The translations under genes were made by a program, and so were the position numbers. DNA of 64,000 bases from Ectothiorhodosinus mongolicus (GTDB lineage: Bacteria; Pseudomonadota; Gammaproteobacteria; Ectothiorhodospirales; Ectothiorhodospiraceae), in assembly GCF_022406875.1 (NCBI RefSeq), contig NZ_CP023018.1, positions 1,068,784 to 1,132,783 of the forward strand, given 5' to 3'. This document shows, piece by piece, positions 1 through 64,000 of this stretch; within the stretch, counting starts at the first letter, position 1, and every line of letters begins with the position of its first letter. The notes under the pieces were generated by a model. That model worked only from the letters and a program-made list of their open reading frames with translations, did no database searches and had not been told where the DNA came from.

Positions 1-333
1 GATTTCCATGAGCAATTTGCGCTCGTGGCCGGGCTCGGAAATCGGCGATACTGTGATATCCACCGTCAATTCGCGGTCATGAGGCAGGCGCAGGGGTCGC
101 TCACGCTCGGTAAACGGGTGTCCGGTTTGCAAGGACTGCCGCAAGCTGGCAATCAAGTCATCATGATCCAGTAACCACTCAGTTGCGGGCAGGCCCTCGA
201 CCCGTTTAAAGCTGTTCTCCAGCAACATTTCCGCAGCGGGATTCAAATAGCGCAGCCGCAATTGCGCATCTAGCATCACCACTGAAGTGGTCATGCTATC
301 TAGCAGTTGACGGTGTACGCTGAGGATTTGCAT
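1..333 (-). CDS. glnL: Nitrogen regulation sensor kinase NtrB (GlnL), N-terminal part
   Basis: The first 111 codons, read leftward from the ATG at 333-331, are open to the window edge, so the kinase core is missing. The protein begins MQILSVHRQLLDSMTTSVVM and continues with LRYLNPAAEMLL, the PAS-domain start typical of NtrB. NtrB phosphorylates or dephosphorylates NtrC according to PII status in the cytoplasm. It lies 109 bp downstream of glnA on the same strand, the standard glnA-ntrB-ntrC order, with a terminator hairpin between them. The family assignment rests on the PAS start and the position; the kinase domain itself cannot be seen. Confidence 0.85.
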   Translation of the reverse strand, partial: MQILSVHRQLLDSMTTSVVMLDAQLRLRYLNPAAEMLLENSFKRVEGLPATEWLLDHDDLIASLRQSLQTGHPFTERERPLRLPHDRELTVDITVSPISEPGHERKLLMEI

Positions 334-381
334 GTTTTGGTTTAGTGCCGCTTAGTAATGTGCCTATGGTTTGTTGTTAGG

Positions 382-414
382 AAAAAAAACCCCCGGCGTT
401 GGGGCCGGGGGTTT
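382..414 (-). terminator. Intrinsic terminator after glnA
   Basis: A perfect 11-bp stem (387-397 with 404-414, arms AAACCCCCGGC/GCCGGGGGTTT) has a 6-nt loop. On the leftward strand it is followed by a run of T (plus-strand A run at 382-389). It sits 29 bp past the glnA stop. It probably ends most glnA transcripts and lets a fraction through to glnL. Confidence 0.85.
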
Positions 415-442
415 CGGATCCCAAGTTGGATCGCAGCCCCTC

Positions 443-1852
443 TTACAGGCTGTAATACATATCGAACTCTGCGGGATGCGTGGTCATGCGCAGGCGCGTG
501 ACATCTTCCATTTTCAGGTCGATATAGGCATCGATCATGTCGCTGGAGAAAACGCCGCCAGCCATCAGGAATTCACGATCTTTGTCTAAAGCATCTAGAG
601 CTTGATCCAAGGAATGGCAGACTTGCGGGATCATCTTTTCCTCTTCCGGCGGCAAGTCGTACAAATTCTTATCCATGGCTTCACCTGGATCGATCTTGTT
701 CTGGATGCCATCAATGGCCGCCATGATCATGGCCGAGAAGGCCAGATAGGGGTTAGCGGTTGAGTCGGGGAAGCGCAACTCGATACGGCGTGCCTTCGGG
801 CTGGTCACATAAGGAATACGGACCGATGCCGAGCGGTTACGAGCTGAGTAGGCTAGCATCACCGGTGCTTCAAAACCGGGCACCAGACGCTTGTAGCTGT
901 TGGTTGACGGGTTAGTGAATGCATTGAGTGCACGGGCATGCTTAATCAAACCGCCGATCGCATACAGAGCTTCCTGAGATAGGCCACCATATTTGTCACC
1001 GGCGAAGATATTTTTGCCGCCCTTGGACAAAGAGAAGTTCACATGCATGCCGTTACCGTTATCGCCCACCAACGGCTTTGGCATGAAGGTAGCGGTCTTG
1101 CCGTAGTTATGTGCCACGTTGAGCACAACATATTTGAGAATAAGCACTTCATCGGCTTTACGGGTCAGTGCATCGGCGCCAACGCCAATCTCACACTGAC
1201 CAGCGGTCGCCACTTCATGATGGTGCACTTCGGTTTTAAGGCCCATCGCATCCAAGGCCAGACACATCGCTGAGCGCAGGTCCTGTAGGCTATCAACCGG
1301 CGGCACGGGAAAATAACCGCCCTTGACAGTGGGTCGGTGACCAATGTTGCCGTCTTCAAAGACTTTCTCTGAGTTCCAAGAGGCTTCGTCAGCATCGATC
1401 CGGAAAAATGAGCCGTGAATTGAGTTGCCCCATTTAATGTCGTCAAAGACAAAGAATTCGTTTTCTGGACCAAACATACTACCGTCGGCAATGCCGGTGC
1501 TTGCCAGATAGGCTTCCGCACGCTTAGCTAGAGAGCGAGGGCAACGATCATAGCCTTGCATGGTGGCCGGCTCGACAACATCGCAGCGGATGATCATGGT
1601 GGAGTCATCGAAGAAGGGGTCCATGACCGCACTGCTGGAGTCAGGCATCAGGATCATGTCGGAGTCATTGATGCCTTTCCAGCCAGCAATGGAGGAGCCG
1701 TCAAATGTTTTACCGCCCTCAAGTACATCTTCATCGACCGTGTGTGCCGGAACCGATACGTGCTGTTCCTTACCGCGGCTATCCACGAACCGGAAATCGA
1801 CGAATTTCACGTCGTTATCCTTCATCATTTTCAATACTTCACTGGTAGACAT
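443..1852 (-). CDS. glnA: Glutamine synthetase type I (GSI-beta)
   Basis: A 469-residue GlnA of normal length. It makes glutamine from glutamate, ammonia and ATP as a cytoplasmic dodecamer. Visible family signatures are the N-terminal [21 protein letters not shown], the DGSSIAGW segment, the ATP-site run [14 protein letters not shown], and [10 protein letters not shown] near residue 398. The last holds the tyrosine adenylylated by GlnE, so activity should be controlled by covalent modification. Upstream are a sigma-54 promoter and an NtrC-type site, and glnL follows, so transcription should rise under nitrogen limitation. The start gives the standard [10 protein letters not shown]-terminus. 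Confidence 0.98.
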
Positions 1853-1938
1853 CTGTGCTCCTCCGGGGAACGAGTTGAGTTTCAGGTTGAAGCGGCGCGT
1901 CCATGCAACGCCGCATGGAGAACCTTGCAGAATTAGCT

Positions 1939-1955
1939 AGCAGGAACCGTGCCAT
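1939..1955 (-). promoter_or_regulatory. Sigma-54 promoter of glnA
   Basis: Read leftward the sequence is TGGCACGGTTCCTGCTA. It matches the -24/-12 consensus TGGCACG-N4-TTGC with the invariant GG and GC correctly spaced and one mismatch in the -12 box. The inferred transcription start near 1928 gives a leader of about 76 nt before the glnA ATG. Confidence 0.85.
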
Positions 1956-2049
1956 CCATCCTGAAACTGCCAATATAGTGAAAACACGGCATTTTTTGCC
2001 CCGATTGAGGGCGTCGTACGCACTATTTTAAGGCATTAAGCCAAAATAA

Positions 2050-2064
2050 GCACCAATTCAGTGC
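2050..2064. promoter_or_regulatory. NtrC-type enhancer site upstream of glnA
   Basis: GCAC-N7-GTGC (GCACCAATTCAGTGC) fits the NtrC dyad. Its centre lies about 129 bp upstream of the inferred glnA start, a typical enhancer distance. It is in the glnA-glyQ intergenic region, about 40 bp from the glyQ -10 box on the other strand. A possible second, poorer half-matching site is at 2020-2034. Confidence 0.7.
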
Positions 2065-2102
2065 ATTTGTGTCCCGGCTAGCCGCAGCCCCAGCCCGCCC
2101 GC

Positions 2103-2108
2103 TATACT
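2103..2108 (+). promoter_or_regulatory. Probable -10 box for glyQS
   Basis: TATACT (5 of 6 to consensus) lies 26 bp before the glyQ ATG, giving a start near 2115. No convincing -35 box is found at normal spacing, so this call rests on the -10 and its position. Confidence 0.45.
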
Positions 2109-2133
2109 TTCGCCACACTTTTGGAAGCGCTCT

Positions 2134-3060
2134 ATGTCCGTTCGAGATGTCGATACTTTTCAAGGCTTGATTTTGGCCCTGCAGGATTTTTGGGCTCAGC
2201 AAGGCTGCGTGTTGTTGCAACCCTATGATATGGAAATGGGTGCGGGGACTTTTCATGCCGCCACATTTTTGCGTGCCATCGGCCCTGAACCTTGGCATGC
2301 CGCCTATGTCCAGCCATCCCGGCGTCCCACTGACGGGCGTTACGGAGAGAATCCCAATCGATTGCAGCACTATTACCAGTTCCAGGTGCTGCTCAAGCCT
2401 TCCCCGGACAATATCCAGGACTTATATCTGGATTCCTTGCGGGCGCTCGGGATTGACCCCTTGGTGCATGACATTCGTTTTGTTGAGGATAACTGGGAAT
2501 CCCCGACGCTGGGCGCTTGGGGTCTGGGTTGGGAGGTCTGGCTCGATGGTATGGAGGTAACGCAGTTCACTTATTTCCAACAAGTCGGCGGTTTGGACTG
2601 CCGACCTGTGAGTGGTGAAATTACCTACGGGCTGGAGCGCATAGCCATGTATTTGCAAGGCGCCGAGAGCGTGTACGATTTGATCTGGACACAAAGTGCG
2701 CGGGGCATCGTGACCTACGGTGACGTTTATCACCAAAATGAAGTTGAGCAATCGCGGTATAACTTCGAACAGGCCGATATCCAAGCCTTATTGTCTTGGT
2801 TTGAAACCTGCGAGGCGCAAAGCCAAAAACTGATTGAAGCCAACCTGCCTTTGCCTGCCTATGAGCAAATGCTCAAGGCTTCACACACATTCAACCTGCT
2901 GGATGCTCGCCGCGCCATTTCGGTCACTGAGCGGCAACGATACATACTTCGGGTGCGAGAACTCGCTCGAGCCGTGGCGCAGCTTTATTTTGCCTCACGT
3001 GAGCAGTTGGGCTTTCCCATGCTTTCAGGATCTGGCGCTGCCACTCAGGGTGACGTATGA
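2134..3060 (+). CDS. glyQ: Glycyl-tRNA synthetase alpha subunit
   Basis: A 308-residue class II aminoacyl-tRNA synthetase subunit that forms an alpha2beta2 enzyme with GlyS and charges tRNA-Gly. Diagnostic segments are [38 protein letters not shown], the [20 protein letters not shown] run, and [19 protein letters not shown]. Length and start match the bacterial family. The stop overlaps the glyS start by 4 bp, so the two subunits are translationally coupled. Confidence 0.97.
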
Positions 3061-5132
3061 CGCAATGCGCTGATCTGCTCATTGAGCTGGGCACCGAAGA
3101 ATTACCGCCGCGTGCTTTGCCAGAACTTGAGGCAGCCTTTGCGAGTGAGATTGACAAGGGTTTAGAGGCTGCGGGCCTGGGCCATCAGGGGTTGGAGTCC
3201 TTTGCTACACCTCGCCGTCTGGCGGTATTGCTGCGCCAAGTTCCTGCGGAACAAGCATCGCGCACCGTCGAGCGGCGCGGCCCGGCAGTGGCTGCTGCCT
3301 TTGATGATGCCGGAAAACCGACTCCTGCAGCTTTGGGGTTCGCTCGCTCCTGCGGGGTTGAGATGGCAGATTTGCAAACCTTAGAAACCGATAAGGGGCA
3401 CTGGCTGGTGCATCGTCAGATGCAGTTGGGCTCTGCCTTAGCTAAGTTGTTGCCGGATATCGTTGCCACAGCATTAGCAGCATTGCCCATCCCCAAGCGT
3501 ATGCGCTGGGGCAACAATGATGCCGAGTTTGTGCGCCCGGTGCATTGGTTGGTACTTCTGTATGGGGATCAGGTGATTGATGCCGATATCATGGGTATCT
3601 CTGCGGGCCGAGAAACACGCGGCCACCGTTTTCATTGCCCCGAGCCATTGCAGATCAACGAGCCCAGCGGCTATGCCGGGATGCTGCAACGCCAGGGCTG
3701 GGTCATACCTCAATTCTCAGAGCGTCGCGAACAAGTCCGTCAGCAGGTCATGCAAGCGGCAGCAGCGCTGGGTGGCCAGGCCATTATCGAAGAAGAGTTG
3801 CTTGCTGAAGTCACCGCCTTAGTGGAGTGGCCGGTACCGATTACTGGACATTTTGATGCGCGTTTTTTGTCAGTGCCTCAAGAGGCTTTGATGTCGACCA
3901 TGCAGGACAATCAGAAGTATTTCCCAGTGATTGATACCGATGGTGTGCTGATGCCGCATTTCATCACCATTGCCAATATCGATTCTCAGTCTCCTGAGCG
4001 TGTGCAAGAGGGTAACGAGCGCGTCATTCGTCCGCGCTTTGCTGATGCGGAGTTTTTTTGGACTCAAGATCGTCGCCAGACCTTGGAGAGTCATCTGCCC
4101 GGCCTGAAAACAGTGATTTTTCAGCAGCGACTGGGTAGTTTGTTCGACAAGACGCAGCGCATAACAGCGATGGCCGAGTGGCTCGCGCCCCAAATTGGTG
4201 CAGACCGAGAACAGGCCAAGCGCGCCGCGCAATTATGCAAATGTGATTTGCAGACTTTGATGGTTTACGAGTTCACTGAATTACAGGGCATTATGGGTCG
4301 CTACTACGCTGCCCACGATGGTGAGACTAAGGCGGTTGCCCAAGCCCTAGAAGAGCAATATTTCCCGCGTCAGGCGGGGGATAAGTTGCCAACTTCTGCG
4401 GAGGGACAGACCCTCGCGCTGGCGGATCGTTTGGATACCCTGGTGGGGATTTTTGCGATCGGACAAAAACCCAGTGGCACTAAAGATCCCTTTGCCTTAC
4501 GGCGCGCGGCTCTGGGTGTCCTGCGTATTCTCATTGAATCTCAATTGCCGCTGGACTTGCAGACACTGCTGCAGCAGGCCGCTAAGGCTTACCCAGCAGC
4601 AGTGCCGGCCGAAAAAGCTGTTCCCGAAGTGCTTGATTACATGCTCGAACGTTTGCGCGCTTACTATGCAGATCAGGGCGTGATTCCAGAAATCTTTGAA
4701 TCAGTTCTGGCGTTGCGGCCTTTAAAGCCGCTGGATTTCGATGCTCGCGTGCACGCGGTAGCGCATTTCCGCGAATTGCCAGAGGCCGAGGCCCTGGCTG
4801 CTGCCCATAAACGCATCCACAATATTTTGCGCAAACAGGAAGTGGACACTGAGGCGGCAATAGTCGATGGCGAGCTTCTATCAGAAGTGGCTGAGCTGAG
4901 CCTTTTTAACGCACTAGAGGAGCTGCAGCCGCGCATTGGGGCACTATTTGATCAGGCTGACTACACTGCTGGGTTGACTGCTTTAGCAGCATTGCGAGGT
5001 CCTGTGGATACATTTTTTGAGCAGGTCATGGTAATGGCAGAAGACCCCAAGACTCGTGCCAATCGTTTGGCTTTACTGGGACAGGTCTCACGGTTATTGA
5101 TTCGCGTTGCTGATCTGTCACGACTGCCTTAG
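3057..5132 (+). CDS. glyS: Glycyl-tRNA synthetase beta subunit
   Basis: A 691-residue beta subunit, the usual length. It starts [19 protein letters not shown], the family N-terminus, and contains TPRRLAVLL and the [10 protein letters not shown] segment. It contributes tRNA recognition and is required for glycylation with GlyQ. It starts inside the end of glyQ (ATGA overlap) and is followed within 5 bp by an acyltransferase gene, so it probably lies in a three-gene unit. Confidence 0.97.
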
Positions 5133-5136
5133 CGCT

Positions 5137-5904
5137 GTGAAATTCCTGCTCACTATTCGCGCCTCTGTTTTTTGGCTGGGTATGGTTTTGTCGACGGTGA
5201 TCGTCGGCCTGGTGATACCCTTGCTCGCACCCCTACCTTGGCGGTTACGCTACCGCCTCTTGGCTATGTGGCCGCGCTTCAATCTATTTTGGTTGCGACT
5301 TTGCTGCGGTATCCGCTACCGCGTAAACGGCATTGAGCATCTGCCGAATCAGGCTGCGATTGTCATGGCAAAACACCAATCGACCTGGGAAACCTTGGCG
5401 TTAACGCAAATTCTTCCACCGCAGGTCTGGGTGTTAAAACAAGAACTACTGAACGTGCCTGTTTTTGGCTGGGGCATGCGCTTGTTGAGCGCCATCGCTT
5501 TGGATCGCGCTGCGGGTCGTAAAGCCATGGTTGAGTTAGTTAGACAGGGCGGTGAGCGTTTACAACGGGGTCTTTGGGTGATTGTTTTCCCGGAAGGCAC
5601 CCGCACCTCGCCTGGTGCGCCGCCGCGCTACCGCATGGGTGGGGCTGTTCTGGCTGCGCGCACAGGGGTACCTATTGTGCCCATCGCCCATAATGCGGGT
5701 TTGTTTTGGCCGCGCGGCAGTTTCATTAAATATCCCGGTACGATTGAAGTGGAGATTGGGCCGTTGATCCCCACTGAGGGGCGGCAAGCAGGGGACATCA
5801 TGCGGGATGTTCAGCAGTGGATTGAACCACACACAAATCGCTTATGCGGCTTGTTGATGCCAACCGGCACAGCTAGTCACCCAAGCCAGAGGCATCAGGC
5901 TTAA
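5137..5904 (+). CDS. 1-acyl-sn-glycerol-3-phosphate acyltransferase, PlsC family
   Basis: A 255-residue membrane-bound acyltransferase expected to add the second acyl chain in phosphatidic acid synthesis. The HX4(D/E) catalytic motif is HQSTWE, with Glu in the acidic position as in other members of this subgroup. FPEGTRTSPG is the conserved substrate-binding block. An N-terminal hydrophobic segment (LGMVLSTVIVGLVIPLL) anchors it to the inner membrane. I chose the GTG at 5137, 4 bp after the glyS stop. An ATG at 5107 would add 10 residues and overlap glyS by 26 bp. The gmhB gene often found between glyS and plsC is absent. The 3' end overlaps convergent tatD by 32 bp. Confidence 0.85.
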   Translation: MKFLLTIRASVFWLGMVLSTVIVGLVIPLLAPLPWRLRYRLLAMWPRFNLFWLRLCCGIRYRVNGIEHLPNQAAIVMAKHQSTWETLALTQILPPQVWVLKQELLNVPVFGWGMRLLSAIALDRAAGRKAMVELVRQGGERLQRGLWVIVFPEGTRTSPGAPPRYRMGGAVLAARTGVPIVPIAHNAGLFWPRGSFIKYPGTIEVEIGPLIPTEGRQAGDIMRDVQQWIEPHTNRLCGLLMPTGTASHPSQRHQA

Positions 5905-6655
5905 AAAGATGCAGGGCGTTAGCAGTCGTGGCATTCGCTAGTGCCTCATGGGATTCACCACGGATGGCTGCGATTTGCTGCAGTATCTCCGCCAGCCAAG
6001 CAGGTTCGTTGCGCTCTCTGGCGTGGCCTGCTCCCGGCTGATCCGGTGCATCAGTCTCCAGCAGAAGGACATTGGCGGGGAGTGCTTGCAGTACCGCTTG
6101 CAGTCGCTTGGCTCGATCCCAGGTCACCGCGCCGCCAAAGCCAAGCATAAAGCCTTGATTCATGAGTTGCTCAGCTTGTTGCAAGCTGCCCGAAAAACTA
6201 TGCACGACACCGCGTAGCCCGGGTCGTTGCCGAATGGCTTTGATCACTTGATCGACACTTTTTCTGGCGTGAATGATCACCGGTAAATCCCGCTCAAGTG
6301 CTATATCGAGCTGCGCTGTGAAATACGCCCACTGTTCCTCGAAGCGGGATAACGGCAGAGTGCCATCCAGACCGATTTCACCGATGGCAACGACATGCTG
6401 CCTTTCCTGGAGATGTGCTCTCAAATCCTCAATATGCTCAGGCTGGTGATCAGCCAGATATAGGGGATGCAGACCCAAGGCAAAATGCACGTCAGGATAT
6501 TTCTGGGCAATCTCCATGACTCGTGGCCATCGAACTTTGTTGACCGCAGGAATGATCAAATGACCAAGACCCAAGCCTCTTGCGCGTTGCCAGCAGGCAT
6601 CACGATCGGCGTCGAAGGCAGGGAAATCAAAATGACAATGGCTATCGATAAACAT
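5873..6655 (-). CDS. tatD: TatD-family metal-dependent hydrolase
   Basis: A 260-residue amidohydrolase-fold protein; family members are metal-dependent DNases/exonucleases. The metal-site motifs are in order: DSHCHFD near residue 4, GEIGLD near 95, HARKS near 130, HSFSG near 152 and ETDAPDQ near 203. It is a TatD/YcfH/YjjV-type protein, and the exact subgroup is not resolved by eye. The gene is read leftward, overlaps the end of the acyltransferase gene, and shares a divergent upstream region with the ferredoxin-NADP reductase gene. Confidence 0.9.
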   Translation of the reverse strand: MFIDSHCHFDFPAFDADRDACWQRARGLGLGHLIIPAVNKVRWPRVMEIAQKYPDVHFALGLHPLYLADHQPEHIEDLRAHLQERQHVVAIGEIGLDGTLPLSRFEEQWAYFTAQLDIALERDLPVIIHARKSVDQVIKAIRQRPGLRGVVHSFSGSLQQAEQLMNQGFMLGFGGAVTWDRAKRLQAVLQALPANVLLLETDAPDQPGAGHARERNEPAWLAEILQQIAAIRGESHEALANATTANALHLFKPDASGLGD

Positions 6656-6769
6656 ATTTTGAGTGGCTTATTAAGCTGCGTTAATGCCCTTACACATGGT
6701 AGCGTTGAAAAAATGGACGGGAATCTCCAACGTAGATTTAACGCCCAAAAACGCAAATAAGGATGTCGC

Positions 6770-7510
6770 ATGGCCGGTTGGATTGATGCTGAAGTCGTTG
6801 AACTCAAACAATGGACCCCACGATTGTATTCCATTCGTGTTGAGGCCGATGTTCAGGATTTCAAGGCGGGCCAATTCAATCGGCTCAGCACCATGCTAGA
6901 CGGTGAACGGGTAGCTAGGCCTTATTCCTACGTTAATGCTCCACAAGATCGGCCATTAGATTTTTATTTCATCACGGTTCCTGAGGGGCCATTGACCAAC
7001 CATCTTGTCACCTTAAAGCCTGGTGATTCCATTCAGGTGATGGATAAGGCCAATGGCTTTTTCACACTCGATGAACTTCCAGATGCTGATGTCTTGTGGC
7101 TTTTTGCTACGGGGACAGCGCTGGGTCCTTATCTGTCCATGCTACGTACTGAAGCTCCTTGGCAGAGATTCAAGAGAATTGTGCTAGTGCATGCTGTGCG
7201 TAACGCTGAGGAACTCAGTTACAGCAATATCATCCGGGGTTTTCAAGAACGCGGTGAGCAGTTCCAGTTCGTGCCTTTTGTAAGCCGTGAAGCGTGTGAC
7301 TTTGCGTTGCCGGGGCGAGTGCCTGCAGCCATTGAGAGCGGACTATTGGAAAAGCATGCCAACTTGCCAATCAGTGCTGATGCCGCCCAAGTGATGATCT
7401 GTGGTAATCCGGATATGGTGACCGACACCGTCGCCACCCTTAAAGCCCGCGGACTGACCAAAAACCGTCGTCGTGAGCCAGGGCAGATTACGACGGAGAA
7501 TTACTGGTAG
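6770..7510 (+). CDS. fpr: Ferredoxin/flavodoxin-NADP+ reductase
   Basis: A 246-residue bacterial FPR-type FAD enzyme that passes electrons between NADPH and ferredoxin or flavodoxin. RPYSYVNAP (near residue 47) is the FAD-binding RxYS motif, and ATGTALGPYLSML (near residue 115) is the NADP-site glycine-rich loop. It ends ENYW, with the terminal aromatic residue typical of the family. AAGGA lies 6 bp before the ATG. The last 23 bp overlap the convergent zur gene. Confidence 0.93.
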   Translation: MAGWIDAEVVELKQWTPRLYSIRVEADVQDFKAGQFNRLSTMLDGERVARPYSYVNAPQDRPLDFYFITVPEGPLTNHLVTLKPGDSIQVMDKANGFFTLDELPDADVLWLFATGTALGPYLSMLRTEAPWQRFKRIVLVHAVRNAEELSYSNIIRGFQERGEQFQFVPFVSREACDFALPGRVPAAIESGLLEKHANLPISADAAQVMICGNPDMVTDTVATLKARGLTKNRRREPGQITTENYW

Positions 7511-7997
7511 CGCCAGGGACAACCAATCCGCATTGCTCGCATAGGCCACGGCCTTCGACGATACGTTGATCCAATTGAAACCCTTGTTTTTTCGCCGCTG
7601 CGCGAAGCTTGCGATGGGTTTGGTCATCGGCTAACTCTAGAACCACGCCGCATTCTCGACAAACCAACAACATAACTTCATGCTCATGCTCGGGCTGAAT
7701 ACATCCGACGTAGCCATTCAGGCTCTCGATGCGGTGAATCAGGCCCATTTCTAAAAGAAAATCCAAGGCCCTGTAGACGGTTGGCGGCTTCACTGTGTGA
7801 TCAGCAGAGCTGAGGCGATGAATCAGATCATAAGCTTTCACCGCCTCATGACTTTGCCAGATTTCCCTCAAAACGCGCTCTCGCATTGGGGTCAAGCGGG
7901 CGCCACGCTCGTGACATAGGCGCTCTGCACTGAGCATGGCCGAGTCAATGCAGTCCTGATGGTTGTGATCCGAGGGCGTTTTTAGCTCAGTACTCAT
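7488..7997 (-). CDS. zur: Zinc uptake regulator Zur (Fur family)
   Basis: A 169-residue Fur-superfamily repressor. KPPTVYRALDFLLEMGLIHRIESLNGYVGC matches Zur rather than Fur. The structural zinc site is CRECG plus CEQCG (two CxxC pairs), and HEHEV supplies possible sensor ligands. It should repress zinc uptake genes when zinc is sufficient. I took the ATG at 7997 (MSTELKTPSD). The frame is open further upstream but the added residues are Ser/Arg-rich and unlike the family. It is divergent from the DUF465 gene, with 64 bp between starts. Confidence 0.9.
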   Translation of the reverse strand: MSTELKTPSDHNHQDCIDSAMLSAERLCHERGARLTPMRERVLREIWQSHEAVKAYDLIHRLSSADHTVKPPTVYRALDFLLEMGLIHRIESLNGYVGCIQPEHEHEVMLLVCRECGVVLELADDQTHRKLRAAAKKQGFQLDQRIVEGRGLCEQCGLVVPGATSNSPS

Positions 7998-8061
7998 CAA
8001 AGCGGGATTCCTATACATGGCATGAAAGCCAATCTTCTGGGATGATGACTGCCAATCTAGG

Positions 8062-8280
8062 GTGGATGCAAATGTGGACGCCGAATCCTTCGAGCAAATA
8101 AGGGCCCAGCTGGCTGAACTCAAGCAAGAGCATCGCGCTCTAGATGAGGCGATTGAGCGTCTCAATGAGGGGCCTTTTGTAGATCAGATACAGCTGACCC
8201 GCTTAAAAAAGCGCAAGCTCTATCTGAAAGACGCTATATCTAGACTCGAGAGCCGTCTAATTCCCGACTTAAATGCCTGA
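8062..8280 (+). CDS. Small DUF465 (YdcH-like) coiled-coil protein
   Basis: A 72-residue, highly charged helical protein. The C-terminal half (IQLTRLKKRKLYLKDAISRLES) carries the LKKxKLxLKDxI pattern of the DUF465/YdcH family, whose function is unknown. No signal peptide or membrane helix is seen. Translation from the ATG at 8062 has only a weak ribosome site (GGTGG). It is divergent from zur and followed immediately by a terminator hairpin. Confidence 0.8.
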   Translation: MDANVDAESFEQIRAQLAELKQEHRALDEAIERLNEGPFVDQIQLTRLKKRKLYLKDAISRLESRLIPDLNA

Positions 8281-8305
8281 AAAATCGGGCCCCTGAGGGC
8301 CCGAC
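8281..8305 (-). terminator. Intrinsic terminator of the fcc operon
   Basis: A perfect 8-bp stem TCGGGCCC/GGGCCCGA (8286-8293 with 8298-8305) has a 4-nt loop. A five-A run on the plus strand gives the T run on the leftward strand. It lies 26 bp past the fccB stop. On the plus strand no T run follows, so it would serve the DUF465 gene only weakly. Confidence 0.75.
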
Positions 8306-8330
8306 TGCATCATTTCAGGGGGGCTTTCAA

Positions 8331-9629
8331 TTAACCCCAGATATCTTGGGTGATGCTGGCATACCAGCCACGAGCATAATTGGCCTCCTGCCTGCGGAAA
8401 GCCGTTGTGGCGTTGCCCGGGCTGACGCCACCTGAGCCGGGAACTCCGCCAATGTTACCGTCTTGAACGCGATAAACTGCCGCCACAGAGATACCGTATT
8501 GCGGGCTGACGAGGCTATAACAGGTATTGACCGTCGACAGAGCAAGCATTTCTTGGCCGCGCATGGCGCGCACAATCGAAGCGGCAACGACCTTGCCTTG
8601 AGTATTAGCAGAGTGGCCTGATTTAGGCATAGCCCCAGCGATGCTGGCATCGCCGATCACAAAAATGTTTTCGTCCATTTGTGATTGGAATGTCAGCTGG
8701 TTTACCGGGCACCATCCAGTGTCGTTGGTCAGCCCTGAGTTCACAGCGATATCACCAGCACGCTGCGCAGGCACAAAGTTCAGCACATCAGCGCGAAACC
8801 GGGTTAAGCCGCCATCGGAGTACACTGTTCGGGAGGCCACATCCACGCGTTCGACTTGGCCACCCCTTGAGCTAGGTACCCACTCAATCATTTCACCATA
8901 GAGTTCTTGCCAGCCGGCCATGAACAGTCCCTGCTTAGAGAAGTTCTCTTTGTTATCCAGGATGATGATCTTCGAGCGCGGCTTATGCTGTTTAAAGTAA
9001 TGCGCCACCATGCTGGCTCGTTCATAGGGTCCTGGCGGGCAGCGGAAGGGATTCCCAGGCGCCACCATGACGAAGGTTCCACCATTGGGCATGTCGCGCA
9101 ATTGGTCACGCAAGATTTGGGTTTGCTCCCCGGCTTTCCAAGCATGCGGCACTTGTCGGACGTCATTAGCGGTGTAACCTTCAACAGCATCAAAGCGGAA
9201 ATCAATGCCCGGAGAAACCACCAGACGGTCATAGCTCAAACGTCGACCGCTACCCAGCACGACCTGATTTTTGTCGGCTTCAATGGCGCTGACAATGTCG
9301 CGTACCACTGTGACTCCATGCTGATCCTGCAACGTTCCGTAGGTCTGCTGGATTTGGTCCATCTCAGCAATGCCGCCAAGCACCCAGTTGGAGCCATAGC
9401 AGGTGTGGTAGGTGGCATTAGGTTCCACCAATGTGACTTGGATGCTGGGATCAAAGCGTCGCAGATATTTTGCGGCGGTTGCACCACCAGAACCACCACC
9501 CACCACCACAACATGAGGTCCTCGCCCCGTTAGGTAGGTGGGTGCGCTGCCACAGGCCGCTAAGGCTGTTGCCGCACCGCCAGCCCCAAGGGCACGAATA
9601 AAATGACGTCTGCTAAATTTTTTATCCAT
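8331..9629 (-). CDS. fccB: Flavocytochrome c sulfide dehydrogenase, flavoprotein subunit
   Basis: A 432-residue FAD protein of the sulfide dehydrogenase family, which oxidises sulfide to sulfur compounds and passes electrons to cytochrome c outside the inner membrane. The N-terminus SRRHFIRALGAGG is a twin-arginine signal followed by LAACG, a possible lipobox. VVVVGGGSGGATAAKYL near residue 40 is the FAD dinucleotide fold. TCYGSNWV, RCPPGPYERAS and NTCYS are family segments; the last two hold the cysteines expected to form the redox disulfide. It starts 13 bp after the cytochrome gene stop, so the two form one operon. Export presumably uses a Tat system such as tatABC in this window. Confidence 0.93.
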   Translation of the reverse strand: MDKKFSRRHFIRALGAGGAATALAACGSAPTYLTGRGPHVVVVGGGSGGATAAKYLRRFDPSIQVTLVEPNATYHTCYGSNWVLGGIAEMDQIQQTYGTLQDQHGVTVVRDIVSAIEADKNQVVLGSGRRLSYDRLVVSPGIDFRFDAVEGYTANDVRQVPHAWKAGEQTQILRDQLRDMPNGGTFVMVAPGNPFRCPPGPYERASMVAHYFKQHKPRSKIIILDNKENFSKQGLFMAGWQELYGEMIEWVPSSRGGQVERVDVASRTVYSDGGLTRFRADVLNFVPAQRAGDIAVNSGLTNDTGWCPVNQLTFQSQMDENIFVIGDASIAGAMPKSGHSANTQGKVVAASIVRAMRGQEMLALSTVNTCYSLVSPQYGISVAAVYRVQDGNIGGVPGSGGVSPGNATTAFRRQEANYARGWYASITQDIWG

Positions 9630-9642
9630 GGTTTATTTCTCC

Positions 9643-9960
9643 TTAGCGCAGGGTGGACAGATAGGCAGCGATCTCGCGGATTTCCTCGTCGCTGTAACCC
9701 GTCGCATGACGGCCCATAACGGTCGCAGGGCGCGTGCCATCTCTAAAAGCAATCATGTTGCGCGTCAAGATCTCCTCTGGAATCCCGTAAATGCTGGGCA
9801 TGTCGCCTGAAGCTCTGCCATCTGTGCCATGGCAGGCGAAACAGGTTGCCGCCATCAGAGCCCCGCGTGTCACATCTGTTGCCTGAGCATTGCCCGCAAA
9901 GCTGGCGACTACAAACAGGGCCGATAGTGCAGCGGTTTTTATAGCTGTGCTTTTTTTCAC
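9643..9960 (-). CDS. fccA: Monoheme cytochrome c, partner of FccB
   Basis: A 105-residue secreted class I cytochrome c. A Sec signal peptide (about residues 1-27, ending GNAQA) precedes one CFACH heme site near residue 40. The Met in TVMGRHA is the likely sixth ligand. It should accept electrons from FccB in the periplasm. It is a single-heme form, shorter than the diheme FccA of Allochromatium. The start is GTG at 9960 with AGGAGG 8 bp before it. It is the first gene of the fccAB pair. Confidence 0.88.
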   Translation of the reverse strand: MKKSTAIKTAALSALFVVASFAGNAQATDVTRGALMAATCFACHGTDGRASGDMPSIYGIPEEILTRNMIAFRDGTRPATVMGRHATGYSDEEIREIAAYLSTLR

Positions 9961-10112
9961 CGGCTTATCCTCCTATGGGTACTTCTTTATCTTTTAAACC
10001 AGGTTTACAAAAGTGTTCTTAAATGATCACGTGTCAATATTGAGACAGTCCCCCTACCAAATCAAACAGTATTTGCTAATAGGCTTTTGCTATAACGCTG
10101 AGAAGCCGCGGC

Positions 10113-10976
10113 TTAGAGATCGCCGAAACGCTCATAGCTCCAGACATATTGGTTGGGACACTGACGAACCAGTTGCTCTATAGCCTGGTTAAGCGCTTGG
10201 GTAGCTAGCCCAACATCAGGATTAAATAGATCTTTTGGGGTAGGGACGCAGCGGTAACGATAGCCTTGTCCCTTAGGAAGGCGCTCAGCAAAGGCAAATA
10301 AAACCCGCGCACTATGCTGGCGGGCAAGTTTGGGCAAAAGAGTCATAGTCAGTGCTGGCTGACCAAAGAACAAAGCGGGTATGCCCTGGCCGCGTTTGGG
10401 TTTTTGATCAGGAAGCAGACCAACAATTCCTCCAGTTTGCAGGGCATCACGAATCATTCTCAGACCACTGCGATCAGCCGGGGCAAGCTTTGCCCCCGTA
10501 GCGGATCTTGCGCGGCGAATCGGTTCATCCAGCCAATGGGCTCGCGGTGGGCGATACATGCTGGTCATGGGCCCAAAACTGGCGGCCTGTAAACCGGCAA
10601 ATTCCCAGCTGCCTAAGTGCGGTGACACCAGAAAAACACCGGTTTTGCTGCGCAATGCCTCCTCGAGCAGATGCTCATTTTCACCAACTTGGCGCAATGC
10701 TTGAATGCGTTTGGGGCCTGCGCGCCACAACCAGGGAGCTTCAGTCAGGGCTTTACCCGTCTCGATCAAACTGGCGCGTGCTGTGGATTTTTGCCAGCTA
10801 GGGTCCTTGTCTACAAAACACCTAGCGATATTCTCTAAGGTGTTTTGCTTGAGGCGATTGGGGACCACCCACACCAGCCAACCCAGCGCTGCGCCGATCG
10901 CGTGATTGACGCGTAACGGTAGGCGAGAGAGTAGGGCGAAAGAAAAAAAGATCAGGGCGTGATCGGGACGCGTCAT
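10113..10976 (-). CDS. Lipid A biosynthesis acyltransferase (LpxL/HtrB family)
   Basis: A 287-residue inner-membrane acyltransferase that should add a secondary acyl chain to the lipid A precursor. HLGSWEFAGLQ holds the HX4E catalytic motif, and GGIVGLLPDQKPKRGQG matches the conserved block of the LpxL/LpxM/LpxP group. An N-terminal hydrophobic helix lies around residues 6-35. I chose the ATG at 10976. The longer frame from 11024 would run through a terminator hairpin at 10997-11021. Which secondary chain it adds cannot be told. Confidence 0.88.
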   Translation of the reverse strand: MTRPDHALIFFSFALLSRLPLRVNHAIGAALGWLVWVVPNRLKQNTLENIARCFVDKDPSWQKSTARASLIETGKALTEAPWLWRAGPKRIQALRQVGENEHLLEEALRSKTGVFLVSPHLGSWEFAGLQAASFGPMTSMYRPPRAHWLDEPIRRARSATGAKLAPADRSGLRMIRDALQTGGIVGLLPDQKPKRGQGIPALFFGQPALTMTLLPKLARQHSARVLFAFAERLPKGQGYRYRCVPTPKDLFNPDVGLATQALNQAIEQLVRQCPNQYVWSYERFGDL

Positions 10977-10996
10977 AACACGAGCAAGATAAGGCG

Positions 10997-11021
10997 AAAA
11001 AAAACCCCCGACAAGCGGGGG
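10997..11021 (-). terminator. Intrinsic terminator ending the non-coding RNA candidate or fnr transcript
   Basis: Read leftward: CCCCCG, loop, CGGGGG (11005-11010 with 11016-11021) followed by eight T (plus-strand A run 10997-11004). It lies 236 bp past the stop of the FNR gene and just before the acyltransferase start. It would therefore end a transcript that contains the 11022-11225 structured region. Confidence 0.85.
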
Positions 11022-11225
11022 CATGAATTTCCTTGCGGAGGAATGGGTCTAGCCCGATCTTGGACTGTATTAGGGATCCTTCCGCTAGCTGGTTTGAGTT
11101 CCGTCTCTGTTACCAGCTTTGCTTCCTGCGCGCACACCCAGTACGCATTTGTAGTTTGCGGGAATGGATCGTGACTCGCAGCCACTCAAAGCGCCTCGAA
11201 TGGCGCAAAAGAGCGGAAATCATGT
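10997..11225 (-). ncRNA. Candidate structured non-coding RNA, about 230 nt
   Basis: This gap between the FNR gene and the acyltransferase gene holds no convincing gene. Read leftward, a set of nested pairings can be seen. A closing helix pairs 11215-11224 with 11022-11032 (10 bp, one bulge). A 5-bp hairpin is at 11191-11206. A second helix pairs 11158-11170 with 11075-11085 (11 pairs with small bulges). Inside it are a 6-bp hairpin (11130-11146) and a perfect 7-bp hairpin (11087-11118). A short GGG/CCC hairpin (11045-11055) follows, then a strong terminator. The loop near 11104 exposes ACGGAA closed by GAG/CUC, like a CsrA/RsmA site. I do not recognise the 6S, tmRNA, RNase P or SRP signatures. 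It could be an sRNA or a structured 3' UTR of fnr. Confidence 0.5.
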
Positions 11226-11256
11226 AGGAATTTTCTGAAACCGCGAATTAAAAAGC

Positions 11257-12024
11257 TCAGGATGCCGTATCGCGCGCAGTGACGACATCTTCAACCGTGT
11301 GCGTTCCGGAGACTTTTAACAAACCGTCGAAATCATCAATCATGATCAGCTTGCGCTCTACGCGAACCAGCCCGGCACTTTGAAAGCGGGTAAACAAGCG
11401 GCTGACGGTCTCTACCGCCAAGCCGAGATAATTGGCGATATCATTGCGTGACATCGTCAGGTTAAATTCATTGCGGGAGAAACCTCTGGCTCCAAGCCGA
11501 TTGGAAAGACCCAATAAAAAGGAGGCCATACGCGCTTCTGAGGATTTTTTTCCCAGCAACATCATAAAGTGTTCGTCAGTTTGGATCTCCCGACTCATCA
11601 TGCGAAATAGCTGATGCTGTAGCCCGGGTATCCTTGATGACAGCTCCTGTAGGCGATCAAAGGGGATCTCGCAAATGCTGGTAGTTTCCAGCGCGCGAGC
11701 GGCACAAGGGTGCGCGCCATCGCTGATGGCATCTAGGCCCAGCAGTTCACCGGGTAGATGAAAGCCCGTGACTTGTTCTTGTCCATCATCAGTGAGGGTA
11801 TAAGTCTTCACCGTGCCTGAGCGCACGGCATAGAGCGCGTGCAGGCGGTCGCCGGGGCGATAGAGGTGTTCTTTGCGTTGCAATGGGCGTCGCCGACTAA
11901 TGATTTGCTCCAACAGATTAAGCTCTTCATCGCTGATTCCCAACGGAATACACAAATCGTGCAGACCACAGGTCTTACAAGCCTTTTTAAGGCTTCCCAG
12001 ATCAAGGATTTTTGGGGCAGACAT
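11257..12024 (-). CDS. fnr: FNR-type oxygen-sensing transcription regulator (copy 1)
   Basis: A 255-residue CRP/FNR regulator. CKTCGLHDLC is the CX2CX5C cluster motif and HPCAARALE supplies the fourth cysteine, so a [4Fe-4S] oxygen-labile cluster is expected. The C-terminal helix-turn-helix NYLGLAVETVSRLFTRFQ has the E-xx-SR recognition residues of FNR, which predicts TTGAT-N4-ATCAA sites. I took the ATG at 12024 (MSAPKILDL). A second ATG at 12036 lies only 1 nt from AAGGAG. A close paralog lies at 38209-38982. The gene is divergent from hisB. Confidence 0.92.
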   Translation of the reverse strand: MSAPKILDLGSLKKACKTCGLHDLCIPLGISDEELNLLEQIISRRRPLQRKEHLYRPGDRLHALYAVRSGTVKTYTLTDDGQEQVTGFHLPGELLGLDAISDGAHPCAARALETTSICEIPFDRLQELSSRIPGLQHQLFRMMSREIQTDEHFMMLLGKKSSEARMASFLLGLSNRLGARGFSRNEFNLTMSRNDIANYLGLAVETVSRLFTRFQSAGLVRVERKLIMIDDFDGLLKVSGTHTVEDVVTARDTAS

Positions 12025-12116
12025 GGTGCAGCACATGCTCCTTTGGCCTTAATGCCAGCAAAAACCTTAACTTAAGTGCGGCTAAAAGGACAAGACTGGT
12101 TAATTTTTGTTAGCCA

Positions 12117-12145
12117 CTGACGGGCTTTTCCTGTGATACGATAAG
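12117..12145 (+). promoter_or_regulatory. Probable sigma-70 promoter of the his operon
   Basis: CTGACG (12117-12122) and GATAAG (12140-12145) are spaced 17 bp, each 4 of 6 to consensus, with a start near 12152. The leader is only about 20 nt, so no room is left for a his-leader attenuator. Confidence 0.4.
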
Positions 12146-12171
12146 AGTTTAGCAATCTATGTCAGGATTTT

Positions 12172-12765
12172 ATGGGCTCGCGCATAACTCAGATCAAGAG
12201 ATCGACACTTGAAACACAAATTCAGGTCGATTTGGATCTCGATGGACAGGGGTGTTCGGAAATTAACACCGGTGTGCCCTTTTTTGATCATATGCTGGAC
12301 CAAGTGGCGCGGCATGGGTGTTTGGATTTGAAGATTCAGGCCACGGGCGACGTACACGTTGACGATCACCATACGGTGGAGGACGTGGGAATTAGCCTTG
12401 GTCAGGCCTTTGCTGCCGCGCTCGGTGATAAATCCGGAATTCGTCGTTATGGTTATGCCTATGTGCCTCTGGATGAGGCTCTGTCCCGAGCGGTGGTCGA
12501 TTTCTCGGGGCGTCCGGGCTTGGAGTATGCCGTGATCTACCCTCGTGCCCGAATCGGTCATTTCGATGTGGATTTGGTTGAGGAGTTCTTCCGGGGCTTT
12601 GTCAGTCATGCTCGCGCTACCGTACATCTGGATTCGATCCGCGGGCGCAATGCGCATCACATTGCTGAGACGGTATTCAAGGCCTTCGGACGAGCCGTGC
12701 GCATGGCAGCCGAGGATGATCCTAGAATGCAGGGGCAAACCCCTTCAACCAAAGGCGTCCTGTAA
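12172..12765 (+). CDS. hisB: Imidazoleglycerol-phosphate dehydratase
   Basis: A 197-residue monofunctional HisB (the phosphatase domain of the enterobacterial fusion is absent). It dehydrates imidazoleglycerol phosphate in histidine synthesis. Paired metal motifs DDHHTVED (near residue 63) and AHHIAE (near 160) are present. AGGA lies 4 bp before the ATG. It is the first gene of a tight his cluster; hisH follows after 11 bp. Confidence 0.97.
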
Positions 12766-12776
12766 GCCCAAAAGCC

Positions 12777-13424
12777 ATGAACCGCGTTGTTGTGATCGAC
12801 TATGGCATGGGGAATCTTCGCTCTGTGGTGAAGGCTCTTGAGCATGTGGCTTCGAAGCAGGCCCATGTCGCTTTAACGGCATCTCCTGAAGAAATTTTGG
12901 AAGCAGACCGAGTGGTGTTCCCGGGCCAGGGAGCAGCGCGTGATTGTATGCAGGCTTTGAGGAATTCGGGTGTTCTCGCAGCGCTGCGTCAGGTGGCCAC
13001 TGACCGTCCATTTCTAGGTATCTGCATGGGCATGCAAGTGCTGCTGGATCACAGTGAGGAAAACGCCGGAACAGACTGCTTGGGTTTAGTGCCGGGACGG
13101 GTCACCCGCTTTGCAAAACAGCAACCTGATGCGGATGGCAGCTGCTTGAAAATCCCCCACATGGGTTGGAATCAGATCCGCCAAACCGTCCCCCATCCGC
13201 TTTGGCGCGGGATTGCCCAAGACAGCCACTTTTATTTTGTTCACAGTTATTATGTGCAGCCGGAATCTGCAGAAAGCGTGGCGGGTATGACTGATTATGG
13301 CATCAGCTTTTGTTCAGCCATGGCCTGCGGTAATGTTTTTGCCATGCAAAGTCATCCGGAAAAGAGTGCTGCCCCGGGACTGAGGCTTTTGCAAAACTTC
13401 ATGTCCTGGAAAGGCGACTGCTAA
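12777..13424 (+). CDS. hisH: Imidazole glycerol phosphate synthase, glutaminase subunit
   Basis: A 215-residue class I glutamine amidotransferase that supplies ammonia to HisF. The nucleophile is in FLGICMGMQVLL (Cys near residue 83), and the His/Glu of the triad are in MQSHPEKS near residue 193. The length is normal. It lies between hisB and hisA in the same orientation. Confidence 0.97.
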   Translation: MNRVVVIDYGMGNLRSVVKALEHVASKQAHVALTASPEEILEADRVVFPGQGAARDCMQALRNSGVLAALRQVATDRPFLGICMGMQVLLDHSEENAGTDCLGLVPGRVTRFAKQQPDADGSCLKIPHMGWNQIRQTVPHPLWRGIAQDSHFYFVHSYYVQPESAESVAGMTDYGISFCSAMACGNVFAMQSHPEKSAAPGLRLLQNFMSWKGDC

Positions 13425-13446
13425 TCGCATCTCAAGAGAAACGATC

Positions 13447-14184
13447 ATGTTGGTGATACCTGCCATAGACTTAAAGGAAGGCAAATGTGTCCGCTTGCGC
13501 CAAGGACGCATGCAAGACAGTACCGTGTTTTCGGATGATCCGCTGGAGGTGGCAGAGCGCTGGGTCGAAGAAGGCGCCAAGCGCTTGCACATGGTTGATC
13601 TAGATGGCGCTTTCGCGGGCAAGCCGAAAAATGCGGGTATCATCGCGAAAATCGTCGAGCGGTTCCCGGACTTGGCCGTGCAAGTGGGTGGTGGAATCCG
13701 TGATGATGATACCGTCCAAGCCTATCTGGATGCCGGAGTGGAATGGGTCATTATCGGCACCAAAGCCGTAAGTACACCGCATTTTGTGAACGATCTATGC
13801 TTGGAGTTCCCTAACCGAATTATCGTCGGTCTGGATGCTCGCGACGGGAAGGTCGCGATCGATGGCTGGTCCAAGTTGTCCAATCATGATGTGATCGACA
13901 TGGCTCAGCTATTTGAACGCGATGGGGTGGCAGGCATTATTTTTACGGATATTTCCCGAGACGGCATGATGCAAGGGGTGAATGTCGAGGCCACCCGTGA
14001 ATTGGCGCAAAGTGTCCATATCCCGGTCTTTGCCTCTGGTGGGGTGACCGATATTGAAGACATCCGCCGCCTGTGTGATGTGGCCCATGAGGGTATTGAT
14101 GGGGTGATCGTTGGGCGCGCGCTGTACGAGGGCACTATCAGTTTGGCAGAAGCTCAAGCCCTAGCCGATAGCTTCGACCGCTAG
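13447..14184 (+). CDS. hisA: Phosphoribosylformimino-AICAR-phosphate isomerase
   Basis: A 245-residue TIM barrel that performs the Amadori rearrangement of ProFAR to PRFAR. The first catalytic Asp lies in [14 protein letters not shown] and the second in [10 protein letters not shown]; the phosphate-binding half repeats are [13 protein letters not shown] and [12 protein letters not shown]. The length is normal. AAGAG precedes the ATG. hisF begins within about 15 bp of the stop. Confidence 0.97.
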
Positions 14185-14198
14185 GATTGACGAACGCG

Positions 14199-14972
14199 AT
14201 GCTCGCCAAACGCATAATCCCCTGTCTCGATGTGGATCGCGGTCGCGTTGTTAAGGGCGTCAATTTTGTCGACATTCGTGATGCGGGCGATCCCGTTGAA
14301 GTGGCGCGACGCTATGATGCCGAGGGCGCTGATGAAATCACCTTTTTGGACATTACAGCCAGCTCAGATGAGCGGGAAACCATTGTTCATGTGGTCGAGG
14401 AAGTAGCAACCCAAGTATTTATTCCCCTGACCGTGGGGGGTGGCATCCGTCAGGTCAGTGACATCCGACGTTTATTGAATGCGGGTGCTGATAAGGTTTC
14501 GATTAACACGGCGGCGGTTTTCAATCCCAATTTCGTGCATGAGGCTGCCGATAAGGTGGGCTCACAATGTATTGTGGTGGCCATCGATGCCAAGCGGGTA
14601 TCCGCGCCCGACGCCGAGCCTCGATGGGAGATTTTTACCCATGGGGGACGTAAGCCCACAGGTTTGGAAGCCGTAGCCTGGGCCCAGCGCATGGTGGATT
14701 ATGGGGCCGGTGAATTGCTGCTCACCAGTATGGATAGAGACGGCACAAAGATCGGCTTTGATTTACCGCTAACCCGTGCCATCTCAGATGCGGTGAGTGT
14801 TCCAGTGATTGCTTCTGGAGGTGTCGGCAACTTGCAGCATTTGGTAGAAGGCGTCACTCTGGGTCACGCCGATGCCGTATTAGCTGCCAGTATTTTCCAT
14901 TTTGGCGAACACACCATTGGTGAGGCGAAAGCCTACATGCGGGAGCATGGCGTTGAGGTGCGACTGGACTGA
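14199..14972 (+). CDS. hisF: Imidazole glycerol phosphate synthase, cyclase subunit
   Basis: A 257-residue TIM barrel that uses HisH-derived ammonia to form imidazole glycerol phosphate and AICAR. Catalytic aspartates are in [14 protein letters not shown] and TSMDRDGT. I chose the ATG at 14199 ([10 protein letters not shown]), which matches the family N-terminus and has AGGA about 12 bp upstream. A TTG at 14187 would add 4 residues but sits directly on that ribosome site. Confidence 0.97.
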
Positions 14973-14973
14973 T

Positions 14974-15369
14974 ATGGATACGCTGCTTGAAGACATAGCT
15001 TGGAATAGCGATGGGTTATTGCCGGTGATCACCCAAGATGCAGGCAGCGGCCAAGTGCTTATGCTGGCTTGGATGAATCGTCAGGCTTTGTTGAAAACCG
15101 TCGAATTGGGTGAGGCCGTCTACTGGTCACGTTCGCGTCAAAGACTATGGCATAAGGGCGAAGAGTCGGGGCACGTGCAGCGGGTGAAGCAGCTGCGCTT
15201 GGATTGTGATGGCGATACTTTGTTATTGCAGGTAGAACAGGCCGGCGGAGTGGCCTGTCACACGGGCCGTGCGCACTGCTTTTTCAGGGGGCTGGTGGAT
15301 GGTCAATGGACGGTCTTAGAGCCGATATTGAAGGATCCTGATTTGTTGTACGGCAAGGGGCGTCAATAA
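14974..15369 (+). CDS. hisI: Phosphoribosyl-AMP cyclohydrolase
   Basis: A 131-residue PRA-CH, separate from HisE. It opens the adenine ring of phosphoribosyl-AMP. Metal-binding residues are in [11 protein letters not shown] and in [30 protein letters not shown] is the family signature. The ATG at 14974 lies 1 bp after the hisF stop. The frame is open further upstream inside hisF, but that part is not family sequence. The stop overlaps the hisE start by 1 bp. Confidence 0.96.
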
Positions 15370-15698
15370 TGTCTGAGCAGGCACAGATTCTGCAAAACCT
15401 TATGGAACTACTTGAGTCCCGGAAAACGGCCAGCCCTGATGCATCATATGTATCCAGTCTGTATCAAAAAGGCTTGGATGTCGTGCTTAAAAAGATTGGT
15501 GAAGAGTCAGCAGAGACCATTATTGCGGCGAAAAATGGCGAACAAGATGCGCTGATTTATGAATTGGCTGACTTGTGGTTTCACACCTTGGTGTTGATGA
15601 GCCATCAGGGTATCCATCCTGATCAAGTCCTTTCTGAGCTGCAGCGTCGATTGGGAGTTTCAGGGCTGGAAGAAAAGGCCGGTCGTTCAACATCTTGA
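15369..15698 (+). CDS. hisE: Phosphoribosyl-ATP pyrophosphatase
   Basis: A 109-residue all-alpha MazG-like hydrolase that converts phosphoribosyl-ATP to phosphoribosyl-AMP. [14 protein letters not shown] and [14 protein letters not shown] carry the acidic metal-binding pattern of HisE. It is the last gene of the his cluster; the tatABC genes follow 76 bp later. hisG, hisD and hisC are not in this window. Confidence 0.95.
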
Positions 15699-15725
15699 AA
15701 GCGGCTCTTTTAGCCACAAGATTTC

Positions 15726-15734
15726 TGGTATAAC
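15726..15734 (+). promoter_or_regulatory. Possible extended -10 promoter of tatABC
   Basis: TGG followed by TATAAC (15729-15734) is an extended -10 element in the 76-bp hisE-tatA gap, about 40 bp before the tatA ATG. No clear -35 is seen, as expected for this class. tatABC may therefore be transcribed independently of the his operon. Confidence 0.45.
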
Positions 15735-15774
15735 TCCAGGCAGAACATTATTTAAACGGGTTGAGGAGAAAAAT

Positions 15775-16017
15775 ATGGGTATCGGTGGCATCAGTATTTG
15801 GCAGCTGCTTATTATTCTGGTGATTGTCGTGCTGCTATTTGGCACGAAGAAGCTACGCAATATGGGTGGCGACTTGGGTAGCGCCATTAAGAATTTTCGC
15901 CAGTCGGTGAAAGAGGGTGAAGCTGAGGGTGACGAGAAAAAGACCCTCGAAGAGAATTCCGGGCATGTTTACGATGCCGAGGCAAGCGAAGACAAGACCA
16001 AGTCTGGCGATCGCTGA
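15775..16017 (+). CDS. tatA: Sec-independent protein translocase TatA
   Basis: An 80-residue pore-forming TatA. It has an N-terminal membrane helix ([33 protein letters not shown]) with the FG-TKKLR hinge and an amphipathic helix, then a charged tail. It works with TatBC to export folded twin-arginine proteins; FccB in this window has such a signal. GAGGAG lies 5 bp before the ATG. tatB starts 10 bp after the stop. Confidence 0.96.
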
Positions 16018-16027
16018 TTGCTAAGCC

Positions 16028-16519
16028 ATGTTCGACTTCGGTTTTTGGGAGCTGGTCATTGTCGGTGTTGTCGCTTTGCTGGTGGTGGGCCCCGAGCGAC
16101 TGCCTGGGCTGGCCCGGCAAATTGGCCGTTGGGTAGGTAAGATCCGGCGCTTTGTCACCACGGTTAAATCAGACATCGAACAAGAGTTGCGTACTGATGA
16201 GCTCAAAAAAATGCTCGAGGATCAGGAGCGTGAGATTGGCCGTCTGAAAACCATGATGGAAAGCACCGAGGAAGACATACGCCAAGAAGTCGATAAAACC
16301 ACCGAGTCGGTGAAGTTGATGGAAGCTGAGCTGCGTCAAAATGGCCCGGCTACTGATTTCCCTAAGCCCGCGCAAGCTCAGCCCCCCAAACCGACTGCTG
16401 CCAAGACCAAGACGCCTACTAAGACCAGCCAAAGCAAGCCTACTAAGACCAGCCAAAGCAAGCCTACTAAGACCGCTAAGTCAGGTGGGAAAGCGGTAAA
16501 AGCCAAAAATGTCGACTGA
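16028..16519 (+). CDS. tatB: Sec-independent protein translocase TatB
   Basis: A 163-residue Tat[27 protein letters not shown] is the standard membrane helix with GPERLP hinge. A long amphipathic/coiled region follows (residues about 40-110), then a Lys/Thr/Ser/Pro-rich tail. The tail carries two and a half copies of an 8-residue repeat (KTSQSKPT). TatB hands substrates from TatC to TatA. Its end overlaps the tatC start by 11 bp. Confidence 0.95.
16415..16474 (+). repeat. 24-bp tandem repeat inside tatB
   Basis: Two identical 24-bp units (16415-16438, 16439-16462) and a 12-bp partial third unit keep the reading frame. They encode a repeated Lys/Thr/Ser/Gln/Pro tail in TatB. The exact identity suggests recent slippage and likely length variation between strains. 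Confidence 0.85.
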
Positions 16520-17384
16520 AAGCCAAAACGACGAAACACCGGTTAGCGGCGAGGGAACACTGCTGTCCCACCTAGTAGAGCTGCGTACTCGGTTGTTGCG
16601 CATTGTGGTCGTCATTCTGGTGATTTTTCTGGCCTTATTCCCGTTCGCCAATACGATTTATGCGGCGCTTGCCGGCCCCCTGATGGTGCATCTGCCCGAG
16701 GGCTCAAGCATGATCGCCATCGAGGTTGCGGCTCCGTTCTTGATTCCCTTTAAGTTGGTGTTGATGCTCGCGATTGTGATCGCCGTGCCCTACCTTTTGT
16801 ATCAGATCTGGGCCTTTATCGCGCCTGGCCTATATCGCCATGAGAAGCGCCTGGCCGTGCCTTTGCTGATATCCAGCACTTTGCTGTTTTATATTGGCAT
16901 GGCTTTTGCCTACTTTATTGTATTTCCTCTGATTTTTGCCTTTTTCACGGCTTCGGCACCCGAAGGTGTGTCCGTCATGACGGACATTGCCCGCTATTTG
17001 GACTTTGTGATTTTGCTGTTTTTGGCTTTTGGCATCGCATTTGAAGTGCCCATCGCCACCATCTTGTTGGTTGCCTTGGGGCTGACTACGCCTAAGGAGC
17101 TAGCGAAAAAAAGACCCTACGTGATCGTGGGTGTGTTCATGGTGGGTATGGTGCTCACCCCCCCCGATATCATCTCCCAGACTCTGCTGGCGCTGCCCAT
17201 GTGGGTGCTCTTTGAGATTGGCATTGTTCTCTCGAAATTCGTGGTGAAGAAAAAACAAGCAGACGACTCATCGAGCGACAGTGACGCTGAAGCTGATGAG
17301 GATTTGGATGCAGAGTTTGATCGCGCCATAGCCCAAGAGAGTCAGCTGCGTGGCGGTAAATCCGACCCCTCGGAGAAGGCATGA
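16509..17384 (+). CDS. tatC: Sec-independent protein translocase TatC
   Basis: A 291-residue six-helix membrane protein, the receptor for twin-arginine signals. [14 protein letters not shown] is the conserved N-terminal block, and [21 protein letters not shown] the conserved first cytoplasmic loop. The helices end near residue 240. The C-terminal tail is unusually acidic and long ([18 protein letters not shown]). It overlaps tatB at the start and gpmI (ATGA) at the end. Confidence 0.97.
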
Positions 17385-18913
17385 GTCAGCCAGTATCCAG
17401 TCCGCCCCGACGCAGGACCCTGTTGGTCATCATGGATGGTATTGGGGTCAACCCCTCGAAACACCACAACGCCTGGCATTTGGCTGCCACGCCACGATTG
17501 GATGAACTTTTGGCGCATCACCCGCATACGCTCATCGAGACGGCGGGACGTGCTGTTGGGCTACCCGATGGTCAGATGGGAAATTCGGAAGTGGGGCACC
17601 TCACCCTGGGTTGTGGAACCATTATTCGCCAAGATCTAGTGCGCATTGACGATGCCATCGCTGATGGCAGTATCACCAACAACCCCGCGTTAGTCGCTGC
17701 GATCGATGCAGCGGCTCAAGCCAACCGACCGTTACATTTGCTGGGGTTGGTATCCGACGGGGGAGTACACAGCCATTTGCGGCATCTGCTGGCTTTGGTG
17801 CATTTGTGCGGCGAACACGGTGTTAGGCCTGTCGTGCACATGATCACCGATGGACGAGATACGGCTCCGCGCTGTGCTGCCAGCTATTTGCAGGAATTGG
17901 AGCCCGCTTTAAATGCCACCGATGGTGTTATCGCTAGCGTCTGCGGGCGTTATTACGCCATGGACAGAGACAAACGTTGGGATCGCATCAAACTCGCCTT
18001 TGATGCGTTGGTGCATGGGGCCGGACAAGTCGCTGAGAGTGCTAGCGCCGCGATTGAAGACGCCTATCAGTGCGGCGAGACCGATGAATTTATCAAGCCA
18101 CGCGTGATTCATCACAATGGCTGTATTCGTCCTGGTGACGCGGTGGTGTTTTTCAACTTTCGTAATGATCGCCCTCGGCAACTGACCGAAGCGCTGAGTC
18201 AGGCTGATTTTGAAGGATTTGATCGCGGCGAATTCCAGCCGATTCAGGTCACCTGTCTGACGCTTTATGATCGCCGCTTTGACCTGCCTGTGGCTTTCTC
18301 GCCCGAGCGCCCCGAACTCACACTGGCCAAGGTGATTAGTGAAGCAGGCCTGAGCCAGTTTCATTGTGCGGAAACCGAAAAATATCCGCATGTCACTTTC
18401 TTTTTTAACGGTGGCGTAGAGAAGCCAGCCGTGGGGGAGGAGCATGTGATGATCCCCTCGCCGCCAGTGGCCACGTATGACCTACAACCAGAAATGAGTG
18501 CCCCGGGTGTGGCTGACGCGACGATTGGCGCGTTGCGGGCCAAGCGAGATTTTGTCTTGGTGAACTTTGCCAATGGCGACATGGTGGGTCATACCGCGAT
18601 TCCCGAAGCAGTGATTGCTGCTGTTGAGGCGGTGGATAGCGCTATAGGTCGTCTGGTGGATGTCGCGTTAGAGGAGGACTACAGCATCATCATTACCGCT
18701 GACCACGGCAATTGTGAAGAAATGGTTGATCCGGTCAGCGGCGAGCCGCACACCCAGCACACGGTTTATCCCGTGGCCTGTATTGTTATGGATCCATCGA
18801 GCTGTCGGCTACGCACCGGGGGTGGTTTAAGCGACATTGCCGCCACCGTGTTGATGCTTATGGGTTTAAACAAGCCCGAGGGCATGAGTGGCCGTTCCTT
18901 GCTCATCGATTGA
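17381..18913 (+). CDS. gpmI: 2,3-bisphosphoglycerate-independent phosphoglycerate mutase
   Basis: A 510-residue Mn-dependent mutase of the alkaline phosphatase superfamily, interconverting 3- and 2-phosphoglycerate. [11 protein letters not shown] and [14 protein letters not shown] hold the first metal Asp and the phosphoserine. Later metal ligands are in NGDMVGHT and [10 protein letters not shown]. The length is normal. It starts within tatC (4-bp overlap), so it is probably cotranscribed with tatABC. Confidence 0.96.
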
Positions 18914-18979
18914 TGCCCGCTGCATTCGCTGGATAGAGGCGTTATGATGAGCACAAAGACTCATTAAGAGGATGGCATC

Positions 18980-19189
18980 ATGGCTTGGGAAGAACCGGTT
19001 TTAGATGGTCCTAAGGCCTGCCCTAGGTGCGGCAGCCCATTTCATTGCAAGGTCACTGATATTAAACACTGTGACTGTGTGGCCGTGCGGGTAGAACTGC
19101 CAGTGCTGAAAACCCTAAAGCAAGAATTCCCGGATTGTTTGTGTACTGCTTGCCTAAGAGAGCTAGCGGAAGGCCACATCAGCGGCTAA
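18980..19189 (+). CDS. Small cysteine-rich CWC-type protein
   Basis: A 69-residue protein with CPRCGSPFHCK, HCDCVAV and CLCTACLREL: eight cysteines in CxxC-like arrangements that suggest zinc binding. This fits the cysteine-rich CWC family, whose role is unknown. AGAGGA lies upstream of the ATG. It follows gpmI by 66 bp and converges on the MFS transporter gene. No signal peptide is seen. Confidence 0.8.
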   Translation: MAWEEPVLDGPKACPRCGSPFHCKVTDIKHCDCVAVRVELPVLKTLKQEFPDCLCTACLRELAEGHISG

Positions 19190-19204
19190 GCGGGACATTG
19201 AACT

Positions 19205-20539
19205 CTACACCTGCGGCGTAATATGGGCGCGCTCCTGCGCTACCTCCTCAATGCTTTTGCCCGGGGCCTTCCAGCGCACCCATAGACTGGCAAAAATCAG
19301 CAGAAAGTTGATGCAGCCGACCAACACAAACGGCGCTCTGGGGTCAATTTGATCAAACAGTCGTCCGCCGATAAAGATAATCAGCAGGATGCCCAAAGCA
19401 CCACTGATATTGAACGCAGCCAGAACCGAGCCGCGTTTGGCCACCGGCGCTTCCTGACCAATGAGTGATTGACCGCCGAGAAATACAGCCATTTGTCCGA
19501 TGCCCAACAGGACAAAGAAAAGAATGGATTGCGGCAATTCAAGCGGGTTGGCGAGAAGCACCACTGCTAAATTGCCCACCGCCGCCAAGGCCATGCAGAT
19601 CGCTAATGCGGTGACCCGATTCAAGCGATCAATAATAGGGCCTAAAAAAGGTGCTGACAGTAAGGCAGAGATCTGGGTAATCACAAAAATAATGGTTGCC
19701 TGGGTAATGGCTTGAGCGGAACTTAAACCCATGGTGATACCAACAGTGGTGCCCCAAAGCACCACGAAAGTGGCGTTGATCGACTGGTCTCCGCGAGCAA
19801 TAAATGCAGCGGCATAGGAGAGCAGGATGCGCGGATTGCGGGCTTCGGCAAAGCCGCTGGTGAACAGCTCTTTGATGCCTGGCTGAGCGATGCCCGTCAC
19901 CGGCACTCCGGGTTTTAAGCCCATGGCGAGCACTAAGGCAGAAAACAGTGCTAGAGCGGCGACCAGCGCATGAGTATAGATGCCCGCTTCAATGCCGGAG
20001 AAGCCCTTGGCCACGAACAGCTCCGGGAAAGCCCCAAACCCCTGGCTGATCAGCACTACACCCAGTCCATTCAACATGCCAATGGCGGCGACCAACTTAC
20101 CGCGCGAGGGCTCAGCGGGATAATCAGCCAGTACCGTAGATAGCGCACCAGCAATGGCCACAACGCCAAGAGCATAGATCGTGCGATAGAGAAACAAATC
20201 ACTGGCTTGAGTAGCCAGCGGGTATAGCGCATAAGTCGTTGCCAAAAACAGCATGCCGGCGACAAAAACTGGTTTACGACCGATTTTATCGATCAATATG
20301 CCGGCAGGAATAAAAAGTAGTAGGGCAACTATCTCCGTCCAGAAGACCAGATCACCGCTGAGCGTGCCTTGTTGCTCAATGGGGATATTCAGATGTTCAT
20401 TGAGAATGTAGGTCTGGCCAATCGTAATAAAGACCAGCAGGCCAATGGAGACAAAGCCGCCATACATGAAGGTCCAACCATGGATGGGGCGAACTCCAGG
20501 CGCGAGTTCAATGGGGCCAATGCGGTGTGAAGGGTTCAT
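19205..20539 (-). CDS. Major facilitator superfamily transporter
   Basis: A 444-residue protein with about 12 hydrophobic segments. The loop GILIDKIGRKPVF between helices 2 and 3 is the MFS signature A, and PIIDRLNRVTAL is its equivalent in the second half. The substrate is not evident from sequence. Its start overlaps the end of speA (ATGA), so it is translationally coupled to arginine decarboxylase. A polyamine, agmatine or arginine substrate is a reasonable guess but only an inference. Confidence 0.85.
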   Translation of the reverse strand: MNPSHRIGPIELAPGVRPIHGWTFMYGGFVSIGLLVFITIGQTYILNEHLNIPIEQQGTLSGDLVFWTEIVALLLFIPAGILIDKIGRKPVFVAGMLFLATTYALYPLATQASDLFLYRTIYALGVVAIAGALSTVLADYPAEPSRGKLVAAIGMLNGLGVVLISQGFGAFPELFVAKGFSGIEAGIYTHALVAALALFSALVLAMGLKPGVPVTGIAQPGIKELFTSGFAEARNPRILLSYAAAFIARGDQSINATFVVLWGTTVGITMGLSSAQAITQATIIFVITQISALLSAPFLGPIIDRLNRVTALAICMALAAVGNLAVVLLANPLELPQSILFFVLLGIGQMAVFLGGQSLIGQEAPVAKRGSVLAAFNISGALGILLIIFIGGRLFDQIDPRAPFVLVGCINFLLIFASLWVRWKAPGKSIEEVAQERAHITPQV

Positions 20540-22413
20540 TCTTCGAGGTAGGTATAGCCGGAGAGGCCGTTATCAAGCTCAGCCAGAATAGCCGCTTGCC
20601 GGTCTTCGGTCAGCCCTGATGCGGCTACCTTGCGCCGGTAGGCGCCCGCCAGCAGCTGCGTATCAAAATGCACATACCGTAGAAGCTCTTCTACGGTATC
20701 GCCCTGTTCCGGTTCAACGATCTCATAACCTCCGTGGGCATGAAGAACAACGTTGATGGCATCGGTGTCACCAAATAAGTTGTGCAAATCCCCGAGAATC
20801 TCTTGATAAGCGCCCACCATGAAAATGCCCAATAAATAGGGTTCACCCTCACGCAAAGCATGCAAAGGTAGCGAAGGGACGATGGTCTCACCGTCAACAT
20901 AACGATCCACGTGACCGTCAGAGTCGCAGGTCAGATCTTGCAAAACTCCGCGCTGGGTTGGTCGCTCATCGAGTCGATGCAATGGCATGACCGGGAAAAT
21001 CTGATCAATGGCCCAAGCGTCCGGGATCGATTGAAACACCGAGAAATTACAGAAGTATTTGTCGGAGAGTTTTTCGCTTAGCTCGTCGCTGATTTCCCGT
21101 GGTAGACGATCGGGATGTTGGGTGAGCAAATGTCGGCACGTAGCGAAATAAATCTGTTCTGCCAAGGCGCGATGCTCAAGATCCAACAGACCTAGTGAGA
21201 ACATGGATTGAACCTCGGCCAGCCAATCCACCATCGTATGGAACACTTCGGTGGGTGCAATGCTCTCGATGTCCTGGAATAGCTGCCACATATCCTGTAG
21301 CAACAGCGGTGCATCCTCATCGGGCGCTTGAATGTCCGCTGCCACGGGTGGGCGTTCTGAGTCGATGACATTGGTGATCAACACTGCGTGGTGAGCCGTC
21401 ATCGCTCGGCCGGACTCAGTAAAGATTTCTGGAGTCGGCAGATCAAACTCGCGACAGACATTGGCCAGAATCCGCACCACACTGGAAGCGTAGTCATCGA
21501 CGCTGTAATTAACGGAAGAGATGTTACGAGAGCGGGTGCCCTCGTAGTCCACGCCCAGGCCACCGCCCACATCAACCACCTTGATCGGTGCACCCAAGCG
21601 ATGCAATTCCGCAAAAAAGTGGGCGGCCTCATGCATGCCTGCTTGGATATCACGCAGATTGGCAATTTGTGAGCCCATGTGAAAATGCAGCAGCTGCAGA
21701 CAATCCAGCATTTGCGCACTACGCAATTGCTGCAACAGCTTGAGCGCTTGCGCAGCTGAGAGGCCAAACTTGGCTTTTTCTCCACCGGTATTTTGCCATT
21801 TGCCCTTGCCAATAGAGGCCAGACGAACCCGCAACCCCAAGGTGGGGCGAACGCCTAGATCCTGGGCGGCTTCGAGTACACCAGCCAGTTCGGAGGGTTT
21901 CTCAATGACGATATGGACACGGTGCCCCAGTAGCTGACCAATCATGGCCAGGCGCAGATACTCGCGGTCCTTATAGCCATTGCAAATGATCACGCCGCCC
22001 GGACGTGATAAGGCCAGTACAGCCATCAGCTCGGGTTTGCTGCCAGCTTCCAGACCAACATGATCCCCACAGGCCAGAATGCGCTCAACCACACTGCGTT
22101 GTTGGTTGACCTTAATGGGGTAAACGGCAGTGTAATGACTGTCAAATTCCGCATCTTCAAAGGCATTTTGAAAAGCTTGGCTAAGGCGCATGACCCTATC
22201 GGTGAGGATATCGGGGAAACGCACCAGAACCGGTACGTCGATTTGCAACGCTTTGACTCGCTCAATCAGTTCATATAGGTCAACGCCAGGGTGCTCAGCA
22301 AATGCGGGTGGCCTGACGATCACGCGCCCTGAAGCATTGATGTGGAAATAATCGCCATTCCAGTGATCAATGTTATAGGTGCGGCGTGCCGCCTGAAGAT
22401 TCCAATCTGTCAT
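20536..22413 (-). CDS. speA: Biosynthetic arginine decarboxylase
   Basis: A 625-residue PLP enzyme of the alanine-racemase fold that makes agmatine, the first step of one putrescine route. YPIKVNQQR near residue 100 holds the PLP lysine, and VDVGGGLGVDYEGT is the phosphate/substrate segment. The length fits SpeA (about 630). I chose the ATG at 22413 (MTDWNLQAARRTYNI). The longer frame from 22503 would overlap the permease gene. It starts 4 bp after the permease stop and overlaps the MFS gene. speB and other polyamine genes are not in the window. Confidence 0.95.
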   Translation of the reverse strand: MTDWNLQAARRTYNIDHWNGDYFHINASGRVIVRPPAFAEHPGVDLYELIERVKALQIDVPVLVRFPDILTDRVMRLSQAFQNAFEDAEFDSHYTAVYPIKVNQQRSVVERILACGDHVGLEAGSKPELMAVLALSRPGGVIICNGYKDREYLRLAMIGQLLGHRVHIVIEKPSELAGVLEAAQDLGVRPTLGLRVRLASIGKGKWQNTGGEKAKFGLSAAQALKLLQQLRSAQMLDCLQLLHFHMGSQIANLRDIQAGMHEAAHFFAELHRLGAPIKVVDVGGGLGVDYEGTRSRNISSVNYSVDDYASSVVRILANVCREFDLPTPEIFTESGRAMTAHHAVLITNVIDSERPPVAADIQAPDEDAPLLLQDMWQLFQDIESIAPTEVFHTMVDWLAEVQSMFSLGLLDLEHRALAEQIYFATCRHLLTQHPDRLPREISDELSEKLSDKYFCNFSVFQSIPDAWAIDQIFPVMPLHRLDERPTQRGVLQDLTCDSDGHVDRYVDGETIVPSLPLHALREGEPYLLGIFMVGAYQEILGDLHNLFGDTDAINVVLHAHGGYEIVEPEQGDTVEELLRYVHFDTQLLAGAYRRKVAASGLTEDRQAAILAELDNGLSGYTYLEE

Positions 22414-22417
22414 CCAC

Positions 22418-23212
22418 TTAACTCCGCAGTCGATCCAGGCGCAGTCGTTCCCGGTCGTCAAAAAGACGTTTGGATGCCAACCATATGGCGCCCAGCGTTC
22501 CAAAGCCAGTCCCCGCGGTAATTAAAAACATCACGAGGATTTGATATTTAACCGCTTCCATAGGCGGTGTCCCGGCAAGAATTTGCCCAGTCATCATGCC
22601 TGGCAAACTGACAATGCCAGCCGCCGCCATGGCATTGATGATGGGCATGAGCCCACTGCGCGCTGCATCTAGGCGGATATTGGCGATGGCATGGGTCGCG
22701 GTTTGACCCATGATGAGACGGCCCTCCACCTGATGTCTTTGTTGCCAAGCGCTGTGCGTTAGTCGGTCCAAACCTAAGGCGATGCCCGTCATGGTATTGC
22801 CAAGCAGCATACCGAGTAGGGGAATGGCATATTGCGGCTCCCACCAAGGAGCCGGTCCAATAATGACTGTCAATGCCAAAACCGTGCAGCTGAATGCCGA
22901 AATAAACATCGCCAAGGTGCCAATGCCGTACCCCCACCAGCCGCTGAATCGTTTGGCTTGCCTGGCCATGACCTCATGGCCGGCTACCAGCAACATAATC
23001 AGCGCGATAAGCGCTACCCAATGCAGGGCGGCAAACTCAAATAGGGTATTGAGTACTAGGCCGATTAACAGCAGCTGCACGACGGTGCGCGCCGCCGCGA
23101 TCAGCATGCTTTTCGATAAACCCAATCCCACCCGGCTTAAAAGCACTGCCAAAGCCATAACTAGCAAGGCGGCCACACTTAAATCCAGCGGTGAGAGTCT
23201 AATCACATCCAT
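22418..23212 (-). CDS. UPF0014 family ABC permease (FetB-like)
   Basis: A 264-residue membrane protein with about 7 hydrophobic segments. LLGMLLGNTMTGIALGLDRL and GLMPIINAMAAAGIVSLPGMMTGQIL are signature runs of the UPF0014/FetB family. E. coli FetAB is linked to iron efflux and oxidative-stress resistance. It starts 3 bp after the ATPase gene and is followed 4 bp later by speA. The substrate here is unproven. Confidence 0.88.
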   Translation of the reverse strand: MDVIRLSPLDLSVAALLVMALAVLLSRVGLGLSKSMLIAAARTVVQLLLIGLVLNTLFEFAALHWVALIALIMLLVAGHEVMARQAKRFSGWWGYGIGTLAMFISAFSCTVLALTVIIGPAPWWEPQYAIPLLGMLLGNTMTGIALGLDRLTHSAWQQRHQVEGRLIMGQTATHAIANIRLDAARSGLMPIINAMAAAGIVSLPGMMTGQILAGTPPMEAVKYQILVMFLITAGTGFGTLGAIWLASKRLFDDRERLRLDRLRS

Positions 23213-23215
23213 GGT

Positions 23216-23851
23216 CTAGGCCGATTCAGCGACTTCGGAAGCCAAGAGTTTGCCGTCCACAATATGCAGAGTTCGCGCCTGCAGACGCCGCAGCTGTTCG
23301 GCATCATGGCTAACCCATAAAGCGGCTGCTTGATGCTCTTGAAGATAGGATTTCACCAGTGCCTCGATACGCTCTGCATTCGCCAGATCGAGATTCGCGG
23401 TGGGTTCATCGAGTAACAGTACTTGCGGTTGATTACCCAGCAGACGAGCCAATGCCAGTCTTTGGCGCTCACCACTGGATAATCGCTCGACCGTCCACTC
23501 TCTGACTTCCGGCGTAAACCCCAGCCCTTTAAGGAGGCTGTCAGAGGTATCTCCCAGATGAGGCCCAACGCTGTCTTCCCACCAAGCGGGGTCCGCTGGC
23601 AGGTAAGCTACTTTGCGACGCCATTGCGACGGTGGGTATGTAATTCTCTCACGCCCCGCGAGTAGCACTTGTCCGTGATGCTCATCAAGGTCACAGATGG
23701 CTCGCAATAATAGGGATTTGCCTGCCCCAGACGGCCCGGAAATCGTCACCAGTTCGCCACTATCCAGACTAAGCGCTAAGGGTCCGATCTGCTCTGAGCT
23801 CAGAGCCCGCAGCTCAAGTAGTGGTTGGGTTTGCGGCTGGCTGAGGTTCAT
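23216..23851 (-). CDS. ABC transporter ATP-binding protein (FetA-like)
   Basis: A 211-residue ATPase. It has Walker A GPSGAGKS, signature LSSGERQRLALARLL and Walker B VLLLDEPTANLD. It pairs with the FetB-like permease directly downstream. A TATACT -10 box at 23859-23864 (leftward) lies only about 8 bp before the ATG, so if used it would give an almost leaderless mRNA. It is probably the first gene of the fetAB-speA-MFS series. Confidence 0.88.
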   Translation of the reverse strand: MNLSQPQTQPLLELRALSSEQIGPLALSLDSGELVTISGPSGAGKSLLLRAICDLDEHHGQVLLAGRERITYPPSQWRRKVAYLPADPAWWEDSVGPHLGDTSDSLLKGLGFTPEVREWTVERLSSGERQRLALARLLGNQPQVLLLDEPTANLDLANAERIEALVKSYLQEHQAAALWVSHDAEQLRRLQARTLHIVDGKLLASEVAESA

Positions 23852-23875
23852 GCCGCGCAGTATAACGTCCCTCTT

Positions 23876-24409
23876 TCAGGATTGTTGATTTGCGCAAGCC
23901 CAAGGCTCAATTCGGGCACGGCCAATGCGATTAATCACGATTCTTTGGCCATGCGGTGGCAGGCAAATTTCGACGGTGCCCATTAATAAGGCATCATTGA
24001 GCTGACGCGTCTGTCCATCGGGCCGATAGGCGATATAGCTAGCCATGGCGCCATTGGCAGTGATGCTTACGCCGTTTGATAGCGGGCCCTGGTAATGCAG
24101 TACAGCCCTTGATGCCACGGGTGCGGTAAGCCCGCTGATATCGTTGGGTGCAAGCCGAATCAGCCAACCCAAGTGGTAAGGGCCAGAGGTGCAGGTCAAG
24201 CCATCGCGGCTGGGGCAGAGCAAAACCTTTTGCTGGCGGGCAATGGCTTCCGATCGAGCCAAGCGCAGGGATGAGGCCAAGCTGTTTGTGGCTACAGAAA
24301 CAGTGCGCGCAGCCATCCATTGCTGCATGCCGGGTGAAGCAAATTGCCAGAGTAGGCCGACTATGGCCATGACCACTAGGGCCTCAAGTAGGGTCCATCC
24401 TTTTTGCAT
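23876..24409 (-). CDS. GspH/FimT family pseudopilin
   Basis: A 177-residue protein with a type IV pilin-like leader. MQKG is followed by WTLLEALVVMAIVGLL, giving a G|W cleavage site (Trp instead of the usual Phe) and Glu5. The middle is a GspH/FimT-like domain with LASSLRLARSEAIARQQKV, and two cysteine-bearing segments (LLCPSRDGLTCTSG) suggest a disulfide. It would be a minor pilin of a type IV pilus or type II secretion apparatus. No other pilus genes are near, so it is an orphan locus. Confidence 0.85.
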   Translation of the reverse strand: MQKGWTLLEALVVMAIVGLLWQFASPGMQQWMAARTVSVATNSLASSLRLARSEAIARQQKVLLCPSRDGLTCTSGPYHLGWLIRLAPNDISGLTAPVASRAVLHYQGPLSNGVSITANGAMASYIAYRPDGQTRQLNDALLMGTVEICLPPHGQRIVINRIGRARIEPWACANQQS

Positions 24410-24467
24410 GAAATCAGTCCAAAGGCGTTTTTTTGAGCATATTTAGCGTCTAAGGCCCCGGCAAGCG

Positions 24468-24473
24468 TATAAT
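24468..24473 (+). promoter_or_regulatory. Probable -10 box of typA
   Basis: A perfect TATAAT lies 30 bp before the typA ATG, giving a start near 24480. The -35 region (TAGCGT at 18 bp) is poor. No other promoter-like element is seen in the 93-bp gap. Confidence 0.55.
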
Positions 24474-24502
24474 GCGGCACCCCGCTAAACGGCCAGAAAT
24501 TT

Positions 24503-26326
24503 ATGACAGACAAGCTTCGTAACATCGCCATCATCGCCCACGTCGACCATGGCAAAACCACCTTGGTGGATAAACTCCTGCAACAGTCGGGCACCTTGGA
24601 TGCGCGGGCGCAGCCAGTAGAACGTATGATGGATTCGAATGCTCTGGAGAAAGAGCGGGGCATCACCATTCTCGCCAAAAACACCGCGCTGGAGTGGAAT
24701 GATTACCGCATCAATGTGGTCGATACCCCCGGGCATGCGGACTTTGGTGGTGAAGTGGAGCGCGTGCTCTCCATGGTCGATTCCGTTTTGCTTTTGGTGG
24801 ATGCGGTAGATGGTCCCATGCCACAGACTCGCTTTGTGACCGCTAAGGCCTTCGCCATGGGTTTTAAGCCAATCGTTGTGGTCAATAAAATCGATCGTCC
24901 TGGCGCTCGCCCTCATTGGGTGGTGGACCAGATCTTCGATTTATTTGATCGTCTCGGGGCCAGCGAGGAGCAATTGGATTTTCCGGTGGTTTATTGCTCG
25001 GCTCTTAAAGGCTTTGCGGGGCTAGAACACACCATTAGCGATGGCGACATGACACCGCTGTTTCAAACCATCATCGATAAGGTTCCGCCACCACAGGTAG
25101 ACCCCGATGGGCCGTTTCAAATGCAGGTGTCCTCTCTGGATTACAACAGTTATCAGGGCCTAATCGGTATCGGTCGCATCACCCGCGGCAAGATTGGCAG
25201 CAATACGCCAGTCAAGGTCATGGATCGCGAAAGCAACGTGCGTAACGGCCGAGTCTTGCAGATTTTGGGATTTCGTGGCCTTGAGCGTATTGAGGTGCCC
25301 GAGGCACGAGCGGGTGACATTATTGCCTTCACTGGCATGGATGAGCTTTATATCTCCGACACCCTCTGTGACCCCGCAGCGGTCGAGCCTTTGAAGGCGT
25401 TGACCGTTGATGAGCCCACCGTGAGTATGACGTTTCAGGTGAACACCTCGCCTTTCGCCGGCCGCGATGGCAAGTTCGTGACGTCGCGCAATCTGCGCGA
25501 GCGCTTGTTTGAAGAGCTCAAGCACAATGTCGCCTTGCGCGTTGAGGAGACGGATGATCCCGACAAATTTAGGGTTTCGGGCCGTGGCGAGTTACATCTC
25601 TCCATTTTGATTGAAAATATGCGTCGTGAAGGCTACGAGCTTGGGGTCTCACGGCCAGAAGTGATTGTGCGCGAAATCGATGGGGTCAAGCAGGAGCCCT
25701 ATGAGATGGTCACTGTAGATGTCGAAGAGCAGCATCAGGGCGCCATCATGGAAAAGCTGGGCAGCCGCCGAGGTGAGTTGCTGGATATGATTCCCGACGG
25801 CAAGGGACGAGTGCGTTTGGACTACCGCGTTCCTTCCCGTGGCTTGATTGGATTTCAGACCGAGTTCCTAACCGCGACTTCCGGCACGGGCATTTTGCAT
25901 CATGTTTTCGATAGTTATGGTGAGTACCGAGCGGGTGCTGTCGCGCCGCGCAACAATGGCGTGTTGATTGCCAACGGGGCGGGTAAGGCATTGGCTTTTG
26001 CCTTGTTTAATCTTCAGGAACGCGGCCGTTTGTTCCTCGGCCACGGAGATGAAGTCTATGAAGGGATGGTGATCGGCATTCACAGCCGTGACAATGATCT
26101 GGTGGTGAATCCCCTCAAAGCCAAGCAACTGACCAACATCCGTGCTGCGGGCTCGGATGAGAACATTATTCTGACTCCCGCTTTGCGTCTTTCGTTAGAA
26201 CAGGCGCTGGAGTTCATTGAAGAAGATGAGCTGGTTGAGGTGACGCCTCAAGCGATTCGCGTGCGCAAGAAATTGTTGTTGGAACATGAGCGTAAGCGTG
26301 CGTCGCGCTCTGCTGGCGCGGGTTGA
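24503..26326 (+). CDS. typA: Ribosome-associated GTPase TypA/BipA
   Basis: A 607-residue translational GTPase. G1 is [11 protein letters not shown]3 is [12 protein letters not shown] and G4 is [13 protein letters not shown]; then come EF-G-like domains II/III/V and the BipA-specific C-terminus. It acts in ribosome assembly and stress adaptation in the cytoplasm. The length is normal. It is not tightly linked to the downstream ahcY, which has its own leader riboswitch. Confidence 0.97.
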
Positions 26327-26366
26327 ACTTGCCATCTACGCCCTTGAGCTTTAGACTTTGGCCTTG

Positions 26367-26434
26367 CTTGAGGAGCGCTGCAACGGTTTAACCGCCAGGC
26401 TCAGGCATTTAAAAACGGCGCTCGTTCATCCCGC
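26367..26434 (+). promoter_or_regulatory. S-adenosylhomocysteine (SAH) riboswitch
   Basis: GAGGAGCGCTGC (26370-26381), a GGTTTAACC hairpin, the CCAGGCTCAGG segment and AACGGCGCTC (26413-26422) match the SAH riboswitch core. TGAG/CTCA forms P1 and GAGCGC/GCGCTC the pseudoknot helix. It lies 80 bp before ahcY, its usual target, and should turn expression on when SAH accumulates. AGGCATT (26403-26409) can also pair perfectly with AATGCCT (26461-26467), a possible switching helix in the expression platform. Confidence 0.9.
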
Positions 26435-26514
26435 GAAGGCGGTGTGGCGAGCCAAGGCCGAATGCCTCAAAGCCCATACTGCACTCGCCTGAACGATTCA
26501 GGAGTTGGAATTTC

Positions 26515-27930
26515 ATGAGTGCTGTGATTGATACCCGAAACACCGATTTTAGTGTGGCTGATTTGAGCTTGGCTGATTTTGGCCGCAAAGAAATCGCCAT
26601 TGCCGAAACAGAGATGCCTGGCCTCATCGCTACGCGTCAAGCCTATGCCGCCAGCCAGCCGTTGAAAGGCGCGCGCATCGCCGGCAGTCTGCATATGACC
26701 ATTCAGACGGCTGTTCTGATCGAAACCCTCACCGCTTTGGGCGCCGATGTGCGTTGGGCCTCCTGCAATATTTTCTCCACCCAGGATCATGCTGCCGCCG
26801 CTATTGCCGCCGGCGGTACGCCAGTATTTGCCCATAAAGGTGAAACGCTAGAAGAATATTGGGACTTTGCGCATCGGATTTTTGAGTGGTCTGATGGCGG
26901 CACGCCCAACATGATTCTCGATGACGGCGGTGATGCGACGTTACTGATTCACCTTGGCGCCCGGGCTGAGCAGGATGCTTCGATTTTGGATAACCCCGGC
27001 AATGAGGAAGAGCAGGTATTGTTCGGACAAATCAAAAAACGCCTAAAAGGCCAGCCGGGCTGGTACTCCAACGTTCTGAAGAACATCCAAGGCGTAACCG
27101 AAGAGACCACCACCGGCGTGCATCGCCTGTACCAGATGGCCAAAGAGGGAGCGCTGCCCTTCCCGGCTATCAATGTGAATGATTCGGTGACCAAGTCCAA
27201 GTTCGATAACTTATATGGCTGTCGCGAGTCTTTGGTGGATGCCATTAAGCGCGCCACCGATGTCATGGTAGCAGGCAAAATTGCTGTGGTTTGTGGTTAC
27301 GGTGATGTGGGCAAAGGTTCAGCTCAGTCTTTGCGTGCCCTGTCGGCCCAAGTTTGGGTGACTGAGATCGATCCGATTTGTGCACTGCAAGCGGCAATGG
27401 AGGGCTTCCGTGTCGTGACCATGGACGAAGTGTGCGACAAGGCCGATATCTTTGTGACTGCCACCGGCAATGTGAATGTGATTACGGCGGATCACATGCG
27501 CCGCATGAAAAACGAGGCCATCGTCTGCAATATCGGGCATTTTGATTCGGAAATCGATGTAGCGGGTCTGCGCCAGTTCACTTGGGAAAATATCAAGCCG
27601 CAAGTTGATCATGTCATTTTCCCCGAAGGCCATCGCATTATTCTGTTAGCCGAAGGGCGACTGGTGAACCTAGGTTGTGGCACAGGCCATCCCAGTTTTG
27701 TGATGTCTAATTCCTTCACCAACCAGGTTATGGCACAGATCGAGCTTTGGCAGAATGGAGACCAGTACCAAAATCAGGTCTACGTTTTGCCTAAACATCT
27801 GGACGAGCGGGTGGCTGAATTACACCTTCAAAAACTGGGTGCGCAGCTGACCCAGTTGACTGATGAGCAGGCTAAGTACTTGGGTGTTCCGGCCCAAGGC
27901 CCATTCAAGCCCGACCATTACCGCTATTGA
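26515..27930 (+). CDS. ahcY: Adenosylhomocysteinase
   Basis: A 471-residue NAD-dependent hydrolase that splits S-adenosylhomocysteine to homocysteine and adenosine, keeping methylation reactions going. [15 protein letters not shown] is the substrate segment, [18 protein letters not shown] the NAD fold, and it ends FKPDHYRY as the family does. Together with metF, 15 bp downstream, it forms the methyl cycle pair. The upstream SAH riboswitch indicates control by its own substrate. Confidence 0.98.
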
Positions 27931-27945
27931 TAACGGGGCTGACTG

Positions 27946-28812
27946 ATGGAGACTCAAAAGCGCTTTGAGCGCACCTTCAGTTTTGAGTTTTTCCCGCCCA
28001 AAAATCCCGAAAGTGCTGCTCGACTGCGTGACACCTGGACGCAGTTGGCGGCACTGGGACCGCGGTTCTTCTCGGTGACCTATGGTGCGGGGGGCTCAAC
28101 TCAAGCTAGGACCCTAGAAACGGTGCTGGAGATTCATCGTCAATCGGGGGTGGATGCGGCGCCGCATTTGTCCTGCATTGATTCCTCGCGGGAGCAAATG
28201 CGGGAAATACTGCAAACCTACCAGGATGCGGGCTTGAAGCATATCGTCGCTTTGCGGGGTGATTTGCCCTCGGGCATGCATGACCCCGGCGAGTTTCGCT
28301 ATGCCAACGAGCTGGTGGGTTTTATCCGCGAAGAAACGGGTGATCACTTCACCATTGAAGTGGCGGCTTATCCTGAGTTTCATCCGCAAGCGCTCAGCCC
28401 GCAAAAGGATTTATGGCATTTCAAGCAAAAGGTCGAAGCCGGCGCCGATTCGGCAATCACGCAGTATTTTTATTCGGCTGATGCTTATTTTCGCTTTATT
28501 GATGATGTGACAGCATTGGGAGTGAATATTCCTATTGTTCCGGGCATTATGCCGATTACTAATTTTAGTCAGCTGGCGCGATTTTCAGATGCGTGTGGCG
28601 CTGAAATACCGCGTTGGATTCGCCAGCGTTTGCAACATTTTGGCGATGATAAAGCCTCGATTCGTTCCTTCGGAGAAGCGGTGGTCACACAGATGTGTGA
28701 GCGGCTTTTGGATGCCGGTGCACCAGGCCTGCATTTTTATACAATGAATCAGGTAAGCCCTTCGATGGCTATTTGGACAAACCTTGGTTTGGCCGGGGCA
28801 GAAACCGAATAG
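27946..28812 (+). CDS. metF: 5,10-methylenetetrahydrofolate reductase
   Basis: A 288-residue FAD TIM barrel that makes 5-methyl-THF for methionine synthesis. The catalytic Glu is in TFSFEFFPPKNPES, and HIVALRGDLPSG and AAYPEFHPQA are family segments. It follows ahcY by 15 bp and should share the SAH-controlled transcript, so homocysteine release and remethylation are co-regulated. Confidence 0.96.
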   Translation: METQKRFERTFSFEFFPPKNPESAARLRDTWTQLAALGPRFFSVTYGAGGSTQARTLETVLEIHRQSGVDAAPHLSCIDSSREQMREILQTYQDAGLKHIVALRGDLPSGMHDPGEFRYANELVGFIREETGDHFTIEVAAYPEFHPQALSPQKDLWHFKQKVEAGADSAITQYFYSADAYFRFIDDVTALGVNIPIVPGIMPITNFSQLARFSDACGAEIPRWIRQRLQHFGDDKASIRSFGEAVVTQMCERLLDAGAPGLHFYTMNQVSPSMAIWTNLGLAGAETE

Positions 28813-28903
28813 AGCATTTGTCTTCGGGATGGGCTAGAATGCGCGCCATTTAATGCTTTATGTTGCCTCGCACAAGCCAGAATTCAGTTAGGAGTAGTAG
28901 TCG

Positions 28904-29647
28904 GTGAATCAAGCGGAAGTCGAAGTTCAGCTCAAAGTTTGGAAAGAGCTTGCGGTGAGCAAGCAAATGTTGATGAAGGCCGCCACGGATGCTCTGGGGT
29001 TGCAAGCCGATTGCACGGCGGAGGAATTGAAACAGGCATTGGCCGAGACCATAGAGCACGGTAAACAGGCCGATGCTCGCATCAAGGCGACTCAGGATGA
29101 GACGCGGCAGCAGTTAGATGCCATGGAAAAACGCATCAAAGCCAGTGAGAAAGCCCAGAAAACGGCTGATCAGGAACGTGACACCGCACAGACAAAACTG
29201 GATAAGTTCGAGCGCGATATGGGTGTGGAACGCCAAGCGCATCTTCAGGAAATGAAGGCCATTAAGGCGCAGATTGGTGAGCGTGATCGGGAAATAAAAG
29301 CCATCCATAAGGCTCTGGCTGATACTCCGGAAAACGTGGTCAAAAAACTCAAACAACTGAAAAAACAAAAGACTGACGAAGCTGATGCCCGCAAACAAAT
29401 CGAAGCCCAAGCTGCAGGGCTGCGTAAGGAAAAGCGCAAGGTTGAAGAAAGCTTGAGCGCGGCTGAAGAGAACTTAAAAAAAGCCGAAAAACTGGTCAAA
29501 CAGTTCCGTGAGCTGCATGAGTTAGCCAAAGAATGGGCCAGTGACGAGAAGCAGGCGAAGAAACTTCCCGTAGTCGATGAAGAGATGCTTAAAGATCTGG
29601 AAAAGGCAGTTCCCGGTAAGGACAAGAAAGGCGGCAAGTCCTCGTAA
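28904..29647 (+). CDS. Coiled-coil protein of unknown function
   Basis: A 247-residue Lys/Glu/Ala/Gln-rich protein, almost entirely predicted long alpha helix. Heptad patterns run from about residue 40 to 220. It has no signal peptide, membrane segment or cysteine-rich motif beyond one Cys near residue 40. The N-terminal 40 residues (LKVWKELAVSKQMLMKAATDALG) look like a small globular or helical-bundle cap. The start is GTG at 28904 with GGAG 10 bp upstream. A TAGAAT -10-like box lies at 28835-28840. I do not recognise the family. A strong mRNA hairpin and a TorD-like gene follow. Confidence 0.8.
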   Translation: MNQAEVEVQLKVWKELAVSKQMLMKAATDALGLQADCTAEELKQALAETIEHGKQADARIKATQDETRQQLDAMEKRIKASEKAQKTADQERDTAQTKLDKFERDMGVERQAHLQEMKAIKAQIGERDREIKAIHKALADTPENVVKKLKQLKKQKTDEADARKQIEAQAAGLRKEKRKVEESLSAAEENLKKAEKLVKQFRELHELAKEWASDEKQAKKLPVVDEEMLKDLEKAVPGKDKKGGKSS

Positions 29648-29651
29648 GCCC

Positions 29652-29837
29652 GTGCAGGTACTTGTTGAGCAGAATCAACAAGTGCTCGCATTTCGTTTTC
29701 CACAGACCATCGACTGGGTTCATAGTCTCACTGCACCGCTGAGTTTCGCGGATTTAACCCCTATGAGCAGTGAGGTCGCTCCGTGGAGCACACCGAACCG
29801 GGCATCGAACTCGATGTGGATGAACTCTGCATCCTGA
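29652..29837 (+). CDS. Possible small gene between the coiled-coil and TorD-like genes
   Basis: A GTG at 29652, 4 bp past the previous stop, opens a 61-codon frame (MQVLVEQNQQVLAFRFPQ...). It would overlap the TorD-like gene by 55 bp. The first 45 residues look protein-like but no family is recognised. A strong hairpin sits over its start and no good ribosome site is seen. It may be only non-coding space. Confidence 0.2.
   Translation: MQVLVEQNQQVLAFRFPQTIDWVHSLTAPLSFADLTPMSSEVAPWSTPNRASNSMWMNSAS
29657..29686 (+). repeat. Strong intercistronic hairpin
   Basis: ACTTGTTGA (29660-29668) and TCAACAAGT (29675-29683) are perfect 9-bp arms around a 6-nt loop, extended by G-U, G-C and G-U pairs to about 12 bp. 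No immediate T run follows, so it looks like an mRNA-stabilising or attenuating hairpin rather than a classic terminator. It lies 9 bp past the coiled-coil gene stop. Confidence 0.7.
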
Positions 29838-30316
29838 GTGGCTTATTGTCGCAGCCCAATCAAGAAACGCTGGATACCCTAGAGGAAATGGCTTCGGGGT
29901 GGACGTGGTTGTCGCCTGCGGTGATGGAGATCCGTCGTCTCGGTTTGCCTGCTTTGCGTCGCGAATATGAGCGTCTTATGCTGCTCGGTGACTGCCCTCC
30001 CTGTGAATCTGCTTGGAACCGTGAGGTCTTGGGCGGGAGTATGCATAAGTTGTCGCGTCTGTATCGTCAGGCGGGTATCGCACTTAATGGCCGAGAGCCA
30101 GACTCGCTAGCCATGCAACTGATTTACGCAGCGTGGTATCTCGAACAAGATCTGAATAATGGCACCAGTGGTTGGCGCCAACTCTGGGAGCATTTATCGG
30201 CGTGGGTTCCCGCATTCGCGCGCTGTCTGCAGGCCAGAGCCAATTCTGAACTGTATCGCGCTTTAGGTAGGCGGCTAGAGCAGATTTTCAGCGTGCGCGA
30301 GCCGATACTCTCTTAA
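29783..30316 (+). CDS. TorD/DmsD-family molybdoenzyme chaperone-like protein
   Basis: A 177-residue all-helical protein. LRREYERLMLLGDCPPCESAW followed by KLSRLYRQAGIALNGREPDSLAMQLIYAAWYL is the TorD/NarJ pattern (Y-xx-LF-G-PP-x-ES and the EPD-LA-L-F-A helix). Such chaperones bind the signal peptide of molybdenum enzymes and help cofactor insertion. The start is GTG at 29783 without a strong ribosome site. No molybdoenzyme gene lies in the window, so its client is unknown. It ends 4 bp inside the convergent bioD stop. Confidence 0.65.
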   Translation: MEHTEPGIELDVDELCILSGLLSQPNQETLDTLEEMASGWTWLSPAVMEIRRLGLPALRREYERLMLLGDCPPCESAWNREVLGGSMHKLSRLYRQAGIALNGREPDSLAMQLIYAAWYLEQDLNNGTSGWRQLWEHLSAWVPAFARCLQARANSELYRALGRRLEQIFSVREPILS

Positions 30317-30987
30317 TACAGACGCTGTAGCACTTCTTGCGCGATTTGCTGTGCCGAGTTGGCGGCCCCACCCTCAAGTGTCCAGATGGGCAGATCTACT
30401 CGACTTCTCAGGTCGCTCAAGTTGTCTATGCCTTCCGGCAATGCAGGGCTTCCCAACGCATCTATTCGGTTGAGAACAACACCTAGGGTGTTTAGCCCTC
30501 GCAGATCCAGCACCTCGAGATTGAGCATGACATGATTGATGACGCCCAGTCGATCCGGGGCCACCAGCAACACCGGTAGAGCTAATGCCTTAGCCAGATC
30601 GGCATTCAGGGCGTCACTGGCGAGCGGCGATAGCAGTCCCCCGGCGCCTTCAACGATCCGCAAGCCCCTGCAGGGCTGAGTGCAAATCGCCGTGAGTTGC
30701 TCAAGCGTGACAGTTTCACCGACCAGTTTGGCCGCTCGATCGGGAGCCAAGGCATGTGCAAAGCGCAGCGGCGTCACCTCATGCAAAGCTTCCTCACCAC
30801 CTGCGGCTTGAAACAATAAAGCACCATCCGCCGGCCAGAGTTCACCATTTTTTAGCGCACAACCCGATTCCACGGGTTTGCGCGGACTGACGGCTTGACC
30901 CAAAGCGACCCAGGCTTCAATCAGCTGACAGCCCACATAGGTTTTGCCCACACCGGTGTCGGTTCCGGTGATAAATAACCCGCGCAT
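30313..30987 (-). CDS. bioD: Dethiobiotin synthetase
   Basis: A 224-residue ATP-dependent carboxylase of biotin synthesis that closes the ureido ring on diaminopelargonate. The P-loop is ITGTDTGVGKTYVGCQL at the N-terminus; RIVEGAGGLLSPLA and RLGVINHVML are family motifs. It is isolated from other bio genes here, following purC by 6 bp on the same strand. Confidence 0.94.
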   Translation of the reverse strand: MRGLFITGTDTGVGKTYVGCQLIEAWVALGQAVSPRKPVESGCALKNGELWPADGALLFQAAGGEEALHEVTPLRFAHALAPDRAAKLVGETVTLEQLTAICTQPCRGLRIVEGAGGLLSPLASDALNADLAKALALPVLLVAPDRLGVINHVMLNLEVLDLRGLNTLGVVLNRIDALGSPALPEGIDNLSDLRSRVDLPIWTLEGGAANSAQQIAQEVLQRLY

Positions 30988-30993
30988 GGCTGA

Positions 30994-31890
30994 TTAGTCC
31001 AAAGTTTGCCCAGTGAGTAGCCAGAGTGCTTCGCGATAGCGTTGACTGATCTGGTCAACAACCTCGGCAGGTAATTCTGGACCGGGATCCGTTTTATCCC
31101 AATCCAGCGTCTCCAGATAATCCCGCAGATATTGTTTGTCATAGGAGGGCGGACTACTGCCGGGAGCGTAGGTCTCCGCCGGCCAGAAACGCGATGAATC
31201 GGGCGTTAAAGCCTCATCGATAAGGTGCAGCACCCCATCTTCATCCAGACCAAACTCAAATTTGGTATCGGCGATGATAATGCCCTTGGTGCGCGCATAA
31301 TCAGCTGCTTGCAGATATAGCTGTCGCGCTGTATCGCGGACTTTGGCCGCCAGTTCACCACCCAATAGTGTTTCCGTGTAGGCGAAGTCGACATTTTCAT
31401 CATGGTCACCCACAGCAGCCTTGGTGGCAGGGGTGTAAATCGCCTCAGGCAATTGTTCGGCAAGTTGCAAACCCGTTGGTAATGCGATGCCGCAGACTTT
31501 TCCCGTGGACTGATAATCTTTCCAACCTGAACCAATGAGATAGCCGCGCACAACGGCCTCAATGGGCAGCGCTTTTAGGCGGCGCACAACGATACTGCGA
31601 CCCTCTAATGGGGCTCGCTCGTTAGGGTCGGTAATGACATCCTCTAAGCTCAGTGCGCAGAGTTGATTGGGAACCACAGAAGCCAAACGCTCAAACCAAA
31701 ACTGTGAGATGCGGGTGAGAACCCGGCCTTTATCGGGAATCGGTGTGGGCAGTATGACGTCAAATGCCGAGAGGCGATCCGTGGTCACAATCAGCATATG
31801 TGCGTCATCAACGGCATAAATATCGCGCACTTTGCCGCGATGAATCATGGGTAGGCTGGTGACGTGGCTGTCAAAAAGCGGCTCAGACAT
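30994..31890 (-). CDS. purC: SAICAR synthetase
   Basis: A 298-residue enzyme that ligates aspartate to CAIR in purine synthesis. MIHRGKVRDIYAVDD, LIVTTDRLSAFDVILP and ADTKFEFGLDEDG are the PurC signatures. It is the longer PurC form (about 300 residues) rather than the 237-residue E. coli type. I took the ATG at 31890 (MSEPLFDSHVTSLP), with AGAG upstream. The frame stays open for 107 more codons but that part lies over the divergent pyrD gene and is not family sequence. Confidence 0.95.
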   Translation of the reverse strand: MSEPLFDSHVTSLPMIHRGKVRDIYAVDDAHMLIVTTDRLSAFDVILPTPIPDKGRVLTRISQFWFERLASVVPNQLCALSLEDVITDPNERAPLEGRSIVVRRLKALPIEAVVRGYLIGSGWKDYQSTGKVCGIALPTGLQLAEQLPEAIYTPATKAAVGDHDENVDFAYTETLLGGELAAKVRDTARQLYLQAADYARTKGIIIADTKFEFGLDEDGVLHLIDEALTPDSSRFWPAETYAPGSSPPSYDKQYLRDYLETLDWDKTDPGPELPAEVVDQISQRYREALWLLTGQTLD

Positions 31891-31973
31891 CGAGTTTTCT
31901 CTGTGGGCGTTAAGGCGTGATTTTAACCCGGAATAGCCCTTCCGGTCGCGCCTATTGATCTGCGCCGTGTTTG

Positions 31974-31993
31974 TTGCTTTATGGCCATAGCAA
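31974..31993. promoter_or_regulatory. Operator-like imperfect palindrome between purC and pyrD
   Basis: TTGC-TT-TATGGCCATA-GCAA is a 10-bp perfect palindrome flanked by TTGC/GCAA arms offset by two bases. It is in the 126-bp divergent purC-pyrD region. It does not match the E. coli PurR box, so any regulator is unknown. Confidence 0.3.
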
Positions 31994-32016
31994 GGCCTGT
32001 CATACTTGGGCGCACC

Positions 32017-32958
32017 ATGGATAACGCACATAAAAAACTCCTGGCTATCGATTTTTGTGGCCTGCGCTTCGCTACCCCCCAAGTGCTGCTGTCCGGCTGC
32101 GTGGGTTTTGGTGAGGAGTACACGCGTGTCGTGGGATTCTCGAATCGCCACGTCGGAGCTGTGTGCCTGAAAGGGACGACTGGGGCAGCGCGTTTGGGCA
32201 ATCCGCCGCATCGCATCTACGAGACCCCGGAGGGTATGCTGAATGCGATAGGTCTACAAAATCCCGGGGTTAATCAGGTAGTGGATGAGATCCTGCCGCA
32301 GCTAGATTTTGAGGAGACCCGTTTTATTGCCAATGTATCGGGTTCCACTCTTGAAGAATATTTTGAAGTCACCCAGAGGTTTGATGACTCGCCTATTGAT
32401 GCCATTGAGATCAATATTTCCTGCCCTAACGTGAAAGAGGGTGGGGTGGCGTTCGGGAATGATCCTGATATGTCCGCGCGGGTTGTTGAAACCTGTCGTA
32501 AGGCGACGCAAAAGCCCATTATCACCAAGCTTTCCCCCAATCAGACCGATATCGCCGAGAATGCTCGGCGCTGCATTGAGGCCGGCACAGACGCGCTATC
32601 GGCCATAAATACACTCATGGGCATGGCGATTGATGTAGAGGCCAGGAAAACCATCATCGGTAACAATCAAGGGGGGCTATCTGGGCCTGCCATCAAGCCC
32701 ATCGCTTTGCTTAAGGTGCATCAGGTCTATCAGGTGGCCAAACATCATCATGTGCCCATCATCGGCCAAGGTGGGGTCACCAGTGCCGAAGACGCTATCG
32801 CTTTTATGCTGGCGGGCGCCACAGCCGTGGGCGTGGGTACCGGTCTTTTTTACGACCCCTTGCTGTGCAGTAAGATCAATCAAGGCATGATTGACTACTT
32901 AAGCAGGCACGAAATCAGCCATGTTTCGGAATTGATTGGCACACTGCAACTGCACTAA
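32017..32958 (+). CDS. pyrD: Dihydroorotate dehydrogenase, class 1B-like catalytic subunit
   Basis: A 313-residue FMN TIM barrel. NISCPNVKEGG near residue 132 has the catalytic Cys used by class 1 enzymes (class 2 uses Ser), and KLSPNQTDI, NNQGGLSGPAIKP and GQGGVTSAEDAI are class 1 segments. Its likely electron-transfer partner is PyrK at 46625-47509. There is no N-terminal membrane helix. I chose the ATG at 32017 (MDNAHKKLL); an ATG at 31981 is possible. Gammaproteobacteria normally use the quinone-linked class 2 enzyme, so this type is noteworthy. Confidence 0.9.
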   Translation: MDNAHKKLLAIDFCGLRFATPQVLLSGCVGFGEEYTRVVGFSNRHVGAVCLKGTTGAARLGNPPHRIYETPEGMLNAIGLQNPGVNQVVDEILPQLDFEETRFIANVSGSTLEEYFEVTQRFDDSPIDAIEINISCPNVKEGGVAFGNDPDMSARVVETCRKATQKPIITKLSPNQTDIAENARRCIEAGTDALSAINTLMGMAIDVEARKTIIGNNQGGLSGPAIKPIALLKVHQVYQVAKHHHVPIIGQGGVTSAEDAIAFMLAGATAVGVGTGLFYDPLLCSKINQGMIDYLSRHEISHVSELIGTLQLH

Positions 32959-33019
32959 GAGCCTCAGGCCAGCGTCTCGAGCACACGCCGAAGACATAGC
33001 GGCTCAAAGCTATTTGTAT

Positions 33020-33787
33020 CTAGCAGCGCGATCCTGACTCCAAGCTGGGGCATTGAGAACGGACTTCGCGTTGTTCGCCGATCCATGAAACAATCCCTTC
33101 GGTGACATTCTGCACATTCGGGTAGACACCCTGTTCTACCATAGCTCTGGCCAACACCCCTGTGCGGTTACCCACGCGGCAAATAATCACGAATGACTCA
33201 TCTTGGCTGACTACTTCAGACAGGCTTTGTGCAAATTGCGGTATGAAACGCCCCTGCGCATCAAATGCCGTAATCAAGTAGCTCCCGGGCACTACACCGC
33301 TCTGTTGCCACTCATCGGGCCGGCGAATATCAATGACCTTGGTGCCAGCGTCTATCAGGGCTTGCAGCTCGTCATTGTTAACATTACTAAACGGTGGTGG
33401 TTCGGCACTGACCAGCTCGACCTCAAAGCGCAAAGTCGCATTGGGCGGAATGACGTTGCCGGCCCCGCGCGTTCCGTAGGCCAGAGCCGGCGGGATGATC
33501 AGTTCACGCTTGCCGCCGACTTTCATGCCGCGGATGCCCATCTCCCAACCGGGGATCACCTGACCTTGACCCAACACCAAAGACAAGGGCTGGCCGCGAT
33601 CATGACTGGAGTCAAACTGCGTGCCGTCCTCAAGCCAACCGGTATAGTGCATCTCCAAAGTGAACTGTGGCTGTGCCTCGACACCGGTCCCCACATGCAA
33701 GTCTTGGATACCTAACTCATTGGCCTGAGAGAGGCTGATCACAGATGCCCATATGACTACCAGTAGGCTCAAGCGACGGAGAGACAT
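33020..33787 (-). CDS. Secreted FKBP-type prolyl isomerase fused to a rhodanese domain
   Basis: A 255-residue two-domain protein. Residues 1-22 (MSLRRLSLLVVIWASVISLS) form a Sec signal peptide. Residues about 25-130 are an FKBP domain (MHYTGWLEDGTQFDSSHDRG, GQVIPGWEMGIRGMKVGGKR, IPPALAYGTRGAGNVIPPNA). Residues about 135-240 are a rhodanese domain (VIDIRRPDEWQQSGVVPGS, catalytic loop ICRVGNRTG with the active Cys). Two more cysteines end the protein. It should act in the periplasm, perhaps linking protein folding with sulfur or thiol chemistry; that role is inferred. It stands alone between pyrD and trmL. Confidence 0.9.
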   Translation of the reverse strand: MSLRRLSLLVVIWASVISLSQANELGIQDLHVGTGVEAQPQFTLEMHYTGWLEDGTQFDSSHDRGQPLSLVLGQGQVIPGWEMGIRGMKVGGKRELIIPPALAYGTRGAGNVIPPNATLRFEVELVSAEPPPFSNVNNDELQALIDAGTKVIDIRRPDEWQQSGVVPGSYLITAFDAQGRFIPQFAQSLSEVVSQDESFVIICRVGNRTGVLARAMVEQGVYPNVQNVTEGIVSWIGEQREVRSQCPSLESGSRC

Positions 33788-33814
33788 ACTGAGCTCCTTA
33801 ATACGATTCAGTGC

Positions 33815-34288
33815 TTACGTTAAGGCTTGCGCACCCTGAAAGTCCACCTGTCGCCAAGCCTCGAACAAGATGATAGCCGCTGTATTGGATAGATTCAGAC
33901 TGCGGCTTCCGGGCAGCATGGGCAATCTAAGCCGTTGCTCGGGTGGAAGAGAATCTAGAACAGACTGCGGTAGGCCGCGGGTCTCCGGCCCCAGTAAAAA
34001 AGCATCGCCGAGCTGAAATCGGGCCTCGGAGTGCGTCATGCGACCGCGGGTACTCAGGGCAAAGATCCGTTTGCGATCAAGTGTTTTCAGACAATCATCT
34101 AGGTTGGCATGGCGTTTGACCGATGCCCATTCGTGATAATCCAAGCCAGCCCGGCGCAGACGACGGTCATCCAGCGTAAAACCCAAAGGCTCAATCAGGT
34201 GTAGAGTCGCCCCGGTGTTCGCGCAAAGGCGAATGATATTTCCAGTATTGGGAGGGATCTCCGGCTCATAAAGTACCACATGAAACAT
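33815..34288 (-). CDS. trmL: tRNA (cytidine/uridine-34-2'-O)-methyltransferase
   Basis: A 157-residue SPOUT methyltransferase. [40 protein letters not shown] and [11 protein letters not shown] form the knotted SAM site typical of TrmL. It methylates the wobble base of leucine tRNAs. Length and start are standard. It lies between the methyltransferase and FKBP-rhodanese genes on the same strand. Confidence 0.95.
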
Positions 34289-34303
34289 TCAATCAACGCC
34301 CAG

Positions 34304-34921
34304 TCATGCTTTTTTGGCAATCACCCAAAAGAAGGTTTCGCCTCCCGTCTCTCGGGTTTCAGCCATAACCGAATGCAGGCCCGCTTGGCTGAGCTTTTGC
34401 AAAGCAACCTCAGGACGATCATGGCTGTAGGGTAGGGAATGACCCAGAAACTCGATGTTGCCATCAAATTCATCCTCGCCGGTATAGCCTTTACAGGCCA
34501 AGGTCAAAAGCGCGATGCCTCCTGGCTTGAGGACGCGGGCAAAGCCATCAAAGATGGACTGATGTTCTTGTCTATCCAGATGAAACACGCAGTACACCGC
34601 GGTCAACAAATCAAAATGCGCTTCAGCAAATTCCAAATGGCGCAAATCCATGTGCGTGAACTCGGCTGCTGGCACTTGCCTGCTGGCCAATTCAAGCATT
34701 TCCGATGAGATATCAATGCCCGTCACTTGATCGCCACGTTCTGCAAAATAAGCACTCACCGGCTCGCCAGCACCGCATCCCACGTCCAAAACGCGCGCGT
34801 CGGTTGGGATAAGCGCTGCGCATTGATGGAGCAGGGGGCTGGTATCAAAAAGATGTCTGCCTGAGGCGTAAGTGGCAGCAAGAGCATCGTAACTCTGAGA
34901 AAGTTCCGTGATCCGATTCAT
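34304..34921 (-). CDS. Class I SAM-dependent methyltransferase
   Basis: A 205-residue Rossmann-fold methyltransferase. VLDVGCGAGEPVSAYFAERG is motif I, VTGIDISSEMLELA motif II, and FDLLTAVYCVFHLDRQEHQ the post-II region; VLKPGGIALLTLA follows. The substrate is not evident. It is cytoplasmic with no extra domains. It is read leftward, 15 bp before trmL, possibly in one transcript. Confidence 0.85.
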   Translation of the reverse strand: MNRITELSQSYDALAATYASGRHLFDTSPLLHQCAALIPTDARVLDVGCGAGEPVSAYFAERGDQVTGIDISSEMLELASRQVPAAEFTHMDLRHLEFAEAHFDLLTAVYCVFHLDRQEHQSIFDGFARVLKPGGIALLTLACKGYTGEDEFDGNIEFLGHSLPYSHDRPEVALQKLSQAGLHSVMAETRETGGETFFWVIAKKA

Positions 34922-34968
34922 GGCCGACCTATGCTGAGCTTAGTATTTACTCAGCACTATAACGGCAT

Positions 34969-35691
34969 TTAACCAAAAGGCCAGAACAGCAGCAGTAAAG
35001 CAGTCAATACGCCATTGAGGCCCATCGCAATACCGGCAAAAGTGCCGGCAGTCTCATTCACCTGAAAAGCCCTAGCAGTGCCAATGCCGTGTGACGCAAC
35101 ACCAACCGCAAACCCCCGGGCTGCATAGTTTTGGATACGCAAGGCATTCATCAAGGGGGTGACCGTCAATGCACCAAAGATGCCAGTGACAACGACGATA
35201 ATGGCGGTCAGTCCCGGCAAACCGCCGATATTTTCCGCCAGACCCATGGCAATGGGAACGGTCGCCGATTTGGGGGCCAGTGAGGCCAAGATGGGTTCGG
35301 GCGCTAACAGCCACCAAGCGATGCCCACGGCTGAGAGGATCGCCACGGTGGATCCAGCAAGCAGTGCCATCAGCATGGGCAGCAGATTGCGGCGTACCAT
35401 CTGCCGATGACGCCACAAAGGCACGGCCAAAGCCACAATCGCTGGCCCCAGCATGAAGTGGATGAACTGTGCCCCAGTGAAATAATCTTCATAAGTTGTT
35501 TCTGACAGCAACAAAACGACGATCAACAGCGTCGCGGCAATTAAGACTGGGTTGACCAGCGCATGGCGGCCGGATTTGGCTGCCAGCATCTCGGCGATCA
35601 CATAAGCCACCAGAGTCGCTGTCAGCCACAGTAACGGGGTGCCACTGAGATACACCCAGAGTTGGAACAGATCGCTGCCTTCGGTGCTCAT
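34969..35691 (-). CDS. lrgB: LrgB/CidB family membrane protein
   Basis: A 240-residue protein with about 7 hydrophobic segments. GIATARAF-type LrgB sequence (ASHGIGTARAFQVNETAGTFAGIAMGLNG) and KSATVPIAMGLAENIGGLP are diagnostic. The family is linked to murein hydrolase export/cell death control and, in plants, glycolate transport; the bacterial role here is not known. The ATG at 35691 overlaps the lrgA stop by 4 bp. Confidence 0.92.
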   Translation of the reverse strand: MSTEGSDLFQLWVYLSGTPLLWLTATLVAYVIAEMLAAKSGRHALVNPVLIAATLLIVVLLLSETTYEDYFTGAQFIHFMLGPAIVALAVPLWRHRQMVRRNLLPMLMALLAGSTVAILSAVGIAWWLLAPEPILASLAPKSATVPIAMGLAENIGGLPGLTAIIVVVTGIFGALTVTPLMNALRIQNYAARGFAVGVASHGIGTARAFQVNETAGTFAGIAMGLNGVLTALLLLFWPFG

Positions 35692-36038
35692 GCGCGCGCC
35701 TGCATGAGGCGGGCTACGCCCAGAAAAACGCCCACGGTGACCAGCATGGTCAGCAGTGTAGAACCGATGATGGCCAGACCTAGCGCTAGCCATTGATCCT
35801 GAATCAGGCCTAGCTGCTGAATGACGCCAACTGCTGCCGGCACAAACAGCAGGGAAAGATTGCGCAAAATGCCATCAGAAACTTCATTCAGTCCTTGGTC
35901 GGGGCCGCCCTTGTAGGCCAGAAAAACCAGCAGCAAGCCCATACCCACCAAGGGGCCGGGGATGCCTAAAGACAGCAGCCGCACCAATGTTTCCCCCAGC
36001 AGCTGACACACCAGTAAGAGGGTCAGTGCCTGCAACAT
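35688..36038 (-). CDS. lrgA: LrgA/CidA family holin-like protein
   Basis: A 116-residue protein with four hydrophobic segments. LLVCQLLGETLVRLLSLGIPGPLVGMGLLL is the CidA/LrgA signature. It forms the small partner of LrgB. The ATG at 36038 overlaps the previous stop by 1 bp (TGATG). An ATG at 36053 would add 5 residues and overlap more. The cluster therefore reads NAD-binding protein - lrgA - lrgB. Confidence 0.92.
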   Translation of the reverse strand: MLQALTLLLVCQLLGETLVRLLSLGIPGPLVGMGLLLVFLAYKGGPDQGLNEVSDGILRNLSLLFVPAAVGVIQQLGLIQDQWLALGLAIIGSTLLTMLVTVGVFLGVARLMQARA

Positions 36039-36661
36039 CAGCGCATGACCCAAGGAGTTTGGTGAAGGTAAGTGCCTTCCGATAATTCCTTGAGCACGAA
36101 ATGCGCGACATCACCGCGATTAATGCTTTTGCCCAAAGTGGTTGAGTCTGTACCCGTGCGATAATCGCCAGTATGAGGCCCGTCCCAGAGCCCGCTGGGC
36201 CGCACGATGGTCCAATCTAGGCCGCTACTGCGAACCACCTCTTCTTGTCGCGCTTTGTCTTGCATGACGTTTCTTAATAAGGTTTTCATCAAGCCACGAA
36301 ATTGCCAGGGCACCTGAGCTTCACTCTCCCCCAAGCCCAAAGAAGTGATCGCCACCAGGCGAGGAACACCCAATTCCTTCATCTCATCTATCACAATTTG
36401 GGTGCCATCGGCACAAATGGTTTTGGGATTTTTCCCCGAGGCGCTCAAAGAGACAACAGCGCAATCACAGCCCTCAAGCGTCAGACGCACAGCATCGGGA
36501 TCCAGCACATTGCCGGAAATGACCTTGAGCCGTTCAGCATCATGCAGCACGTCAGGCTCGCGGGCCAAAACGCGGCATTCATGCCCTTGGGCGGTGGCTT
36601 GTTCAACCAGAGCCAGGCCAACGCCGCGCGTGGCCCCAAAAATAGCGATTCGCAAACTCAT
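36038..36661 (-). CDS. NAD(P)-binding NmrA/atypical SDR protein
   Basis: A 207-residue protein with one Rossmann domain. IAIFGATRGVGLALVEQA is the cofactor loop; YxxxK catalysis is not seen, and DWTIVRPSGLWDGP is the atypical-SDR (NmrA/BVR-like) segment. It may be a redox sensor or a small-molecule reductase. I chose the ATG at 36661 with AAGGGG upstream. It is coupled to lrgAB by a 1-bp overlap. Confidence 0.85.
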   Translation of the reverse strand: MSLRIAIFGATRGVGLALVEQATAQGHECRVLAREPDVLHDAERLKVISGNVLDPDAVRLTLEGCDCAVVSLSASGKNPKTICADGTQIVIDEMKELGVPRLVAITSLGLGESEAQVPWQFRGLMKTLLRNVMQDKARQEEVVRSSGLDWTIVRPSGLWDGPHTGDYRTGTDSTTLGKSINRGDVAHFVLKELSEGTYLHQTPWVMR

Positions 36662-36743
36662 CCCCTTTCGTGGTCTGTTTTCTCCGTTATCTACAGGCAT
36701 ATACACGAAAACGCGTTTGGACATAGGTCTGTGTGCAAGATAA

Positions 36744-36772
36744 TTGAGTCAGGACAGCGCTTGGGATAAGCT
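36744..36772 (+). promoter_or_regulatory. Possible promoter of the tRNA gene
   Basis: TTGAGT (36744-36749) and TAAGCT (36767-36772) are 17 bp apart, with a start near 36779, just before the tRNA at 36785. The -10 is weak. Confidence 0.35.
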
Positions 36773-36784
36773 TTGCACCCTATC

Positions 36785-36860
36785 GCCGGAGTAGCTCAGT
36801 TGGTAGAGCAGGGCATTCGTAATGCCAAGGTCGTAGGTTCGACTCCTATCTCCGGCACCA
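36785..36860 (+). tRNA. tRNA-Thr (anticodon CGU)
   Basis: A 76-nt cloverleaf with encoded CCA. Acceptor GCCGGAG pairs with CTCCGGC, the D arm is GCTCAGTTGGTAGAGC, and the anticodon loop TTCGTAA reads CGU. The T arm is GTAGG-TTCGACT-CCTAT. It closely matches E. coli threonine tRNA of the same anticodon, including the G27-A43 mismatch. It decodes ACG. Confidence 0.98.
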
Positions 36861-36867
36861 TTTTTTG

Positions 36868-36886
36868 GGGCAGCGATAAGCTGCCC
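36868..36886 (+). terminator. Hairpin after the tRNA gene
   Basis: GGGCAGC (36868-36874) and GCTGCCC (36880-36886) form a 7-bp stem with loop GATAA, 7 bp past the tRNA. Only TTCC follows, so it is a weak terminator or processing site. Confidence 0.5.
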
Positions 36887-36931
36887 TTCCTATCTGGACC
36901 ACCAGAATCGTGTCATACGTAAGGAGGTCGC

Positions 36932-37696
36932 ATGTCAGATTTTTCCAACAAAACCATCGTTATCACGGGTGCTGCCGGCGGTATTGGTGACGCTACCGCG
37001 CGCTATCTTCATGCTCGAGGCGCTAATTTGCTGCTGACTGATGTCGGCACGGAAGGCTTAGAAAAAATAGCTGCGCAGCTTGGGGAGCGGGTGGCCATCC
37101 AAGCCGTTGATGTGAGTAGCGAGGCAGACAATGAAGCCATGATTGCGCGTGCTGAGGAGCTGTTTGGGCATGTGCATGGCATCTTTTTGAACGCTGGTAT
37201 TGAAGGGCATGTGGGACCTTTTGAAACTCAGACCAATGAGCATTGGGATAAAGTATTCAGCGTCAACGTTAATGGCGTGCGTTTTGGACTGAAGGCAGCG
37301 ATTCCGGCGTTGCGCCGTGCCGGCGGCGGTTCTGTGGTCATCACGGCCAGTGTGGCCGGCGTCCGCGGCACTAATGGGCTGTCACCCTATGTCACCAGCA
37401 AGCACGCAATTATGGGCTTAATGCGGTGCGCGGCGATTGAGTTTTCTCCTGAGGGCATTCGCGTCAATTGTGTCAATCCTGGTCCCGTGGATAACCGCAT
37501 GATGCGCTCCATTGAGGACCAAGCGAATCCCGGACATGGTGATGAGGTGAAAGCAGGCTTTATCAATCGCTTGCCCCTAGGCCGCTATGTGACCAATGAG
37601 GAAGTAGCTTCCGTGGCCGCCTTGCTGTTGTCCGAGGAGTCCAGTGGCGTCACGGGCTCGCATTACATGGTGGATTCTGGCTTTACCGCGACTTAA
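36932..37696 (+). CDS. Short-chain dehydrogenase/reductase
   Basis: A 254-residue classical SDR. TGAAGGIGDATARYL is the cofactor site, LNAGIEG the NAG-type motif, and VITASVAGVRGTNGLSPYVTSKHA the Ser-Tyr-Lys catalytic set. An Asp (LLTDVG) at the end of beta-2 suggests NAD rather than NADP. The substrate is unknown. AAGGAGG lies 6 bp before the ATG. The small membrane protein gene follows after 32 bp. Confidence 0.92.
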   Translation: MSDFSNKTIVITGAAGGIGDATARYLHARGANLLLTDVGTEGLEKIAAQLGERVAIQAVDVSSEADNEAMIARAEELFGHVHGIFLNAGIEGHVGPFETQTNEHWDKVFSVNVNGVRFGLKAAIPALRRAGGGSVVITASVAGVRGTNGLSPYVTSKHAIMGLMRCAAIEFSPEGIRVNCVNPGPVDNRMMRSIEDQANPGHGDEVKAGFINRLPLGRYVTNEEVASVAALLLSEESSGVTGSHYMVDSGFTAT

Positions 37697-37728
37697 ACTG
37701 GTCTGTCTGTTTGGACAGGAGTCTTGCT

Positions 37729-38208
37729 ATGAGCGAATCCCGGCGTTTTTTGCCGATAGCTGAGCGCATTGTTTGGGTCGGCTTTATGATGTTTTTTCTC
37801 ATCATCGCGATGATTTATATTTTTCGCGGTATGGGTTTGGAGCGAGATTTGCAGGACGCTCAAGCAGAAGCACTTGCCCTGCAGATGCAGCTTTTTCAGC
37901 GGGAATCCGTTGAGGTTATCGATGATGCCATCATCGGTTTAACACGCGAGCAGGAGCGGCGCCTGCAGCGATTGGGATTGCGCAACCCCGCGGCACAGTT
38001 GCGCGATGATTTATCGATCCATGCTGATCTGATCGCCGGTGCGGGCAGTGATTGGCGCTTTGTAGAACACGACATTCACATTCTCAGTGATCGCTGGATT
38101 CTGGCCGGAGTCACTGATGGCCGTCAAAGTTCCCAGGTATTACTGGCTTTTGATGTGGCTTTTGGGCGTATCCAATGGCAAATGCTGGATACGGCGTTCG
38201 ATCGCTAA
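37729..38208 (+). CDS. Membrane-anchored hypothetical protein
   Basis: A 159-residue protein. An N-terminal membrane helix (IVWVGFMMFFLIIAMIYIFRG, about residues 15-35) is followed by a coiled-coil-like stretch to about residue 60 and a soluble domain ending ILAGVTDGRQSSQVLLAFDVAFGRIQWQML. With a short charged N-terminus, the soluble part is probably periplasmic. I do not recognise the family. The ATG at 37729 has AGGAG 7 bp upstream. Confidence 0.75.
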   Translation: MSESRRFLPIAERIVWVGFMMFFLIIAMIYIFRGMGLERDLQDAQAEALALQMQLFQRESVEVIDDAIIGLTREQERRLQRLGLRNPAAQLRDDLSIHADLIAGAGSDWRFVEHDIHILSDRWILAGVTDGRQSSQVLLAFDVAFGRIQWQMLDTAFDR

Positions 38209-38982
38209 CTAGCTATGGGTGTCTGACTGCCGCATCGACTGCTGATCGTTAGGGGTGCGTATGCCGGCGATTTCCTGTAGGGCATCCACATCTAAGATCG
38301 TCACCAAGCGTCTGTCGATCTCCACCAAGCCATCGGTCTGAAATCGGCTGAACATGCGGCTGACAGTTTCCACAGCCAATCCTAGATAGTTACTGATATC
38401 TATCCGCGACATGCTGAGATTGAATTCCCGGCGGGAAAAACCACGCTGGCCAAAGCGATCGGACAGATTCAACAAAAAGGCTGCGACCCGAGCATCCGAG
38501 GCGCGCTTGCCTAAAAGCAGCATGAGCTGCTCATCACTTTGCAGCTCGCGGCTCATGATGCGAAATAGCTGGTGTTGGAGGCTAGGCGTATGTGAAGCGA
38601 GTTCTTCGAGCTGGTCAAAGGGAATCTCGCAGACGCTGGTGGTTTCCAAAGCTACCGCGGTGCAGGGATGAACGTCATGAATAATGGCGTCCAGACCCAA
38701 CAGCTCGCCTGGCAAATGAAAACCCGTGATTTGTTCTTCGCCATCGTCAGTGATGATGAAAGTCTTGATGCAGCCTGCACGCACGGCGAACAGGCAGCTC
38801 AAGGGGTGGCCCGCTTGGTAGAGAACATCTCCGCGATGCACGGGGCGTTTGCGGCTGATGATGTTTTCCAGCAGCTCTAAGTCATTGGGAGAAATACCCA
38901 ACGGCAGACAAAGGTCGCGGAGACTGCAGGACTTGCACGCCTGCTTGAGGTCTTGAATCCGCATTACGTTGTTGTTCGACAT
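38209..38982 (-). CDS. FNR-type oxygen-sensing transcription regulator (copy 2)
   Basis: A 257-residue paralog of the FNR at 11257-12024. CKSCSLRDLC is CX2CX5C, and HPCTAVALE gives the fourth Cys, so a [4Fe-4S] cluster is expected. The recognition helix NYLGLAVETVSRMFSRFQ has the same residues as copy 1, so both should bind the same FNR-type sites. The ATG at 38982 has GAGGAG upstream; a longer start at 39003 is less likely. It is divergent from ppsA. Confidence 0.9.
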   Translation of the reverse strand: MSNNNVMRIQDLKQACKSCSLRDLCLPLGISPNDLELLENIISRKRPVHRGDVLYQAGHPLSCLFAVRAGCIKTFIITDDGEEQITGFHLPGELLGLDAIIHDVHPCTAVALETTSVCEIPFDQLEELASHTPSLQHQLFRIMSRELQSDEQLMLLLGKRASDARVAAFLLNLSDRFGQRGFSRREFNLSMSRIDISNYLGLAVETVSRMFSRFQTDGLVEIDRRLVTILDVDALQEIAGIRTPNDQQSMRQSDTHS

Positions 38983-39117
38983 GCGCGCACTCCTCAAAAT
39001 CACGGGCGCTGTTCAGTGACGACTTGCCCACAATATACCGAGTGTAGCACTTGGTGTAGAAGAATTGCTGAATGTACTTAAAAACGATAAGGCTTTGTTC
39101 CAAGTTGTCGCGGCCCT

Positions 39118-39125
39118 GATACAAT
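39118..39125 (+). promoter_or_regulatory. Possible extended -10 promoter of ppsA
   Basis: TGA followed by TACAAT (39120-39125; 5 of 6) is an extended -10 element 34 bp before the ppsA ATG. No normally spaced -35 is clear. Confidence 0.4.
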
Positions 39126-39159
39126 AAGAAGGGTTAGCAACACGCGAAAAGGCAGTGCT

Positions 39160-41532
39160 ATGGACAAGTATGTGATGTGGTTCCAAGACTTGGGCATGAA
39201 TGACGTCGGTGATGTCGGCGGGAAAAATGCTTCGCTGGGAGAGATGATTAGCGGCCTGGCTCAGGCAGGAGTTAAAGTCCCGGGTGGTTTTGCCACCACC
39301 GCGTATGCTTTTCGCGAGTTTCTTCAACATGAAGGACTGGCGGACCGCATCAATACTTTGCTGGATAGCCTGGATGTGGACAATATCACTGCCCTGCGTG
39401 AAGCAGGCGCCACCATTCGGCGTTGGATGGTAGAGACTCCTTTCCCACCGGCACTGAATGAGGCCATAGCCATCGCCTGGGAAAAGATGGTGGCTGAGGC
39501 CGGTGATGAGGCATTCACCGTTGCCGTGCGCTCCTCAGCCACCGCAGAAGATCTACCCGATGCTTCGTTCGCGGGTCAGCAAGAGACTTTCTTGAATGTC
39601 AGTGGCTTGGACGAAGTGCGCCAACGCATTCATGAAGTGTTTGCTTCACTATATAACGATCGTGCCATTTCCTATCGTGTGCATCAGGGGTTTGCGCATG
39701 CTGACGTGGCTTTATCAGCAGGCGTGCAGCGCATGGTGCGCTCGGATATTGGCGCCAGCGGTGTGATGTTCACTTTAGATACCGAGTCTGGATTCAGGGA
39801 TGTGGTCTTCATCACAGCTGCTTGGGGTCTGGGCGAAACGGTGGTTCAAGGCGCGGTTAATCCTGACGAATTCCATCTTTACAAGCCGGCGTTAGAAGCA
39901 GGTCGCCCTGCTGTGCTGCGCCGCCATCTGGGTAGCAAAGCCATCAAAATGACCTTTGGCGAAAATGGCCAGTCCACGCAAACCGTAACTGTGGATGAGG
40001 CTGATCGTCAGCGCTTCTGTATTGGCGATGAGCAGCTGCAATCGCTGGCCCAGCAGGCCGTGATTATTGAAAAGCACTACGGCCGGCCCATGGATATCGA
40101 GTGGGCAATGGATGGCCATGATGGCGAGATTTACATTGTTCAGGCGCGCCCTGAAACAGTGGAAAGCCGGCAGGATGGCCAGATTATTGAGCGTTTCCGC
40201 ATTCGCTCGCCGCGTACCGAGGTTTTGGCGCGCGGTCGCGCGATCGGCCAAAAGATCGGCGCTGGCAAGGTGCGTGTCGTTATGAGTTTAGACGATATGC
40301 ATAAAGTCGAGGCAGGTGACGTCTTGGTCACCGACATGACCGATCCTGATTGGGAGCCGGTGATGAAAAGGGCCGCAGCGATTGTCACTGATCGTGGCGG
40401 GCGGACCTGCCACGCTGCCATTATCGCTCGTGAGTTGGGTATTCCCGCGGTGGTTGGCTGCGGCGATGCTTCCAAAACGCTAAAAGAGGGTCAGGAAGCG
40501 ACCGTCTCCTGCTCTGAGGGCGACGAAGGCCGAGTCTACAAGGGTGAGTTGGACTTTGAGGTGACTCAGACCCGCGCAGATTCCATGCCTGATGTGCCGG
40601 TGAAAGTCATGATGAATGTGGGTAATCCTGGTCGTGCTTTCCACTTCCGCAATATTCCTAATGCAGGGGTGGGTTTGGCCCGCTTGGAATTTGTCATTAA
40701 CAGCATGATTGGCGTGCACCCCAAAGCTCTGTTGAATTTCGACACCTTGTCAGCAGACCTCAAAGAGGAAATCACTCGACGTATCGCCGGTTATGCAGAT
40801 CCCGTAAGTTTCTATGTCGATAAGCTGGCTGAGGGTATCGCGACCTTGGGCGCGGCCTTCCACCCACAACCGGTGATCGTGCGACTCTCAGATTTTAAAT
40901 CCAATGAGTACGCGAATCTGTTGGCGGGTGAGTTATATGAGCCGCATGAGGAAAACCCCATGATTGGCTATCGCGGTACTTCGCGCTATCTCTCTGAGGA
41001 ATTCCGTGACTGTTTCGAGCTTGAATGCCGCGCGGTGCGAAAGGTGCGAGATGAGATGGGTTTGACCAACGTTATTATCATGGTGCCCTTCGTACGTACG
41101 CTTAGCGAGGCTGAGGGCGTGATCAAATTGCTCGCCGACAATGGATTAAAACGCGGGGAAAACGGCCTCAAGATTTATATGATGTGCGAGATTCCCTCAA
41201 ATGCCATTCTCGCAGATCAATTTCTCGAACACTTTGATGGATTCTCCATTGGTTCTAACGACCTAACCCAGCTGACCTTGGGGCTGGATCGCGACTCGGG
41301 ATTGGTCGCAGCCGGCTTTGATGAACGCGATCCTGCGGTGAAAGTACTATTGGGTCAGGCCATCGCCGCGGCCCGTAAAGCCAAAAAATACGTCGGTATT
41401 TGTGGCCAGGGCCCGTCCGACTACCCCGATCTGGCCGAGTGGTTGATGGAGCAAAAAATCGAGTCCATCTCTCTGAATCCCGATACGGTGGTCGAAACCT
41501 GGTTGCGCCTTGCCGGACAGCGCCAGAGTTAG
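39160..41532 (+). CDS. ppsA: Phosphoenolpyruvate synthase
   Basis: A 790-residue enzyme that makes PEP from pyruvate and ATP for gluconeogenesis. The N-terminal nucleotide-binding part has [11 protein letters not shown]; the phosphohistidine is in [23 protein letters not shown]; the C-terminal PEP barrel holds [11 protein letters not shown] and [20 protein letters not shown]. The length is normal. ppsR begins 2 bp after the stop, giving the regulator of this enzyme in the same transcript. Confidence 0.97.
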
Positions 41533-41534
41533 GC

Positions 41535-42350
41535 ATGCGCCGCTCGGTTTTCTATGTTTCTGATGGGACTGGCATTACCGCTGAGACCTTGGGGCATACG
41601 CTGCTGACACAGTTTGATCAGATGACTTTTTGTCAGCACAGCCTGCCTTTCGTGGTGGATGAGAAAAAAGTCGATGAGGCGGTGAAACAAATCAACGCCG
41701 CTGCCAAAGCCGACGGCACACGTCCTTTGGTGTTTTCCACCTTGGTTGATGATGCGCTGCGGGCGCGCTTATGTACCTGCAATGGCGCTGTTTTTGATTT
41801 TTTTGAGACTTACACAGCGGCTTTAGAAACTGAGTTGGGTGTGGCCGCTCTGGATGTGCCGGGTCGTTCCCACGGCATGGGTAATGTTCGTACTTATTCT
41901 GATCGCATAGATGCACTGCATTTCGCTATTCAAAATGATGATGGCGCCACCACCCGCAACTACCCACATGCCGATGTCATTTTGATGGGGGTCTCACGGG
42001 CCGGTAAAACGCCGACCTGCATGTATTTGGCCCTTACCTACGGCATTCGCGCCGCTAACTACCCGCTCGCCGACGGCGATTTCGAGCGCGGAAGTTTGCC
42101 CATGGCGCTGGAACCTTTTCGGCAAAAACTATTTGGTCTGACAGTGGATCCTGAAAGGCTGCAACAAATACGCAGCGAGCGTCGGCCCAATAGTCACTAT
42201 GCCAGTTATGAACAATGTGCTTTGGAATTGCGCGCGGTGGAAAAGCTGTTTCGTCGCGAACGCATCCCATTCCTGAACATTACCCAGCGCTCGGTGGAGG
42301 AGATATCCGCGCAACTGATGCAGCTGGCCGGCCTAGAGCGGCGTATCTAA
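41535..42350 (+). CDS. ppsR: PEP synthase regulatory protein (bifunctional kinase/pyrophosphorylase)
   Basis: A 271-residue DUF299 protein. MRRSVFYVSDGTGITAETLGHTLL and LMGVSRAGKTPTCMYLAL (P-loop) are signatures. It inactivates PEP synthase by ADP-dependent threonine phosphorylation and reactivates it by phosphorolysis. The ATG at 41535 is 2 bp past ppsA; the frame is open upstream but inside ppsA. The tight linkage supports the assignment. Confidence 0.95.
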   Translation: MRRSVFYVSDGTGITAETLGHTLLTQFDQMTFCQHSLPFVVDEKKVDEAVKQINAAAKADGTRPLVFSTLVDDALRARLCTCNGAVFDFFETYTAALETELGVAALDVPGRSHGMGNVRTYSDRIDALHFAIQNDDGATTRNYPHADVILMGVSRAGKTPTCMYLALTYGIRAANYPLADGDFERGSLPMALEPFRQKLFGLTVDPERLQQIRSERRPNSHYASYEQCALELRAVEKLFRRERIPFLNITQRSVEEISAQLMQLAGLERRI

Positions 42351-42357
42351 GCCCAGT

Positions 42358-43167
42358 TTAAAAAATCGCAGACCAGTCGCGTTTCAACCCACCCAGCACC
42401 AGAAAATCAGGATTCAACAAGGATTCTCGACGGTTGTACCGCAGAGGATTGAAGTTTAAATCCACCACACGCCCTCCGGCTTCTTCAACAATGCATTGGG
42501 CTGCCGCTGTATCCCATTCACTGGTCGGACCCAGTCGCGGGTAGATGTCTGCTTCGCCGCTGGCGACCAGGCCAAATTTAAGTGAACTGCCCATGCTGAT
42601 CAGACGGTGCTGGCCAATTTTACTGAGCATACTCTGAAAGCGTTCCGAGCCATGTGAGCGGCTACCCGCAATGACTGGATGGCGCTTGCGGGCGTTCACA
42701 TGAATGAGCTCGGGAACCTGTTGCGTTGCCTTTTGTCGCCAACTGCCTTGCCCGCGGCTTGCCATATAAAGAAGGCCTATAGCCGGGGCATAAATCACGC
42801 CCATGATGGGTTGGTGCTCGTCAATCAAAGCTATATTGACCGTGAACTCGCCATTTTTTTTGATGAATTCACGTGTGCCATCCAAGGGATCCACCAGCCA
42901 GTATCGGCGCCAGCGACCTCGTTCGCTGAAGGGGATATGTTCTGATTCCTCGGATAGGACGGGCAAATCTGGCGTTAATTCACGCAGGCCGCGCTCAATA
43001 CAGCGATGCGCTGCCATATCAGCTGCGGTCAGCGGCGTCAGGTCCGCTTTGCGCATTACCTCAAATTCTTGATCATAGATCTCCATGATTTTGTCGCCGG
43101 CCTCGCGGGCTAACTGACAAACGGCCGGCATCAGGGTCGGCGTCGGTTCATTATTAAAAAGCATCAT
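42358..43167 (-). CDS. cysQ: 3'(2'),5'-bisphosphate nucleotidase CysQ
   Basis: A 269-residue inositol-monophosphatase-fold enzyme that hydrolyses PAP from sulfate assimilation. Metal motifs are LSEESE, DPLDGTREFIKKNGEFTVNI and SEWDTAAAQCIVEEAGG. It follows nudE with a 1-bp overlap, as in E. coli-type neighbourhoods. It converges on ppsR with 7 bp between stops. Confidence 0.93.
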   Translation of the reverse strand: MMLFNNEPTPTLMPAVCQLAREAGDKIMEIYDQEFEVMRKADLTPLTAADMAAHRCIERGLRELTPDLPVLSEESEHIPFSERGRWRRYWLVDPLDGTREFIKKNGEFTVNIALIDEHQPIMGVIYAPAIGLLYMASRGQGSWRQKATQQVPELIHVNARKRHPVIAGSRSHGSERFQSMLSKIGQHRLISMGSSLKFGLVASGEADIYPRLGPTSEWDTAAAQCIVEEAGGRVVDLNFNPLRYNRRESLLNPDFLVLGGLKRDWSAIF

Positions 43168-43733
43168 TATCCCATCAGTTTCTCGCGCGCCATAAATAAC
43201 GCAGCAATAGATCTGGCTTCGGTACAGTCTTCACAAAGCAGCAGTTTGGTCAGATTTTGTAGCGGCCAGGGCACGACTTCTATGGTCTCTGGTTCATCAC
43301 CAGGAACCCTTTTAGCGTACAAATCTTGAGCCAAAATGACGTGGGTAGTATGGCTCATATAGCCCGGAGCCACCGTCAAAGCACCCAGAATCTCTAATCG
43401 ATTTGCACCAAAACCAATTTCTTCCATGATTTCCCGGTTGGCAGCAGCCAGCAGATCCTCTTCTTGTTCAACCAGCCCTTTGGGCAAGCCCAGTTCATAG
43501 CGATCGGTGCCCGCCGCATACTCGCGAATCAATAATACGCTGCCGTCAGCTTGCATGGGCACAATAATGACCGCACCACGACCGGAGCCCACCAATCGCT
43601 CGTAACAGGTTTCCACGCCATTGGAAAAGCGCAGATCGATCTCCTCAACATGAAATAAGCGACTGCGCGCTACGCTGCGCCGCGCCAGGATTTCTGGCTT
43701 TCGCTTAGGCTTGTCTGTGGGTGAGTCCGCCAT
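43167..43733 (-). CDS. nudE: ADP compounds hydrolase NudE (Nudix)
   Basis: A 188-residue Nudix hydrolase. The box GLVEQEEDLLAAANREIMEEIGF (near residue 90) fits GX5EX7REUXEEXGU. The surrounding KPEILARRSVARSRLFHVEEIDLRF and TVAPGYMSHTTHVILAQDLY match NudE, which cleaves ADP-ribose and similar compounds. It is coupled to cysQ downstream. The DsbD_2-like gene is divergent, with 78 bp between starts. Confidence 0.92.
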   Translation of the reverse strand: MADSPTDKPKRKPEILARRSVARSRLFHVEEIDLRFSNGVETCYERLVGSGRGAVIIVPMQADGSVLLIREYAAGTDRYELGLPKGLVEQEEDLLAAANREIMEEIGFGANRLEILGALTVAPGYMSHTTHVILAQDLYAKRVPGDEPETIEVVPWPLQNLTKLLLCEDCTEARSIAALFMAREKLMG

Positions 43734-43811
43734 GCAAGCAGATTCCTCGATAACCGGGGGAGGTGTTAGTCTCCGGTTTCAGGCGCTGGGTGGCAAGTAT
43801 TTGGAGTGTTT

Positions 43812-44519
43812 ATGGGATTGGAGACAGGTACGCTGCTGGCGGCTTTCGTCGTGGGTTTGCTGGGCGGCGTTCACTGCGTGGGGATGTGTGGCGGTATTGT
43901 GGGTGCCTTAACGCTGAGTACTGAAGCCAAGCAGGTCTCGCAACGTTTTGGTTTAGCCCCCTTCTTGTTGGCCTACAACGGGGCCAGAATTTTGAGTTAT
44001 ACGGCTGCAGGCGCCATAGCCGGCGGTCTGGGTTGGTTGGCTATCAGCTGGACTGACGTACAGTGGGCGCAAAGTATCCTGCAAGTGCTGGCTGGGCTTT
44101 TTATGGTGGCTCTGGGTTTGTATCTGGCAGGTTGGTGGCAGGGTTTGGTGCGTATTGAAAAAGCGGGAGGGCTTTTATGGCGTCGCATTGAGCCTTTGGG
44201 TCGGCGCCTATTGCCGGTGAAAACCCTACCTCAGGCATTCGTGCTGGGCCTGCTTTGGGGTTGGTTGCCCTGCGGTTTGGTGTACAGCGTGGTGATTTGG
44301 TCTTTGACGGCCGGCGGGGCTATTCAGGGCGCAGCACTCATGTTGGCCTTTGGCTTGGGCACTTTACCCAATTTGCTGCTGATGGGCATATTTGCGGCGC
44401 GATTGGCCCAATTTGCGCGTCGGCCTGTAGTCAGGGCGGCCGCCGGCCTTGCCGTAATGGCCTACGGCCTATTCATGCTGCTGGCAGCCTTGGATATCTG
44501 GCCATACCAAGCCCTGTGA
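43812..44519 (+). CDS. DsbD_2/TauE-SafE-like membrane protein
   Basis: A 235-residue protein with about 6 membrane helices. LLGGVHCVGMCGGIVGAL near the N-terminus and LGLLWGWLPCGLVYSVV in the middle are the paired conserved helices with cysteines of the DsbD_2/'sulfite exporter TauE/SafE' group. Some members sit in cytochrome oxidase assembly clusters and handle metals or thiols; no such cluster is next to this gene, so the role is open. I used the ATG at 43812 (GGAG 5 bp upstream); a GTG lies 6 bp earlier. Confidence 0.85.
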   Translation: MGLETGTLLAAFVVGLLGGVHCVGMCGGIVGALTLSTEAKQVSQRFGLAPFLLAYNGARILSYTAAGAIAGGLGWLAISWTDVQWAQSILQVLAGLFMVALGLYLAGWWQGLVRIEKAGGLLWRRIEPLGRRLLPVKTLPQAFVLGLLWGWLPCGLVYSVVIWSLTAGGAIQGAALMLAFGLGTLPNLLLMGIFAARLAQFARRPVVRAAAGLAVMAYGLFMLLAALDIWPYQAL

Positions 44520-44522
44520 ACT

Positions 44523-45077
44523 TCACAATGAATTGATCAGGATAAGTAGGACATTGAGACCGATAATGGCGACCAGAGGGGAGAGGTCCACCATGCCCAT
44601 CTGCGGTAAGACACGACGAATAGGCGTCAGAATCGGGTAGTTCAGGCTGAATACCAAGTCTGCCACCGGGTTGCGGCCCATGCCGCCGCCTGCCTGAAAC
44701 CAACTCATTACGGCCTGTACGATGATACTGATGATATAAATCCAGATCACCAGCCGCACAATGGCGATGAGGCTAACCACCAATAAGCCAGCAATCGGCA
44801 CACTGACCCCATGCATTCCGGCAATCAGGCCAATCTCGAGCATCTTTAGGGCGAGCGCCAGAAGTAAGGCACTGCTATCAAAGCGACCGATAGATGGAAC
44901 CAAGCGACGCATTAATAGCAAGGGTGGATTGGTGATGGTCACAATGAACTGGCTGATGGGATTGTAGTAGTCAGCCCGTGATAGCCCAAAAAGCATGCGT
45001 AAAACCATGGCGATGACATACAGGCCCAGCAAGGTACCCAACAAAAATTCACTTACATTTTGTAATGCGGAAGGCAT
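44523..45077 (-). CDS. YggT family membrane protein
   Basis: A 184-residue protein with two YGGT repeats: YNPISQFIVTITNPPLLLMRRLVPS and MGRNPVADLVFSLNYPILTPIRRVLPQ, each flanked by membrane helices. The family is linked to osmotic-stress or cell-division functions but has no settled role. I chose the ATG at 45077 (MPSALQNVSEFLL), 13 bp past the proC stop. It is the last gene of the long leftward operon starting at comM. Confidence 0.93.
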   Translation of the reverse strand: MPSALQNVSEFLLGTLLGLYVIAMVLRMLFGLSRADYYNPISQFIVTITNPPLLLMRRLVPSIGRFDSSALLLALALKMLEIGLIAGMHGVSVPIAGLLVVSLIAIVRLVIWIYIISIIVQAVMSWFQAGGGMGRNPVADLVFSLNYPILTPIRRVLPQMGMVDLSPLVAIIGLNVLLILINSL

Positions 45078-45090
45078 GATGACTCCATAT

Positions 45091-45918
45091 TCATTGGCGT
45101 CCGAGCTGATCGGCCAGTTCGCCAGCACGGTCTTTGGCTGAGGCTAATGCTTTGGCCAGCAAGGGACGCAGACCCCCTTTTTCCAAAACGGCAATGGCTC
45201 GCTCTGTGGTGCCGCCAGGGGAGGTGACGCGCTGTCGCAATTGGCCGGCGTCTTCATCCGCCTCTAAAGCCAGTTTGGCCGCCCCAAATACCGTCTCTAG
45301 AGCCAATAAAGCAGCGGTTTCTGGCGGCAAGCCAAGCTCTATTCCGGCTTCCTGAAGTGCCTCAATAAATAAGAAAACGTAGGCAGGGCCACTGCCCGAT
45401 AAAGCGGTTACCGCATCCAGCAAAGTTTCATCATCCAGCCATACTGTCATGCCTACGGCGCGCAATATCGATTCGGCCAGATCGCGCTGCGCATCGGTGA
45501 CCTGCGTATTGCGCACCAGACCGGTAGCGCCGCTACCCACCAATGCCGGGGTATTGGGCATACTGCGCACCACTGCCAATTGGCCTCCGAGCCAGCGATC
45601 AATATCAGCACTACGCACGCCAGCGGCGATAGATAGGATCAAGGGCCTGTTTTTTTGGACGGTTTTGGCTAGGGGTAAACAGACTTCTGCCATAACTTGC
45701 GGTTTGATCGCCAAAACAAGCACATCTGCTTGATCTAGAGCTGTTTCATTGTTGGCCGTCACTCTAAGCTCAGGCCAGCGTTCCAGAAGGTGTTGACGTT
45801 GCTGCGCATCCGGGTCGCTGGCGCAAAGACTGGAAGCTGGCCAGCCATCCACAATCAGCCCGCCGATCAGGCTGCGTGCCATGTTTCCAGAACCGATAAA
45901 AGCGATGCGCGGTTTCAT
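45091..45918 (-). CDS. proC: Pyrroline-5-carboxylate reductase
   Basis: A 275-residue NAD(P)H enzyme, the last step of proline synthesis. The N-terminal IAFIGSGNMARSLIGGL is the Rossmann loop, and AVTALSGSGPAYVFLFIEAL and RQRVTSPGGTTERAI are C-terminal dimer/active-site signatures. It lies 11 bp after yggS, the common yggS-proC-yggT order. Confidence 0.96.
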   Translation of the reverse strand: MKPRIAFIGSGNMARSLIGGLIVDGWPASSLCASDPDAQQRQHLLERWPELRVTANNETALDQADVLVLAIKPQVMAEVCLPLAKTVQKNRPLILSIAAGVRSADIDRWLGGQLAVVRSMPNTPALVGSGATGLVRNTQVTDAQRDLAESILRAVGMTVWLDDETLLDAVTALSGSGPAYVFLFIEALQEAGIELGLPPETAALLALETVFGAAKLALEADEDAGQLRQRVTSPGGTTERAIAVLEKGGLRPLLAKALASAKDRAGELADQLGRQ

Positions 45919-45929
45919 AGTTCGCCATG

Positions 45930-46628
45930 TTAACCCGAACGTGAGCCAAAGATCGCGGTGCCAACGCGCACTATCGTCGCTCCCTCGGCAATCGCTGCTT
46001 CCAGATCATCACTCATACCCATGGATAGGGTGTCCAGCTCATAACCACGAGTTTGCAGATCCTCTAGGCAGGCGCGTAGTTGGGCGAAAGCTTGGCGTTG
46101 CTGTGCTGGATCATCGGTTGGCGCGGGTATGGCCATTAACCCCCTTAAGCGCAGACGGGGCAAAGCCCGTATTTGCTCAGCAAGTCCGAGTATTTCCTCA
46201 GGAGCAACACCAGACTTACTGGGTTCGTCACTGATGTTGACCTGAATACAAACATTCAAAGCAGGCCGCTGCTCAGGCCTTTGATCATTCAGCCGGCGAG
46301 CAATGCGCTCTCGATCTAATGAATGCAGCCAATCAGCGCGCTCGGCAATCAGGCGGGTTTTATTGCTTTGTACTGGGCCAATAAAGTGCCAACTCAACGC
46401 TTTATCAGCCAGTACGGCGGACTTTTCTTGAAGCTCGGAGGCGTAGTTTTCGCCAAACGCCCGTTGTCCGCAGGCCACAGCCTGACGAATTTCGTCAGCA
46501 GTGCGTGTCTTACTCACGGCCAGCAAGGTGACATCTTCACTGCGGCGCCCATATTGCTTTGCGGCTCGATCAATCGTTGCACGCACGGCGTCAATACGCG
46601 CACATAAAGTATTTGCCGAAGCCATCAT
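45930..46628 (-). CDS. PLP homeostasis protein YggS/PLPBP
   Basis: A 232-residue alanine-racemase-like barrel without catalytic activity. The PLP lysine is in TLLAVSKTRTADEIRQA; WHFIGPVQSNKTRLIAE and LSMGMSDDLEAAI are family motifs. It keeps pyridoxal phosphate balance in the cytoplasm. It overlaps pyrK by 4 bp and precedes proC. Confidence 0.95.
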   Translation of the reverse strand: MMASANTLCARIDAVRATIDRAAKQYGRRSEDVTLLAVSKTRTADEIRQAVACGQRAFGENYASELQEKSAVLADKALSWHFIGPVQSNKTRLIAERADWLHSLDRERIARRLNDQRPEQRPALNVCIQVNISDEPSKSGVAPEEILGLAEQIRALPRLRLRGLMAIPAPTDDPAQQRQAFAQLRACLEDLQTRGYELDTLSMGMSDDLEAAIAEGATIVRVGTAIFGSRSG

Positions 46629-47509
46629 GCTACAGAGAAAAACACCGTTTCAGCGGCAAATACGGGGCCATCAACGCAAACGCGTTTCATGGCTGACCCT
46701 TGAGGTGTTTTGACCTCGACCACACAACCAGCGCACCCACCCACGGCACAGGCCATGTACTCCTCCAACGACACCTGACAGGGTAGATGATACTCGCGGG
46801 CCAGCGCGGCGCAGGCTGCCAGCATGGGATGCGGTCCACAGGCATAGATTTGTACTTCTTGCCGCTGACCATCACTCAAGGCATCCAGCCAGTGCCGAGC
46901 CAGATCAGTGACGTAACCTTCATAGCAGCCGGGAAACCCCGCTTGACTGGTGAGTCGGGAGGCCACCCCCCAGTCCTCTAGCAAAGGCATGGCAGCAATC
47001 GTGCCCTCGGGCATGCCTGGCACCAATATTTTTGAGGGCCGGGTTTTGAAGGGGAACGGGACTTCTGAACCCATGATGACAAAGGGCTCACAGATAGGCT
47101 CATGCCGTAAAGCATCAGCCAAAAAAACCATAGGGGGTATGCCAACGCCGCCGCCCAACAGCAAAGCGCGTGGGCGATCGCCATGGGGTAGCGTAAAGGG
47201 ATGGCCAATCGGACCCATCATACTCAGGCGCTCACCGACGCGGCGTGTGGCCAACAGCTTGGTGCCGTCACCAATCGCCTTGTATAGAAACTCTACCCAG
47301 CCGGCTCGGGCATCCACACGCATGATAGACAACGGGCGGCGCATGGCCAGTTGCGGGCCACACTGAAGATGTACAAAGCTCCCTGGCTTGGCATGGGCAG
47401 CACACTGAGGGGCAGCAACACGTAAGATATATTGATCTGCCGGATAGACGTCGTGGCTGAGGACCTCCGCGTCTTCAACAAAAATCGTGCCGCGGTGTGG
47501 TTTATCCAT
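46625..47509 (-). CDS. pyrK: Dihydroorotate dehydrogenase electron-transfer subunit
   Basis: A 294-residue FAD/[2Fe-2S] protein. RRPLSIMRVD (near residue 58) is the FAD RxxS motif, LLGGGVGIPPMVFLA the NAD site, and CAVGGCAGC plus a Cys in KRVCVDGPVF (residues about 248-278) the four ligands of the [2Fe-2S] cluster. It should pass electrons from PyrD1B to NAD. It starts 2 bp after pyrC' and overlaps yggS. Its matching catalytic subunit is 14 kb away at 32017-32958, not adjacent as in Bacillus. Confidence 0.88.
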   Translation of the reverse strand: MDKPHRGTIFVEDAEVLSHDVYPADQYILRVAAPQCAAHAKPGSFVHLQCGPQLAMRRPLSIMRVDARAGWVEFLYKAIGDGTKLLATRRVGERLSMMGPIGHPFTLPHGDRPRALLLGGGVGIPPMVFLADALRHEPICEPFVIMGSEVPFPFKTRPSKILVPGMPEGTIAAMPLLEDWGVASRLTSQAGFPGCYEGYVTDLARHWLDALSDGQRQEVQIYACGPHPMLAACAALAREYHLPCQVSLEEYMACAVGGCAGCVVEVKTPQGSAMKRVCVDGPVFAAETVFFSVA

Positions 47510-47511
47510 GC

Positions 47512-48798
47512 CTAATTTTCCTTTTGGGCTTCATAAATGATCTGACCATGCACCATTGTATGGGTCACACGGCCGTTGAACTCCCAACCAAAAAATGGAC
47601 TATTGCGTCCGGCGCTTACCCAATTTTCAATATCGGGCGCATACACGGCATGTGGATCAAATAGAACAATATCCGCCGCTTGGCCGGCAGCCAAGCTGCC
47701 ACAAGGCAGGTTGAGAACGCTGGCCGCCCCACTGGTGACTCGTTGAATCGCATCCAGCAAGGGCATAACACCCTCTTCTACCAATCGTAGCGTCAGCGGC
47801 AGCAGGGTTTCTAGGGCGGATATCCCCGGTTCAGTCGCCGGAAATGGGGCTAACTTGGCATCCAGATTATGCGGCTGATGATCCGAACATATCGCCTGTA
47901 TGTGTCCCTGAGCCACAGCGCGACGCAGACCGTCCCTGTCACGTAGGGTCCGCAGCGGCGGCATCACATGGCATAAGGCGTTGAAATCCGCCACATCCAT
48001 TTCCGTGAGGAACAATTGATGAGCGCAAACATCGGCAGTCACGGGTAAGCCATCGGCAACCGCGCGCGCCACCATCTCCGCTCCGCCCGCGCTGGAAAGG
48101 CGGCATAAATGCACCCTTGCACCGGTTTGTGCCACCAAGGCCAAAATAACACCCAGCGCTGCTGTCTCAGCCGCCTGTGGGATACTGCGCAGTCCCAGCC
48201 GCGTGGCCACAGCCCCCTCATGGGCGCAGCCATGAGCAGCGAGATCATGATCCAGAGGATGCAGCATCACGGTGATGTCATGGCTGGCGGCATATTCCAA
48301 AGCACGACGTAGGAGTAAATGGCTGCCCATGGGCTTTAAAGCCTGAGTCAGTCCCACTGCGCCGGCACGCTGCAGGGCTGCCATGTCCGATAATTGTCGC
48401 CCTTCCAGTCCTGATGTGAGCGCCCCCAAAGTGTGGACCCGCACGCCACAGGCCTGTTGCGCACGGCGATGGATGAGTTCGATTTGTGCCGGCGAGTCGA
48501 CCGGTGGGGATGTATCCGGCAGGCAGACCAAGGAAGTGATCCCAGCATGGGCAGCCGCTCGAGTCTCCGAGGCGATACTGGCTTTGTGAGTTTGTCCCGG
48601 TTCGCGTAGGCGGCAAGCAAGGTCGACCAGCCCAGGAAATGCCCATAGGCCTGTGGCATCAATACGCCGATCGGGCTCAAAGCCCGCAGAGCTATCATCA
48701 ATGCTCAGTAACTGGCCATCAACGATATGCAACGAGCCAATTTGATCTAGTTTTTGTGCGGGATCCAGCAGGCGGGCATTTTCAATGAGGATTTTCAT
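47512..48798 (-). CDS. pyrC': Dihydroorotase-like protein PyrC', probably inactive
   Basis: A 428-residue amidohydrolase-fold protein. In active type I dihydroorotases the first metal motif is DxHxHLREPG; here it is [10 protein letters not shown], so both histidines are gone. The later His-rich motif (HxxH in VCHVST-type sequence) reads VHLCRLSS, losing another His. ICSDHQPH keeps the catalytic-position Asp. This is the Pseudomonas-type PyrC', a structural partner needed for PyrB assembly. An active dihydroorotase must lie elsewhere. It overlaps pyrB by 4 bp. Confidence 0.92.
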
Positions 48799-49802
48799 GC
48801 TTCGGCCTCCGCCTGCGCGCCGCTGCCCATAATCATGGCCATCACCGCCATGCGCACGGCCACCCCATTGCTGACTTGTTCGAGAATGACCGAGCGCGGC
48901 CCATCGGCAACGCGCGTGTCAATTTCCACGCCGCGATTGGTGGGCCCGGGATGCATAACAATGCTGTCTGACGCGGTTAGAGATAGCCGCTCCTCATCCA
49001 ATCCCCAAAGCGCAAAGAATTCTTGCTCTGAGGGCAAAAGCCCGCTGTCCATGCGCTCTTTTTGCAGTCTTAACATGATCACAACATCAACATCTTTCAG
49101 GCCTTGGCGGATGTCATGATAGACATGCACACCCAGGTCTTCGACATAGGCGGGCAACAGAGTTTTCGGGCCAATCACCCGCACCTCGCCGGTATTCAGC
49201 AGATTCAGGGCATGAATTTGTGAGCGCGCCACACGTGAGTGCAGGATGTCACCGACGATAGCCACCCGCAGTTGCGTGAAATCTGGCTTGTGGCGGCGAA
49301 TTGTAAACATATCCAGTAATGCCTGCGTCGGATGCGCATGGCGGCCGTCTCCGGCATTTAAAACGCTGATGTGCGGCGCTACATGGCGGGCAATAAAATG
49401 CGCGGCACCACTGTCGGCATGGCGGACCACAAACATATCTACCAACATGGCCTCCAGGTTACGTAGGGTATCCAGCAGGCTCTCACCCTTCACCGTGGCA
49501 GAGGTGCTGATGTTGATATTGAGTACATCAGCAGACAGCCGTTTAGCCGCCAGTTCAAAAGTGGTTCGGGTGCGCGTGCTGGCTTCAAAAAACAGATTCA
49601 TCACCGTTTTGCCGCGCAGCAGCGGGACTTTTTTGACGGTTCCCATGCCGCTGAAAGACTCAGCCGTATCCAAGATCTGCAAAATCAGCTCGCGTGACAG
49701 ACCTTCGATGGTCAGTAGGTGGCGCAGGTTGCCGCGCGCATTAAACTGCAGAGATGGCGGCAGAGGTCCTGATGCGGTCGTCATCTGAGTCTCTTCAGTC
49801 AT
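48795..49802 (-). CDS. pyrB: Aspartate carbamoyltransferase catalytic chain
   Basis: A 335-residue enzyme that joins carbamoyl phosphate and aspartate. [19 protein letters not shown] holds the carbamoyl phosphate STRTR motif, and [12 protein letters not shown] is the C-terminal signature. The long N-terminal extension ([16 protein letters not shown]) is typical of the Pseudomonas-type form that complexes with PyrC'. I chose the ATG at 49802, overlapping pyrR by 8 bp. No pyrI is present. Confidence 0.96.
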
Positions 49803-50307
49803 CCTCTGGCTCCAAGCTGACGATATCCAAATGCAGGGGGTCTGGCCCGCGCAGCTTGATCTGCTCATCGGCGGCTAGCTGCAAATGCGCACCCACAACT
49901 TGAGCCTCTATCGGTAACTCGCGACCATCGCGCTCGACTAAGACCACCAAGGTGATAGAAGCAGGCCGCCCGTAATCAAAGATCTCATTCATCGCAGCGC
50001 GAATGGTGCGCCCGGTATACAGCACATCATCGACCAGTAGCACATGCCGATTTTCTATTGAGAAAGGGATGTTGCTGGGCCTCACTTGGGGGTGCATGCC
50101 AATGCGACTGAAGTCATCGCGATAAAATGAGATATCCAATTGTCCCAAAGAGATGTCATCGCCAAGGCGTGCTTGCAAGGCTTGAGCTACCCAAGCCCCG
50201 CCCGTATGTATTCCTAACAGGACTGGATCATCAATTTTGTGGGTTTGCAGATAGGTCTTGAGATCGGCCACCATACCATCGAGCGTCTCACTGACTGGTT
50301 TCTTCAT
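49795..50307 (-). CDS. pyrR: PyrR regulator/uracil phosphoribosyltransferase
   Basis: A 170-residue type I phosphoribosyltransferase. [17 protein letters not shown] is the PRPP loop. In Gram-positives PyrR is an RNA-binding attenuator of the pyr operon; in Pseudomonas-type operons its role is less clear. I find no attenuator structure in front of pyrB. It overlaps ruvX and pyrB by 4 and 8 bp. Confidence 0.95.
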
Positions 50308-50762
50308 ATCTGCTCTCCTCGAGACCTATCGGCCAACCATTGTTCTACCAGCATGGCTGCTGCCAATGCATCAATATCCTGTTTTTTGATGCGCCCACGG
50401 TTACCCTGTTGGCGTTGCATCAAAAGATGTGATTCTGCCGCCCGCGAGCTAAATTGCTCATTGACTTCATACAGGGGCAGATCAAAACGTTGGCTGAGTT
50501 TATCGCCAAAGGCGCGGATGTGCGCTTCCAAGGGGTGAGTCTGATCATCTTGTTTGGGCTGGCCGAGAATGAAGCAGCCGGGCCGCCATTGCTGAATCAG
50601 CCGATCCAAGCGCGACCAGTCAGGTTCCCCATCGTTGGCTTGGAGGGTGTCCACGGGTTGAGCGGTACCCGTGATGTCATTACCCACCGCAATGCCAATA
50701 CGTCTTAAACCAAAATCCAGTCCCATCACCGTACCCAAATCATGGCGCAGCGAGTCAGGCAT
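50304..50762 (-). CDS. ruvX: Putative pre-16S rRNA nuclease / Holliday junction resolvase-like YqgF
   Basis: A 152-residue RNase H-fold protein. MGLDFGLRRIGIAVGN is the first acidic motif, VNEQFSSRAAE the second and IDALAAAMLVEQWL the last. It matures the 5' end of 16S rRNA in E. coli. It overlaps pyrR by 4 bp. A 109-bp gap separates it from tonB; yqgE, the usual upstream partner, is missing. Confidence 0.94.
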   Translation of the reverse strand: MPDSLRHDLGTVMGLDFGLRRIGIAVGNDITGTAQPVDTLQANDGEPDWSRLDRLIQQWRPGCFILGQPKQDDQTHPLEAHIRAFGDKLSQRFDLPLYEVNEQFSSRAAESHLLMQRQQGNRGRIKKQDIDALAAAMLVEQWLADRSRGEQI

Positions 50763-50871
50763 GAATCGCTAATCCTAGGTTGGCATTGATAACGACGTCG
50801 ATGTGGGTGGAAACTGGCATGTGCTAAGTTTACACCTAAGCCCGCATAACGAGCAGCCCCATCTGTGAGAT

Positions 50872-51609
50872 TCACCGCCCAGGCGTCAAGCGTTCACCCC
50901 GAAATGCCCAAGTGCGTGTAATCATCAATTGATCATATTGGCGCCGCATTTCGGGCGGAAACGGCGCAAAAGGTGAGGCCAAGGCGACAATATGCTTGGC
51001 GGCCTCGTCTAAGACGGCATGGCCGGAGCTCTGTCCGAGCTGAATGCTGATGACGCGGCCATCTTGGTCTAAAAGCACGCTCAGCAGCAGTTGACCGCTG
51101 AGACCCTCTCGTCTAGCGGCGCCCGGATAATTGCTGTTGCCGACCTGTTCGACTTTGCGCACCCAGGCCTCGATATAGGCCGCTTCAATCGCCGATTTGG
51201 CGCTCAGCGCATCGAGGTAGTGTATGCGCGGCTGGGTGCCGGCTTGTGTCGAGCCATCGGCACGTGCGCCCCTCGCCAAATCAAGGCTGCTACTAAGTAA
51301 TTGATTCAAAGAGGGCTCGCTTGGGGCTGACTCAGCGCGACTGGGTTCACTCACTGGCGCCGCCGCTTCGGGCGCGGGCAAGGGCTGAGCTATTTGCGCT
51401 TGCTCGGCAATGGCTTGCGCCTCTTCGGGTTCGACCTCGCTGGGGCTGCTGACCAAAATCACATCCAAAATCTGCGTTGGGATCAGGGGTTTGATCTGCG
51501 TGCTGGGTGATCCCAAGCCAAAAATCATTAGCGCATGCAGTGCCAGTGCCGCCAGCAATGCGCAAAGAAAGCGCTGATCAACGGGGTTTTGTGAGACTGC
51601 TGGCGTCAT
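50872..51609 (-). CDS. TonB-family energy transducer
   Basis: A 245-residue protein. It has an N-terminal membrane helix (FLCALLAALALHALMIFGLG), a Pro/Ala/Glu-rich spacer through the periplasm (residues about 55-105), and a C-terminal TonB-like domain (NYPGAARREGLSGQLLLSVLLDQDGRVISIQLGQSSG). exbBD are not adjacent. It corresponds to the tonB gene of the gshB-tonB-yqgEF-pyrRBC' order in Pseudomonas. Its outer membrane partner is unknown. Confidence 0.9.
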   Translation of the reverse strand: MTPAVSQNPVDQRFLCALLAALALHALMIFGLGSPSTQIKPLIPTQILDVILVSSPSEVEPEEAQAIAEQAQIAQPLPAPEAAAPVSEPSRAESAPSEPSLNQLLSSSLDLARGARADGSTQAGTQPRIHYLDALSAKSAIEAAYIEAWVRKVEQVGNSNYPGAARREGLSGQLLLSVLLDQDGRVISIQLGQSSGHAVLDEAAKHIVALASPFAPFPPEMRRQYDQLMITRTWAFRGERLTPGR

Positions 51610-52124
51610 GTTTGATGCGTGCCAATGGTCAGGCGGCGATGAATCATGGCGGCAATGGTACCGCTCAAGACACCAAAGATCATGGCAAAAGTGAGCAACA
51701 CCGGGAGTAGCTTAAACAGGGCAGGGTGGGGGATGAACAGCCACCAGGCAAGCAGAAACTGACCCAGCATATGGCTTAACGCAGCAACAATACTCAGGCC
51801 AATGGCGGTCAGTCCCAACCGCAGCCGCCATGCCAAACCCAACATTGCCAGGCTAAGCCCGGCCCCAGCAGCGCTGAGTAGAAAGGTCGGGCTTAAGAAG
51901 CTGCCGATCACAAGACTGCCCGCCAAAATCCGCAGTGCCGTCACCCAGGCCGCGGTGTGCCAGCCAAATTGCAGCAAAACCAAAACGGTGATGACATTGG
52001 CCAAGCCCGGCTTGATGCCCGGAATCGGGCTGGGTAGCGCGGTTTCCAGAACATGAATCGCGATCGCCAGTGCTGCCAGCACCGCTATTCGATGGTCCTC
52101 TGCCGTGGTTGCGATACGCATCAA
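51606..52124 (-). CDS. Gx transporter family membrane protein
   Basis: A 172-residue protein with about 5-6 membrane helices. ALPSPIPGIKPGLANVITVLVLLQFG, with its PGxKPGLAN motif, is the signature of the Gx transporter/'heptaprenyl diphosphate synthase component I' family, unrelated to prenyl synthesis in most genomes. It overlaps tonB and the NusG_II gene by 4 bp each. In other bacteria it goes with ApbE and NusG_II genes in extracytosolic flavinylation loci. Confidence 0.85.
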   Translation of the reverse strand: MMRIATTAEDHRIAVLAALAIAIHVLETALPSPIPGIKPGLANVITVLVLLQFGWHTAAWVTALRILAGSLVIGSFLSPTFLLSAAGAGLSLAMLGLAWRLRLGLTAIGLSIVAALSHMLGQFLLAWWLFIPHPALFKLLPVLLTFAMIFGVLSGTIAAMIHRRLTIGTHQT

Positions 52125-52483
52125 TAATTCAGGCTGTCGAATCGCTCCGCCTGTCCCAATACTTCAATAATAAGACGATTGGGCAGGCTGACCGCGACAT
52201 CGCCCGCCTCGCGCAGCCAGCCCGCGCCTTCACAAATACCTCGGGGCCCTGGTGAGGATGCGCAGCGCGCGGCACCGTCACGAATCTCTACGTGAGTGAT
52301 ACCCGCTGGGCCCGCCACTTCCAGCACTTGGTCACTGGACAGGGACAGCCGCATCAGTTCGCTATCGCCTTGCACAATACGCAGCTCAGAACCTGGCGCG
52401 GCGGGGGCCCAAAAACTGGCGTAGCTGAAGGCCACCAAGCCAGCGGCCATGATCAATACCAAAGCGTCAGCGCGGCTCATCAT
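52121..52483 (-). CDS. NusG domain II-containing protein
   Basis: A 120-residue protein with one N-terminal membrane helix (ALVLIMAAGLVAFSYASFW) and a periplasmic beta domain with RIVQGDSELMRLSLSSDQ and VEIRDGAARCASSPGPRGICEGAGWL, the NusG_II pattern with its two cysteines. It is a frequent neighbour of Gx transporter and ApbE genes. Its exact role is unknown; it overlaps both neighbours by 4 bp. Confidence 0.85.
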   Translation of the reverse strand: MMSRADALVLIMAAGLVAFSYASFWAPAAPGSELRIVQGDSELMRLSLSSDQVLEVAGPAGITHVEIRDGAARCASSPGPRGICEGAGWLREAGDVAVSLPNRLIIEVLGQAERFDSLNY

Positions 52484-53517
52484 GGGCGATACACCCGAAC
52501 CGCCGCTGGTTGGCGTTCCAGCACCAGTCGATTTTGCATGGGTTCAGTGACATGCAGGACATCCTCATCATCCAATAGCATCACATAGTGCATACCCATT
52601 TGTTGGGCGATATCCAGCCAGCGTTCAGGACCAGCAACGAATAAGGCGGTCACCGCGGCATCGGCCTGCGCGGCGTTTTCGTGAATCACCGTCACCGAGC
52701 GGGTGCCGCGCGCTGGGTAACCCGTGCGTGGATCCAAAATATGATGAAAGCGTTGACCCTCGAACTCAAAATAGCGCTCATAATCCCCCGAGGTGAAGAT
52801 CGCTTCGTTGTCCCGGGTGTCTATTCCTGCCAACACGCCATTATTGGGGTCGCGTATGCCGATGCGCCAAGGCCGCTTGCCCGGCCGGCCCATGGCCTTT
52901 AGGTCGCCGCCGGCATTAATGATGGCATTTTCAATACCCTGTTTTCTGAGTAAGTCGCTCAGTTGGTCTAGGGCATAGCCCTTGGCATAAGCCCCCAGAT
53001 CCAGTTGCAGGGCTGGATTAGTGCTTTTGATAAAACCCGCATCAATGATCAGATCTTGCATGCTGGGATGGGCATCCAGCAGGGCGGTAATTTCTTCGTC
53101 TGAAGGGGATGGGCCAAGAGGCTCGTCCGAATGAAAACCCCACAAGGCAAAGAGTTGCCCCAGGCCTGGATGAAACAGCCCATCACTGGCCTCTGACAGG
53201 CGCCGCGCATCCTCCAGTAGTGGCAGTAATTGGGGATGGATCAAAAGCTCATGACCCAATGCCAATAGCTCATTGGTTTGGGTGAGCAGGCTGGGCTGCC
53301 AGGCGTGCCAAGCTTGGTGCATTTCCTCCAGTTCCTCGCGAATAAGCTGTGCCGCCTCGGCAGCGGCCCGGGCATCCGAGGAATAAATGCTCAGCTCGAT
53401 GACCGTACCAAAGGCGATAAAACGATCGCGGTGGATGTCAGGGCGGTCACATGCCGTCAGCAAGGCCGTGATGCCGATTACGCCCAAAAATAGGCACAGG
53501 CGAACCCCTGCCTTCAT
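52480..53517 (-). CDS. apbE: FAD:protein FMN transferase, ApbE family
   Basis: A 345-residue lipoprotein. The N-terminus ends LLTAC, a lipobox (residues about 18-22). RDRFIAFGTVIELSIY, LDLGAYAKGYALDQL, NAIINAGGDLKAMGRPGKRPW and HHILDPRTGYPARG are the ApbE motifs. It attaches FMN to threonine of periplasmic or membrane flavoproteins such as RnfG/NqrC. No flavinylation target is encoded in this window. It overlaps gshB and the NusG_II gene by 4 bp. Confidence 0.95.
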   Translation of the reverse strand: MKAGVRLCLFLGVIGITALLTACDRPDIHRDRFIAFGTVIELSIYSSDARAAAEAAQLIREELEEMHQAWHAWQPSLLTQTNELLALGHELLIHPQLLPLLEDARRLSEASDGLFHPGLGQLFALWGFHSDEPLGPSPSDEEITALLDAHPSMQDLIIDAGFIKSTNPALQLDLGAYAKGYALDQLSDLLRKQGIENAIINAGGDLKAMGRPGKRPWRIGIRDPNNGVLAGIDTRDNEAIFTSGDYERYFEFEGQRFHHILDPRTGYPARGTRSVTVIHENAAQADAAVTALFVAGPERWLDIAQQMGMHYVMLLDDEDVLHVTEPMQNRLVLERQPAAVRVYRP

Positions 53518-54479
53518 GATGTCTCGGCTCGTTTGGTATCAAGACAATCCATCAGCTGCCCGGCGATATCCAATCCATAAATCGCGTCCAGCTCGCGAAT
53601 GCAGGTAGGGCTGGTGACATTGATTTCCGTGAGATAGTCACCAATCACGTCGATGCCCACAAACAGCAAGCCTTTATCGCGCAGTACGGGCCCAATCTGC
53701 TCGCAAATGGCGCGATCTCGGTCTGAGAGCGCCACGCCTTCACCGCGTCCGCCCGCGGCGAGATTGGCGCGGGTTTCGCCCACCGCCGGGATGCGCGCCA
53801 AGGCAAAAGGCACGGGCTCGCCATTGATCAGCAGGATACGCTTGTCCCCCTGCCGATACTCCGGCAAAAATCGCTGCGCCATCACGGTTCGTTGCCCGAA
53901 CTGAGTCATGGTTTCTAAGATAACGCTTAGATTGGGATCCTCTGGCCTTAAGCGAAAAATCGAAGCTCCGCCCATGCCATCCAGAGGTTTCACAATGATG
54001 TCCTGTTCTCTGGCCAAAAAATCCCGAATTCTTTGCGGGTCGCGGGTCACCAAGGTCGCAGGACAACAGTCAGGGAACCAGGCGGTAAATAGTTTTTCAT
54101 TGGCATCACGCAGTGCCGCCGGATGATTGACCACCAAAGTACCTGCCTGCATCGCCAGTTCAAGCAGGTAAGTGGTGTAGATGTATTCCATGTCAAAAGG
54201 CGGATCCTTGCGCATCAGCACGATATCCATGCTGGCTAGGGTAGAGGTCTGCACCTCACCCAGCTCAAACCACACGCTGGGGTCATCCTGAACCCGAACC
54301 ACGCGGGTTTGGCATTGCACCTGCCCGCCCTCCAGCCAGATATCGGACTGTTCCAGATAGTGAACTTCCCAGCCGCGCGCTTGCGCCGCCAGCAACATGG
54401 CAAATGTCGAATCTTTCTTGATGTTGATCTGCGCGATGGGATCCATGATCACACCGAGGCGAAGTGGGGTCTTATTCAT
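53514..54479 (-). CDS. gshB: Glutathione synthetase
   Basis: A 321-residue ATP-grasp enzyme, the second step of glutathione synthesis. LGVIMDPIAQINIKKDSTFAMLLAAQ, RKDPPFDMEYIYTTYLLE, KPLDGMGGASIFRL and INVTSPTCIRELDA are signatures. I chose the ATG at 54479; a TTG at 54497 would add 6 residues unlike the family. It follows rsmE by 53 bp. Confidence 0.96.
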   Translation of the reverse strand: MNKTPLRLGVIMDPIAQINIKKDSTFAMLLAAQARGWEVHYLEQSDIWLEGGQVQCQTRVVRVQDDPSVWFELGEVQTSTLASMDIVLMRKDPPFDMEYIYTTYLLELAMQAGTLVVNHPAALRDANEKLFTAWFPDCCPATLVTRDPQRIRDFLAREQDIIVKPLDGMGGASIFRLRPEDPNLSVILETMTQFGQRTVMAQRFLPEYRQGDKRILLINGEPVPFALARIPAVGETRANLAAGGRGEGVALSDRDRAICEQIGPVLRDKGLLFVGIDVIGDYLTEINVTSPTCIRELDAIYGLDIAGQLMDCLDTKRAETS

Positions 54480-54532
54480 GCCTGCAAGATAAACCAAAAA
54501 CCGCTCAAAATCCCGCTAGAGCGCACATGCGC

Positions 54533-55279
54533 TTAACGCATATCTCCGCAGCGTGATTGTAGGATTGCTAAAGCTGCCAATCCTGCGGTTTCGGTGCGCA
54601 AAATACGCGGACCTAAGGTTAGACCCCGAAAGCCGGCCGTTTGTGCTTGCGCGATTTCTCGAGGATCCAAGCCGCCCTCAGGGCCAATCAATAAATGCGC
54701 ACCCGATACAGGGCAATCCGCCACAGACAAGCTTTGTGAGGCGCCAGGGTCTAAGTAAAAGCAGCCCCATTCCGCAGCCGATGTTTCCCCCATTTGATTG
54801 ATCCAATTGCTCAATGCCAAGACGGGGTGCAATAGAGGCAAGTCATTGCGGCCACATTGTTCGCAGGCGCTAATGACAACGCCCTGCCAATGCTGCAGGC
54901 GTTTGGCCAAACGTTTGGCATCATCTGGCCCGACGCTGCGTTGGGCGATCACCGGCTGAATCTCAGCAACGCCCAGTTCAGTGGCCTTTTGCAGAATAAA
55001 GTCCATGCGCTCGCCCTTGGCCAGTCCTTGAGCCAATTGGATGCGCCATTTTGGGCGAGTGTCTCGGTTCACAAAAGTATCGATAACGGCCCGAGATTCC
55101 CGCCGCTGCACGTCTATCAGCCGCGCCTCATGCTCGCCACCTTGTCCATTAAATAAAACCAGCGGTGTGCCTACGCGCAGCCTCAGTACTTGCACCAGAT
55201 GGCGATGCGCGCGTTCATCCAGGATCAGCTCTTGCCCGCAGTGCAGTGGCTGATCGACATAACAGCGGTTGAGTCTCAT
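54533..55279 (-). CDS. rsmE: 16S rRNA (uracil-1498-N3)-methyltransferase
   Basis: A 248-residue SPOUT methyltransferase. An N-terminal PUA-like domain (HRHLVQVLRLRVGTPLVLFNGQGGEH) is followed by LAQGLAKGERMDFILQKATELGVAEIQPV, LLIGPEGGLDPREIAQA and LGPRILRTETAGLAALAIL, the knotted SAM site. It modifies U1498 of 16S rRNA. It starts 2 bp after comM and precedes gshB, a conserved order. Confidence 0.96.
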   Translation of the reverse strand: MRLNRCYVDQPLHCGQELILDERAHRHLVQVLRLRVGTPLVLFNGQGGEHEARLIDVQRRESRAVIDTFVNRDTRPKWRIQLAQGLAKGERMDFILQKATELGVAEIQPVIAQRSVGPDDAKRLAKRLQHWQGVVISACEQCGRNDLPLLHPVLALSNWINQMGETSAAEWGCFYLDPGASQSLSVADCPVSGAHLLIGPEGGLDPREIAQAQTAGFRGLTLGPRILRTETAGLAALAILQSRCGDMR

Positions 55280-55281
55280 CC

Positions 55282-56802
55282 CTACAGCATATCGGATTGT
55301 CGCCAGCGATCCATGGCCCGGTAAGACAAGGCTTCTGATAAATGAGTCATGGTGATGTTCACGGATGCTTGCATGTCGGCAATGGTGCGGGCCACGCGAA
55401 TAATCCGATGACGGCTGCGTGTGGATAGGCGAAAGCGTTGCATCGCTTGCTCTAAAAGCGCCTGGGCAGGCGCATCAAGTGCGGCAAACTCCGCTAACTG
55501 ATGGCCCAATAGCTGCGCATTAAGGCATTGCTGACGGTTGATTTGTCTATCCTGACAGGCGCTAACGCGGGCGCGAATGGCCGCAGAATCCTCGGCTTTT
55601 GCGTCTGGACTAGTGTTCAGGCCGCTGGGGCGGGGCACTTCGATGCACAAATCCATGCGATCCAAAAAGGGTGCCGAGAGCCGGTTGCGGTGTCTGCGGC
55701 GTTGCTCCGCGGTGCACTCACATCGCTCCCCCAGATCGCAATCAAATCCCTGAGGGCAGGGGTTCATCGCCGCCACCAGTTGAAATTGTGCTGGGAATGT
55801 CGCCTGTTGGGCGGCGCGTGAGACATTCACTTCGCCGCTTTCCAATGGCTCGCGCATTACATCCAAAACGCCCTTTCTAAATTCCGTCAATTCATCCAAA
55901 AACAGCACCCCATTGTGGGCCAGCGAGATTTCACCGGGTCTAGGGCGCGCTCCGCCGCCAATCAGTGCAATGCCTGAAGCCGTGTGATGCGGTGCCCGGA
56001 AGGGCCTCGCCTGCCAGTGCTGCAAATCAATGCCCTGATAGCTGATGGCGTGGATGGCTGCGGTCTCCAGTGCTTGATTTGTGGTCATCGGCGGTAAAAT
56101 CCCCGGCAGTCGTGTGGCCAGCATGGTTTTGCCGGTCCCGGGCGGTCCGATCATCAAGAGATGATGGTGGCCACTGGCAGTCACCTCAACGGCCCGGCGC
56201 GCCAAGCCCTGTCCCTGTACATCCGCCATATCGGGGTAGGAAGGGCTTTGCGTTTGAATATCGGATGTGCCTGTATGCAGCTCAAGCGGGGGATTGTCGC
56301 GGAAATGGTCACAAATGGCGCTAAGGTGATTGGCCGCTATCACTTCTACCCCATCCACTAGCAGGGCCTCAGCCGCATCGTGTTCAGCAACAAACAAACG
56401 ATGCTTTTGCGTTTTTGCGGCCAGCGCCGCGGTCAATACGCCGCCCACACCGCGAAGCTCGCCGGTGAGTCCCAATTCACCGATGAACTCAGCCTGATCC
56501 AGCGCATTTGCGGGTATTTGCCAAGAGGCGATCAAAATGCCGATGGCTATGCCTAAATCAAAGCGGCCTCCCTCTTTGGGCAGATCAGCAGGAGCCAAAT
56601 TCACGGTGATGCGCCGCGCTGGGAACTTATAGCCGCTGGTGATAATGGCGGCGCGCACGCGTTCACGACTTTCTTTGACCGCGGTTTCTGGCAGGCCAAC
56701 GATGCCAAAGCGCGGCAGGCCATTGGCTAGATGAACCTCAATGGTGACTTCGGGCGCCTTCAGGCCCAGTAAGGCCCGGCTGGTGATAATGGCTGGATTC
56801 AT
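55282..56802 (-). CDS. comM: YifB/ComM-type Mg-chelatase-like AAA ATPase
   Basis: A 506-residue protein with an N-terminal Lon-S16-like domain (IITSRALLGLKAPEVTIEVHLANGLPRFGIVGLPE), a AAA core (IGPPGTGKTMLATRLPGIL, HNGVLFLDELTEF) and a Cys-rich element (PCPQGFDCDLGERCECT). ComM helps branch migration during natural transformation. It is divergent from the octaheme cytochrome gene and heads the 15-gene leftward series. The cysteines suggest a zinc site. Confidence 0.95.
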   Translation of the reverse strand: MNPAIITSRALLGLKAPEVTIEVHLANGLPRFGIVGLPETAVKESRERVRAAIITSGYKFPARRITVNLAPADLPKEGGRFDLGIAIGILIASWQIPANALDQAEFIGELGLTGELRGVGGVLTAALAAKTQKHRLFVAEHDAAEALLVDGVEVIAANHLSAICDHFRDNPPLELHTGTSDIQTQSPSYPDMADVQGQGLARRAVEVTASGHHHLLMIGPPGTGKTMLATRLPGILPPMTTNQALETAAIHAISYQGIDLQHWQARPFRAPHHTASGIALIGGGARPRPGEISLAHNGVLFLDELTEFRKGVLDVMREPLESGEVNVSRAAQQATFPAQFQLVAAMNPCPQGFDCDLGERCECTAEQRRRHRNRLSAPFLDRMDLCIEVPRPSGLNTSPDAKAEDSAAIRARVSACQDRQINRQQCLNAQLLGHQLAEFAALDAPAQALLEQAMQRFRLSTRSRHRIIRVARTIADMQASVNITMTHLSEALSYRAMDRWRQSDML

Positions 56803-56925
56803 GGTGTGTGATGACTAATGGTTAAACGAGTTGTGACCTATATCATTGGGGGCTAACGTTCCTATGGAGAGGTGTCGGTGAACCTCGCTAAGGTGTAGGT
56901 AAGCCCCAAACCTCGGGAGTCCATC

Positions 56926-58569
56926 GTGTTTAGTAAGGCACTCGTGCCGCTTATTGCTCTGAGCCTCATGCTGGCAGTTGCCGGTATGCCTGCTTTGGCG
57001 CAAACGCCATCGCAAGAATCCCTAGATGCTAATCCGCAAACCCGTTTAGATGTGACCGCTGATCACCGGAAATTCCAACGTTTGTCGCGTGAGTTTGCCT
57101 CGGGCCCAGAAGTCACTGAGGCCTGTATTCATTGTCATACTGAAGCGGCGCGCCAAGTGCACAACAGCATCCATTGGACCTGGGAATATGATCAACCCGA
57201 GACCGGCCAGCGACTGGGTAAGCGCTTTGTGCTGAATAATTTCTGTCTGGGGATTGCCGGCAGTGAACAGCGCTGCGCCAGTTGTCATGTGGGTTATGGC
57301 TTTGACGGTCCAGACTTTGATTTCACTGCGGAGAACCGCGTGGACTGCTTGGTCTGTCATGACAATACCGGGACTTACAGCAAATTCCCTACGGCAGCAG
57401 GTCATCCCTTATATGAAGACACGATGTTTCGCGGCCGCATGGTTGAGGCGCCCGATCTGAATCACATCGCCCGCCATGTCGGTAAAACCACTCGCACCAC
57501 CTGTGGCAGCTGTCATTTCGAAGGTGGCGGCGGTGATGCCGTCAAACACGGGGATTTGGACAGCAGCCTGATTGACCCACCGTTCTTTGTTGACGTGCAT
57601 ATGTCGCCGGAGGGCTTGGATTTCAGTTGCTCCACCTGTCATGAGTTCAGTGGGCATGTGCAAGAAGGCAGCCGCTATCACAAGAAAACCCATTCGGGTG
57701 AGGTCACGGTGCCCGGTCGCGTGAATGAACGCCCCGGCTGTCAGTCATGTCATGGCGCCGAGCCGCACAGTGCCGGTATCCATGACAAGCTCAATCAGCA
57801 CAGCCAGTTTATTGCCTGCCAGACTTGTCATATTCCAGAGATGGCACGCGGCGGCTTGGCCACCAAGACGCTGTGGGATTGGTCTACCGCAGGAGAGCTT
57901 GATGCCGAGGGTCGCCCCGTGGTGCGTCGCGATGGCAATAACTATGTGACCTATGACGGCATGAAAGGTGATTTTGCTTGGGCGGAGAATTATCCACCGA
58001 TCTACCGCTGGTTCGATGGCAACATGAGCTACACGCTACTCGAAGATCCGATTGATCCCAGCCAGGTCGTTGATATCAATACCCCACAGGGCGAGCCTTG
58101 GGGGCCCGGAGCTTTGATTTGGCCGTTCAAACTGGTGGATGGACGCCAGCCCTATGATGTGGTTCATCAGCGCTTATTGGTGCCGCATCTGTTTGGCCAA
58201 GATGAGTATGCTTACTGGCGCAATTATGACTGGGACCGGGCCTTGGAGTCCGGCATGCGCCAGGCCAATCTCTCCGGACAGACCAGTGCTGAATACAGCG
58301 GCCAATATGGTTTTGTGAATACGCAGATGTTTTGGAGCGTGAACCACATGGTGGCGCCCGCCGACGAAGCCTTGAGTTGCGCCTCATGTCATACCACCGG
58401 TGGTCGTCTTGAGGGCTTGCCTGGTGTGTATATCCCGGGGCGTGATCGACACTCTGTGATCGAGCTGGTGGGTTGGGTGGCTGTGCTTGCCACGCTACTG
58501 TCGGTGCTTGCGCACGGGGGCTTGCGGGTGTTTTTGGCGCGCCGCCGTCGGTCGGGAGATGAAGCATGA
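56926..58569 (+). CDS. Octaheme c-type cytochrome, tetrathionate reductase family
   Basis: A 547-residue exported protein with a Sec signal (residues 1-25, ending PALAQ) and eight heme sites in order: CIHCH, CASCH, CLVCH, CGSCH, CSTCH, CQSCH, CQTCH, CASCH. The GKRFVLNNFC segment before heme 2 may carry the lysine that is the distal ligand in the Shewanella OTR family. Near the C-terminus a membrane helix (VIELVGWVAVLATLLSVLAHGG) anchors it. Tetrathionate, nitrite or hydroxylamine are possible substrates for the family. The start is GTG at 56926. It overlaps the cytochrome b gene by 4 bp. Confidence 0.88.
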   Translation: MFSKALVPLIALSLMLAVAGMPALAQTPSQESLDANPQTRLDVTADHRKFQRLSREFASGPEVTEACIHCHTEAARQVHNSIHWTWEYDQPETGQRLGKRFVLNNFCLGIAGSEQRCASCHVGYGFDGPDFDFTAENRVDCLVCHDNTGTYSKFPTAAGHPLYEDTMFRGRMVEAPDLNHIARHVGKTTRTTCGSCHFEGGGGDAVKHGDLDSSLIDPPFFVDVHMSPEGLDFSCSTCHEFSGHVQEGSRYHKKTHSGEVTVPGRVNERPGCQSCHGAEPHSAGIHDKLNQHSQFIACQTCHIPEMARGGLATKTLWDWSTAGELDAEGRPVVRRDGNNYVTYDGMKGDFAWAENYPPIYRWFDGNMSYTLLEDPIDPSQVVDINTPQGEPWGPGALIWPFKLVDGRQPYDVVHQRLLVPHLFGQDEYAYWRNYDWDRALESGMRQANLSGQTSAEYSGQYGFVNTQMFWSVNHMVAPADEALSCASCHTTGGRLEGLPGVYIPGRDRHSVIELVGWVAVLATLLSVLAHGGLRVFLARRRRSGDEA

Positions 58570-59156
58570 GTGGTGAAATTCTTTTTTCCCGCTTTGAGCG
58601 TTTTTGGCATTGGACCCAGGCGATCCTGATTTTTGGCTTGCTGTTCACCGGCCTAGAACTGCACGGAACTCATAGCAGCCTGGGCTATGAGACCGCTTAC
58701 TCCGCCCATATCGTCATGGCGCTGAGCCTGATTGCTCTATGGGCTTTTGCCATCTTCTGGCACATCACTACCGGGGAGTGGCGTCAGTATGTCCCCACCC
58801 ATAAGGGCATGATCCCGGTGATGCTGTATTACGCTTATGGAATTTTTTCTGGGGAAGCCAAGCCTTACACCCAGACACCATCAGCCAAACACAACCCCCT
58901 ACAGCGGGTGGCATATTTCAGTTTTAAGGTGTTTATTGCTCCGGCCTTATGGATCTCCGGTGTATTGCTCTTGTTGTATGGCAGCTGGCGCTATAGCCCC
59001 TTGGGGGAGATCTTGCCCTTGGCAACGGTGGCCTATGTGCATGTCACAGCCAGCTTCGCGCTGATGATTTTCATCATCGGCCATATCTACATGGCAGGGA
59101 CCACGGGTACCCCTTGGTATGCGTATTTGCGCAGTATGATCACCGGCCGCAAATAG
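58566..59156 (+). CDS. Cytochrome b (b561/Ni-Fe hydrogenase type)
   Basis: A 196-residue integral protein with four membrane helices. FERFWHWTQAILIFGLLFTGLEL, AHIVMALSLIALWAFAIFWHI and YVHVTASFALMIFIIGHIYMAG carry the histidines expected to bind two b hemes. It would link the membrane quinone pool to the octaheme cytochrome whose gene it overlaps by 4 bp. The direction of electron flow cannot be told from sequence. Confidence 0.9.
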   Translation: MSGEILFSRFERFWHWTQAILIFGLLFTGLELHGTHSSLGYETAYSAHIVMALSLIALWAFAIFWHITTGEWRQYVPTHKGMIPVMLYYAYGIFSGEAKPYTQTPSAKHNPLQRVAYFSFKVFIAPALWISGVLLLLYGSWRYSPLGEILPLATVAYVHVTASFALMIFIIGHIYMAGTTGTPWYAYLRSMITGRK

Positions 59157-59164
59157 CCGCGCGC

Positions 59165-59626
59165 TTAGCCACTGATTGCGTCCCACATGCACAGTGGTTC
59201 ATTGTCTGAGATCGCCAAGCCATGCGTTACCGAGATGGCGTTAGCCCCGCCTGAATAATCCAAAGCGGCATGGTGGCGGGAGCTTAACTCCGCCAAAAAC
59301 CAGGCGATCTCAGAGGGATGCACAACATAGCCATCACGATTGAGGTGACGCAAAAGAATCATGTTTTCCTCAACGCGAGCCAGCAGCGGTAAGGGCAGCC
59401 CGATGGGCAGGATATGCGTTTGAACCAGCCACTCCACCGGTGTTGGCTTGGCGGCTGGTAGCGGACGGGCATCAATACGAAAGTGGCCGCCACCCCCGGC
59501 TTGGCGCAGCAGTTGTTTCATCCAGTTGCTCGGAAAGCCCTCATGAATAATGAGGGTGCGCCCGCCATAGCGCTGTAAAAACCGCTCTAACTGAGCCTCT
59601 GGGCCCGGCCGAAACAGCCCAAACAT
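59165..59626 (-). CDS. Hypothetical protein next to ubiK
   Basis: A 153-residue soluble protein. No signal peptide or membrane segment is seen. Notable parts are TLIIHEGFPSNWMKQLLRQAGGGGHFRID, LLRHLNRDGYVVHPSEIAWFLAEL and HHAALDYSGGANAISVTHGL. I do not recognise the family. It overlaps the ubiK stop by 1 bp, so the two are probably translationally coupled. It converges on the cytochrome b gene. Confidence 0.75.
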   Translation of the reverse strand: MFGLFRPGPEAQLERFLQRYGGRTLIIHEGFPSNWMKQLLRQAGGGGHFRIDARPLPAAKPTPVEWLVQTHILPIGLPLPLLARVEENMILLRHLNRDGYVVHPSEIAWFLAELSSRHHAALDYSGGANAISVTHGLAISDNEPLCMWDAISG

Positions 59627-59883
59627 TACTTCCCGCCGTTGAGCATGGCCTTTTCCAAAGCGGTGACGCGTTCTTCCATGGCCGCTAAGCGCTCACGTGT
59701 GCGCTCCAAGAGCGCGACCTGCACGTCAAACTCTTCGCGCGTGACCAGGTCCATGCGCTGAAAAGTGCCAGACAGACTGGCCTTAACGTTCTTCTCAATA
59801 TCTTTCTGCGCGTTGCGCACCGATTCGGGCAGCATTTCGGTGAACTTGCGGGTCATCTCATCCAAGGTCTTGTTGTCGATCAT
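59626..59883 (-). CDS. ubiK: Ubiquinone biosynthesis accessory factor UbiK
   Basis: An 85-residue YqiC/BMFP-family protein. DEMTRKFTEMLPESVRNAQKDIEKNVKASLSGTFQRMDLVTREEFDVQ and a C-terminal coiled coil (ALLERTRERLAAMEERVTALE) are the family pattern. UbiK trimerises at the membrane and aids aerobic ubiquinone synthesis. Its position next to porin-glnK-amtB and comM is conserved in related bacteria. It is divergent from the porin gene. Confidence 0.93.
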   Translation of the reverse strand: MIDNKTLDEMTRKFTEMLPESVRNAQKDIEKNVKASLSGTFQRMDLVTREEFDVQVALLERTRERLAAMEERVTALEKAMLNGGK

Positions 59884-59980
59884 GGTTGCTATTCCTCACC
59901 AAAGCCAAGGGCATCAGCCCAAAGTGTAGCAGTGCCGCCCGGCGCTTGCGCAAGCTGCGTGTCGAAGATGACAGAAAATA

Positions 59981-60010
59981 TGCACCGAATGAGTGCACCT
60001 TTTCGGTGCC
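59981..60010. promoter_or_regulatory. Two overlapping NtrC sites upstream of porin-glnK-amtB
   Basis: Two GCAC-N7-GTGC dyads overlap: TGCACCGAATGAGTGCA (59981-59997) and TGCACCTTTTCGGTGCC (59994-60010), sharing TGCA. Each is 11 of 12 to the NtrC consensus. Their centres are 13 bp apart and lie about 129 and 116 bp before the inferred transcription start. Confidence 0.85.
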
Positions 60011-60091
60011 TTTGAACCACATTGAAGCACATGATCACTGCTGTGCTGCAGCAAACATTTCAAACTATTGTTTTTATTGAAAAATAAAACT

Positions 60092-60107
60092 TGGCACGGC
60101 AAATGCA
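60092..60107 (+). promoter_or_regulatory. Sigma-54 promoter of porin-glnK-amtB
   Basis: TGGCACGGCAAATGCA matches the -24/-12 consensus with the GG and GC pairs exactly spaced and one mismatch. The inferred start near 60118 gives a leader of about 53 nt. The 287-bp region from 59884 to the porin start also holds AT-rich DNA between the NtrC sites and promoter, where a bend or IHF site could lie. Confidence 0.9.
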
Positions 60108-60170
60108 TATTGCATTGCGGCAGTTTCATTTTCACCACAACGATTCGCATACCGCGAGGAGAATATTAAA

Positions 60171-60848
60171 ATGAGCAATACCTTTAGCAAGAAAATCCTA
60201 AGCTCTGCCGTTGCTGGCGCACTGTTAGTCGGTGCCGGTGGCATCAGCACCGCCAAAGCCGATTTGGAATTCAATGTCGGCGTTTTCAGTGACTACATCC
60301 TTTGGGGTACGACTGCATCCAACAACAATGCAGTAGTCCAAGGTGGAGTAGATTACGCTGATGACTCCGGTATTTATGTTGGGACTTGGATCTCCACGCT
60401 GGATGCCGACGATGGACAGGAAGTTGACCTTTATGCTGGTTATGAATTCTCAGCGGGCGACTTGGACTTTGACCTCGGCTTAGTTTACTACTACTACACT
60501 GCTGATAGTGATGCAAACTACGCGGACATCTATGCCAGCGTTGGGTTCGGGCCAGTTTATGCAGGTGTTAATTACGCTGCATATGCCAAAGACAGTGATT
60601 ACGAGGGTTCCATCGTCTACACGATTGGAGGTGGCTTCGAGGTCATGCCAACCATTTCTCTCGATGGTGAAGTGGGATACACCAAACAAAAGGCCATCCT
60701 TGATACCGGCGAGGATTTTAGTTGGACCTTCTGGAGCCTGAGTCTGACCAAGAGCACCGACATGGGTGATATCTCGGTGACCTACGCGCAGACAAATGAG
60801 AGTGATATTGACGAGCTGTTTGTTGTTGGTTACAGCCTGAGCTTCTAA
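60171..60848 (+). CDS. TorF-family putative outer membrane porin
   Basis: A 225-residue beta-rich protein. The signal peptide (about residues 1-30, ending TAKA) is followed by NVGVFSDYILWGTTASNNNAVVQGGVDYAD, the 'TIGR02001/TorF' pattern, and alternating aromatic beta strands. It ends in Phe (VGYSLSF), as outer membrane barrels do. It is very acidic. It lies ahead of glnK-amtB behind a sigma-54 promoter, so it may let ammonium or another nitrogen source cross the outer membrane (inference). GAGGAG lies 9 bp before the ATG. Confidence 0.88.
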   Translation: MSNTFSKKILSSAVAGALLVGAGGISTAKADLEFNVGVFSDYILWGTTASNNNAVVQGGVDYADDSGIYVGTWISTLDADDGQEVDLYAGYEFSAGDLDFDLGLVYYYYTADSDANYADIYASVGFGPVYAGVNYAAYAKDSDYEGSIVYTIGGGFEVMPTISLDGEVGYTKQKAILDTGEDFSWTFWSLSLTKSTDMGDISVTYAQTNESDIDELFVVGYSLSF

Positions 60849-60882
60849 TCCGAACTAAGAGGCACACCCATCTAATGGGGGA

Positions 60883-60902
60883 GCGGCCCCTTCGGGGGCC
60901 GC
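60883..60902 (+). terminator. Intercistronic hairpin between porin and glnK
   Basis: A perfect 8-bp stem GCGGCCCC/GGGGCCGC with a TTCG tetraloop (60883-60902) and no T run. It probably stabilises the porin mRNA or partly ends transcription, so the porin could be made in excess over glnK and amtB. Confidence 0.6.
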
Positions 60903-60912
60903 AACCTTCTGA

Positions 60913-61263
<351 letters not shown>

Positions 61264-61302
61264 TCAAACCCAACAGCTGACTATGTTGGCGGAGGAAACA
61301 CT

Positions 61303-62556
61303 GTGGATACACAAGTAATAGAAGTTGCATATGCGTTGGACACGTTTTATTTCCTCGTGTCTGGCGCACTGGTCATGTGGATGGCCGCTGGATTTACCAT
61401 GCTCGAGGCCGGTTTGGTTCGGACCAAAAGCACAGTAGAAATTTTGACGAAAAACATCGCGCTGTATTCGACGGCATGCATCATGTACATGCTGATTGGG
61501 TACAACATCATGTATGGCGACGGAATCAGCTCGTTTATTCCAAGCTTCATGCCGATTCTGAGTGGCGCCGATAACACCGCCGCAGAAGTCATTGCCAGTG
61601 ATGGAGATATCTACTACTCCAACCTGTCTGACTTCTTCTTCCAGGTGGTGTTCGTGGCAACCGCCATGTCGATCGTCTCGGGTGCTGTTGCCGAGCGTAT
61701 GAAGCTCTGGGCTTTCCTCGCATTCTGCGTGGTTCTCACCGGCTTCATCTATCCTTTCCAGGGATACTGGAGCTGGGGTGAAGGCTGGTTGGATGACTTC
61801 GGTTATCTCGACTATGCCGGTTCGGGTATCGTGCACATGACCGGTGCGGTGGCTGCTTTGGCAGGTGTCATCCTGCTGGGCGCTCGTAAAGGCAAGTATG
61901 GTCCTGATGGTCAGATCAACGCCATCCCAGGTGCGAACATGCCTTTGGCAACGCTTGGTGTGCTGATCCTGTGGTTGGGTTGGTTCGGTTTCAACGGCGG
62001 TTCTGAGCTGAAAGTCTCTGACGTTGAATCTGCCAATGCTGTGGCTCGTGTGTTCACCAACACCAACCTGGCTGCCGCTGGTGGTGTGATCGCCGCGATC
62101 ATTGCTTCACGCCTGATCTTTGGCAAAGCTGATTTGACCATGGGCCTGAACGGTGCGATCGCTGGCCTGGTGTCGATCACCGCTGAACCGCTGATGCCGC
62201 ATCCCTTCTTGGCGATGATCATCGGTATGGTCGGTGGCGTGCTCGTGGTGCTGTCAATCCTGGCCCTCGACAAGATGCGTCTGGACGATCCGGCTGGTGC
62301 CATCTCCGCTCACGGTACCGCAGGTATCTGGGGTGTGTTGGCGGTGCTGCTGTCCAATCCCGACGCGACCTTTGCCGGTCAGATCGTGGGTCTGGTCGCT
62401 ATCTTCGCCTTCGTCTTCGTCCTTAGCTTCATCTTCTGGGGCCTGCTCAAAGCCACGATCGGTATTCGTGTCAGCGAGGAAGACGAGTACAACGGTGTGG
62501 ATATCGCCGAATGTGGTCTCGAGGCTTATCCGGAATTCACTTCCGGTCGCAAGTAA
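61303..62556 (+). CDS. amtB: Ammonium transporter AmtB
   Basis: A 417-residue channel with 11 membrane helices. MWMAAGFTMLEAGLVRTKS, FFFQVVFVATAMSIVSGAVAERMK, SGIVHMTGAVAALAGVILLGARKG and ISAHGTAGIWGVLAVLL carry the Phe gate and the paired pore histidines. No separate signal peptide is seen. The start is GTG at 61303 with GGAGGA upstream. It ends the nitrogen-regulated unit, and a strong terminator follows. Confidence 0.97.
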   Translation: MDTQVIEVAYALDTFYFLVSGALVMWMAAGFTMLEAGLVRTKSTVEILTKNIALYSTACIMYMLIGYNIMYGDGISSFIPSFMPILSGADNTAAEVIASDGDIYYSNLSDFFFQVVFVATAMSIVSGAVAERMKLWAFLAFCVVLTGFIYPFQGYWSWGEGWLDDFGYLDYAGSGIVHMTGAVAALAGVILLGARKGKYGPDGQINAIPGANMPLATLGVLILWLGWFGFNGGSELKVSDVESANAVARVFTNTNLAAAGGVIAAIIASRLIFGKADLTMGLNGAIAGLVSITAEPLMPHPFLAMIIGMVGGVLVVLSILALDKMRLDDPAGAISAHGTAGIWGVLAVLLSNPDATFAGQIVGLVAIFAFVFVLSFIFWGLLKATIGIRVSEEDEYNGVDIAECGLEAYPEFTSGRK

Positions 62557-62584
62557 GCCTAAGCACGATCTTCAAGGAAGAAAC

Positions 62585-62612
62585 GCAGGCGCCCTCGGGC
62601 GCCTGCTTTTTT
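62585..62612 (+). terminator. Intrinsic terminator after amtB
   Basis: A 10-bp perfect stem GCAGGCGCCC/GGGCGCCTGC (62585-62594 with 62597-62606) is followed by six T. The minimal loop means the innermost pair may not form. It lies 28 bp past the amtB stop and faces the ispH stop at 62624. Confidence 0.92.
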
Positions 62613-62623
62613 ATGTGCGGCGG

Positions 62624-63559
62624 TTAAGCGCGTAATTCGCGGGGGAGTTGGAAAATGACCTGTTCCTTGCGGCCCTGGTTTTCGATACAGGCCTCAACAC
62701 CGCGTTCTTTGAGATAGCTAATGACCTGTTGCACCAAGAGTTCGGGGGCAGAGGCGCCTGCGGTCAGGCCAATGTGCTGCCGGTCTTTAAGCCAAGCCTC
62801 ATCAATGTCTTCCGGACCATCAATAAGATAGGCTTCAACACCCATCTTCTCGGCAATTTCTCTCAAGCGATTGGAGTTAGAACTATTGGGCGAACCCACC
62901 ACTAACATTAAATCGCATTCCGTGGCCAGCGATTTCACCGCATCTTGGCGGTTCTGAGTGGCGTAACAAATATCGTCGCGACGTTGACCCATGATACTGG
63001 GGAAGCGCTTGCGCAGCGCATCAACAATATTTTGGGTGTCATCCATCGACAGCGTCGTCTGGGTCACAAACGCCAGCTTTTCTGGGTTTTTCACCTGTAG
63101 TTTTTCGGCTTGTTCGACATCTTCGACGAGATACATTTCGCCACCTTTGCTGCGATCGTACTGGCCTAGGGTTCCGTCCACCTCGGGATGGCCGGCATGG
63201 CCAATGAGAATCACCTCTTCACCACGACTAGCATGTCTCGAAACTTCCATATGGACTTTGGTGACCAGTGGGCAGGTAGCATCGAAAACTCTCAGACCGC
63301 GCTCATCGGCTTCTTCGCGTATGCGCTTGGCTACCCCATGAGCGCTGAAGATCACCGTGGCCCCATCGGGCACTTCACTGAGTTCTTCGACGAAAATGGC
63401 ACCCTTGTCACGCAGTTCATTGACCACATAGCGGTTATGTACGACTTCATGGCGCACATAAATGGGCTTACCAAACATCTCTAAAGCGCGTTCAACAATC
63501 TCGATTGCACGGTCAACGCCAGCGCAAAAGCCACGCGGATTGGCCAGAAGGATATTCAT
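62624..63559 (-). CDS. ispH: 4-hydroxy-3-methylbut-2-enyl diphosphate reductase
   Basis: A 311-residue [4Fe-4S] enzyme, the last step of the MEP isoprenoid pathway. The cluster cysteines are in [28 protein letters not shown] and [24 protein letters not shown] and [13 protein letters not shown] are further signatures. It follows fkpB by 44 bp on the same strand, as in many related genomes. Confidence 0.97.
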
Positions 63560-63603
63560 ACATCAATCGCCTGTAATAAGTGCCACAGACCAAGCATAGT
63601 ACA

Positions 63604-64000
63604 TCATTCGCCCGGTGCCTTGACTTCGAGGATTTCGACGTCCACCACAATGGTGTGCCCCGCGAGCGGGTGATTGAAATCCACGCGCACTTGATCAGCC
63701 TCCAATGCTTGGATCACTCCCGGGATTTGGGTGCCGGTAGGTGTATCAAAACCGATCAGCATGCCTAGTTCTAATTCCATATCTTTGGGAAAATCTCCGC
63801 GCGGCATCGTCTGGATGGCGCTGCTGCTAGGCAGGCCAAAGGCTTTTTCCGGCGGCAAGGTGGTTTGCTGGCGCATGCCCACATCTAAACCAGCGATCAG
63901 GCCCTCCAAACACTCGTGAAATTCTCCCGAACCAACAACAAACTCAACCGCTTGGCTTTGCGGTTGCCGGGTATCGTCCACCACGCGCCCATCTTCTAAA
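63604..64000 (-). CDS. fkpB: FKBP-type peptidyl-prolyl isomerase (SlpA/FkpB), 5' end outside the window
   Basis: The C-terminal 131 residues of a SlyD/FkpB-like isomerase, open through the right edge (reading LEDGRVVDDTR there). AFGLPSSSAIQTMPRGDFPKD is the insert-in-flap domain and VRVDFNHPLAGHTIVVDVEILEV the family C-terminus. It folds cytoplasmic proteins. The frame contains a GTG at 63984, but the family sequence continues upstream of it, so the start is off the window. It precedes ispH. Confidence 0.93.
   Translation of the reverse strand, partial: LEDGRVVDDTRQPQSQAVEFVVGSGEFHECLEGLIAGLDVGMRQQTTLPPEKAFGLPSSSAIQTMPRGDFPKDMELELGMLIGFDTPTGTQIPGVIQALEADQVRVDFNHPLAGHTIVVDVEILEVKAPGE

Follow-up and report, generated by a model that had tools for sequence, protein, structure and literature searches.

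Gene neighbourhood and fold of the gap

The 64-kb stretch of DNA analysed here (the window) carries on its minus strand a non-coding gap of 280 nt, which separates a gene for a regulator of the fnr/crp family from a gene for a lipid A acyltransferase (Table 1). The Fnr protein is 81–84% identical to Ectothiorhodospira Fnr, the nearest named Fnr proteins come from that genus, and comparison with relatives places the fnr start codon probably at 12024. At the other end of the gap, the start of the acyltransferase gene appears ambiguous between 11024 and 10976: ATG 11024 has an SD-like AAGGA ahead of it and its codons run through the terminator, whereas ATG 10976 has no SD, and the homologues align from residue 18–24 on, matching the start at 10976.

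Table 1. Features of the fnr–acyltransferase region, in window coordinates
Feature	Position	Strand	Remarks
fnr/crp-family regulator gene	11257..12036	-	Pfam HTH_Crp_2, cNMP_binding, Crp; adjoins the element on its upstream side
Relic of the GacA upstream activating sequence	11223..11240	-	TTTCAGAAAATTCCTACA; genus consensus TGTARGAAAATCCYTACA
Position of the ancestral -10-like box	11160..11170	-	GATCCATTCCC in the window, ATCATA in relatives; degraded; aligned by eye and by program
Putative body of the Rsm/Csr-type RNA orthologue	10997..11155	-	Inferred extent; collinear with relatives
Weak hairpin GC-AGGAA-GC	11121..11129	-	GGA in loop; seen when the fold starts at 11170
Central hairpin AGCUGGU..GAG-ACGGAA-CUC..ACCAGCU	11087..11118	-	CsrA-like ACGGA in hexaloop
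Last AGGA motif (AAGGAA)	11031..11045	-	Paired in the window: UUCCU-CCGCA-AGGAA
Intrinsic terminator	10996..11022	-	GCCCCCG-CUUGU-CGGGGGU-U8, 7-pair stem
Lipid A acyltransferase gene	10113..11024	-	Pfam Lip_A_acyltrans 3.6e-39; start 10976 or ATG 11024

An earlier note, made from the letters of the window, had proposed a structured non-coding RNA with a strong intrinsic terminator, and the terminator was indeed located. The stretch 11225–10997 (minus strand) is non-coding, folds better than shuffled sequences and has the terminator at its end, with a z of -2.6 for 10997–11256 and of -3.5 for 11025–11225, from which the terminator was left out. The latter value is reached by approximately 0.8% of 512 random 201-nt tiles from the window, so that the stability of 11025–11225 is unusual, not unique, and, since other tiles reach an equal or lower z, stability by itself is no proof of function.

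The closing helix put forward in the earlier note (11224–11215 with 11032–11022) does form in the computed fold, with 10 pairs, one bulge and pair probabilities of 0.55–0.98. For the inner helix, the strand 11085–11077 is paired as proposed; its preferred partner over the span considered, though, is 11042–11035 and not 11158–11170, with which it pairs only when the RNA starts at 11170. The CsrA/RsmA-like GGA hexaloop was found as described, ACGGAA closed by GAG/CUC at 11107–11096, and is carried by a 7-bp outer stem (11118–11112 with 11093–11087); the pair probability of this central hairpin is 0.92–1.0 and its GGA lies in the loop in every sampled structure. The GGA of the weak hairpin has a probability of 0.47 of being unpaired in its loop.

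One way of looking at these features is to consider the gap as a 5' leader of the acyltransferase gene, in which translation would start at ATG 11024 behind AAGGA and the terminator in the first codons would act as an attenuator, perhaps with CsrA at AAGGA. The good SD-like sequence 6 nt before ATG 11024, with none before 10976, and the short distance from the U-run to 10976 (only about 20 nt) speak for it. Against this, the homologues, whose starts lie 1–7 residues behind residue 17, have nothing that corresponds to the 16 extra residues, and a U8 terminator at codons 1–9 would block most expression, and the reading is considered unlikely.

The earlier note had also set aside 6S, tmRNA, SRP and RNase P RNA and had recommended a comparison with Rfam. 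The exclusion of these RNAs is supported, and no Rfam family fits the element: neither the search of the window nor a laxer search of the region gave anything plausible (matches of 16–18 bits are terminator look-alikes), and the covariance models of CsrB, CsrC, RsmY, PrrB_RsmZ and the other Rfam families had no match on it. A likeness to 6S RNA (RF00013), namely a long closing helix around a branched structure, exists in the fold of the earlier note only, and differs from 6S RNA in that the closing helix is not conserved. The 6S RNA of the genome sits elsewhere, at C1:1423678–1423860 (95.5 bits).

The pip–ttcA RNA of Ectothiorhodospira and its wider family

In several Ectothiorhodospira relatives the gene order is fnr> <dtd <pip RNA> ttcA> acyltransferase> (dtd, pip and ttcA identified from sequence). 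The RNA at this syntenic locus belongs to an element of approximately 240 nt that ends in a terminator and opens with the palindrome TGTARG-N6-CYTACA, nearly always TGTARG-AAAATC-CYTACA in the genus (TGTAAGAAAATCCTTACA in L044). Some 85 bp behind the palindrome stands a conserved -10-like ATCATA. The sRNAs of the Gac/Rsm systems are global switches and are known mainly from Pseudomonas, enterics, Vibrio and Legionella. The palindrome fits the GacA upstream activating sequence TGTAAG-N6-CTTACA, which is found at -75 and -196 in rsmY/rsmZ (PMC4950607). Of the eight same-genus genomes searched, five have the exact palindrome once, at the sRNA element; in a sixth, G003, the lone palindrome precedes a shortened copy, and G009 and G001 have two and six copies, respectively.

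Multiple ANGGA motifs are a hallmark of RsmX/Y/Z and CsrB-type sRNAs (PMC2375449). The RNA body of the relatives (about 170 nt) contains 9–11 GGA, compared with 3–4 expected (up to 6 expected in G010), and places 1.0–3.9 GGA in hairpin loops, compared with 0.2–0.6 in shuffles. The last two hairpins, of which the terminator is one, have AGGA-type loops on stems with compensatory changes (GUC-AGGAU-GAC, GGCC-AGGAC-GGCC, UGGC-AGGAA-GCCA; in the terminator CGUC-AGGGAU-GACG, CACC-AGGGAU-GGUG), and an independent MAFFT alignment gave 16 double-change cells against 4.8 in shuffles. The multiple loop GGA, the GacA site and the presence of csrA and gacA identify the relatives' copies as probable Rsm/Csr-type sRNAs. 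In G003 (L010 / L068) the sRNA is naturally shortened: counted from the -10, it has about 96 nt where the usual copy has about 170. It contains 5 GGA and retains an intact GacA site and the GGA terminator loop. Other exact palindromes lie away from the sRNA (L066/L074 and further places in G001; L073 of G009), one of them about 240 bp before an ORF that starts like a lipoprotein (MRPFVPVAAALSLGVLVGCAS), and it is possible that these mark direct GacA targets other than Rsm RNAs.

With a covariance model built on the RNA body, from which the GacA site was excluded, a search of 369 genomes of the class returned 16 matches at E <= 0.01. Outside the genus, dtd and/or pip adjoin 13 of 15 matches, and an exact GacA site lies upstream of eight of the 15, with one mismatch in three more, when by our own estimate about 5 per 100,000 such stretches would carry an exact site by chance. 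L129 has the locus and no GacA site; the weakest match, L132, has neither and is probably false. The same element thus appears to be present in about 14 more Gammaproteobacteria. Across 24 members, 18 of 20 pairs changed on both sides and the covariation score was 0.467, compared with 0.128 in shuffles, in an alignment that was fitted to the covariance model and therefore leans towards structure. The covariation analysis that the earlier note had called for thus had a mixed outcome, with a conserved RNA and strong covariation at the locus in relatives; the conserved stems, however, differ from the closing helix that it had proposed.

Ahead of the last two hairpins, most members have in common a box, UCAAUCACC, that appears to be unpaired. 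It is nearly invariant across the family (L034, L118, L121, L126 and others) and reads UCAAUCACCUCC in L121 and L126. The 3' tail of 16S rRNA is GGAUCACCUCCUUA, which the box resembles. It is conceivable, if rather doubtful, that the family has two functions, as a CsrA sponge and, by way of the box, as an RNA that pairs with GGA-rich ribosome-binding sites of target mRNAs.

The Rsm/Csr families of Rfam matched no member, even at E 1, among the eight Ectothiorhodospiraceae loci and ten others that were compared. The relatives' copies resemble RsmX, RsmY and RsmZ of Pseudomonas in the upstream GacA-type palindrome, the many loop ANGGA, the length (100–170 nt), the intrinsic terminator and the csrA and gacA genes of their genomes, and differ from them in their locus (pip–ttcA), the conserved box and the lack of an Rfam match. 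With CsrB and CsrC of Escherichia coli they would be expected to share the titration of CsrA by GGA hairpins and the control by UvrY/BarA, the orthologues of GacA/GacS; the pip–ttcA RNA is, however, shorter, has fewer GGA and a palindromic GacA site at a fixed distance, and again lacks an Rfam match. It is new to Rfam and of a kind already known, and its intact copies are widespread. The freely licensed literature contained no paper on Rsm/Csr sRNAs of Ectothiorhodospira, and it is possible that some family members were predicted earlier.

Homology and probable decay of the window copy

The fnr–acyltransferase interval of the window lacks dtd, pip and ttcA; the window genome has 2.0 Mb compared with 2.6–3.8 Mb in the same-genus genomes. 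The gap nevertheless matches the non-coding pip–ttcA stretch collinearly, through a 5' block (GAAAATYCCTACA) and a terminal segment (GGGGGTTTTTTTT) on the same strand of the same locus, and the spacing from the 5' block to the terminator is 226 nt in the window and about 237 nt in relatives. Since the three genes stand at this place in relatives, the gap might be considered debris of their loss. This is very improbable: no protein-level match in the gap is better than E 0.08, and the matches obtained point to the non-coding RNA gene of the relatives. When the gap was compared by blastn with 47 genomes of the family, a lone 23-nt match in an unrelated coding locus (L003) was judged to be due to chance.

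The GacA site survives as a relic that keeps 15 of 18 positions. It is the sole match within three mismatches in 64 kb (0.04 expected), it lies on the right strand and at the right place relative to the terminator, and only one of 5000 shuffles of the gap did as well. Against 1000 shuffles that left the terminator intact, the 27-nt 5' block and the nhmmer profile scored better than 997–999. The best window match of the relatives' profile falls here, over its full length (E 0.16), and in the covariance-model search of the window the element came second (12.3 bits, E 0.097). The RNA body is 43–51% identical to that of the relatives, near the alignment background. Taken together, position, broken site and terminator argue well for homology, and the body sequence argues for it weakly.

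This weak similarity of the body is also what an unrelated, structured 3' UTR of fnr with an intrinsic terminator would show, its likeness to the relatives' RNA being due to chance, and the relic lies only 16 nt from the fnr stop with no terminator between them. Such a reading would, however, leave to coincidence the relic, the collinearity and the terminator at a syntenic place, which makes it improbable.

The proposed closing helix takes on a different meaning when it is compared with the relatives, for it overlaps the relic of the GacA-binding site, which is control DNA in those genomes. As a conserved RNA element the helix finds no support in the relatives: the same stretch in 12 relatives has a z between -1.7 and +1.1, and the helices that involve 11225–11157 are private to the window genome.

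The central hairpin, on the other hand, survives and has its GGA at the place that corresponds to one in relatives. The hint of CsrA in the earlier note pointed to the right RNA family, although the family is visible as such only in the relatives. The window copy has 5 GGA, which is not significantly more than the 2.8 expected; 1.47 lie in hairpin loops compared with 0.19 expected (0 of 60 shuffles), one loop being strong, and two or three GGA are paired. According to the folds compared, the last AGGA is paired in the window, whereas in relatives it forms the loop of the hairpin that precedes the terminator. The terminator loop, CUUGU, lacks the AGGGA of the same-genus relatives. From RsmX, RsmY and RsmZ, then, the window copy differs in its broken GacA site and in having one strong GGA loop only.

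Regulators and the probable fate of the element

The regulators that an Rsm RNA would need are partly in place. A search of 12 genomes found csrA in every one, and the window genome has the gene. The same-genus genomes have gacA, and so does the window genome, in which, as in relatives, gacA has fabH on one side and a gene of the uracil-DNA-glycosylase family with uvrC on the other (named from sequence). The GacS/BarA sensor domain PF09984, present in all eight same-genus relatives searched, was not found in the window genome. The closest kinase, a histidine kinase of 437 aa (G000:C1:211003–212250; L107), lacks both PF09984 and a membrane sensor and adjoins apparent pdxJ, acpS and cysM genes; it could be a truncated GacS, and its similarity to GacS kinase cores is no greater than that of other kinases. 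A genome-wide pattern search found no intact GacA upstream activating sequence in the window genome. Another GacA-driven RNA was also sought and rejected, as each of the five one-mismatch sites falls within an ORF, with no GGA-rich, terminator-ended RNA behind them, and the 91 sites with two mismatches are no excess over the 130 of a control pattern.

The window feature is most probably the local orthologue of a GacA-activated sRNA gene that sequesters CsrA/RsmA, decayed and now read mainly as the 3' end of fnr. In the relatives, phosphorylated GacA would bind the palindrome, which lies approximately 85 bp ahead of the -10, and would thereby turn on an RNA of about 150–170 nt. The numerous GGA hairpins of this RNA, which ends at the intrinsic terminator, would capture CsrA dimers and release the mRNAs that CsrA represses. 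In the window, fnr, the sRNA gene and the acyltransferase gene are no longer separated by dtd, pip and ttcA, the GacA site and the -10 have decayed, and most CsrA sites are lost or paired. The remnant is a structured RNA that still ends at a terminator and has two GGA hairpins, one strong and one weak; it would be a weak CsrA sponge at best. The sequences show the locus, the relic site, the terminator, the family structure with its covariation and the enrichment in GGA; from them we infer both GacA control and CsrA binding in the relatives, and the loss of the two in the window genome.

The earlier note had left open the choice between a free sRNA and a 3' UTR of fnr. Between the two, the evidence leans to the 3' UTR, because the GacA site and the -10 are lost and the element lies 16 nt behind fnr. 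As it follows fnr directly, with no intervening terminator, fnr transcripts should enter the element and stop near 10997, and expression of the acyltransferase gene probably depends on read-through or on a promoter within the element, since ATG 10976 lies about 20 nt past the U-run.

A less probable alternative, still deserving some weight, is that the window copy is a remodelled and fully functional Rsm RNA, in which CsrA would be held by the central and 5' GGA hairpins and which would be driven by a different promoter or be processed out of the fnr transcript. CsrA and GacA are retained, as are the length and the terminator, the fold is very stable (z -3.5) with a strengthened central GGA hairpin, and some relatives with intact GacA sites likewise have no GGA in the terminator loop (L121). 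Nevertheless, the GacA site and the -10 are degraded, and of the strong GGA loops a single one remains, when one motif is insufficient for the sequestration of RsmA in Pseudomonas (PMC2375449). What counts against simple erosion is that the stable fold of 11225–11025 does not occur in relatives, so that a force beyond plain decay may be at work. The element is probably eroded or rewired, and is now probably part of the fnr 3' UTR.

The family at pip–ttcA, absent from Rfam, offers a way into the Csr regulon of purple sulfur bacteria and other Gammaproteobacteria. The window genome, with GacA and CsrA kept, the target site broken and no GacS-type domain found, would represent a natural case of the dismantling of such a switch, in which the fate of a sponge after the loss of its input becomes testable.

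Two further stretches of the window, 251–451 and 8251–8451, have z values of about -3.6 to -4.2, that is, folds equal to or stronger than that of the fnr–acyltransferase element, and the first contains a strong terminator at 397–382 on the minus strand. The window also carries an ordinary SAH riboswitch (26364–26430, plus strand, 60.8 bits) upstream of ORFs resembling S-adenosylhomocysteinase (26515–27930) and methylenetetrahydrofolate reductase (27946–28812).
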